Of a stretch of DNA of 33,974 bases, positions 1-33,974 are shown in pieces. Location: NCBI GenBank assembly GCA_025782395.1, contig JALGZD010000144.1, positions 1 to 33,974 on the forward strand, written 5' to 3'. The notes beneath the pieces are model-generated. The model was given only the letters and a program-made list of their open reading frames with translations, ran no database searches and was not told where the DNA came from. A program made the translations under genes and the position numbers. Position 1 is the stretch's first letter. Each line of letters starts with the position of its first letter. The stretch is from a bacterium (GTDB taxonomy: Bacteria; Joyebacterota; Joyebacteria; Joyebacterales; Joyebacteraceae).

Positions 1-2
1 CA

Positions 3-719
3 TCCGACCGCTCGACCCTCGAGATCTTCCGGAACTACGAGACAGCCATGAAGACGGCCGGCTTCGAGATACTCTTCCAGGCGAAGGGGAAGGACCTTCC
101 CGAGTACTGGCCTGAGATCCTGTATGATGATGTCAACACGTTCGATCCAGACCCGAACTTCCTTTCCTCATGCACTGAACCGTCCACGCGCTACTTGTCG
201 GCAAAGCTCGCACGCCCGGAAGGCGACGTCTACGTAACACTCCTGGTCGATGCCGTCGGCGGCGACGGTCCAGCCGAGGACCAGCCGCTCGTGCAGCTCG
301 ATGTCATCGAGATAGAGCCGATGGAGACGGGTCTCATCACCGTGAATGCCGGCGCAATAGTGGACAACATCGCGAAGTCCGGACATGTTGCCCTCTACGG
401 GGTTCTCTTCGATACCGGCACGGCCGAACTCAAGTCCGAGTCAGTCGCCGTTCTCGACGAGGTGGCGGTGGCTCTCCGTGAAGACGCCGATCTCAATCTG
501 TACATCGTGGGTCACACGGACAATGTCGGTGGCTTGGAATCGAACATGAGCCTCTCTCGCGATCGGGCTGCTGCTGTGATCACAGCACTCGTTTCGGACG
601 CCGGCATCGATGCCGGGAGAGTCAGCGCTCACGGTGTTGGTCCGCTGGCGCCCGTGGCGTCGAACGCGACCGAGGAAGGACAGAGGCTCAACCGGCGCGT
701 AGAGCTCGTTGTGCAGTAG
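3..719 (+). CDS. DUF4892/OmpA-family outer membrane protein (5' partial)
   Basis: The reading frame is open from the first complete codon. In-frame residues before the internal ATG at 48 (S-T-L-E-I-F-R-N-Y) belong to the protein, so the gene starts upstream of the window. The N-terminal part resembles DUF4892, with the E-I-F-R-N-Y..A-G-F-E-I-L-F-Q pattern. The C-terminal ~110 residues form an OmpA domain: F-D-T-G-T-A-E-L-K, then G-H-T-D-N-V-G, then L-S-R-D-R-A-A-A-V and a closing L-N-R-R-V-E-L-V. This domain binds diaminopimelate-type peptidoglycan, so the protein probably tethers the outer membrane to the wall. A 178-base gap separates it from the next gene. Family assignment is firm for the OmpA part and likely for DUF4892. 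Confidence 0.88.
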   Translation, partial: SDRSTLEIFRNYETAMKTAGFEILFQAKGKDLPEYWPEILYDDVNTFDPDPNFLSSCTEPSTRYLSAKLARPEGDVYVTLLVDAVGGDGPAEDQPLVQLDVIEIEPMETGLITVNAGAIVDNIAKSGHVALYGVLFDTGTAELKSESVAVLDEVAVALREDADLNLYIVGHTDNVGGLESNMSLSRDRAAAVITALVSDAGIDAGRVSAHGVGPLAPVASNATEEGQRLNRRVELVVQ

Positions 720-863
720 CGCGGCGAGTAGCAGAACCTGGGGGGGGTGCTCAAGACGCTTTACAGATAGGGCCGCGGTTCATCGTCACGGGCGGAGATG
801 TGGGCCGAGGAACTCGCCACGAGACTGAGCGAACCGGTTTGAAGCTCGCAGGTGACGCGCTCC

Positions 864-870
864 GTTAGAT
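864..870 (+). other. GTTRRRY heptamer, possible attC/attI right core
   Basis: The sequence GTTAGAT matches the GTTRRRY core at which integron integrases cut. It lies 27 bases before the start of the small membrane protein gene at 898, and CAGGTGACGCGC stands just left of it. A second heptamer follows the same gene (1367-1373), so the two bracket one small gene as a cassette would be. No matching left arm is clear in 720-863. A 7-base motif alone is weak evidence. Confidence 0.28.
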
Positions 871-897
871 GAGTTGGGTCCCGATATGGAGGGGAGC

Positions 898-1305
898 ATG
901 TTGCTCAAGGCTGTCGCAGTCTGGTTTGTGCTGATGGTGCTTGCCATTGCCAATGGTGTGTTCTGGAACTCCATAGTCTCGCCTCGGATCGGCGAACATG
1001 GTGGCCATATCTTCAGCACGATGGTGCTGTGCTTCATCATCCTTGTTGTTGCCTGGGGTACAATCGACTGGATCGGACCGCGCACAGGCCGGGAAGCCCT
1101 GCAGGTCGGAGTTCTCTGGGTTGCGATGACCCTGGGCTTCGAGTTCCTTGCCGGGCACTACGTATTCGGGAATCCGTGGGAGAAGCTGTTTGCGGACTAC
1201 AATATCGCTGGAGGTCGGATCTGGGCACTCGTTCCAGTAGCGAGCCTGATCGCGCCGCGGTTGGCGGCGGCGATGAAGGGACTCTTCGAGCCCCCAGCTA
1301 CCTAG
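898..1305 (+). CDS. Small four-helix integral membrane protein
   Basis: The protein has 135 residues and about four hydrophobic segments (near 1-20, 33-55, 66-90 and 108-125). The conserved-looking core reads G-F-E-F-L-A-G-H-Y-V-F-G followed by W-E-K-L. I recognise the general type, a widespread hypothetical inner-membrane protein, but no function is known to me. The start at 898 is chosen because GGAG at 888-891 sits six bases upstream; ATG 886 and TTG 874 are in-frame alternatives without a better ribosome site. The gene is flanked by GTTAGAT and GTTGGAT heptamers and ends just before a GC-rich element resembling an attC site, so it may be a mobile cassette gene. Confidence 0.75.
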   Translation: MLLKAVAVWFVLMVLAIANGVFWNSIVSPRIGEHGGHIFSTMVLCFIILVVAWGTIDWIGPRTGREALQVGVLWVAMTLGFEFLAGHYVFGNPWEKLFADYNIAGGRIWALVPVASLIAPRLAAAMKGLFEPPAT

Positions 1306-1373
1306 CCAGCGCGGCCAGGCCGCACTCGCCGCTCCAGCCTCAGCGCTCGCAGTTGATGCGCAGTTTGTTGGAT
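1303..1373 (+). other. attC-like element after the small membrane protein
   Basis: The element starts at the TAG stop of the preceding gene and ends in GTTGGAT (1367-1373), a perfect GTTRRRY core. An inner right arm, GTTGATGCGC (1352-1361), is nearly identical to the arm GCTGATGCGC at 5401-5410. The left arm (CTAGCCAGCGCGG) pairs poorly, so if this is an attC it is eroded. Its orientation matches the other candidates, with the gene on the left and the core on the right. Confidence 0.35.
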
Positions 1374-1413
1374 GACTGCCGCTCTGAACAGGGAACCACC
1401 CGAGGGGGTTCAA

Positions 1414-2712
1414 ATGAGAGACTGTTTTGCTGTGATCGCAGCCGCACTGATGATTCTGGCTGCAGTCTCAGCCTCTGCCGTGACCCACATCGTAGACGGA
1501 TCGGGGGGCGGCGACTTCGAGACTGTCCAGGCAGCCGTGGATGCTGCGAGCACCGGCGACACGCTGCTCATCCGTGCCGGCATCTATGAGGAGAACGTGC
1601 TCGTCATCGGTTCATTCATGACGTGGATTGGGGAGGGGGCGGGCGTCACGATCATCCGAGCGGCGGCAGCCGAGCCTGCGATACTGATGGAGAACGCAGG
1701 CATTTCGGCGAGCACCAGCACATTCCGCTCGCTGACGGTCGAGTCCCACATCGGCAATCCTGCTGCCGTCGTGTGGGATGAAGGCTACGGCCGTTTTCAC
1801 GACTGTGAACTCGCCGGTGATGTCGGTGGTGGGGAGATCTGGGGCGGCCTGTTGCTGGAGAACTGCTCCGCGTGGCACGCCTACGCGGCAGGAGGCGATG
1901 TATCCTCCTTCATCGGGAACTGCACATTGAGCAGCCTGAGTATCAGTGGTGTCTACGTGTTCGGTTCTGGCGGTGCGTCCTACTGGAGAAGCTCATATGT
2001 TGAGGTAGAGGATTCCACCGTAGGGGATGTCCACTTGACGTGGGCCTCGCTTGAGGCTGCCAGCAGTACCATCGGTCCAGTCTCAGGCACTGGCGATTCG
2101 AGCGGGTGCGAGGCCACGGAATGCGAGCTCGGAACCATAGAGCTCGGGAGCGCAGCTATGGACCTCCGCAACTGCACTGTCGATGGTGGCATTGCCGTAG
2201 ACGGGTGGCTCGGCATCGACTACTGGCATGCAGGTGACCTTGTGCTCGTTGAGACCTTGATAGAGGGGGGGATCACAGTCGACCTCGTCATGCTGGCGGA
2301 TTCCCCCTTCGGAGGAATCCATATTGTCCATAGCACAGTGGTTGGTGGCATCAACTACTCGGTCAACTGCGATGACTTCTTCGTTTGGCCCTGTCGAATC
2401 CGGAGCAGCGTGTTCACCAACGAGGTCGAGCTTCCATCCGACCCTTCATGGTGGTGGCCCGTGATCAGTCACAACGATTTCGTCGGGGGATTTGCGGTTC
2501 CTCCCGCCGATTCCGTCTACGCGAACATCAGCGCCGATCCTCTTTTCTGTGGTGAGATGGACTACGAGCTCCAGGAGTGTTCGCCGTGCGTTGGGGCCGG
2601 GCACGACGGCGGCGACATGGGAGTGTACGGAGTTGGGTGCCCATGCTACTCGACCGTGGAATCGAGGAGTTGGGGCGCAATCAAGGCGATGTACCGACAG
2701 TCATCTGACTAG
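1414..2712 (+). CDS. Secreted right-handed beta-helix protein
   Basis: The protein has 432 residues. A signal peptide (about residues 1-21, ending A-S-A) is followed by a pectate-lyase-like opening, G-D-F-E-T-V-Q-A-A-V-D-A-A, then G-D-T-L-L-I-R-A-G-I-Y. Degenerate beta-helix rungs rich in C-T-V, S-T-V and S-T-I follow. The C-terminus carries a Cys-rich closing segment and the tail S-R-S-W-G-A-I-K-A-M-Y-R, shared with the minus-strand protein at 2775-4010. ATG 1414 is chosen because GAGGGGG (1402-1408) precedes it and the signal peptide begins there; ATG 1372 lies upstream in frame. No catalytic residues are visible, so a surface structural or binding role is as likely as an enzyme. The gene lies between two attC-like elements. 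Confidence 0.82.
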   Translation: MRDCFAVIAAALMILAAVSASAVTHIVDGSGGGDFETVQAAVDAASTGDTLLIRAGIYEENVLVIGSFMTWIGEGAGVTIIRAAAAEPAILMENAGISASTSTFRSLTVESHIGNPAAVVWDEGYGRFHDCELAGDVGGGEIWGGLLLENCSAWHAYAAGGDVSSFIGNCTLSSLSISGVYVFGSGGASYWRSSYVEVEDSTVGDVHLTWASLEAASSTIGPVSGTGDSSGCEATECELGTIELGSAAMDLRNCTVDGGIAVDGWLGIDYWHAGDLVLVETLIEGGITVDLVMLADSPFGGIHIVHSTVVGGINYSVNCDDFFVWPCRIRSSVFTNEVELPSDPSWWWPVISHNDFVGGFAVPPADSVYANISADPLFCGEMDYELQECSPCVGAGHDGGDMGVYGVGCPCYSTVESRSWGAIKAMYRQSSD

Positions 2713-2720
2713 CGCATGCT
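2709..2720 (+). other. CTAGCGCATGC motif over a stop codon (attC-like left arm)
   Basis: The TAG stop of the beta-helix gene is embedded in CTAGCGCATGC, the same motif found at the end of the NUDIX gene (7581-7591) and closely related to TAACGCATGC at 5334-5343. No complementary right arm was found in 2721-2775, before the end of the convergent gene. If this is an attC remnant, its right half is lost or was replaced when the minus-strand block came to lie beside it. Confidence 0.25.
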
Positions 2721-2774
2721 TCTGCCCGCCGGAGGCGCGTGCGTGGCCGACCGGGGCGTGCCGTCGCGGCGAAG

Positions 2775-4010
2775 TTACCTGTACATCGCTTTGATGATTC
2801 CCCAGCTTCTCTCTTCGATCGCGGAGTAGCCGCACCCTTGTTCATGCGCGCCGATCAGAACTCCGTGGGGGTTGTTGAGCGGCATGCACGGTGAGTTCTC
2901 GTGGAGCGTCAGGTCGCCTGACGCGAGATCGCAGAAGAGCGGGTCCTCCCACACCGTTCCGCTGTGGCTTCCGCAGAGCGAGTCGCCGCTCGCGTTCCCG
3001 AACACGCAGCACCGCGTGAAGGTGGGGAGGCCGAGGTCGGCGCAGTGGATGGCGGCGACGCCGGTGTCGTCGAACGCGAAGATAGTCCTGTCGATCGACG
3101 GGTTCGACTTCCACAGATAGACGCTCGTGCCCCAGGCTGCGCAGTTCCGCGTGAACGTGTTGTTGACCAGCACGCAGTCGATGGAGTCCTGGATGAGTAG
3201 TGCTCCTCCTCGCGGCGCCTCGTTTTCGATGAATGTGCAGCCTTGGATGATGGGCGCGACGCACGCCTGGAAGTGAATGGCCCCGCCACCTAGAACCAGT
3301 CCGTCCCCCGAGGATGAGTTGCTCACGAACACGCAGTTGCTGAGCTCCGGGCTAGCGGAGCGGACCCAGATCGCGCCGCCCCTTTTCGGACACGTGTTTC
3401 CCTTGAAGTAACAGTCCTGGATGATCGGTTCGGCGAACGCCGCGTAGACCGCGCCACCGTGGTCATCACGGCTCCTGTTTCCGATGAACGAGCACTGCCC
3501 GAGAAAGGGGCTTCCTCCGTCCACGCACCAGACAGCACCGCCGCTGCTTGCCGAGCAGTTCTCGAAGATGATGCCCGTGATGATGGGTGAGGTGTAGTCG
3601 CACGAAATGCCCGCTCCGCCGTGGTAGAGACCGACATATCCGTTCCGGATGGTGATATCGCGCAGGCACGTGCTGAGGCCCTCGCCGTTGTGGAACACGA
3701 ACCCGCGGTGCTCGTTTCCCGGGCCGCCTTCGAGGTCGATGATGCAGGTAGAGGCGTCCCCGCTCTGCGAGCGGACCGTGATGCCCTTGCCGAGGAAGTT
3801 GACATCGACGTTGCCTGCTCCTGTGAACACGCCGTCGGTGAGAAGAATGGTGTCGCCCTCGGCGGCCCCGACGATCGCTTCCTTGATCGTGGCGAAGTCA
3901 CCGGTGCCGTCAGGCTTGACGAGATGCGTGGCGGAGAGAGCGTCGGCGGGGGGGAGGAGCAGAACCGAGGCCGCGGCGAGCAGTATCAATAGAGCGAGCA
4001 GTGAGCGCAT
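2775..4010 (-). CDS. Secreted right-handed beta-helix (Pmp-like repeat) protein
   Basis: The protein has 411 residues with an N-terminal signal peptide (L-L-A-L-L-I-L-L-A-A, cleavage near residue 25). It opens with G-D-F-A-T-I-K-E-A-I and G-D-T-I-L-L-T-D-G-V-F, as parallel beta-helix proteins do. At least four rungs carry the G-G-A-[IV] motif with C-x-F-x-x-N (for example G-G-A-V-Y-A, G-G-A-I-W-V, G-G-A-I-H-F, G-G-A-L-L-I), typical of polymorphic-membrane-protein-like repeats. The C-terminus E-E-R-S-W-G-I-I-K-A-M-Y-R matches the neighbouring convergent protein. GGGAGG (plus-strand 4018-4023) supports the start. It lies 71 bases downstream of the OmpA lipoprotein gene on the same strand and may be co-transcribed. 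Likely role: cell-surface or secreted structure or adhesion, by inference. Confidence 0.87.
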   Translation of the reverse strand: MRSLLALLILLAAASVLLLPPADALSATHLVKPDGTGDFATIKEAIVGAAEGDTILLTDGVFTGAGNVDVNFLGKGITVRSQSGDASTCIIDLEGGPGNEHRGFVFHNGEGLSTCLRDITIRNGYVGLYHGGAGISCDYTSPIITGIIFENCSASSGGAVWCVDGGSPFLGQCSFIGNRSRDDHGGAVYAAFAEPIIQDCYFKGNTCPKRGGAIWVRSASPELSNCVFVSNSSSGDGLVLGGGAIHFQACVAPIIQGCTFIENEAPRGGALLIQDSIDCVLVNNTFTRNCAAWGTSVYLWKSNPSIDRTIFAFDDTGVAAIHCADLGLPTFTRCCVFGNASGDSLCGSHSGTVWEDPLFCDLASGDLTLHENSPCMPLNNPHGVLIGAHEQGCGYSAIEERSWGIIKAMYR

Positions 4011-4081
4011 CGCTTCGCCTCCCGTTGCGTGGTGAGTGGCCGGCGCGCCGTGCGCGGTACGATGAGCGTGAATGAGCCCCC

Positions 4082-4750
4082 CTACTCCAGCTCACCGCGC
4101 TCCGCGGCGGCCTTCAGTCTATCGTTGGCCATGATGGCCACTTCGACGCGGCGGTTCTGCTGTTTGCCCTCGAGGGTTTCGTTCGATGCCACGGGCTGCG
4201 TCTCGCCGTACCACGTGATGGTCATGCGTGCAGCTGTAACGGAGTACTCGACGAGATAGCCGGCAACCGACCGTGAACGTCGCTCCGAGAGGTCCATGTT
4301 GTGCGCCTCGGACCCGTCCGAATCCGTGTGACCCTCGATGAGGATGTCGGTGTCGGGGTACTTGTTGAGGATCCTGGCAAGCTCGGTGAGGTTCTCCTTC
4401 GACGCGGGCCGGAGATCCGACTTGTCGACATCGAAGAGGATGCCCGAGTCGAACGTTATCCTGATGCCCTCGCCGATGCGCTCGACCGTCGCACCCTCGA
4501 TGTCCTGCTCGATCTCCTCGGCTTGATCGTCCATGTAGTTGCCGATGGCGGCGCCGGCCGCACCGCCGATGACGGCGCCCAAGATCGCGCCGATGGCCGT
4601 GTTGCCGGAGGCGTCTCCGATGGCCCCGCCGACGACCGCGCCTGTGCCCGCGCCGATGAGGAGACCCCTGTCGCTTCGGGACATGGAGGCGCACCCGGCG
4701 AGCGATGCGATGAGCGTGAGTGTCAGCAGCACGACAAGCAGCTTTTTCAT
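4082..4750 (-). CDS. OmpA-family lipoprotein with glycine-zipper segment
   Basis: The protein has 222 residues. Its lipoprotein signal ends in L-A-G-C (Cys20), the site of lipidation. A glycine-zipper region follows (about residues 28-70; G-A-G-T-G-A-V-V-G-G-A-I-G), which could insert in the membrane. The C-terminal OmpA domain shows F-D-V-D-K-S-D-L, E-G-H-T-D-S-D-G, L-S-E-R-R-S-R-S-V and Q-N-R-R-V-E-V-A-I. The layout matches the YiaD-like family. The start at 4750 is chosen over 4789 because GAGGAGG stands six bases upstream of it and the signal peptide begins there. It would anchor the outer membrane to peptidoglycan. It is transcribed divergently from the 2TM gene, across 279 bases. Confidence 0.92.
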   Translation of the reverse strand: MKKLLVVLLTLTLIASLAGCASMSRSDRGLLIGAGTGAVVGGAIGDASGNTAIGAILGAVIGGAAGAAIGNYMDDQAEEIEQDIEGATVERIGEGIRITFDSGILFDVDKSDLRPASKENLTELARILNKYPDTDILIEGHTDSDGSEAHNMDLSERRSRSVAGYLVEYSVTAARMTITWYGETQPVASNETLEGKQQNRRVEVAIMANDRLKAAAERGELE

Positions 4751-4967
4751 ATGATACCTCCTCAAGATGAGGGAGATTCTGCTCTTCATGGGACGTCGGG
4801 AAGCCTGACGTGTTCACTGCGGTCGTGTCAAGCGGTTCCGGGCGTGCTGGAGCAGATCATCTTCGAGGAGAGTGGCTTCTTCATGTACTCGACACGTGCG
4901 GCAGAGTGCGTGGGCTGTGTCGAAGCAGTCTCATCTTGTGCGCCGTGCCTGTCCGTGGCATGCTATG

Positions 4968-4994
4968 TTGAGAGGCTCGTGCAGGAGCCTCAAA
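4968..4994. other. Inverted repeat in the divergent intergenic region
   Basis: GAGGCTC and GAGCCTC are perfect 7-base arms separated by GTGCAG, with partly complementary TTGA/CAAAG flanks. The repeat lies about 35 bases before the 2TM gene, in the 279-base divergent spacer (4751-5029). It could be an operator or a transcript hairpin in the leader of the 2TM gene. There is no T-run after it, so a terminator is unlikely. Nothing else clear was seen in this spacer. Confidence 0.3.
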
Positions 4995-5029
4995 GGTGTT
5001 TGTGACAAGGGCTCCAGGAGGGATGCAAG

Positions 5030-5308
5030 ATGGACGAGCAAGCGAGGTACGAGGAAGCGAGGAAGCGCGTCGCGGAGATCAAGGGCTTCTACCAGCACGT
5101 CGTGACATACTTGATTATCAACGCAGCTCTTTTCGTCATCAACCTCCTGATGTCTCCCGGCTACTTCTGGTTCGTCTGGCCACTCGCGGGGTGGGGAATC
5201 GGTGTTGCGCTTCACGCGGTCTCCGTGTTCGGCGGATTCTGGGGGAAGCCGTGGGAGGAGCGCAAGATCAAGGAGCTCATGGACAGGGATGGGTCCTCGG
5301 GGGAGTAG
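5030..5308 (+). CDS. 2TM domain-containing membrane protein
   Basis: The protein has 92 residues. A charged N-terminal helix (E-E-A-R-K-R-V-A-E-I-K-G-F-Y-Q-H) leads into two transmembrane segments (about 24-44 and 48-70) joined by a short P-G-Y-F-W-F-V-W-P turn, then W-E-x-R-K-I-K-E-L at the end. This matches the 2TM (PF13239-type) family, which occurs alone or fused to histidine-kinase-like sensors. GGAGGG precedes the ATG. It stands alone here, so its partner, if any, is elsewhere. An attC-like element begins 23 bases after its stop. Confidence 0.85.
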   Translation: MDEQARYEEARKRVAEIKGFYQHVVTYLIINAALFVINLLMSPGYFWFVWPLAGWGIGVALHAVSVFGGFWGKPWEERKIKELMDRDGSSGE

Positions 5309-5330
5309 CTGAGCTCAGGGTCTGAGGCCT

Positions 5331-5422
5331 GAGTAACGCATGCAGCGACCGTGCCACGGCGCGGTCGACAGCACCGGCCGCGCCGGCCTTCACGCCCGCG
5401 GCTGATGCGCGATTCGTAAGAC
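5331..5422 (+). other. attC-like recombination site (best candidate)
   Basis: The left side is GAGTAAC (5331-5337) running into CGCATGCAGCG (5337-5347). The right side is GCTGATGCGC (5401-5410), then GTAAGAC (5416-5422). The inner arms pair as CGCAT-CAGC with ATGCG-GCTG, leaving one unpaired G (5342). A single extrahelical base in the left arm is a hallmark of attC. The ~50-base centre holds further GC-rich palindromes (for example CCGTGCCACGG). GTAAGAC departs from GTTRRRY at the third base, and GAGTAAC departs from RYYYAAC, so the site may be inactive. The next gene starts 18 bases beyond the core, as in cassettes. Confidence 0.45.
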
Positions 5423-5440
5423 GCAAGACGACGGGGGCGT

Positions 5441-6229
5441 ATGCCGGTCAAATGGATAGATGTCTCATCGCTTTCATTCAATGCCCTGTTGCTGCTCGAG
5501 GGGGTTCAACTCAGTTGGTTCCCTGGCTGGCTGCCGGAGACTGAACTGGCCATCGCTCTCAGGGCCAATCCAGTTGTGGAATGGTACATGCGGCACAAGT
5601 GTCCGGAGTTGAATGGATGGCTGGATGGAGTAATGGCGAGGGCGGGGGAGAGCCGGTTATTGGAACCCGAGGAGGTCCGCCTGGCTGAAGAAGCCATCAT
5701 GAGGACCATCAATGACCTGCTGACCTATGCAGTTGACCCAGCAGCATATGACGTGCAGCTGTTCTTGGAATGGGATGCACACGAGCTGGTTTCCCTGGTC
5801 GATTTCACCGGGAGGACAGTGATCGACATCGGCAGTGGCACAGGGCGATTGGCCCTGATCGCCGCTGAGAAGGCAGAGGCGGTGTATGCCGTGGAGCTGG
5901 TTGCCAACTTGCGGGAGTATCTGAAGGACAAAGCCGGGAACCAGGGACTGAGGAACGTCTACGCCGTTGATGGTCTGATCACAGACCTGCCATTCTCGGA
6001 TAGGTTTGCAGATGTAACGATGGAAGGTCACGTATTCGGGGATCAGCTTGAGGAAGAGTATCGAGAGATGGTGCGGGTGACGAAGCCGGGAGGAATGGTG
6101 ATACTCTGTCCGGGCAGTGTTGACCGAGACGATGACAGGCATCGCTTTCTCGTTTCGAAGGGATTCGAGTGGTCTCGGTTTGAGGAGCCCGGTGAGGGAG
6201 TGGTGCGGAAGTATTGGAAGAGGGTTTGA
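5441..6229 (+). CDS. Class I SAM-dependent methyltransferase
   Basis: The protein has 262 residues. Motif I is V-I-D-I-G-S-G-T-G-R-L-A-L (residues 127-139), followed by the acidic motif II (V-Y-A-V-E-L), D-G-L-I-T-D-L-P-F and the post-motif K-P-G-G-M-V-I-L-C. The N-terminal ~110 residues form a separate helical region with A-N-P-V-V-E-W-Y-M-R-H-K-C-P-E, seen in a subset of bacterial methyltransferases of unknown substrate. A G-run (5433-5437) stands just before the ATG. The gene follows an attC-like element and is followed after 54 bases by another, unrelated methyltransferase. The substrate cannot be told from sequence. Confidence 0.85.
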   Translation: MPVKWIDVSSLSFNALLLLEGVQLSWFPGWLPETELAIALRANPVVEWYMRHKCPELNGWLDGVMARAGESRLLEPEEVRLAEEAIMRTINDLLTYAVDPAAYDVQLFLEWDAHELVSLVDFTGRTVIDIGSGTGRLALIAAEKAEAVYAVELVANLREYLKDKAGNQGLRNVYAVDGLITDLPFSDRFADVTMEGHVFGDQLEEEYREMVRVTKPGGMVILCPGSVDRDDDRHRFLVSKGFEWSRFEEPGEGVVRKYWKRV

Positions 6230-6283
6230 GAGCGGGAATGCGGTCCGGTGGATCCCCGCGCGACGTGTTCCCAGGAAGACACA

Positions 6284-6940
6284 ATGCCGCAGACCAAGCC
6301 ATTTGATGAGCATGCGAGCGCGTACGACCACTGGTTTGAAGAGAACGCGCTCGCGTACGAATCTGAGCTGCAGGCCGTCAGGACTCTGCTGCCCGACTGC
6401 CGCGATCCTCTCGAGGTCGGTGTCGGATCCGGTCGCTTCGCCGGCCCTCTGGGAATCGCGGCCGGCGTGGAACCGTCTCGTGCAATGGCTGATCTTGCTC
6501 GGCGCCGGGGTATCCGTGTCGTCGAAGCTGCTGCCGAGTGCCTGCCTTTTGACGATGCGTCCTTCGATCTCGTGCTCATGGTGACGACGATCTGCTTCCT
6601 TGATGACATAGGCCGGTCGTTCAGCGAGGCGCATCGGGTTCTGACGGCCGGCGGGTACTTCGTCGTCGGCTTCCTGGACCGCGAGACCGAACTCGGGGGG
6701 GCCTACGAGGAGCACAAGGCGGACAGCGTGTTCTATCGCACGGCGCGGTTCAGCTCATCCAGGGAGATTCTCGCCCAGTTCGCGCGGGCCGGTTTCGTGG
6801 ATCTGACTTCCGTCCAGACGATCTTCGCAGCGCCCAGCACAATGGAACGTCTGTCGGAGGCTGTGCCGGGCTACGGAACGGGCCTGTTTGTGGTAATGCG
6901 CGGTAGGAAACCCCTGGCCGAAGCCAGGGCGCCTAGGTAA
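6284..6940 (+). CDS. Class I SAM-dependent methyltransferase (Methyltransf_11 type)
   Basis: The protein has 218 residues. It opens with P-F-D-E-H-A-S-A-Y-D-H-W-F, typical of UbiE/Methyltransf_11 proteins. Motif I is E-V-G-V-G-S-G-R-F (44-52). Then come G-V-E-P-S-R-A-M (motif II), A-E-C-L-P-F-D-D-A-S-F-D (motif III/IV) and H-R-V-L-T-A-G-G-Y-F-V-V-G. ATG 6284 is preferred over 6248 because AGGAAG precedes it and the family alignment begins there. It shares only the fold with the preceding methyltransferase, so the two are not a duplication. The TAA stop is part of TAACGCTTGC, a variant of the recurring gene-end motif. The substrate is unknown. Confidence 0.87.
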   Translation: MPQTKPFDEHASAYDHWFEENALAYESELQAVRTLLPDCRDPLEVGVGSGRFAGPLGIAAGVEPSRAMADLARRRGIRVVEAAAECLPFDDASFDLVLMVTTICFLDDIGRSFSEAHRVLTAGGYFVVGFLDRETELGGAYEEHKADSVFYRTARFSSSREILAQFARAGFVDLTSVQTIFAAPSTMERLSEAVPGYGTGLFVVMRGRKPLAEARAPR

Positions 6941-6949
6941 CGCTTGCAT
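6936..6949 (+). other. GGTAACGCTTGC motif over a stop codon (attC-like left core)
   Basis: The TAA stop of the methyltransferase lies in GGTAACGCTTGC. TAAC is the end of the attC left core RYYYAAC, and CGCTTGC differs by one base from the CGCATGC arm at 5337-5343. The next gene starts about 48 bases later. A possible GCTGCACGATGG stretch (6960-6971) is too poor a partner to call a full site. Confidence 0.22.
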
Positions 6950-6987
6950 CAATCAAAGGCTGCACGATGGCGGCACATGGAGAAGCG

Positions 6988-7584
6988 ATGGATATCCTTG
7001 AGCTCCTTGACGAGATCCGAATCCTCGCGTCGAACGGGCTGGAGTATGCGGACAACGAGTACGATCGCGAACGGTACACGCGCCTCACGGAGCTTGTGGC
7101 AGAGTACTATGGACGGGCGCTCGAGTTGCCGTCTTCTGAGGTGCGAGAGCGTTTCCGGGCCGAACTGGGTCACATCACTCCGAAAGTGGGTGGTGACGGC
7201 GCGATCTTCGATGATTCCGGCTGCATTCTACTGTTGCGGCGGGTGGACAGTGGTACGTGGTGTCTTCCGTGTGGGTGGACTGAGCCGGGTGAGGCTCCGT
7301 TGCAGACAGTCGTGCGCGAGGTGAAGGAGGAAACCGGGCTGGATGTCCGTCCCACAGAGCTTGTGGGCCTGTTCCCACGGCCGGCGGGTGGCATCAATGG
7401 TCCTCACGCTGTGATCTCAGTACTCTACCTCTGCGAAGTGGAGGGAGGGTCGTTGGCATGCTCCTCTGAAGGATTGGAGCTTCGATACTGGGAGATAGAT
7501 GAAGTACCCGTCTGGTACGCGCACCACGAAAGGCTGGCACGCGCTGCGCGAGATGCGATTGGCGATGTCGCAACGTCCGACTAG
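6988..7584 (+). CDS. NUDIX hydrolase with NUDIX_N domain (ADP-ribose pyrophosphatase-like)
   Basis: The protein has 198 residues. The N-terminal ~60 residues ([19 protein letters not shown]) match the NUDIX_N domain. The catalytic Nudix box fits G-x5-E-x7-R-E-V-x-E-E-x-G-L exactly (encoded near 7270-7340), with the Mg2+-binding glutamates intact. Such proteins hydrolyse nucleoside diphosphate derivatives, often ADP-ribose or sugar nucleotides; the exact substrate is open. Start 6988 is chosen because GGAGAAG lies just upstream and family members begin M-D-x-L-x-L-L-D; ATG 6967 is the alternative. The TAG stop sits inside the CTAGCGCATGC motif. Confidence 0.9.
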
Positions 7585-7650
7585 CGCATGCAGCGCACGC
7601 GAAGGATCCGTCGCGCCAGGCCGGCGTCCGCAGCCAATGCGCGGTTTCCC
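7581..7650 (+). other. attC-like element after the NUDIX gene
   Basis: CTAGCGCATGCAGCG (7581-7595) overlaps the gene's TAG stop and is identical over CGCATGCAGCG to the left arm of the 5331-5422 element. About 35 bases later, CGCAGCCAATGCGC (7629-7642) supplies ATGCGC, complementary to GCGCAT. A core would be expected at GGTTTCCC (7643-7650), but it does not match GTTRRRY. It reads as a decayed copy of the same kind of site. Confidence 0.33.
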
Positions 7651-7691
7651 AGGCAGTCATCGTAGGTCAGTCCCGGTCTGTGGAGGGCGCT

Positions 7692-8507
7692 GTGGTTCTT
7701 GAGCGGTTGGCGGATCTAAGTCCCGTAGTGCAGGCGCTGGTGGCGGGGTGCTTCACCTGGTTGGTGACGGCCCTAGGAGCAGGCGCCGTCGTTTTTTTCA
7801 GCGCCATCAACAGGAAGATGCTGGATGGGATGCTTGGGTTCGCCGCAGGCGTCATGATCGCTGCGAGTTTCTGGTCGCTTCTGGCTCCGGCAATCGAGAT
7901 GATGGATGGCTCTAGTCTGCCTGTCTGGTTTCCCGCTGCGGTGGGATTCCTGCTGGGCGGATTCTTCCTGTGGGGTTTGAACAAGACGTTGCCCCACCTC
8001 CACATCGGGCTTCCGGTGGAAGCGGCGGAAGGACCGGCAACACACTGGCACAGAAGTACCCTCCTTGTTCTCGCGATTACGCTGCACAATATCCCGGAAG
8101 GGCTGGCTGTCGGAGTGGCTTTCGGAGCGGTGGCTGCTGATCTTCCGTCGGCCACTCTCGCCGGCGCAGTGGCGCTGGCGCTTGGGATCGCCATCCAGAA
8201 CTTCCCTGAGGGGACGGCTGTCTCGGTCCCGCTTCGCGGGGACGGCATGTCTCGGCTGCGTAGCTTCTGGTATGGTCAGCTCTCCGGAGCAGTTGAGCCG
8301 GTTGCCGCAGTGATCGGCGCTGCGGCAGTGGTATCGATCAGAGCGCTGCTCCCATATGCTCTGGGTTTCGCGGCGGGCGCGATGATATTCGTCGTGGTCG
8401 AGCAACTGGTTCCGGAATCACAACTCAGGAAGAACACAGATGTCGCAACTGCGGGCGCGATGTTTGGCTTCGTCCTGATGATGGTATTGGATGTGGCGTT
8501 GGGTTGA
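7692..8507 (+). CDS. ZIP-family divalent metal transporter (GufA/ZupT-like)
   Basis: The protein has about 271 residues and roughly eight transmembrane helices. Helix IV carries [10 protein letters not shown] and helix V carries N-F-P-E-G-T-A-V-S. These two motifs hold the metal-binding His, Asn, Pro and Glu of ZIP carriers, which import Zn2+, Mn2+ or Fe2+ into the cytoplasm. The variable loop is short (H-L-H-I-G, H-W-H). GTG 7692 is favoured because GGAGG (7682-7686) lies five bases upstream; GTG 7680 is in frame. The TGA stop overlaps ATG 8507 of a short reading frame. The exact metal is not deducible. Confidence 0.9.
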
Positions 8508-8645
8508 TGTTCAGTGGCTGGCTGCTTCGCGCCCTCTTGCTCGTGGTCGCACTCGGTTGTGACGATACACGTATTGAGTCTCGGAACGGTGACTGGGAAG
8601 CGATCTGGGGAGGAAGGAAAACCAGATGCGTAGTCTGCTCAGCAG
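8507..8645 (+). pseudogene. Possible truncated lipoprotein start, or leader, before the MFS gene
   Basis: ATG 8507 overlaps the ZIP stop (T-G-A-T-G), a coupling arrangement. It encodes [20 protein letters not shown], a convincing lipoprotein signal with Cys18. The frame then loses protein-like character and runs out of frame into the MFS gene. This could be the remnant of a lipoprotein gene or a coincidence in a leader. Within the same gap, GGGGAGGAAGG (8607-8617) is well placed for ATG 8626, an eight-codon frame (M-R-S-L-L-S-R-W, stop at 8650) overlapping the MFS start. Confidence 0.25.
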
Positions 8646-8657
8646 ATGGTAGACTAC
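8630..8657. other. Inverted repeat spanning the MFS start codon
   Basis: GTAGTCT (8630-8636) and AGACTAC (8651-8657) are perfect inverted arms. A second pair, CTGCT and AGCAG (8635-8639 and 8641-8645), overlaps the first and would form an alternative small hairpin. The ATG at 8646 lies between the arms. Folding of the mRNA could hide that start and favour ATG 8661. It may act as a translation switch; no terminator-like T-run follows. Confidence 0.3.
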
Positions 8658-9863
8658 GTCATGCAGCGAAAGCTGACCGTCAGGGCCTTCAGGGAGTTCT
8701 TCGCGCTCGAGCACAACATCCTCGTGCTCCTGGGCGCCATTCTGGCAATCGGGATGGGCGAAGAGCTCTGGATTCGCTTCATTCCCAAGTACCTCGAAGT
8801 GCTGGGTGCCGGCGCCGTTGCCATCGGCGTGTACGGCTCTTTCATGCGGATCGTTGAAACGATCTACCAGTATCCGGGCGGTTGGCTTGCCGACAGGATG
8901 GGTCGCAAGCGCGCGCTCGTCCTCTTCAACCTGATTGCCGCCTCCGGCTACGCACTCTACCTGGTGACGGACCGCTGGGAGGTTGTCATCGCCGGGTCCG
9001 TGCTCGTGCTGGCGTGGAGCAGCATGTCACAGCCGGCGATCTTCGCTCTCATAGGCGACACTCTCGGCAAGTCGCAACGGGCGATGGGATTCAGCGTCCA
9101 ATCGATCTGGAAGCGCATACCGATCGTCGTCGCGCCGCCCATCGGCGGATATCTGTTGAAGCGCCTGGGATTCGCTTCGGGCATGCACATCGGGTTTGCG
9201 ATCTCCATCCTGTTCGCGCTGATCGCGATCTACCTTCAATCTCGCTACTACCATATTCCTCCTCCGAATCCGGAATCTCGGGGAGAAAACGCGAAGTCCG
9301 TGTGGCGCATGATGCCTCGCACACTCAGGCGCTTGCTTCTGGCGGATTGCCTGGCCCGGTTCGGTTCAAACCTGGCCGCCATCTATGTGGTACTTCTGGT
9401 CCTCAACGTCCACGGCAAGAGTCCTCTTGAGTTCGGGGCGCTCACTTCGCTGCAGATGCTGACCGCGATCGCCTGCTACATACCTGCGGCACGCCTGGCG
9501 GACCGGTACGGTCGCAGGCCGTTCATTCTTGCCACCTTCGCGCTCTTCGCGCTCTTTCCCATTGGTCTTGTTGTGCTTCCCGTGGGTTGGCTTTTCGTCG
9601 CGTTTGTGATAGCCGGACTGCGCGAAGTCGGAGAGCCCGCGAGGAAGGCCCGGATTGTCGACCTTGCCGCAGAGTCGCACCGCGGTCGCGTTATCGGCTT
9701 CTACTATCTTATCCGTGGGTTGGCCACGATACCGGCTCCGTTCCTGGGTGGCCTGCTGTGGCAACGCGGCCACACATGGCCTTTCATCCTCGGCGGTGCG
9801 GCATCGGCCGTTGGGCTTGTGTTCTATGCCTTGAGTTCGCGGGGGATAAGGGGGGGTAGTTGA
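8646..9863 (+). CDS. Major facilitator superfamily transporter
   Basis: The protein has 405 residues and about twelve transmembrane segments in two halves. The loop 2-3 motif A is clear: G-G-W-L-A-D-R-M-G-R-K-R (residues 78-89). Its second-half counterpart is A-R-L-A-D-R-Y-G-R-R-P (near 280). The closing Y-Y-L-I-R-G-L-A-T-I-P-A-P segment is common in a group of drug or metabolite exporters of unknown substrate. The start may be ATG 8646 or 8661 (M-Q-R-K-L-T-V); the nearest strong ribosome site (8607-8617) suits neither perfectly. The gene is followed after 81 bases by the DUF2061 gene. Direction and substrate of transport are unknown. Confidence 0.9.
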   Translation: MVDYVMQRKLTVRAFREFFALEHNILVLLGAILAIGMGEELWIRFIPKYLEVLGAGAVAIGVYGSFMRIVETIYQYPGGWLADRMGRKRALVLFNLIAASGYALYLVTDRWEVVIAGSVLVLAWSSMSQPAIFALIGDTLGKSQRAMGFSVQSIWKRIPIVVAPPIGGYLLKRLGFASGMHIGFAISILFALIAIYLQSRYYHIPPPNPESRGENAKSVWRMMPRTLRRLLLADCLARFGSNLAAIYVVLLVLNVHGKSPLEFGALTSLQMLTAIACYIPAARLADRYGRRPFILATFALFALFPIGLVVLPVGWLFVAFVIAGLREVGEPARKARIVDLAAESHRGRVIGFYYLIRGLATIPAPFLGGLLWQRGHTWPFILGGAASAVGLVFYALSSRGIRGGS

Positions 9864-9944
9864 CTGAGAGCGGGGAATGCCTACAATCGTAGTCGATATC
9901 TGTAGTGAGCGCAGGTAGAGGCAAAGTCTCATCAGGAGATACCA

Positions 9945-10241
9945 GTGGACACAGCGAAACGCTCGTGGATGAAGTCGATCACCTGGCGGGTTATCGGAAT
10001 CGTGCTTCTCGGACTGATCTCCTATCTCATCACAGAGGACTGGAAGGAGATGGCCATCATCACGGTCATCTTCCACGGTATCCGCGTGGTTCTCTACTAC
10101 TACCATGAGCGGGTCTGGGAGCGTGTTTCCTGGGGCAGGGTGAAGCATCCCCTCGCGGACCTGCCGGTGACAAGCGAACTGACGCCCGACGATCTCGAGG
10201 CCGTGAAAGAACAGCTCAGATCGCTCGGATATATCGACTGA
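9945..10241 (+). CDS. DUF2061 membrane protein
   Basis: The protein has 98 residues. It opens with K-R-S-W-M-K-S-I-T-W-R-V-I-G, the signature of DUF2061, then has two transmembrane segments (about 15-32 and 38-56) and the family H-E-R-V-W-E-R-V-x-W-G sequence. A ~30-residue soluble tail (S-E-L-T-P-D-D-L-E-A-V-K-E-Q-L-R) is not part of the core domain. The start is GTG with CAGGAG eight bases upstream. Function is unknown; in other bacteria the domain is found near sulfate-assimilation (CysC/APS kinase) genes, but none is here. Confidence 0.9.
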   Translation: MDTAKRSWMKSITWRVIGIVLLGLISYLITEDWKEMAIITVIFHGIRVVLYYYHERVWERVSWGRVKHPLADLPVTSELTPDDLEAVKEQLRSLGYID

Positions 10242-10262
10242 GGGTACTGATTTGAGAGGAGC

Positions 10263-10448
10263 GTGTACGGGCACTACTCGGAGTGCTGCGAGCGGAAGGA
10301 GCTTGTGGGTTGTTGGGAGTGTGATGAGTTCGAAGAATGCGGTAGACTCAAGGAGCTTGAGGCGGGACACGGACAGGCCCATATCAAGAACCTGAGAAGG
10401 ATCAGGCGAAACGGTGTCGGAGCGTTTCTGAAGGGGAAGCGCGACTGA
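10263..10448 (+). CDS. Short Cys-rich DUF3795-like protein
   Basis: The protein has 61 residues and starts at GTG after GAGAGGAG. The cysteines lie in C-C-E-R-K-E-L-V-G-C-W-E-C-D-E-F-E-E-C-G, matching the second half of DUF3795 (x-G-C-x-x-C-x-x-x-x-x-C), followed by H-G-Q-A-H-I-K-N-L-R-R-I. The usual first half, with its C-G-x-x-C pair, is absent. An in-frame stop at 10248 rules out an upstream extension, so this is a half-length version. Probably a small metal-binding protein. It lies in a run of small genes ahead of the NifX-like gene, 34 bases away. Confidence 0.65.
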   Translation: MYGHYSECCERKELVGCWECDEFEECGRLKELEAGHGQAHIKNLRRIRRNGVGAFLKGKRD

Positions 10449-10482
10449 TACATCAAACCCCAGCACGGAAGCAGAGGTCGAG

Positions 10483-10869
10483 ATGAAGATAGCCATTGCA
10501 TCAGACGACGGAAAGACGATCGCGTCACACTTCGGACGGACGAGAGGTTTCGTGATCGTGGAGACCAAGGACGGGAAGATCACGGGCAACGAGTACCGGT
10601 CGAACACCTTCACGGCCCACGTGACGGGGCTCGAGGGCGAGTCACAGGCGGACAATCGACATGGCCCTATCCTGAACGCGTTGTCCGATTGCCAGGTCGT
10701 CGTCGCACGCGGCATGGGACGACGCATATACGACGATCTCGCGGCAGCCGACATAGAGGTCTTTGTGACAAACGAGGTCGAAGCAGAGAAAGCCGCCGAG
10801 CAGTATCTCATGGGGAAGCTCGTGGATAACCCGGATCAGACGTGCGACCACTCAGTCGACGAAGACTAG
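10483..10869 (+). CDS. NifX/NifB-like dinitrogenase cofactor-domain protein
   Basis: The protein has 128 residues. It starts M-K-I-A-I-A-S-D-D-G-K-T-I-A-S-H-F-G-R and continues with I-L-N-A-L-S-D-C-Q-V-V-V-A-R-G-M-G, both typical of the PF02579 fold that binds FeMo-co precursors in NifX/NafY. Stand-alone members are common in organisms that do not fix nitrogen, where their role is unclear; no nif gene is seen in this window. The Cys (in D-C-Q) and His (in S-H-F-G) could ligate metal or a cluster. GAGGTCGAG precedes the ATG. The gene is 34 bases upstream of the dihydroorotate-dehydrogenase-like gene. Confidence 0.9.
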   Translation: MKIAIASDDGKTIASHFGRTRGFVIVETKDGKITGNEYRSNTFTAHVTGLEGESQADNRHGPILNALSDCQVVVARGMGRRIYDDLAAADIEVFVTNEVEAEKAAEQYLMGKLVDNPDQTCDHSVDED

Positions 10870-10903
10870 AGACGCGGCGGCCACTGCGTGGGAGGAAAAC
10901 GAG

Positions 10904-11890
10904 ATGGCAGATCTGGCTACCACGTATATGGGACTCGAGCTCAAGAACCCGCTGGTCGTCGGGAGCTCCGGTCTGACGAACTCCGTGGAAGGTGTGGTTG
11001 CGTGTGCGGAAGCGGGGGCAGGCGCCGTGGTGCTCAAGTCGATCTTCGAGGAGGAGATCGTCGCTGAGGTTGACGGTGTGGTGGCGTCCGGGCAGACACC
11101 GTACATGCATCCGGAAGCGGCTGACTATGTCAGGAACTACGGCATGGAGAACGCCGTTGGACGCTACATCTCGCTCGTGTCCGACGCGAAAAAGGCTGTC
11201 TCCATTCCGGTAATAGCCAGCATCCACTGCGTCTCCGCGAAGGGTTGGCTGGATTTCGCGAAGCGAGTTGAGATCGCCGGTGCGGACGCGCTCGAACTCA
11301 ACGTGTTTGTGTTTCCATCTGACCCGGAGCGTGACGGTCGCGTGAACGAGCAGATTTGCATTGACGCCGTCAGATCGGTGAAGGAACTGGTATCCATCCC
11401 CGTGGCTATCAAGATAGGCTCGTTCTTCTCCGGACTCGCCCACACGGCAGCAAGGTTGTCCGAGGCCGGCGCCGACGCGATCGTGCTGTTCAATCGTTTC
11501 ATGCGCTTCGATTTCGATCTTGAGAAAATGGAGCTGGTTCACACAGGGCATCTCAGCAGTCCCGAAGAGATGTACCCCACACTCAGATGGATGTCTATCC
11601 TTGCGGGACAGCTCGAGTGCGATCTTGTGGCTACGACCGGGATCCACGACGGCACGGCTGTCGTGAAGCAACTGCTGGCCGGCGCCGCCGCCGTGCAGAT
11701 CTGTTCGGCCTTCTACAGGAACGGAATCGACCATGCCGGGGTCATCCTGGAAGAGCTCGGAAGTTGGATGAACTCCCACGGCTATGCGTCTGTTGCCGAT
11801 CTTCGCGGGAAGATGAGCCAGGAGATGAGCGCGAACCCGGCGAGCTACGAGCGCGTTCAGTTCATGAAGGACTCGGGGCAGAAGACATAG
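10904..11890 (+). CDS. Dihydroorotate dehydrogenase-like flavoprotein
   Basis: The protein has 328 residues in a TIM-barrel like PyrD. It opens with L-A-T-T-Y-M-G-L-E-L-K-N-P-L-V-V-G-S-S and continues with A-G-A-G-A-V-V-L-K-S-I-F-E-E, V-I-A-S-I-H-C-V and D-A-L-E-L-N-V-F. The phosphate-site loop G-I-H-D-G comes near residue 250. The family is annotated as dihydroorotate dehydrogenase-like and in many anaerobes lies near pyruvate:ferredoxin oxidoreductase. It probably binds FMN. No pyrimidine gene is nearby, so a true role in UMP synthesis is doubtful. GGAGG precedes the ATG. It is followed after 18-24 bases by YjbQ, and the two are likely co-transcribed. Confidence 0.88.
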   Translation: MADLATTYMGLELKNPLVVGSSGLTNSVEGVVACAEAGAGAVVLKSIFEEEIVAEVDGVVASGQTPYMHPEAADYVRNYGMENAVGRYISLVSDAKKAVSIPVIASIHCVSAKGWLDFAKRVEIAGADALELNVFVFPSDPERDGRVNEQICIDAVRSVKELVSIPVAIKIGSFFSGLAHTAARLSEAGADAIVLFNRFMRFDFDLEKMELVHTGHLSSPEEMYPTLRWMSILAGQLECDLVATTGIHDGTAVVKQLLAGAAAVQICSAFYRNGIDHAGVILEELGSWMNSHGYASVADLRGKMSQEMSANPASYERVQFMKDSGQKT

Positions 11891-11914
11891 CGCCGGCTGC
11901 GCCAGGAGATGAGG

Positions 11915-12334
11915 ATGAGAAGCTACAGGAAGGAACTCTGGTTCAACGTGCCGGGCCGTCGGGCGTTCATCAATATCACGCCCCAGGTGGAGGAGGCGCT
12001 CACGGAATCCGGGGTGTCGGAAGGACTCGTGCTGATCAATGCGATGCACATCACGGCGTCCGTGTTCATCAACGACGATGAGTCAGGACTTCACCAGGAC
12101 TACGAACGCTGGTTGGAGGGACTCGCTCCGCACGAGCCGGTAGACGCGTACATGCACAACAGAACCGGAGAGGATAATGGAGACGCGCATCTGAAGCGCC
12201 AGGTGATGGGAAGAGAGGTAGTCGTAGCTATCACCGGCGGCGCTCTGGATTTCGGGCCGTGGGAGCAGATCTTCTACGGCGAATTCGACGGCGGTCGGAG
12301 AAAGCGCGTTCTTGTCAAGATCATAGGAGAGTAG
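11915..12334 (+). CDS. YjbQ family (UPF0047) protein
   Basis: The protein has 139 residues. It shows the family landmarks: [23 protein letters not shown], then a central acidic [13 protein letters not shown], and [19 protein letters not shown]. The conserved His and Asp cluster may bind metal or phosphate. E. coli YjbQ shows weak thiamine-phosphate synthase activity, but the native role is unsettled. Two ATGs lie two codons apart (11909, 11915); AGGAG at 11903-11907 is better spaced for 11915. It directly follows the flavoprotein gene. Confidence 0.92.
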
Positions 12335-12410
12335 CTCGCCTTCGTGAGTGCTTGCGGACCGGAAGCGGCAGGCCCCGGGCGATCTACACGGCTGGAGAAG
12401 GAGCGGAATC

Positions 12411-13043
12411 ATGAGAGGAACGACGATCCGAAGATCGATCGCGACGGTCGCGGTTGTCCTTGCACTTGCGGCCATCATGGCTGGTTGCGCTTCGACCGAC
12501 ATCCGGTCACAGACGTCGCCGGACTACAGGGGTCAACCGTACGAGAAGATAGCTGTCTGGATCGATATCGACGACGCCCTGACTGCACACAGGGCGGAGG
12601 ACTTCCTCGTTGAGGAGCTGGTTGAGCGGGGGGTCGACGCGGTGCCTCAGTACTCGGTCTTCTTCGCCGGGAGGGACTACACGTACGCCCAGCGGCAGCG
12701 AGAACTCGACAAGAAGGGGATTGACGCCGTCCTCACCATCGAGCTGACGGATAGCGGAGCAACGAAGCACCGCACACCGGATCGCCTGCACAGGGTCCGC
12801 CGCGTCAACCCGTACACGGGCCGCGTTCACACACACAGCGAATGGACCCGGGGCCATGTAGATGTGGACGCCTGGGCCGACTTCTCCGCGGAGCTGATTG
12901 ATAGAGCCGGCGGGGACGTGGTCTGGCTCGCTGTTGCGAGAACCGCCGGGGATCCATCGATCGGCAGAGCCGGCTTCACCGAGTCGGTGTCGCGAGAGGT
13001 AGCCGACCAGCTGATCAAGGACGGACTCGTCGTAACGGACTAG
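12411..13043 (+). CDS. Hypothetical outer-membrane lipoprotein
   Basis: The protein has 210 residues. A lipoprotein signal peptide ends in I-M-A-G-C (Cys26), and the mature protein starts A-S-T-D. The rest has alternating strands and helices: Y-E-K-I-A-V-W-I-D-I-D-D, F-L-V-E-E-L-V-E-R-G-V-D-A-V, G-I-D-A-V-L-T-I-E-L-T-D-S-G, and the closing S-R-E-V-A-D-Q-L-I-K-D-G-L. The order, with a small molecule-like fold and a terminal helix, recalls DUF4136 and CsgG-like lipoproteins, but I cannot assign a family firmly. GGAGAAGGAG upstream supports ATG 12411 over 12348. A tandem repeat follows the gene. Confidence 0.82.
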   Translation: MRGTTIRRSIATVAVVLALAAIMAGCASTDIRSQTSPDYRGQPYEKIAVWIDIDDALTAHRAEDFLVEELVERGVDAVPQYSVFFAGRDYTYAQRQRELDKKGIDAVLTIELTDSGATKHRTPDRLHRVRRVNPYTGRVHTHSEWTRGHVDVDAWADFSAELIDRAGGDVVWLAVARTAGDPSIGRAGFTESVSREVADQLIKDGLVVTD

Positions 13044-13061
13044 TTCTGTCCCGTCGTCGTG

Positions 13062-13120
13062 CGCGATCCAGCTGCAGGGACGCGATCCGGCTGCAGGGGA
13101 CGCGATCCGGCTGCAGGGGA
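13062..13120 (+). repeat. Three tandem copies of a 20-base GC-rich unit
   Basis: The unit is CGCGATCCGGCTGCAGGGGA. Copies lie at 13062-13080 (19 bases; one substitution and one base fewer), 13081-13100 and 13101-13120, with the last two identical. The array lies between the lipoprotein stop and the start of the methyltransferase gene. CTGCAG is a palindrome at the centre of each copy. It may be a variable-number repeat or a cluster of protein-binding sites. There are no spacers, so it is not a CRISPR. Confidence 0.9.
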
Positions 13121-13164
13121 GAGGACGCCGCGGGCATAGATCGGTGTGGTTCCGGAGGTTTGAG

Positions 13165-13881
13165 ATGTCGTTCTACTCGGACTTCGCCGAGTACTACGAA
13201 GAGGTGTTTCCGTTCGAGGAGCCGGTCTACGAGTTCCTGCTTGAGCGGCTTCCGGACGGAGGCCGCGTGCTTGATGTCGGGTGCGGAACCGGCGATTACT
13301 GCGGGAAGCTCACCGGAGCAGGTCTTGACGCGGTCGGCATCGATCTCGACCCTGAGATGATCGCCGCCGCGCGCTTGCGTCACAGCGGGCTGGAGTTCCA
13401 TGCGATGGACATGCTCGGGGTCGGCGCGCTCGATGGACCGTTTGCCGGCGCATTCTGCATCGGAAATGTAATCTCCCACATCACACACGGTGAGCTCGAC
13501 ACATTCCTGAGTGATCTGGCTTCTCTTCTTGTTCCGGGAGCGCCTTGGGTGATGCAGTTGGTGAACTGGGACTATCTCCTTACGAAGGAATCGCATCGAT
13601 TCCCGGATGTTCCCATAAGAGATGGAAAGATAGTCTTCGAGAGGCGCTACCCGTCCATCGACGAGGAGAACGTTACCTTCGTCACCAGGCTCCAGGGAAG
13701 GGACGAGGCCGTTTTCGAAGGTGCGATAGAGCTTCATCCTCTCTGCACAGAGAAATGCGTTCGTCTGCACGAGAAGCGCGGTTTCCTGATGCTCGATCAC
13801 TTGGGGAGCTTTCGGGGGAAGGGGTTTGAGCCCGGCGTGCCCTCTTCCAGCATCTTCGTCTTCCGCGCTCCCGAAGCGTAG
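13165..13881 (+). CDS. Class I SAM-dependent methyltransferase
   Basis: The protein has 238 residues. It opens with S-F-Y-S-D-F-A-E-Y-Y-E-E-V-F-P. Motif I is R-V-L-D-V-G-C-G-T-G-D-Y (about 34-45), motif II is A-V-G-I-D-L-D-P-E-M-I, followed by G-P-F-A-G-A-F-C-I-G-N-V-I-S-H and a P-G-A-P-W-V-M-Q-L-V-N motif in place of the usual P-G-G. The second half (R-R-Y-P-S-I-D-E-E-N-V-T-F) is typical of small Methyltransf_25-type enzymes. GGAGG at 13153-13157 supports ATG 13165 over GTG 13144. The substrate is unknown. Confidence 0.87.
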   Translation: MSFYSDFAEYYEEVFPFEEPVYEFLLERLPDGGRVLDVGCGTGDYCGKLTGAGLDAVGIDLDPEMIAAARLRHSGLEFHAMDMLGVGALDGPFAGAFCIGNVISHITHGELDTFLSDLASLLVPGAPWVMQLVNWDYLLTKESHRFPDVPIRDGKIVFERRYPSIDEENVTFVTRLQGRDEAVFEGAIELHPLCTEKCVRLHEKRGFLMLDHLGSFRGKGFEPGVPSSSIFVFRAPEA

Positions 13882-13954
13882 ACCACCTGCTTTCAGATTC
13901 AGCTTGTCGGGGCCCGTCAAACTCTGAGACAATCGCAGTACTGTGAGTACCTTT

Positions 13955-13973
13955 CGAGCCCCAGGGGGGCTCG
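13955..13973. other. GC-rich hairpin in the leader of the ammonia-lyase gene
   Basis: CGAGCCCC and GGGGCTCG form an 8-base perfect stem with a 3-base loop (AGG). A second hairpin, CTGTCC-GGCT-GGACAG, follows at 13986-14001. Both lie in the 165-base gap before the histidine ammonia-lyase start. With no T-run, neither is a standard intrinsic terminator for the upstream methyltransferase, although the first could end transcription weakly. A leader regulatory role is possible. No known riboswitch pattern was recognised. Confidence 0.4.
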
Positions 13974-14046
13974 CGAAGCATTGTGCTGTCCGGCTGGACA
14001 GGCCCGACAGACAGACGAGGAGAACGAAATCCACGAGGAGAGATGA

Positions 14047-15573
14047 ATGTCGATCGTACTGGACGGGAACACACTCACTGTTGACAAACTTGTGGCGATC
14101 GCGCGGCACGGGGAGAAGGTCGAGGTCCATCCGGATGCGCTCGATAGGATCAAGGTTTGCCGTGCGATGCTGGAAGAGAAGATCCAGGCACACGAGATCA
14201 TGTACGGGGTCAATACGGGCATCGGTGAGTTCTCCGAGGTCGTGTTGACCGACGAGCAGGTCGGGCAGTTTCAGAAGTACCTCATCTACAATCACGCCGC
14301 CGGTATCGGCGACCCCGCGCCGCTCGAGTACGTGCGCGGAGCGATGGCCGGACGGATCAACGTGCACTGCAACGGCAAATCCGGGTGCCGCCCGGATATC
14401 ACTCTCACCTTTGTGGCAATGCTCAACAAGGGAGTGACCCCGTTCGTCTGTCAGAAAGGTTCGGTAGGGGCAAGCGGTGATCTCGCGCCGATGAGCCAGA
14501 TAGCGCTCCTCCTCATGGGTGAGGGGGAGGCCTACTACAAGGGTGAGCTCCTTCCCGGCAGGGAAGCGATGGAGAAGGCGGGCATCCCGATTCCCGGTCT
14601 GGAGGCGCGGGACGGACTTGCCGCCATCAACGGCTCGAACCTCCTGACCGCGATGAGCGCTATCCACATCTATGACATGACGCGCATACTCAAGCACGCT
14701 GAGATCGCCTGCGCTATGTCGCTCGAGGCCCTGATGGCGAACACAAAGCCGTACGATGTGCGCCTGCACCAGGTGCGCGGGTTCAAGGGCGCCATCAGGA
14801 CAGCGGGAGTGCTGCTCAAGGTGATGGCGGGCGGTGATGTGGCAGAGGGCAACCTGAAGATGAAGGTCCAGGACGCTTATTCGATGCGTTCGACTCCGCA
14901 GGTCATCGGCGCTGCACAGGATGCGATCCTGTGGGCGAAGAGTCAGGTCGAAGTTGAACTCAACGGCGTTGGTGACAACCCGGTCTTTTTCCCTGAGCAC
15001 GAACTCACGATCACCGGCGCGAACTTCCAGGGCTCACCTGTCTCGCTCCCGATGGACATGGCTGGTGCGGCCATAACGATGGTCTGCGTTCTGTCGGAGC
15101 GACGCATGAATCGCCTGACGAACCCGGCGCTCTCGGTCGGACTTCCGCCGTTCCTCTCAAAGGGCGCCGGGATGATGTCCGGAATGATGCTCTCGCAGTA
15201 CACGGCCGACAGCCTCATCGTTGAGCAGCGTATTCTCTCGATGCCGGCGAGCATCCAGTCGATACCGGCAGCAGCGGATCAGGAAGATTTCGTCTCGATG
15301 GGCATGAACACAGCGATCAAGAACGGACAGATCATCGACAATGCGTACGGCGTTCTGGGAATTGAGTTCATGGCGGCGGCGCAGGCGATGGACTTCCGCG
15401 ATTTCAAGAAGGGGAAGGGCACGAGCGCGGCGCACGCGGTCATTCGAAAGCACGTCGAATTCCTGGACATCGACAGACCGCTCTATCCCGACCACACAGC
15501 AATGCAGAAACTGGTTCAGTCGTGTGAGATCCTGGATGCTGTTGAGAGCGCTGTGGGAAAGCTGGATGAGTAA
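14047..15573 (+). CDS. hutH: Histidine ammonia-lyase (HAL/PAL/TAL family)
   Basis: The protein has 508 residues, the usual length. It deaminates histidine to urocanate and ammonia, the first step of histidine breakdown. The self-made MIO electrophile comes from Ala142-Ser143-Gly144 in G-S-V-G-A-S-G-D-L-A-P. Other active-site residues fall at the positions known from Pseudomonas HAL: Tyr53, His83, Asn195, then Gln275, Tyr278, Arg281, Phe327 and Glu413. His83 and the Glu in Q-E-D-F-V-S-M separate histidine lyases from phenylalanine or tyrosine lyases, which carry Leu/Phe and Gln there. Tyr-Asn before His83, where HAL usually has a Leu-Ser, is slightly unusual. GAGGAGAG precedes the ATG. No hutU, hutI or hutG is adjacent. 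Confidence 0.9.
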   Translation: MSIVLDGNTLTVDKLVAIARHGEKVEVHPDALDRIKVCRAMLEEKIQAHEIMYGVNTGIGEFSEVVLTDEQVGQFQKYLIYNHAAGIGDPAPLEYVRGAMAGRINVHCNGKSGCRPDITLTFVAMLNKGVTPFVCQKGSVGASGDLAPMSQIALLLMGEGEAYYKGELLPGREAMEKAGIPIPGLEARDGLAAINGSNLLTAMSAIHIYDMTRILKHAEIACAMSLEALMANTKPYDVRLHQVRGFKGAIRTAGVLLKVMAGGDVAEGNLKMKVQDAYSMRSTPQVIGAAQDAILWAKSQVEVELNGVGDNPVFFPEHELTITGANFQGSPVSLPMDMAGAAITMVCVLSERRMNRLTNPALSVGLPPFLSKGAGMMSGMMLSQYTADSLIVEQRILSMPASIQSIPAAADQEDFVSMGMNTAIKNGQIIDNAYGVLGIEFMAAAQAMDFRDFKKGKGTSAAHAVIRKHVEFLDIDRPLYPDHTAMQKLVQSCEILDAVESAVGKLDE

Positions 15574-15608
15574 GTCCTGGAACCCACCGGCGTGAGGATT
15601 CCCGGGGG

Positions 15609-15713
15609 CCGAACGGGCAGCTCCGGCAGGCGAACGGGCAGCTCCGGCAGGCGAACGGGCGGCTCCGGCACGCGAACGGGCCGCTGCGGCACGCGAACGG
15701 GCCGCTGCGGCAC
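15609..15713 (+). repeat. Five tandem copies of a 21-base GC-rich unit
   Basis: Units of the form GCGAACGGGC-[AGC]-GCT-[CG]-CGGCA-[GC] lie end to end at 15609-15629, 15630-15650, 15651-15671, 15672-15692 and 15693-15713. The first two and last two are near-identical pairs, showing stepwise duplication. The array fills most of the 168-base gap between the ammonia-lyase and glutaminyl-tRNA synthetase genes. It is distinct in sequence from the 20-base array at 13062-13120. Function is unknown; it has no spacers. Confidence 0.92.
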
Positions 15714-15741
15714 GCATCCGTAGGGAAAGGCAGTTCGGTAG

Positions 15742-17496
15742 ATGGCGAAGAACGACACGGAACGTGCCCTCGATTTCGTAAGGGCGAGGGTGGAAGAGGA
15801 CAACCGGACCGGGCGGTTCGATGGACGCGTTCAGACGCGTTTCCCGCCCGAGCCGAACGGCTACCTTCACATAGGTCATGCGAAGGCGTTCACCCTCAAC
15901 TTCTCGATCGCCGATGAGTACGGAGGTCTATGCAACCTCCGATTCGACGACACGAATCCGACCAGGGAGGAGACGGAGTACGTTGACCAGATCCAGGAGG
16001 ACATCCATTGGATGGGGTTCGATTGGGGCAACCGTCTCTTCTACGCGTCGGACTATTTTGATCGGCTCTACGAGTATGCGCTCGAGCTCATCAGGCTCGG
16101 AAAGGCGTATGTCTGCGACCTCTCGCAGGAGGAGATGCGCGAGTACCGCGGGACACTGACCGAGAAGGGGCGGAACAGCCCGTACCGCGACCGCTCGGTT
16201 GAGGAGAACACAGAGCTCTTCGAGCGCATGAAGGCGGGGGAGTTCCCAGACGCTTCGAGGACGCTTCGCGCGAAGATCGACATGGCCTCGCCGAACATCA
16301 ACATGCGCGACCCCGTTATATACCGCATTCTCCACGCCTCACACCACCGGACGGGTAACAAGTGGTGCATCTATCCCATGTACGATTTCACCCACTGCCT
16401 GTCGGATTCCATCGAACGCATCACGCACTCGAACTGCTCGATCGAGTTCGAGGATCACAGGCCGCTCTACGACTGGTTCCTCGACGAACTGAACGTCTAT
16501 CACCCGCAACAGATCGAGTTTGCGCGTCTGAACCTCACGCGCACGATTCTCAGCAAACGGAAGCTCGTTCGCCTCGTGGATGGAGGGCTCGTGTGGGGGT
16601 GGGACGATCCACGCATGCCGACGATAGCCGGGCTCAGACGACGCGGCTACACGCCCGAGGCCATCAGGGATTTCCTGGGCCGCGTCGGTGTGGCCAAGAC
16701 GCCGACGACCATCGAGATTGAGCTTCTTGAGCACTGTCTGCGTGACGACCTGAACGCGCGTGCGCAGAGGGTTATGGTCGTTCTCAGGCCGCTCAAGGTC
16801 GTGATCGAGAACTACCCCGAGGGGCAGGTCGAGGAGCTCGATGCCATCAACAACCCTGAGGAAGAAGGGGCGGGAACGAGGAAGATCCCGTTCTCGCGCG
16901 TCATCTACATCGAACGTGGCGATTTCCACGAAGATCCCCCAAAGAAATTCTTTCGGCTGGCTCCCGGACGCGAGGTCAGGCTCAAACACGCCTACTTCAT
17001 CACGTGCCGCGAAGTGGTGAGGGACCCCGCGACGGGCGAAGTCGTCGAACTGAGATGCACCTACGATCCCGAAACGCGCGGTGGCGACGCGCCGGACGGT
17101 CGCAAGGTCAAAGGAACGCTCCACTGGGTCTCGGCGGAGCACGCCCTCGATGCTGAGGTGAGGTTATTCGATCATCTGTTGCTCGAGGCTCCGCCCGAGG
17201 AGAGGACTCTCCCGGGAGAGGAGCTTTCAGCCGACGGCGAGGCGATCTCGGATGCGGCAGGCGTCGCGCAGGACTTCACCGATCTGATCAACCCGGATTC
17301 GCTGGAAACCCTCGTGAGCTGCAAGGTGGAGCCGAGTCTGGCGAGTGCAGAGCCGGGCACGCCATACCAGTTCATGCGACACGGCTACTTCACGATCGAT
17401 TCCGTTGATTCGCCGGCCGGAAGCCTCGTCTTCAATCGCTCGGTTGGCCTGAGAGACACGTGGGCGAAGATAGCGAAGGCGCAGGGGAAGAGCTAG
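15742..17496 (+). CDS. glnS: Glutaminyl-tRNA synthetase
   Basis: The protein has 584 residues and charges tRNA-Gln with glutamine. The class I signature H-I-G-H is at residues 43-46 in [12 protein letters not shown], and the KMSKS equivalent I-L-S-K-R-K-L is at 269-275. R-F-D-D-T-N-P, D-W[11 protein letters not shown] and [11 protein letters not shown] mark the GlnRS branch rather than GluRS. The C-terminal anticodon-binding beta-barrels include A-x-F-x-R-x-G-Y-F-type sequence ([10 protein letters not shown]). Its presence suggests direct glutaminylation rather than the GatCAB route alone. The sirtuin gene begins just after its stop. Confidence 0.96.
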
Positions 17497-17555
17497 GTGC
17501 TGCAGTGCCCGGCGTGCAGTGCACGGCGCTGTTCGCGGGGCGTCGGACGGCATAC

Positions 17556-18362
17556 GTGCAGTCTGCCGAGGAGGACACGATAGGCGGCGACCTCAAGAGG
17601 GCGGCATCCATCATCCGCGAGCGCCGCGAGACCGTGGCATTCACGGGCGCCGGCATCTCGGTCGAGAGCGGCATCCCGCCTTTCAGGGGCCCGGACGGGC
17701 TCTGGACGAAACACGACCCCAGCTTCATCGAACTGGGGCATTTTCTTGACGACCCAGCCGGTTCATGGATTTTCATCCGGGAGCTTTTCTTCGATGCGAT
17801 CGAGCGTGCGGAGCCGAACGCAGGGCACATCGCCGTCGCCGAACTTGAGAGAGCCGGCTTCGTCCGCTCGGTCATCACTCAGAACATAGACGGCCTTCAC
17901 CAGATGGCGGGGAGCGAGAAGGTCCTCGAGTTCCACGGGACAACGCGCACGCTTCACTGCCTCGACTGCCACGCTGCATATGCGCGGGAGAACGTCGACC
18001 TGTCGAAGATGCCACCCACCTGCCCGAGTTGCGGCGGCGTTCTTAAGCCCGATTTTGTTTTCTTCAGCGAGCAGATTCCGGAGGACGTATCGCGGGACTC
18101 ATTCGCGGAGGCGGGGGCTGCCGGAGTCGTTCTGGTTGTCGGGAGTACGGGCGAGGTGATGCCGGCGGCCTACGTGCCCGTCGTAGCGAAGGAGGCGGGG
18201 GCCATGGTCGTAGAGATCAACACATCCGTATCAGCCTACACGAGAGACGTGACGGACATTTTCCTGCAGGGAAAGGCCGGAGATGTCCTGCCGGAGCTGG
18301 TGCGCGAGGTGCTTGGCACGGTGTGTGAGAACTGTAGTGGGGTTTCTCGGGGAGCTGCGTGA
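17556..18362 (+). CDS. Sirtuin (NAD-dependent protein deacylase)
   Basis: With this start the protein has 268 residues. It removes acyl groups from lysines using NAD+. Visible landmarks are G-A-G-I-S (31-35), P-P-F-R-G-P-D-G-L-W, the N-I-D motif in T-Q-N-I-D-G-L-H (108-115), catalytic His127 in F-H-G-T and four zinc cysteines (135, 138, 156, 159). The distal NAD loop reads G-S-T-G-E-V-M-P-A-A where G-T-S-L-x-V-x-P-A-A is usual. K-P-D-F-V-F-F-S-E replaces the usual R-P-D-V-V-x-F-G-E. The start is unsure: GTG 17505 and 17514 are in-frame alternatives directly after the synthetase stop. GTG 17556 leaves the normal N-terminal helix length. Likely co-transcribed with glnS. Confidence 0.9.
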   Translation: MQSAEEDTIGGDLKRAASIIRERRETVAFTGAGISVESGIPPFRGPDGLWTKHDPSFIELGHFLDDPAGSWIFIRELFFDAIERAEPNAGHIAVAELERAGFVRSVITQNIDGLHQMAGSEKVLEFHGTTRTLHCLDCHAAYARENVDLSKMPPTCPSCGGVLKPDFVFFSEQIPEDVSRDSFAEAGAAGVVLVVGSTGEVMPAAYVPVVAKEAGAMVVEINTSVSAYTRDVTDIFLQGKAGDVLPELVREVLGTVCENCSGVSRGAA

Positions 18363-18408
18363 TCGCTGTGTCCGGCCTGCCCTGACGCACTTTGGGAGGA
18401 GTGAAGGG

Positions 18409-20979
18409 ATGTCAAAGCGAGCGCTCGGGAGAGTGGCCGACGGGCGGGCTCTTCTTGTCATCATCACCGCCACCGGTATCCTCACCTCTGTATTTGCGCG
18501 GGCGTCAGTCGATGATCGTGGGTGGCTCGGCATCTACTCCGATCCTGTCGCGGAACTGCCTGCGATCGAAGAAAGCGCCGGTGGCTCGGACGCGCTCGAA
18601 GGGGCCATATCCGGGCTTCTTGTAACAGTGGTTTTCCCGGATTCACCGGCGGAGAAGGGCGGTCTTCTTGAGGGTGACATCATCGTCGCGACTCGCGGCG
18701 AGCCGTTCTTCTGTCCAGCCGACAGCGTACGGGCCGTATTCTCCTCGCGTCTTGAGGGCAAGACCGCAGGCACGCCGTTCCCGCTCAGAGTGATCCGCGA
18801 TGTTGTCAGCCGCTCGTTCGACCATCGAACCGTCCGTTGGTTCGATGCGGACGAGACTCAGGCAGGAGGCCCCGGCTCGAGCTGCGCCCCGGATCCGGAA
18901 GAGATGTTCTGGCAAAACCCACAGATGGCGATCGATGAAATATCCTCCGGCGACTCTCTCTCCGTCAGCGTTTCGAAGAGGCAGGCCGTGAAGGAGCTTC
19001 CGGTAATACTGGGCCTGAGACCGGAGGCCCGCTGGCCCAGCCCGAGATCGAACGCAGACATCCTGCGGGGGCAGCACTACTCGTCGAGCGAGTTCACACC
19101 GATCGTCTGGTCGCTCGCGGATGAATTCGGCGTGAGGGCGGAAACAGAGGACCTGCTTCATCGCCTCAACCGTTGCCATGCGGGGAGTGACCCGTTCCGG
19201 CTTGAGACCATGATGCTCGTCCACCGTGACCCGTTTCTGCTGGAAGGTGTAACGCGGAGGATCATAGATGGCTACGCGGGCATCTCTGATGGGCGAGAGG
19301 GTGTCGTCACGTCGATTCCCCTTCTCGTGCCTTTGTTCGAGCCGGCAGGAGTGAAACCGTTCGCCTGGGATGGTGGCGCCCCGGGTATTGCAGAGACGGC
19401 GGCGGCTGGTGCTCCTCCTCGCTTGCTCATGGATGAGGCAAAGGATCCCGCCGCCGCGCTGCTCGACGACGTGGAGCGCGTTCTGTCGAGAGCCCGGGAG
19501 TATCACAGTATGGCCTTCGCAGCACTCACCGGGGAGGAAAAGGCTTTCCTGGATGAGGAGCGATGGAATCTCTCGGACGCTTTCGCCGGTGAGGTCTACA
19601 TCCACTTCGACGAAGACCGTGGCAGATTCGCGAAGAACAAAAGGATCCTCGATCTCGCACGGAAGGTGGACTATGGAACGCTTCTGGAGTGCGCAGAGAC
19701 GGTCGGGCTTCTGACCGATCCGGAATGGGCGAGGGCAGCGGGTGAGCTCCTCCGCCACGCGCTGACAGATTCCCTGGCGAAGGGTGTCGTTCTTGAGCGA
19801 GACACACCGTTCGGTCGGCTGGTGATCGGCGGTACGGGCAATCACTGGCACCGTGGAAACGACACGGCTTTCCTGATCGATCTTGGGGGAGACGATTTCT
19901 ACACGGGCAACTGTGGGGGAAGCGCCGGGTGGGGAGTCCCGATCTCCGTCTGCATCGACATCTCCGGAGACGACGCTTACGAAGCGACGACCAAAAGCTG
20001 TCAAGGGACCGGCTGTCTCGGTGTCGGCGCCCTTCTCGATCTCGAAGGCAACGACGAGTATATAGGTCAAGAGTGGGCGCAGGGAACCGGGTACTTCGGA
20101 GTCGGGTGGCTTCACGATGCTTCCGGCGACGATGTCTACCGGGGGCGCACGTTCTGCCAGGGTGTCGGGCTCTTCGGGGTCGGGCTCCTGATCGATGATG
20201 CCGGTGACGACCGGTACGAGGGTGACTGCCACGTGCAGGGCGTGGGACTCGCGCGCGGGATCGGGGCGACTATCGAGCACGGCGGAAACGACGAGTACTA
20301 CGCGAAGGGCCTCTACCCGACCGGTTACGGTGATGCGGGCATCTTCGATGCCTGGTCGCAGGGGTGTGGAATGGGTTTCCGCACGCTGGCATCAGGCGGG
20401 TTGGGGCTCTTGCTCGATGAGGCCGGCGTCGATCGGATGGAAGCAGGGAACTTCTCTCAGGGTGGTGGATACTACTACGGCTACGGCATCGTCTCCGCCG
20501 GCGGGTACGACGGCGACACGTACATCGGTTCGCGATACAACCAAGGCTTCTGCGCTCATCAGGCGGTCGGCGTATTCCTGGAGTCCGGCGGTGACGATCG
20601 CTACACGACCAGGCAGGGTGTTGCTCAAGGTCTGGCGTGGGACGAGTGCGTCACGCTATTCATGGACGAGGGAGGGGACGATATCTACGAGGGGGGCTCG
20701 TTCTTCTCTCAGGGGGCGTCGGCTCACAACAGCTTCTGTTTCTTCCTCGACAGGGGAGGAGACGACGTCTACGACTACGTACCCGGCCCCGCCCGCGCCG
20801 GCGGGAACAACTACCACGGTGGAACGAGCTTCTCGCTCTTCATCGACGAACACGGTCGGCAGAACAGCTTCCTGTCACCCGAGCCTGTGACGGAAGTCTA
20901 CTCTCACCATCCCGAGCACGGCTTCGTCCTCGATCTGGATGGAAGCGTACAGTCGTTCATGTCGAAGAGGGATTGGTAG
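18409..20979 (+). CDS. Exported PDZ protein with about eleven G-D-D-x-Y repeats
   Basis: The protein has 856 residues. An N-terminal hydrophobic signal (about 11-30) leads to a PDZ domain (about 38-130; V-F-P-D-S-P-A-E-K-G-G-L-L-E-G-D-I-I). The middle (130-480) is of unknown fold, with helical, charged stretches. From residue 483 to about 820, roughly eleven repeats of 26-27 residues run [LIV]-x-[ID]-x-x-G-[GDN]-D-x-Y-x-G-x(4)-Q-G-x-G-x-x-G-x-G. Their regular Asp, Tyr and Gly suggest a beta-solenoid, perhaps Ca2+-binding; they do not fit the RTX nonapeptide. GGGAGGAG supports ATG 18409, 46 bases after the sirtuin. I do not recognise a named family for the repeats. Confidence 0.82.
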   Translation: MSKRALGRVADGRALLVIITATGILTSVFARASVDDRGWLGIYSDPVAELPAIEESAGGSDALEGAISGLLVTVVFPDSPAEKGGLLEGDIIVATRGEPFFCPADSVRAVFSSRLEGKTAGTPFPLRVIRDVVSRSFDHRTVRWFDADETQAGGPGSSCAPDPEEMFWQNPQMAIDEISSGDSLSVSVSKRQAVKELPVILGLRPEARWPSPRSNADILRGQHYSSSEFTPIVWSLADEFGVRAETEDLLHRLNRCHAGSDPFRLETMMLVHRDPFLLEGVTRRIIDGYAGISDGREGVVTSIPLLVPLFEPAGVKPFAWDGGAPGIAETAAAGAPPRLLMDEAKDPAAALLDDVERVLSRAREYHSMAFAALTGEEKAFLDEERWNLSDAFAGEVYIHFDEDRGRFAKNKRILDLARKVDYGTLLECAETVGLLTDPEWARAAGELLRHALTDSLAKGVVLERDTPFGRLVIGGTGNHWHRGNDTAFLIDLGGDDFYTGNCGGSAGWGVPISVCIDISGDDAYEATTKSCQGTGCLGVGALLDLEGNDEYIGQEWAQGTGYFGVGWLHDASGDDVYRGRTFCQGVGLFGVGLLIDDAGDDRYEGDCHVQGVGLARGIGATIEHGGNDEYYAKGLYPTGYGDAGIFDAWSQGCGMGFRTLASGGLGLLLDEAGVDRMEAGNFSQGGGYYYGYGIVSAGGYDGDTYIGSRYNQGFCAHQAVGVFLESGGDDRYTTRQGVAQGLAWDECVTLFMDEGGDDIYEGGSFFSQGASAHNSFCFFLDRGGDDVYDYVPGPARAGGNNYHGGTSFSLFIDEHGRQNSFLSPEPVTEVYSHHPEHGFVLDLDGSVQSFMSKRDW
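19855..20870 (+). repeat. Region coding for the G-D-D-x-Y protein repeats
   Basis: This is the in-gene repeat block of the PDZ protein. The clearest copies are L-I-D-L-G-G-D-D-F-Y, A-L-L-D-L-E-G-N-D-E-Y, W-L-H-D-A-S-G-D-D-V-Y, L-L-I-D-D-A-G-D-D-R-Y, V-F-L-E-S-G-G-D-D-R-Y, L-F-M-D-E-G-G-D-D-I-Y and F-F-L-D-R-G-G-D-D-V-Y. Each is followed about ten residues later by [AS/C]-Q-G. DNA copies have diverged, so the array is old and kept by selection on protein. Two copies in the middle are longer or degenerate (G-V-D-R-M; Y-D-G-D-T-Y). Confidence 0.85.
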
Positions 20980-21122
20980 CGAGGCGAGTTGCGCGAAGCG
21001 TGGTCACGTTTGTCATGAAACCAATTGGTGCATTGATGTTTCTGATAGGACAGGCTGCTGACTGAGATTGCTGACTGGAGTTGATGACGGAGGTTCCTGG
21101 ATCTCGATGATTGAAGGGGGAT

Positions 21123-24100
21123 ATGCCTGTGAAGAGAGTGATTGGCCGGTTTCTGCTTATTATCGCTATCGTGTGTCTTGCTGCTTCCGCGTACGCGGTA
21201 GCACCGCACGCGGGGATGATGCGTTACCCCGATGTGAGTGAGTCGCAGATAGTGTTCTTGTACGCGAACGACCTCTGGCTCGTTTCCAGGGAAGGTGGAG
21301 TCGCCCACCGGCTCACGAGCGTGTCGGGCACCGAGACATTCGCGAAGTTCAGTCCGGGCGGCGATCGCGTCGTCTTTCGGGCGAACTACGATGGAAACAA
21401 CGATCTCTATGTGCTTCCGGTGGCGGGCGGCATTCCATTCAGGGTCACACATCACCCTGCAGGCGAGCTTCCATCCGACTGGACGCGCGGTGATGAGATC
21501 ATCTTTTCGGCCTGGGGGGCGGGCGGCAACCCCCGAACGCTCCAGATGTTCAAGGTGTCGTCCGAAGGCGGATTGCCCGAGAGCATGCCGGTTCCGTACG
21601 GCAACAACGGTACTGTCAGCCCTGACGGCAGGTGGCTTGCGTACACGCCGTACTTCAGGGATTTCTCCTCCTGGAAACGCTACATGGGCGGCCGAGCAGC
21701 CGACATCTGGCTTCTGAACCTCAATGATCATACATCCAAGAGGATCACCGACTGGGGCGGTACGGACAGCGTGCCGATGTGGAACGACTCGGACATCTAC
21801 TACGTGTCGGACGCGGGCTCGCGTCACCGGCTCAACATCTGGGTCTACGACACGAAGACGAGCAAGCGGCGTCAGGTAACCAAGCACTCGGACTACGACG
21901 TCAAGTGGCCTTCCATCGGCCCCGGTCCTGATGGTGACGGAGAGATCGTCTACCAGCTTGGGTCGGAGATGCGTCTTCTCGATCTGGCGTCAGGACGGTC
22001 GCACGCCGTGGAGATCACTGTGCCGGGCGACAGGCCGAGGCTCAGAGTGAAGTCGTATGACGCTTCGGACACGATGGACGATGGCGACATCTCAGCAACC
22101 GGTGTGCGAGCCGTTGTGAGCGCGCGGGGTGACATCTGGTCGCTTCCGGCTGAGAACGGGACACCACGGAATCTCACGAGGACGAACGGTGTGGCTGAGC
22201 GAGATCCCTCCTGGAGTCCGGATGGACGATGGATCGCGTATTTCTCCGATGAGACCGATCACTACGAGCTCTACATCAAGCAGTCGGACGGCAAGGGAGA
22301 GACGCGCCGTCTGACCAGTGAGAAACTCGGTTTTCTGAACAGCCCGGTATGGTCTCCTGATTCGGAGTGGATCGCGTTCTGGGATGAGACGGGGACGCTC
22401 TATCTGCATGATCTCGAAAAGAAGAAGACGCGGAGCGTTCACAAGGCCTACTCGTTCCGCTCGCGGGGGATCAGTTGGTCGAGCGATTCCAACTGGATCA
22501 GTTTCGCCGACAATGTCTCCGATCGAGAGAACAGTGCTGTCTTCCTGTACGACGTTGAGAACGACGATGTCCACCAGGTAACGAGCGGTATTTTCAGTGA
22601 CACGTGGCCTGTGTTCGACAGGGACGGCACCTATCTTTTCTACGCGAGTCAGCGTGATTTCTCAAAGCCGACATACGCCGATGAAGGAGGCAACTGGGCC
22701 TACTCCCAGACGGACAGGCTGATGTTTGTGCCGCTCTCTTCGGAGACCGAGTCACCGTTTGCGCCCGAGATCGATGTCGAGGAATGGGATGATGACGAAG
22801 CGGAGGAAGATGAGGACGACGAGTCGGACGACGATGGCGGAGATGACTCGGAGGATGATGGGGACAAGGACGACGATGATGGGGATGATTCGGATGATGA
22901 TGGGGACAAAGACGACGAGGGAGATGACGAGGATGCGGAGGACGAGGAGGACGAGGAGGAGCCGATCACCGTCGACCTGGATGGTTTCGAGCGCCGCGCC
23001 ATCCTGCTTCCGATCGACTCCGGAGCCTTCACGCATCTTGCTGTCAACAGCTCCGGTCAGCTCCTGTACGTACGGGGATCTCGGGGGAGGTCGCATGGAG
23101 AGCGAGGATCAGCTCAGGTGATGCTGGCTGATCTCGAGGACGAGGACGATATGGAGAAGACGGTCCTGTCATCGGCGAACTGGTTCACCATGTCGGGAGA
23201 CGGCGAGAAGATCCTGGCTGCCAACCACGGTGCGTTCGCTATCGTCGATGCAGCGTCCGATCAGAGCTTCGACGATGCCCTGCCGACTGCAGGAATGCTC
23301 GTCGACGTGGATCCGCGCACGGAATGGCGGCAGATACTGCGCGATGTCTGGCGCATCTACAAGTACTACTTCTACGCGCCTAACATGCACGGCGTCGACT
23401 GGAACGGTGCGTGGGACGACTACTCGGCCATGCTCGACGACGCTTCCTCCCGGAGCGATCTGACCTACATCGTCGGTGAGATGATCGCTGAACTGAACGT
23501 GGGACACGCGTACTACTTCGGCGGTGAGCGCGAGGAGACACCGAGCGTATCCGTCGGCATGCTGGGTTGCGACTTCGAGCTGGACCACGGAGCGTACAGG
23601 ATCGCGGAGATCCTCGAAGGCGGGAGCTGGGACTCAGATGCCCGTGGACCGCTGAGCCGGGCGGGCATAGACGTGAAGGAGGGGGACTACCTCCTTGCCG
23701 TCAATGGAATGCCGGTCGATACGTCGAAGGATCCTTGGGCAGCACTGCAGGGAATGGCCGGGTTCACTGTCACGCTGACTGTCAGCGAGAAACCTGAGAT
23801 GGGCGACGACGATCGGGAGATCGTGGTGGAGCCGCTCTCCGGCGAGAGAGACTTGAGATACAGGGCGTGGGTTGAGGCTAACCGTGCCTATGTCGAGGAA
23901 CGATCCGACGGGCGCGTGGGATACATATATGTCCCCGATACCGGCGTCAACGGCCAGAATGAGCTCAGACGCCAGTTCGGCGGGCAGCGCAGATACGACG
24001 CTCTCATCATCGACGAACGCTGGAACGGTGGCGGTCAGGTGCCTACGAGGTTTATTGAGCTTCTGAACAGGCCGATCCTCAACTACTGGACGCAGCGCTA

Positions 24101-24542
24101 CATCAGAGAGGACGGCGCTTCGCCGGACTACGCGCATCCCGGCCCCAAGTGCATGCTCATCAACGAGTCCGCAGGATCCGGAGGGGACTACTTCCCGTTC
24201 GCGTTCCGTGCCGCCGGCTTGGGCAAGCTCGTGGGTACGCGGACGTGGGGCGGTCTGGTGGGCCTGAGCGGAAACCCCGGTCTGATTGACGGCAGCTACG
24301 CCTCCGTTCCCATCTTCGCCTTCTACGACAAGGATGGGACGTGGGGCATCGAGGGCTATGGTGTCGCTCCGGATATCGAGATTATTGACGACCCGGCTCT
24401 CATGGTCGACGGTGGCGATCCGCAGCTCGACGCGGCCATCGATCTGATGCTTGACGAGCTGATCCGGAACCCGTATCGCGCTCCCGAGACGCCTGCGTTC
24501 CCGGACAGAAGCGGAATGGGGATCCCGGAGTCGGACCAGTAG
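21123..24542 (+). CDS. Tricorn-like exported S41 protease
   Basis: The protein has 1139 residues. A signal peptide (1-25, ending A-Y-A) is followed by WD/TolB-like propeller repeats (for example F-S-P-G-G-D-R-V-V-F, W-S-P-D-G-R-W-I-A-Y), the tricorn core C1, a PDZ domain (L-S-R-A-G-I-D-V-K-E-G-D-Y-L-L-A-V-N-G) and the S41 catalytic domain. The catalytic Ser is S1019 in E-S-A-G-S-G-G-D-Y-F-P-F, the His is H795 in N-V-G-H-A-Y-Y-F-G-G and the Glu is E1077 in W-G-I-E-G-Y-G-V-A-P-D. Tricorn enzymes trim oligopeptides; this one would act in the periplasm. Residues 551-613 are an acidic insert (48 of 63 Asp/Glu). ATG 21123 has GGGGG upstream. It forms a pair with the S9 peptidase downstream. Confidence 0.93.
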   Translation: MPVKRVIGRFLLIIAIVCLAASAYAVAPHAGMMRYPDVSESQIVFLYANDLWLVSREGGVAHRLTSVSGTETFAKFSPGGDRVVFRANYDGNNDLYVLPVAGGIPFRVTHHPAGELPSDWTRGDEIIFSAWGAGGNPRTLQMFKVSSEGGLPESMPVPYGNNGTVSPDGRWLAYTPYFRDFSSWKRYMGGRAADIWLLNLNDHTSKRITDWGGTDSVPMWNDSDIYYVSDAGSRHRLNIWVYDTKTSKRRQVTKHSDYDVKWPSIGPGPDGDGEIVYQLGSEMRLLDLASGRSHAVEITVPGDRPRLRVKSYDASDTMDDGDISATGVRAVVSARGDIWSLPAENGTPRNLTRTNGVAERDPSWSPDGRWIAYFSDETDHYELYIKQSDGKGETRRLTSEKLGFLNSPVWSPDSEWIAFWDETGTLYLHDLEKKKTRSVHKAYSFRSRGISWSSDSNWISFADNVSDRENSAVFLYDVENDDVHQVTSGIFSDTWPVFDRDGTYLFYASQRDFSKPTYADEGGNWAYSQTDRLMFVPLSSETESPFAPEIDVEEWDDDEAEEDEDDESDDDGGDDSEDDGDKDDDDGDDSDDDGDKDDEGDDEDAEDEEDEEEPITVDLDGFERRAILLPIDSGAFTHLAVNSSGQLLYVRGSRGRSHGERGSAQVMLADLEDEDDMEKTVLSSANWFTMSGDGEKILAANHGAFAIVDAASDQSFDDALPTAGMLVDVDPRTEWRQILRDVWRIYKYYFYAPNMHGVDWNGAWDDYSAMLDDASSRSDLTYIVGEMIAELNVGHAYYFGGEREETPSVSVGMLGCDFELDHGAYRIAEILEGGSWDSDARGPLSRAGIDVKEGDYLLAVNGMPVDTSKDPWAALQGMAGFTVTLTVSEKPEMGDDDREIVVEPLSGERDLRYRAWVEANRAYVEERSDGRVGYIYVPDTGVNGQNELRRQFGGQRRYDALIIDERWNGGGQVPTRFIELLNRPILNYWTQRYIREDGASPDYAHPGPKCMLINESAGSGGDYFPFAFRAAGLGKLVGTRTWGGLVGLSGNPGLIDGSYASVPIFAFYDKDGTWGIEGYGVAPDIEIIDDPALMVDGGDPQLDAAIDLMLDELIRNPYRAPETPAFPDRSGMGIPESDQ
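22773..22961 (+). repeat. Low-complexity acidic tract within the tricorn-like gene
   Basis: This stretch of GAT/GAC/GAG codons encodes 63 residues, 48 of them acidic and the rest mainly Gly, Ser, Ala and Lys. A 23-base segment at 22854-22876 recurs at 22896-22918 with one mismatch, so part of the tract grew by duplication in 42-base steps. It sits between the second propeller and the core domain, where other tricorn homologues have a shorter acidic linker. It may be length-variable between strains. Confidence 0.88.
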
Positions 24543-24648
24543 AAGCCGGGCGGAGACTGCGGACCTGCAAGAGATGGACGTGGTCTTTGGACCGGTAGGA
24601 GTCGGACAGAGTTTTCAGTACATCACCAAGGACGAAAGGGACACGCAA

Positions 24649-26637
24649 ATGTACAGAGCGGTGGTCGTTTCAGTGGTTCTAGTGCTGGCCCTTGTTCTCC
24701 CGGTAACGGCGCCCGCGGGCGAAATCGAGTCGATGCTCGTCGAGATAGACCCGTGGGTTGATGCGGACACGACGCGCGTTCTTGCCTACATCGGGGAGCA
24801 GAATGCGCGAACAGAGGAGCGCATCGTTTCGTCGCCGCACTGGGAGTCGACAGTTAATGAACTCGGTGACATCCTGGGCATCGACTATATGGGCTCACCG
24901 GACATAGACAACAACGGGCGCATCTACTTCGCCATGCGAATAACGGGTGAGCAGGGCGCTCTCTTCTACGTGGACGAACCGTGGGGATGGCCGATACAGG
25001 TGACACCCAACGGTTGGGACGAAGATGGTCTGAATCCCGGGGGAATGAGACTCGATCCTGACGGAAGCTACCTGTACCAGAAGGTCATGAAGCACGGAGA
25101 CGAGAACTGGGACATCTACCGGTTCGTCCCCGACGGTAGCTACGAGATCCTGCTCGAAGACCGCGGCATCTCGTTCGGAACCCCTCACATCATAGATGAC
25201 GGTTCCTTCTATTTCTCGATCGACAACTCCGAGCAGATCTGGTTTGCGAGGTACGACATCGCCTCCGGCACCGTTGACACGCTCTACACTGAGCCGGGCG
25301 CCTTCTATCTCATCGACCACAGGGACGACAAGCTGCTGGCAGTGAGACTCATATCATTCTCTGAGACGCAGCTCTTCGAGGTCGACGTTGAGAGCGGTGA
25401 AGCTCGCGACGTCACGGATGTCGGTCTCTACTGGTCGGGTGACTACACCAAGGACGGGCGCATCGTCACGATGTGTGACGCCTTTTCTGATGAGGACGAG
25501 TTCCTGAAGCTTGCACTTCTCGATCCAGCGAAGGCCATCGGAACTGATGGCGCGCTGACGCTACTGTACGATCCGAAGGCGGAGATGGACGAGGCCTACT
25601 TCAAGCGCGCCACGGGAACCGTGGTGGCGGTTCTCAACCGTGATGGGTACTCGGAGCTCGTCCGCGTGGATCTGGACGGGAATGCGGAAACGCTGCCGGC
25701 GCCCGGTGTGGGAATCATCGGGACCGTTGGCATGAACGATCGCGGCGACATCGTGTTCGATTTCAACTCGCCGTCCGATCCACCGACTGCTTACCTTCTC
25801 GCGGCCGGGGCGAGCGAGCTTGAGCAAATAGGCAGAGTATCGACTTTCGGGTTCGATTTCTCGGGTGTCGACGTGAGCGTCATCCGCTATCCGAGCACCG
25901 ACGGGACGATGATCCCGGCGCTTCTCTACATCCCGGAGGGCGCCAAGAGGAACGGGTCGAACCCGTGCATCGTTGACTATCATGGAGGTCCTCCCGGTCA
26001 GAGCAGACCGTACTTCCAGAGAAACATTGCCTGGGCCTTGTCGAAGGGTATCTGTTTCATCTATCCCAACGTTCGTGGGTCGACCGGCTACGGACCCGCG
26101 TGGGAGAAGGCCGATAATCTGGAGGGGCGCTTCCAGGCTCTCGAGGATGCGGAGGCCGCTCTCGACTACATCTTCGATGAGGGGTGGAGCAATCCCGGGA
26201 AGACCGCCATCTGGGGCGCATCGTACGGCGGGTACACCGTCAACTATCTTGCCGTGCATACACCGGAGAAATTCGCCTGCGGCGTCTCTGAGGTCGGTGT
26301 CGCCGATATAGACTGGGTGAACCAGCACACGGATCAGACGTTCGCGGCGGGGTGGGAGCGGGAAATGGGCGAGCTCGGTAGCGATCTCACCCACAGTCTC
26401 TCACCGATCCATCAGGCGGATCGCGTGGCCAGGCCGATTCTCGTTACTGCGGGCTACAACGACCCAAGAGTCGATCCTTCGGGACCGAGACGGTTCGCGA
26501 TGGTGCTGGAGCGACTTGGGAAGGACGTCTGGTACTTCGAGGACGTTGAGGCCGGGCACGGAGCGGCGCTCAAGAGCTCGGGTGTTCGGGACTTGTCCCG
26601 GAAGTACGCGTTCACGCTTGACTACATCGGCGAGTAG
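24649..26637 (+). CDS. Exported S9-family oligopeptidase
   Basis: The protein has 662 residues. A signal peptide (about 1-23, ending A-P-A-G) leads to a beta-propeller (G-R-I-Y-F-A-M, D-P-D-G-S-Y-L-Y) and a C-terminal alpha/beta-hydrolase domain. The triad is Ser525 in W-G-A-S-Y-G-G-Y, Asp605 in G-Y-N-D-P-R-V-D-P and His637 in E-A-G-H-G. The oxyanion region D-Y-H-G-G-P-P-G-Q and P-N-V-R-G-S-T-G-Y-G are typical of S9C/prolyl-oligopeptidase-like enzymes that cut short peptides. ATG 24649 is chosen for the signal peptide; ATG 24574 is in frame further upstream. It follows the tricorn-like gene by 106 bases, so the pair may jointly degrade peptides outside the cytoplasm. Confidence 0.93.
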   Translation: MYRAVVVSVVLVLALVLPVTAPAGEIESMLVEIDPWVDADTTRVLAYIGEQNARTEERIVSSPHWESTVNELGDILGIDYMGSPDIDNNGRIYFAMRITGEQGALFYVDEPWGWPIQVTPNGWDEDGLNPGGMRLDPDGSYLYQKVMKHGDENWDIYRFVPDGSYEILLEDRGISFGTPHIIDDGSFYFSIDNSEQIWFARYDIASGTVDTLYTEPGAFYLIDHRDDKLLAVRLISFSETQLFEVDVESGEARDVTDVGLYWSGDYTKDGRIVTMCDAFSDEDEFLKLALLDPAKAIGTDGALTLLYDPKAEMDEAYFKRATGTVVAVLNRDGYSELVRVDLDGNAETLPAPGVGIIGTVGMNDRGDIVFDFNSPSDPPTAYLLAAGASELEQIGRVSTFGFDFSGVDVSVIRYPSTDGTMIPALLYIPEGAKRNGSNPCIVDYHGGPPGQSRPYFQRNIAWALSKGICFIYPNVRGSTGYGPAWEKADNLEGRFQALEDAEAALDYIFDEGWSNPGKTAIWGASYGGYTVNYLAVHTPEKFACGVSEVGVADIDWVNQHTDQTFAAGWEREMGELGSDLTHSLSPIHQADRVARPILVTAGYNDPRVDPSGPRRFAMVLERLGKDVWYFEDVEAGHGAALKSSGVRDLSRKYAFTLDYIGE

Positions 26638-26675
26638 CCGTTTACTGCAAGGACGACGCTGGACGTTGTCGCGAG

Positions 26676-26700
26676 GGGCTCGTCCGTCGTGGGCGAGCCC
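26676..26700 (+). terminator. Possible weak terminator after the S9 peptidase gene
   Basis: GGGCTCG (26676-26682) and CGAGCCC (26694-26700) form a perfect 7-base stem with an 11-base loop, 39 bases after the peptidase stop. TGCTTGCGCTTGG follows, with no continuous T-run. It may be a transcript end by position, but it is not a standard intrinsic terminator. The remaining 26701-26818 stretch holds nothing else I can identify. Confidence 0.35.
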
Positions 26701-26818
26701 TGCTTGCGCTTGGTACCAGTGCAGTACCTGCGGACTGTCGGCGGACGGGTTTCTCGCGCCCGGTTCACGTGCAGCCGCCCAGCCGGCGGTCGAACCCAAG
26801 GGGAGGGAATGATCCCTC

Positions 26819-27082
26819 GTGATCGAGATGCCGATAGACGGAGTCCTCGATCTCCACGCCTTCAGGCCGGCCGATGTTCCTGATCTGGTCCGGAACTACA
26901 TTGCTGAGTGTCGGTCTCAAGGCATACTCGGGGTGCGCATCATACACGGCAAGGGTACCGGGGCGCTTCGCGAGACCGTCCACGCGATCCTCGGGCGGAT
27001 GCCTGAGGTGATCTCATTCCAGCTGGCCCAGGGAGGAAGTGGTGGTTGGGGGGTCACGCTGGTAGAACTCGCACCGGAGTAG
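26819..27082 (+). CDS. Small MutS-related (Smr) domain protein
   Basis: The protein has 87 residues and is essentially a bare Smr domain. L-D-L-H-A-F near the start, I-I-H-G-K-G-T-G-A-L-R in the middle and G-G-W-G-V-T-L-V-E-L at the end are the domain's signature. Smr domains bind or nick DNA or RNA; stand-alone forms include RNA endonucleases acting at stalled ribosomes and homologues of uncertain role. GTG 26819 is the best start; GGGGAGGG lies 12 bases upstream. An ATG at 26809 with better spacing is out of frame. It is not linked by function to its neighbours. Confidence 0.88.
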   Translation: MIEMPIDGVLDLHAFRPADVPDLVRNYIAECRSQGILGVRIIHGKGTGALRETVHAILGRMPEVISFQLAQGGSGGWGVTLVELAPE

Positions 27083-27137
27083 GGTCAAGGTGCCCCTCGC
27101 AGACAGCGAGCGGTAGGTCAGATTGGAGGTTGCAGAT

Positions 27138-27491
27138 ATGTCACGATTTCTTGCGCGACTTCTCATCAGCATGGTCGGTCTGTGGATAGCGATGATGATC
27201 GTGCCGGGCATGGTTATCTTCGGCTTCGGCACCATCCTGCTGGCCGCCTTCCTGCTTGGTCTTGTCAATGCAGTGGTCAAACCCATTGTAGTGTTCCTCA
27301 CTCTGCCGCTGACAGTTGTTACACTTGGGCTTTTCCTTTTCGTCATCAACGCGGCAATGCTGGGTCTCGTAGCGCTGATCCTGCCCGGCTTCATGCTGGC
27401 GGGATTCGGTGCTGCGTTGCTGGGGGCGATCGTCGTAACACTGTTCAGCTGGTGCGCCTCGTTGTTTCTGGGGCCGCGGATCCAGGGCTGA
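27138..27491 (+). CDS. Phage-holin-4-like (YvlD) membrane protein
   Basis: The protein has 117 residues and four hydrophobic helices. It carries the family sequence L-G-L-V-N-A-V-V-K-P-I-V-V-F-L-T-L-P-L-T-V-V-T-L-G and F-L-F-V-I-N-A-A-M-L, matching PF04020. Despite the name, chromosomal members are not phage holins; Bacillus YvlD and others are envelope-stress membrane proteins of unknown mechanism. GGAGG at 27124-27128 supports ATG 27138. The LolA-like gene starts 25 bases after its stop, so the two may share a transcript. Confidence 0.92.
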   Translation: MSRFLARLLISMVGLWIAMMIVPGMVIFGFGTILLAAFLLGLVNAVVKPIVVFLTLPLTVVTLGLFLFVINAAMLGLVALILPGFMLAGFGAALLGAIVVTLFSWCASLFLGPRIQG

Positions 27492-27516
27492 TAAACAAGA
27501 AACGGGAGAGCTCCCA

Positions 27517-28374
27517 ATGGCCGTGCTCAGCAGCCGTGTCCCTCATCTGACGGCCGCGATGCTTGCCGCAACCGTGCTGGTTCTGCTCTCTGCCCCGGCG
27601 GCGTGTGACAACTCGATCGCTCCACAGGGCCGTGTTCCTGAGAGTGAGCTCGGCGTGAGTAGCTCTACGCCGATCGTGCCTCCGGGATACACAGCGCCCG
27701 ATGTCGCGCAGCTCATCCGGAACTTCGACAATCTCTACGATTCATCCGGAACTGTGGCTGTGAGCGAGATCACGATCGTGAGGCCGGGAAAAACCCGGAC
27801 AATGCGCATGCGTTCCTGGAGCAAGGGAGACGACAAAGCACTCATTGTGATCGAGGCGCCCGTACGAGACGCCGGCACCGCGACTCTCAAGGTGGGAAAC
27901 AACCTCTGGAACTACCTACCGAAGATCTCCCGGACCATTCGCATTCCTCCATCGATGATGATGGGCTCGTGGATGGGGAGCGACATGACGAATGACGATC
28001 TGGTGCGGGAATCCTCGTATCTGGACGACTATGCCTCGGAACTCGTCGGTCGCTCCGACAATCCACCCGGCTGGAAGGTGAAGCTTGATGCCCTTCCCGA
28101 CGTTGCAGGCCTGTGGAATCGCATTGAGATCGTCTTTTCGGACGACGGTCTTCCTGCCAGAATGCAGTTCTTCGACAGAAGGGACCGGCTCTCCCGGACA
28201 ATGGTGTTGGAGGACGTGCGGTGGATCGGAGGCCGCCGGGTTCCTACAGTGATGCGAGTGATTCCCGAGAGGGAAGAGGGAAGGAGCACGGAGTTTCGCT
28301 ATCTGAGTGTGGAGTTCGACGTCGATCTTGATGACGGCATGTTCAGCCTCGCGCACCTTGAGCGGAGGCGCTGA
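27517..28374 (+). CDS. LolA-like outer membrane lipoprotein-sorting protein
   Basis: The protein has 285 residues. A signal peptide ends at A-P-A-A-C (Cys30); the residue at -3 is Pro, so lipidation is uncertain. The mature part has the LolA/LppX half-barrel features of the outer membrane lipoprotein-sorting family: G-T-V-A-V-S-E-I-T-I, M-R-S-W-S-K-G-D-D-K-A-L-I-V-I, G-N-N-L-W-N-Y-L-P-K-I and M-M-G-S-W-M-G-S-D-M-T-N-D-D-L. Members carry lipids or lipoproteins across the periplasm. GGGAG lies upstream of the ATG. The gene heads a run with two FtsX permeases, their ATPase and a beta-barrel, a setting which supports an envelope transport role. Confidence 0.9.
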   Translation: MAVLSSRVPHLTAAMLAATVLVLLSAPAACDNSIAPQGRVPESELGVSSSTPIVPPGYTAPDVAQLIRNFDNLYDSSGTVAVSEITIVRPGKTRTMRMRSWSKGDDKALIVIEAPVRDAGTATLKVGNNLWNYLPKISRTIRIPPSMMMGSWMGSDMTNDDLVRESSYLDDYASELVGRSDNPPGWKVKLDALPDVAGLWNRIEIVFSDDGLPARMQFFDRRDRLSRTMVLEDVRWIGGRRVPTVMRVIPEREEGRSTEFRYLSVEFDVDLDDGMFSLAHLERRR

Positions 28375-28420
28375 AGTTGAGCGGTTGAGGCGAACGCGTC
28401 GATACGAGAGCGGTAACGGC

Positions 28421-29659
28421 ATGATGTCTGTCAGCACACTGCGAATAGCCTGGCGTAGTTTGGGCCGCAACTTCAAGCGCACGCTGCTGGTTGCCGGCGC
28501 CATCGCCGTGGGCCAGTTTGCGTTTCTGGCGACGTCGGCCCTCATGCACGGGTACGGCGAGCAGTTCTTCAACGCGGCGACAGGGCCCATGCTCGGGCAC
28601 GCGCAGGTGCACGCGTACGACTGGCGAGAAGACCGTTCCATCGACCTCACGCTTGCCGATATCGACGGTCTGCTCGTGGACATACGAAGTGACTCCAACG
28701 TCGCGCACGCATCGGCGCGCATCTACGCGCCCGCCATGGCTGCTCTCACTGAGGACGGCTTCATGGGTGTGGTTGTCGGTGTGGATCCGGAAACGGAGTG
28801 CCATGAAGCGGGCCTTCTTCCCGTGGATGGTATGGGAGAGCTTCTGGGGGAGCACAGGGTTCTGGTCGGGGCCGGATTCGCCAAGAAGCACGACATCGAG
28901 CCGGGCATGGAGATCGCCATCATCGGGCAGGACATGGACGGCTCGATTGCCAGCGATCTGTACACGGTCGAGGACGTCATGTGGTCCGCTGTTGAGATCA
29001 TCTACGCCCTCGGCATCGTGATGTCGCTCGACGATGCGCAGGAACTCCTCCTGATGCCCGATCAGGCGCACGAGATTGTAGTACACACGAGCGACAGGGA
29101 GTTGATCGATGAGACCGTCGTTCGCCTCTCGCATCTGCCATCGCTTGCCGATCTGGAAGTTCTTTCATGGAAGGAACTGGCACCATTCGTTATCACCATG
29201 GCGACCATGGTGGACTTGTTCGCCTACATCGTCCTGATTGTAGTCTTCATAGCGGCCGCGGCCGGCATTGCGAACACCATGCTGATGTCGACATTCGAGC
29301 GAACGCACGAGTTCGGCATGCTGCTCTCGCTGGGATGCAGTCCCGGCCGGCTCTCGACGATGATCGCCGTCGAGGCGGCCATCCTCGGACTTGTGGGAGT
29401 CGCGATCGGCACGCTTTCTGGGATCGGGTTCGTCGCTGCGACGTCTGAGTCCGGGCTCAACTATGCTGCTCTTGGTGGCAGCGATTCGTACGAGGTCGCC
29501 TTCAAGGGGATGCAGTTTTCGCTCCTCATCTATCCCAGGATTTATGCCAAAGACATCGTGATCGCCGTCGCTGCAATACTGGCCACGTCGCTCATGGCTG
29601 TTGTCTGGCCTATCATGCGCATAGTGCGCCTGCGGCCCGTGGAGGCGATGAGATCATGA
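28421..29659 (+). CDS. FtsX/MacB-type ABC transporter permease 1
   Basis: The protein has 412 residues. The first transmembrane helix (A-W-R-S-L-G-R-N..L-L-V-A-G-A-I-A-V-G) is followed by a periplasmic MacB-PCD-like domain (about 45-260) and three C-terminal helices (around 270-300, 320-350, 375-400). M-S-T-F-E-R-T-H-E-F-G-M-L-L-S-L-G is the cytoplasmic coupling helix seen in LolC/E, and R-L-R-P-V-E-A-M-R-S closes the protein, as is usual for FtsX permeases. The start is ATG 28421 or 28424, with only a modest ribosome site (GAGCGG). The stop overlaps the next gene by four bases. Confidence 0.92.
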   Translation: MMSVSTLRIAWRSLGRNFKRTLLVAGAIAVGQFAFLATSALMHGYGEQFFNAATGPMLGHAQVHAYDWREDRSIDLTLADIDGLLVDIRSDSNVAHASARIYAPAMAALTEDGFMGVVVGVDPETECHEAGLLPVDGMGELLGEHRVLVGAGFAKKHDIEPGMEIAIIGQDMDGSIASDLYTVEDVMWSAVEIIYALGIVMSLDDAQELLLMPDQAHEIVVHTSDRELIDETVVRLSHLPSLADLEVLSWKELAPFVITMATMVDLFAYIVLIVVFIAAAAGIANTMLMSTFERTHEFGMLLSLGCSPGRLSTMIAVEAAILGLVGVAIGTLSGIGFVAATSESGLNYAALGGSDSYEVAFKGMQFSLLIYPRIYAKDIVIAVAAILATSLMAVVWPIMRIVRLRPVEAMRS

Positions 29660-30897
29660 GAGATCTGCTTCTCGCCAAGCTCGCGCTCCGCACGCTCGGC
29701 AGAAACCCTCGCCGGACACTCTTGTCCATTGTCGGCATCGGCGTCGGCTGCGGCATAGTTCTGTACATGGTCGCGTTCACGCGAGGCTCGAGCGAGATGA
29801 GGATACGGGCGATCTCGGAGAGCGGTTTCGGGCACGCGAGGATAGCCCCGGCGACCTGGGAGAAGACCCGTGACAGCGACCTTCGCCTGGTGGACTGGAA
29901 GCGGGACCTGGATATCGCCGGCAGCATGGCCGAAGTCGAGTTCGCCGCACCGCATTCGCGGACCACGGCGCTTCTGGCCTTCGGGACGTGCGTCACGGGC
30001 GTGGAGATGGTGGGTGTTGACCCGAACGTAGAGAGAAACATCAGCCGTCTCGTCAGGGTGCTGAGCGAGGGGCGCTATCTCGAACGCGGGGATGAGGGAG
30101 CCGTCGTCATAGGAACGGCAATTGCCGATCGCCTTGAAGTCGAACTCGACGATGATCTCTTCATTACGATTGCCGGTGCGGGCGGTGAGATGAAGTATGC
30201 AATGCTTCGCATCGTCGGTATCGTCAGTACCGGAAGTCGCACTATCGATGGCACCATTTGCCACGTGACACTCGCGGAGATGGAGCATCTGACCGGATAC
30301 CTGGGGGCCGGGGAGATCACAATCGTCTTCAGGGACCCTTCGAACATCGATGCGCTGACGGTTCGACTGCAGGAACGTCTGGAAGGAACCGACCCCGTCC
30401 TGTCCTGGAAGGTCGTGATCCCTTCGCAGGGCGGAGACATGGGGAGTGACACGGTCTTCATGAACCTCCTTATGGGCGTCGTCATTGTCGTAGCCGTGCT
30501 CGGTGTTGCCAGCGCGCAGCTCACGGCCATACTCGAGCGGAAACGCGAGTTTGCCGTCCTCATAGCACTGGGAATGGGGGGAGGCCGGATCGTTCGTCTG
30601 GTCCTGATCGAGGCATTGGCAATGGGAGTGCTTGGGGCGGTCGCCGGACTCGCCATGGGTTTTCCCTTCATCTATCCGGCTGCCACAAGCGGGTACAACT
30701 TCGCCGAGATGATGGGGGGCGACTTCGTCACTGAGGGTGTGCTCTTCGATCCCATCATATATGCCGACATGGGCATGTGGCTGATTCCGCTGGCGTTTGC
30801 AGTCGCGCTCTTCTCGACGCTTGTCGCAGGGCTCTATCCTGCGTGGTACGCCCTTCGCACGAACCCGACTTCCGCACTGAGTCTCAGGGAGGCGTAG
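29656..30897 (+). CDS. FtsX/MacB-type ABC transporter permease 2
   Basis: The protein has 413 residues, built like permease 1: L-A-L-R-T-L-G-R-N-P-R-R-T-L-L-S-I-V-G-I at the first helix, a large periplasmic domain (about 40-270), then three helices with I-L-E-R-K-R-E-F-A-V-L-I-A-L-G-M as coupling helix and Y-P-A-W-Y-A-L-R-T-N-P at the end. It overlaps permease 1 (ATGA) and so is translationally coupled. The two differ enough to suggest a LolC/LolE-like heterodimer rather than one protein acting as a homodimer. It is two bases from the ATPase gene. Confidence 0.93.
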   Translation: MRDLLLAKLALRTLGRNPRRTLLSIVGIGVGCGIVLYMVAFTRGSSEMRIRAISESGFGHARIAPATWEKTRDSDLRLVDWKRDLDIAGSMAEVEFAAPHSRTTALLAFGTCVTGVEMVGVDPNVERNISRLVRVLSEGRYLERGDEGAVVIGTAIADRLEVELDDDLFITIAGAGGEMKYAMLRIVGIVSTGSRTIDGTICHVTLAEMEHLTGYLGAGEITIVFRDPSNIDALTVRLQERLEGTDPVLSWKVVIPSQGGDMGSDTVFMNLLMGVVIVVAVLGVASAQLTAILERKREFAVLIALGMGGGRIVRLVLIEALAMGVLGAVAGLAMGFPFIYPAATSGYNFAEMMGGDFVTEGVLFDPIIYADMGMWLIPLAFAVALFSTLVAGLYPAWYALRTNPTSALSLREA

Positions 30898-30899
30898 GA

Positions 30900-31616
30900 A
30901 TGAACACGAATCTCGTGGATGTGAGAAACGTCACGAAGGACTTCCACAACGGGAAGATCACGGTCAATGCCCTGAGGGGACTCGATCTGGCCATCCATGA
31001 GGGTGACTTCCTTGCCATCGTCGGCCCGAGCGGAAGCGGCAAGACGACGCTCCTGAATCTCATCGGCGCGCTGGATATCGCCACGAGTGGGGATGTGCAC
31101 CTGTTTGGTCATGATCTGACGGCTTTGAGCCGGAGGGAGCGCGCCGAACTTCGTCTTACGTCGCTCGGGTTCGTCTTTCAGGCATACAACCTGATTCCCG
31201 TGCTGACAGCTCTCGAGAACGTGAAATTCGTTCTTGAGCTTCAGGGCATCGATGGTGGGAGGCATGAGCGGGCGATGTCCACACTGGAAGATCTTTCGCT
31301 TGGGGAACTCGCGAATCGACGCCCCAACGAGATGTCGGGCGGACAGCAACAGCGCGTTGCCGTCGCCCGCGCGATTGTTTCGCGACCACGGCTGGTTCTG
31401 GCGGACGAACCGACGGCGAATCTCGACAGCGAGAACTCAGAAGCGCTGCTCAGGATGATGAGGGAGCTGCGGGACAGGCACGGTATGACGTTCGTCTTCT
31501 CGACCCACGATCCGCTCGTGATGGCACACGCGACTCGCGTCGTCACTCTTCTGGACGGCAGGGTCGCGAGTGACGAGGTGAAGAATGCGGGAGAGGAAGT
31601 CGGGAGCGCCAATTGA
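30900..31616 (+). CDS. LolD/MacB-type ABC transporter ATPase
   Basis: The protein has 238 residues. Walker A is G-P-S-G-S-G-K-T (43-50), the Q-loop is at F-Q-A-Y-N (Gln94), the signature M-S-G-G-Q-Q-Q-R-V-A is at 145-154 and Walker B is L-V-L-A-D-E (165-170). P-T-A-N-L-D and switch His203 in S-T-H-D follow. All catalytic parts are intact. The form with L-R-L-T-S-L-G-F-V-F-Q is that of mechanotransmission ATPases (LolD, MacB, FtsE). It should power the two FtsX permeases before it. The start lies two bases after the permease stop, with GGGAGG inside that gene's end. Confidence 0.95.
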   Translation: MNTNLVDVRNVTKDFHNGKITVNALRGLDLAIHEGDFLAIVGPSGSGKTTLLNLIGALDIATSGDVHLFGHDLTALSRRERAELRLTSLGFVFQAYNLIPVLTALENVKFVLELQGIDGGRHERAMSTLEDLSLGELANRRPNEMSGGQQQRVAVARAIVSRPRLVLADEPTANLDSENSEALLRMMRELRDRHGMTFVFSTHDPLVMAHATRVVTLLDGRVASDEVKNAGEEVGSAN

Positions 31617-31666
31617 TTCACGGTGGCCGCAGCCGGGAGCACCGACTGAGCCTCGGAGGATTGACG

Positions 31667-32995
31667 ATGCACGTGAACGGATTGGGAGAGCCGCTCTGGC
31701 TGCGCTCGACGATGTCTGAAGCGCTGAGGGGCGTTCTCCCGGGACTTGTTGTCGCCATGCTGGTGCTGGCTCCGCTTTCCACCGCGCGAGCATTCGAGCT
31801 CTGGTCGAGCGAGACGGGGGACCGCTACTGCGATCTGGACACATCCATCAAATGGACGACGCTTCTGTCGCACGCCCCAGAGAACCCTCTACTCTATCCG
31901 GAGCGGTGGAGCTCGACGTCGCTCTCGCGCCTGAGGGCAACGCTCAAAATACGGCCGGTTGAGTGGCTGGGCATCGGCGTCGCGTATGAGCAGAGGGCAC
32001 GATTGGTCTCCGAGGGTGCCGGGGCCGCAGGAGGGTTGTGGGTCTTCATGGACAGCGGCGATGCCCCGTACAGAATCCGACAGATAGATGAACCGCTCGT
32101 GGAGATCGGAGACTCGTTCTCCTACCGGCACGAGCTGGATCGCGCCTACTCGGCGGTGTCGCTCGGTGACGCCCAGATCACGATCGGACGACAGGCGATC
32201 GGGTGGGGAAGAGGCGTTCTCTTTGGGGCGGTTGATATCTTTGCCCCGTTCTCTCCGCTCGAGAGCGACCGGGAATGGAGGCGCGGCATCGACGCTGTTC
32301 GCGCCACCATTCCGCTTACCGATCTCATCTCGGTAGACGCGGTGGCAGCTCTTGGTGAGTCCCTCGATAGCTCATCGTTCGTCGGTCGTGTGAACGCGTG
32401 CATAGGCAACGTCGACGGTGAGATCATCTTCGGCAAGTGCTACGAGGACTACCTCTACGCCGTGACCGCGTCGCTCCCGGTGTTCGATGCCGAGGCTCAC
32501 GGAGAGTTTGCCGTCTTCCGGACGCCCGACGCGTATCCCGGAGGTGGCGACCTGGGCTGCGAAGATTGCGTCGTCAAGGCAGTGGTCGGAGGATCGTACA
32601 GCCTTGATGTGGGTGACGGGCTCTACCTGATGAGCGAGTACCACTACTCGGGGTTCGGGGTGGACAGGATCACGGATCTGAATACTCACCTGCTGGAGCC
32701 AGGTGTCTTCGAGCGCTACATGCGCGGGGACGTGCAGGTTCTCGGCAAGCACGCCGTGGCTCTTCAGGCGACCTACGGTCTCGGCGGCACACTGTCGGCG
32801 AGCTGTTCGTGGATAGCCGCCCCGGACGGCTCCGGCGTTATCGATCCTTCGACCACGTGGGTTTTCTCCGACAACGTGAGCCTTCTTGCATCGGCTTACT
32901 TCCCATACGGGGCGCCGCCCGACGGCATGACGCTCAAGAGTGAGTACGGCGGCACGCCCGCCGGCGGGCTGGTTCAGATCAGTTTCTACTACTGA
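31667..32995 (+). CDS. Putative outer-membrane beta-barrel protein
   Basis: The protein has 442 residues. A signal peptide (about 20-45, ending A-R-A-F) is followed by many short amphipathic strands (L-S-R-L-R-A-T-L-K-I, I-T-I-G-R-Q-A-I-G-W-G-R-G, A-V-A-L-Q-A-T-Y-G-L-G-G) and a C-terminal I-S-F-Y-Y, an aromatic end of the kind recognised by BamA. R-Q-A-I-G-W-G-R-G-V-L-F recalls DUF1302/alginate-export-like barrels. GGAGG (31656-31660) supports ATG 31667; ATG 31712 is a possible later start. Lying 50 bases after the ATPase gene, it is probably the outer-membrane partner or cargo receptor of the ABC system. Confidence 0.82.
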   Translation: MHVNGLGEPLWLRSTMSEALRGVLPGLVVAMLVLAPLSTARAFELWSSETGDRYCDLDTSIKWTTLLSHAPENPLLYPERWSSTSLSRLRATLKIRPVEWLGIGVAYEQRARLVSEGAGAAGGLWVFMDSGDAPYRIRQIDEPLVEIGDSFSYRHELDRAYSAVSLGDAQITIGRQAIGWGRGVLFGAVDIFAPFSPLESDREWRRGIDAVRATIPLTDLISVDAVAALGESLDSSSFVGRVNACIGNVDGEIIFGKCYEDYLYAVTASLPVFDAEAHGEFAVFRTPDAYPGGGDLGCEDCVVKAVVGGSYSLDVGDGLYLMSEYHYSGFGVDRITDLNTHLLEPGVFERYMRGDVQVLGKHAVALQATYGLGGTLSASCSWIAAPDGSGVIDPSTTWVFSDNVSLLASAYFPYGAPPDGMTLKSEYGGTPAGGLVQISFYY

Positions 32996-33033
32996 TGCGG
33001 CCACGTTGCCGCGTGGAGACCATGGAGCCGAAT

Positions 33034-33974
33034 ATGAGTCGCAGATTGTCAGTTCCGGTACTAGTCATAATGCTCGCATTCCTCTGTCCGCATTCCGGAG
33101 CCGCACGAGAAAGCGACTACGCATTCCCGGCCCCGGCTCTGGATCGCCGTCCTGAGACCTACATCTGTTACATGGCCGCTTCCCCCCGCGTCATCGATGG
33201 GCGGCTCGATGAGGAGGACTGGCAGGCTACAACCTGGACGGATGAGTTCGTGGACATCGAGGGAGACGCAAAACCGTCTCCGCGATTCGCTACCAGAGTG
33301 GCCATGCTCTGGGACGATGACTACCTCTATGTCGGAGCGAAGATGGAAGAGCCCGACGTGTGGGCGACGCTGCGCGAGCGGGATTCGGTCATCTTTCACG
33401 ACAACGATTTCGAGGTGTTCATCGATCCCAACGGGGATACGCACGAGTACTACGAGCTCGAGATCAATGCGCTCGGCACCGAGTGGGATCTCCTTCTGAC
33501 GAAGCCCTACCGCGATGACGGCACCGCCGTCAATTCGTGGGACATCAAGGGGCTTCTGACCGGCGTGCACGTGGATGGCACGTTGAACGAGCCCGGTGAT
33601 GTGGATGCCGGGTGGTCGGTGGAGATAGCCATCCCGTGGCACGTCCTCGAGGAGTGCGCTCACAAGGCAACGGTACCGCGGCCCGGCGAGCAGTGGCGAT
33701 TCAACTTCTCGCGCGTCGAGTGGCGCACCGAGGTCTTGAGCGGCAAGTATGTGAAGCTCACGGATCCCGAGACGGGGAAGGCCCTGCCCGAGGACAACTG
33801 GGTCTGGTCTCCTCAGGGCTTGATAGCGATGCACTACCCGGAGATGTGGGGATTCGTGCAGTTCTCGGACCTCAAGCCGGGTGAAGGATGGGACAGGTAC
33901 TTCCGCCACCCTGAGGACGAAGCCAAACTCGCCTTGATGAAGCTCTACTACGCGGAAAGGACGTACTTCAGGAG
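33034..33974 (+). CDS. Secreted CBM9-like carbohydrate-binding protein (3' partial)
   Basis: The frame is open from ATG 33034 to the window end (313 residues seen) and continues beyond. A signal peptide (about 1-23) precedes P-R-V-I-D-G-R-L-D-E-E-D-W-Q, the opening of family 9-like carbohydrate-binding modules. Later come L-W-D-D-D-Y-L-Y-V-G-A, D-F-E-V-F-I-D-P-N-G-D-T-H-E-Y-Y-E-L-E-I-N-A and W-S-V-E-I-A-I-P-W, all typical of the module. The tail W-G-F-V-Q-F-S and the partial M-K-L-Y-Y-A-E-R-T-Y-F resemble proteins whose CBM9-like part is followed by a longer domain. The gene follows the barrel gene by 38 bases, with GGAG upstream. Confidence 0.88.
   Translation, partial: MSRRLSVPVLVIMLAFLCPHSGAARESDYAFPAPALDRRPETYICYMAASPRVIDGRLDEEDWQATTWTDEFVDIEGDAKPSPRFATRVAMLWDDDYLYVGAKMEEPDVWATLRERDSVIFHDNDFEVFIDPNGDTHEYYELEINALGTEWDLLLTKPYRDDGTAVNSWDIKGLLTGVHVDGTLNEPGDVDAGWSVEIAIPWHVLEECAHKATVPRPGEQWRFNFSRVEWRTEVLSGKYVKLTDPETGKALPEDNWVWSPQGLIAMHYPEMWGFVQFSDLKPGEGWDRYFRHPEDEAKLALMKLYYAERTYFR

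Follow-up and report, generated by a model that had tools for sequence, protein, structure and literature searches.

In integrons, the substrate that the integrase IntI recombines with attI is the bottom strand of attC in its folded form, and new cassettes enter beside attI while older ones are pushed outward (PMC11023631, PMC9024848). Sedentary chromosomal integrons, of which the Vibrio superintegron and the ilvD integrons of Xanthomonas are examples, have an IntI, tens of cassettes and near-identical attC sites typical of the lineage, and occupy a fixed chromosomal place with a cassette content that varies between species. Clusters of attC sites without an integrase (CALINs) have been proposed to be degraded integrons (PMC9024848). 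In archaeal integrons, attI has been reported immediately downstream of intI (PMC9668308). Candidatus Eisenbacteria is absent from a 2021 list of integron phyla (PMC8618304), and a literature search of partial coverage found no integron report for this group.

We analysed a stretch of 33,974 nucleotides (the window) from the genome of an uncultivated bacterium of Candidatus Eisenbacteria. The segment 5327–5422 of this window is very probably the decayed attC of a former cassette, most likely the 2TM gene plus its attC, in the distal and oldest section of a chromosomal integron of the sedentary type. The integron shares with those of Vibrio and Xanthomonas the traits listed above; it differs in its host, and in that related genomes have the array on the 3′ side of intI and on its strand. 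As in a CALIN, several attC relics stand on a contig that has no integrase. However, the pattern of at least two attC sites without a nearby integrase holds for the contigs as assembled, and the assembly breaks at repeats; the array may run on to the integrase contig, and default tools may miss its attC sites because of their wear. The attC sites of mobile integrons and the VCRs share the R″/L″...L′/R′ layout, a left arm with an extrahelical base and, in the intact copies, the GTTRRRY box, whereas the arms here (TAGCGCATGCAGC...GCTGATGCG) are lineage-specific and the segment 5327–5422 is devoid of the GTT/AAC triplets. Integrons of the sedentary chromosomal kind, clusters without an integrase and degraded arrays are already known; a useful decay series is added here. 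The features of the locus are given in Table 1.

Table 1. Relic attC sites, genes and array boundary in the window
Feature	Position	Strand	Remarks
Relic attC, right arm	840–870	+	Intact R′ GTTAGAT at 864–870; gAAGCTCGCAGGTGACGCGCTCCGTTAGAT against array ACGCTCGCAGCTGATGCGCGGTTGTTAGAT; arm score 28, null maximum 25
Cassette gene, membrane protein of unknown family (135 aa)	898–1305	+	Starts shortly after R′ here and after an attC in G002
Relic attC, well-kept right arm	1300–1373	+	R′ GTTGGAT at 1367–1373; right-arm PWM 26.9, null maximum 8.5
Cassette gene, weakly pectinesterase/beta-helix-like secreted protein	1414–2712	+	PF01095 below cut-off; 3′ end orthologous to a gene of G001:C105
Truncated attC, left arm only	2703–2719	+	ATCTGACTAGCGCATGC at the end of gene 1414–2712; score 26, null maximum 22
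2TM-domain protein gene	5030–5308	+	Directly upstream of 5327–5422; PF13239, E 8e-31
Decayed attC (by descent)	5327–5422	+	Equivalents of R″ (GCCTGAG, 5327–5333) and R′ (GTAAGAC, 5416–5422)
Inner arms of the above	5337–5346, 5401–5409	+	Left CGCATGCAGC with extrahelical G5342; right GCTGATGCG
SAM methyltransferase gene, next cassette	5441–6229	+	18 bp past R′; Pfam
Second methyltransferase gene	6248–6940	+	PF08241
Probable truncated attC, left arm only	6931–6948	+	GCCTAGGTAACGCTTGCA; overlaps stop codon of second methyltransferase gene; score 20
NUDIX hydrolase gene	6967–7584	+	Homolog bounded on both sides by intact attC sites in a sister genome
Decayed attC	7575–7654	+	At NUDIX gene end; left-arm PWM 20.8, right-arm PWM 11.9
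Approximate chromosomal boundary of array, gene remnant	8515–8635	+	Upstream part kept in G001–G004, replaced here

RESULTS

Layout and folding of the segment 5327–5422

A reading made from the sequence alone had proposed an attC with two arms that pair save for one base, and the letters confirm this pairing: CGCAT and CAGC, on either side of the unpaired G5342, pair with ATGCG and GCTG of the right arm. The palindrome is imperfect and its left arm bears an extrahelical base, as is typical of attC. The position of the segment is also that of an attC, 3′ of a cassette gene and followed by the next gene after R′: the upstream gene ends at 5308, and the ATG at 5441 is 18 bases beyond the right core, a spacing given correctly in that reading. 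Its right core was observed to be the R′ equivalent; its left core, GAGTAAC at 5331–5337, was not in register with the intact sites, which place R″ four bases to the left.

Neither box agrees with the RYYYAAC/GTTRRRY consensus. The AAC triplet of R″ reads GAG, the GTT triplet of R′ reads GTA, four of the seven box pairs remain, and the outer stem is gone together with the second extrahelical position. When the bottom strand was folded as DNA, z-scores of −0.67 and −0.88 were obtained against dinucleotide shuffles, which is not beyond chance, and the fold had no R-box pairing; three intact sites tested in the same way gave −3.5 to −5.1. Shuffles were not beaten with either strand of the segment. 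The structural argument of the earlier reading therefore does not suffice.

It is unlikely that the segment is still a functional attC in which the departures in the boxes are tolerated. Both inner arms and the extrahelical G are retained, and R′ varies at other sites of this genome too, as such tolerance would have it; the altered triplets, the lost box pairs and outer stem and a fold indistinguishable from that of shuffles argue against it.

Homology to the attC sites of the same genome

That the segment is a real attC follows from its homology to attC sites of the same genome and not from its fold. About 18 other stretches of the genome are 78–86% identical to 5369–5422 or parts of it (BLAST, 41–54 bases), the best of them with E-values of 6e-11 to 3e-8. 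Most of these copies are textbook attC sites of the form GCCTAAC-TAG-CGCATGCAGCCGnCGAGC...GCTCGCAGCTGATGCG-CGGTT-GTTAGGC, having complementary R″ and R′ and the extrahelical G. They keep one strand per contig and are mostly ∼0.3–3 kb apart, so that the sites to which the segment is homologous have the arrangement of a cassette array.

A covariance model of 15 intact-type sites (R1), which was trained on sites of this same genome and is hence not an independent attC model, gave the segment 29.8 bits (window E 4e-4, genome-wide E 0.036), and a broader model (R2) gave it 33.3 bits (E 1.6e-4). The right-arm PWM score was 31.3, the shuffle maximum being 8.5. The R1 search of the genome scored 150 of the 2156 candidates from a first look. 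Of these, all that were listed with at least 18 bits fell on attC-bearing contigs; at least 33 strong attC sites (46 bits or more), a lower bound given that sampling, were found on 14 other contigs, each contig having a single orientation. Antisense echoes of the strong sites scored 22–42 bits, as expected for palindromes.

These data bear on the possibility that the segment is an inverted repeat that arose by chance, or a plain repeat between genes (REP-like or a terminator). The G+C content of the region, 71%, and the insignificant fold would suit such an origin, and an Rfam search, run at the gathering threshold and at E 10, gave no relevant match. The identity to sites with attC boxes, arm scores far above those of shuffles, the absence of an Rfam match, the single strand per contig and the cassette context together make it hardly credible. 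Many copies of the sequence beside unrelated operons had been named beforehand as evidence for a plain repeat; the copies are many, but they are attC sites with matching R″ and R′, on one strand per contig, and the cassette content varies between sister genomes.

We therefore classify the segment as a decayed attC by descent and not as an intact one: on its letters, both boxes have left the consensus and three of their seven pairs are lost, while intact copies elsewhere in the genome conform. The suggestion in the sequence-only reading that an attC with deviating cores may be decayed is borne out by this homology, the R1 score and the loss of the boxes.

Further attC relics in the window

The segment had also been called the best candidate attC of the window. 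It is an attC by descent, but not a lone one; it is one of about six relics. Arm-profile scans and arm alignments revealed five others within 840–7654, all on the + strand, two of which consist of left arms only (Table 1). The left part of the relic at 840–870 is past recognition. For the relic at 1300–1373, R1 gave 18.4 bits (1233–1372). In G001:C105, the orthologous end of gene 1414–2712 continues into an attC-like TGATTAGCGCATGCAGCC...GATGTCAGGC, and only the left half of this is present here, at 2703–2719. The score at 6931–6948 equals the 95% point of the null and is weak when taken alone; its position between two genes fits. The other four relics are convincing.

The block 2723–4990 has two genes on the opposite strand and no attC. 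These minus-strand genes (2775–4789; a beta-helix protein and an OmpA/glycine-zipper protein) break the relic array directly after the half attC at 2703–2719, and their homologs sit elsewhere in the sister genomes. It looks like a later insertion that cut this attC.

The integron integrase of the genome

The absence of an integrase noted in the earlier reading is true of the window, but not of the genome. A full-length integron integrase is encoded at C13:93076–94161 (TIGR02249, 436 bits; cut-off 265). Its best named relative, at 85%, is in record JAUVLP010000138.1 of Candidatus Eisenbacteria CSMAG_509. A partial tyrosine recombinase on contig C222 was considered as a second IntI and rejected.

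Contig C13 stops ∼310 bp past intI. The link between intI and the array is visible in related genomes, where the attC array directly follows the 3′ end of intI and shares its strand (G001, G006 and G007), and the attC family is present in 16 of the 20 genomes of the phylum examined. The genome thus has an integron-type integrase and at least 33 similar attC sites at a stable chromosomal place, as sedentary chromosomal integrons do. The genes ispG and glnS, taken as the two ends of the array, were never on one contig in the genomes searched. Candidate attI sites 3′ of intI (L118–L120) share a motif like CCTAGTTGTCGTTAGGC / CTAATTGTAGTTAGGC / CCTAAGTGTAGTTAGAC directly before the first cassette.

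Array edge and decay along the array

From about 8515 rightwards the window matches four same-genus genomes, the longer pieces mostly at 82–95%, so that the right flank of the array is the same in all of them; this flank, with the MFS gene at 8646 and glnS at 15742 among others, has been conserved within the genus, and the draft contigs carry it in pieces. To the left of this point, matches are scattered and the gene order differs. In the window the order is OmpA gene, 898-gene (898–1305), further genes, 2TM gene, methyltransferase genes, NUDIX gene, ZIP-transporter gene and flank; in G003 it is NUDIX, 2TM, OmpA and flank, and in G002 OmpA, 898-gene and flank. The boundary gene, longer in G001–G004, is cut at ∼8515, and the ZIP-transporter gene (7680–8507) is in the place of its upstream part. 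The edge of the array thus seems to have eaten into a neighbouring gene at 8515–8635.

Sister genomes have attC sites at the places of some of the relics. The NUDIX homolog of G001:C233 (2901–3525) lies between intact attC sites at 2751–2868 and 3506–3623 (122 and 133 bits), and the relic at 7575–7654 occupies the place of the second of them (132.6 bits). An attC precedes the NUDIX homolog in G003:C44. The 898-gene block starts ∼16 bp after the R′ box ending at 870 and, in G002, ∼16 bp after an attC (33.5 bits) that ends at 1389. The homologous block common to the window and G001 starts at 868.

The left end of the window and the right end of another contig of the genome, C203, have 112 identical bases in common; one or two bases differ at the extreme ends of the contigs. 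A single OmpA-family gene spans this join, and does so likewise in G003 and G002. From the overlap and this synteny, we take C203 and the window as one stretch. Along C203, R2 scores of 108, 87 and 86 were observed at 1.4–3.3 kb and of at most 25 from 5.7 kb; in the window they are at most 33. The fall is not strictly stepwise, as the segment 5327–5422 is better preserved than its neighbours on either side. The scores give a gradient of attC decay along a single array, from C203 into the window.

We have also considered that a lone cassette was inserted outside the array, at a secondary target of the attG type, by an integrase acting in trans. The integrase is indeed on another contig, and insertion at off-target sites has been proposed as one source of attC clusters without an integrase (PMC8618304). 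However, the same 7 kb contain five more relics of the same strand, C203 with its good attC sites abuts the window, and the cassettes at this place of the chromosome vary from one sister genome to another, all of which render such an insertion very unlikely.

Genes of the array

The 2TM gene is likely to be the cassette gene of the decayed attC at 5327–5422. It was found in 8 of the 21 genomes searched (its own included), in other contexts, with no clear attC after it. For the methyltransferase gene at 5441–6229, the search for an empty site found no close homolog in the same-genus genomes.

Pairwise dN/dS values of the OmpA, 898-, NUDIX and 2TM genes and of the 3′ end of gene 1414–2712 were 0.06–0.26 (898-gene, 0.17–0.22; NUDIX gene, 0.09), close to the 0.07–0.13 of the flanking MFS gene; these values are averages for the whole divergence and do not single out the period that followed the decay of the sites. 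They suggest that the cassette genes are kept by purifying selection while their attC sites rot.

A repeat of up to ∼190 bp (...CTGCCTTCCTGGTCGGAGGGG..TACCCGCAGCTT) was observed upstream of cassette genes on C203 (L016), at 2478–2670, 4993–5143 and 10717–10768, and also in G004:C137, before the 2TM gene, and in G002:C333, before the OmpA gene. It had no Rfam match in L016 and is possibly a shared leader or promoter element. Beta-helix/pectinesterase-like secreted proteins recur next to intI (G006:C16 and G008:C24) or within arrays (window 1414–2712; G000:C43:1162–1341), and cassettes of this lineage may commonly carry such proteins.

DISCUSSION

Descent of the segment 5327–5422 from an attC of the sedentary integron would be explained as follows. 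Sites distant from attI would no longer be tested by recombination and would decay, while useful genes would be retained by selection as their distal attC sites wear. The loss of the GTT/AAC triplets and of the complementarity between R″ and R′ should stop IntI from using the segment. As this use should be lost, the genes on its two sides would now be fixed chromosomal genes; genes that were probably mobile as cassettes in the past look fixed today. Several observations count against our explanation, namely the related genomes in which the 2TM gene has no attC flanks, the block 2723–4990 with its two opposite-strand genes and no attC, the end of the integrase contig so soon after intI, the weakness of the relic at 6931–6948 when taken alone, and the training of R1 on sites of the same genome.

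Tentatively, and with somewhat more doubt than confidence, we propose that attC decay acts as a one-way ratchet in this lineage. Along one continuous array, sites would wear the further they lie from the integrase while purifying selection maintains their genes, and the distal end would steadily make mobile cassettes permanent and erode the neighbouring chromosome.

Most knowledge of integrons comes from a few cultured groups, and a lineage-specific attC family with its integrase is now described in a candidate phylum. The array forms a series from intact to ruined attC sites with the genes intact, which lets the shift from mobile cassette to ordinary gene be measured. It also suggests that the eroded ends of arrays are longer than attC finders would report.
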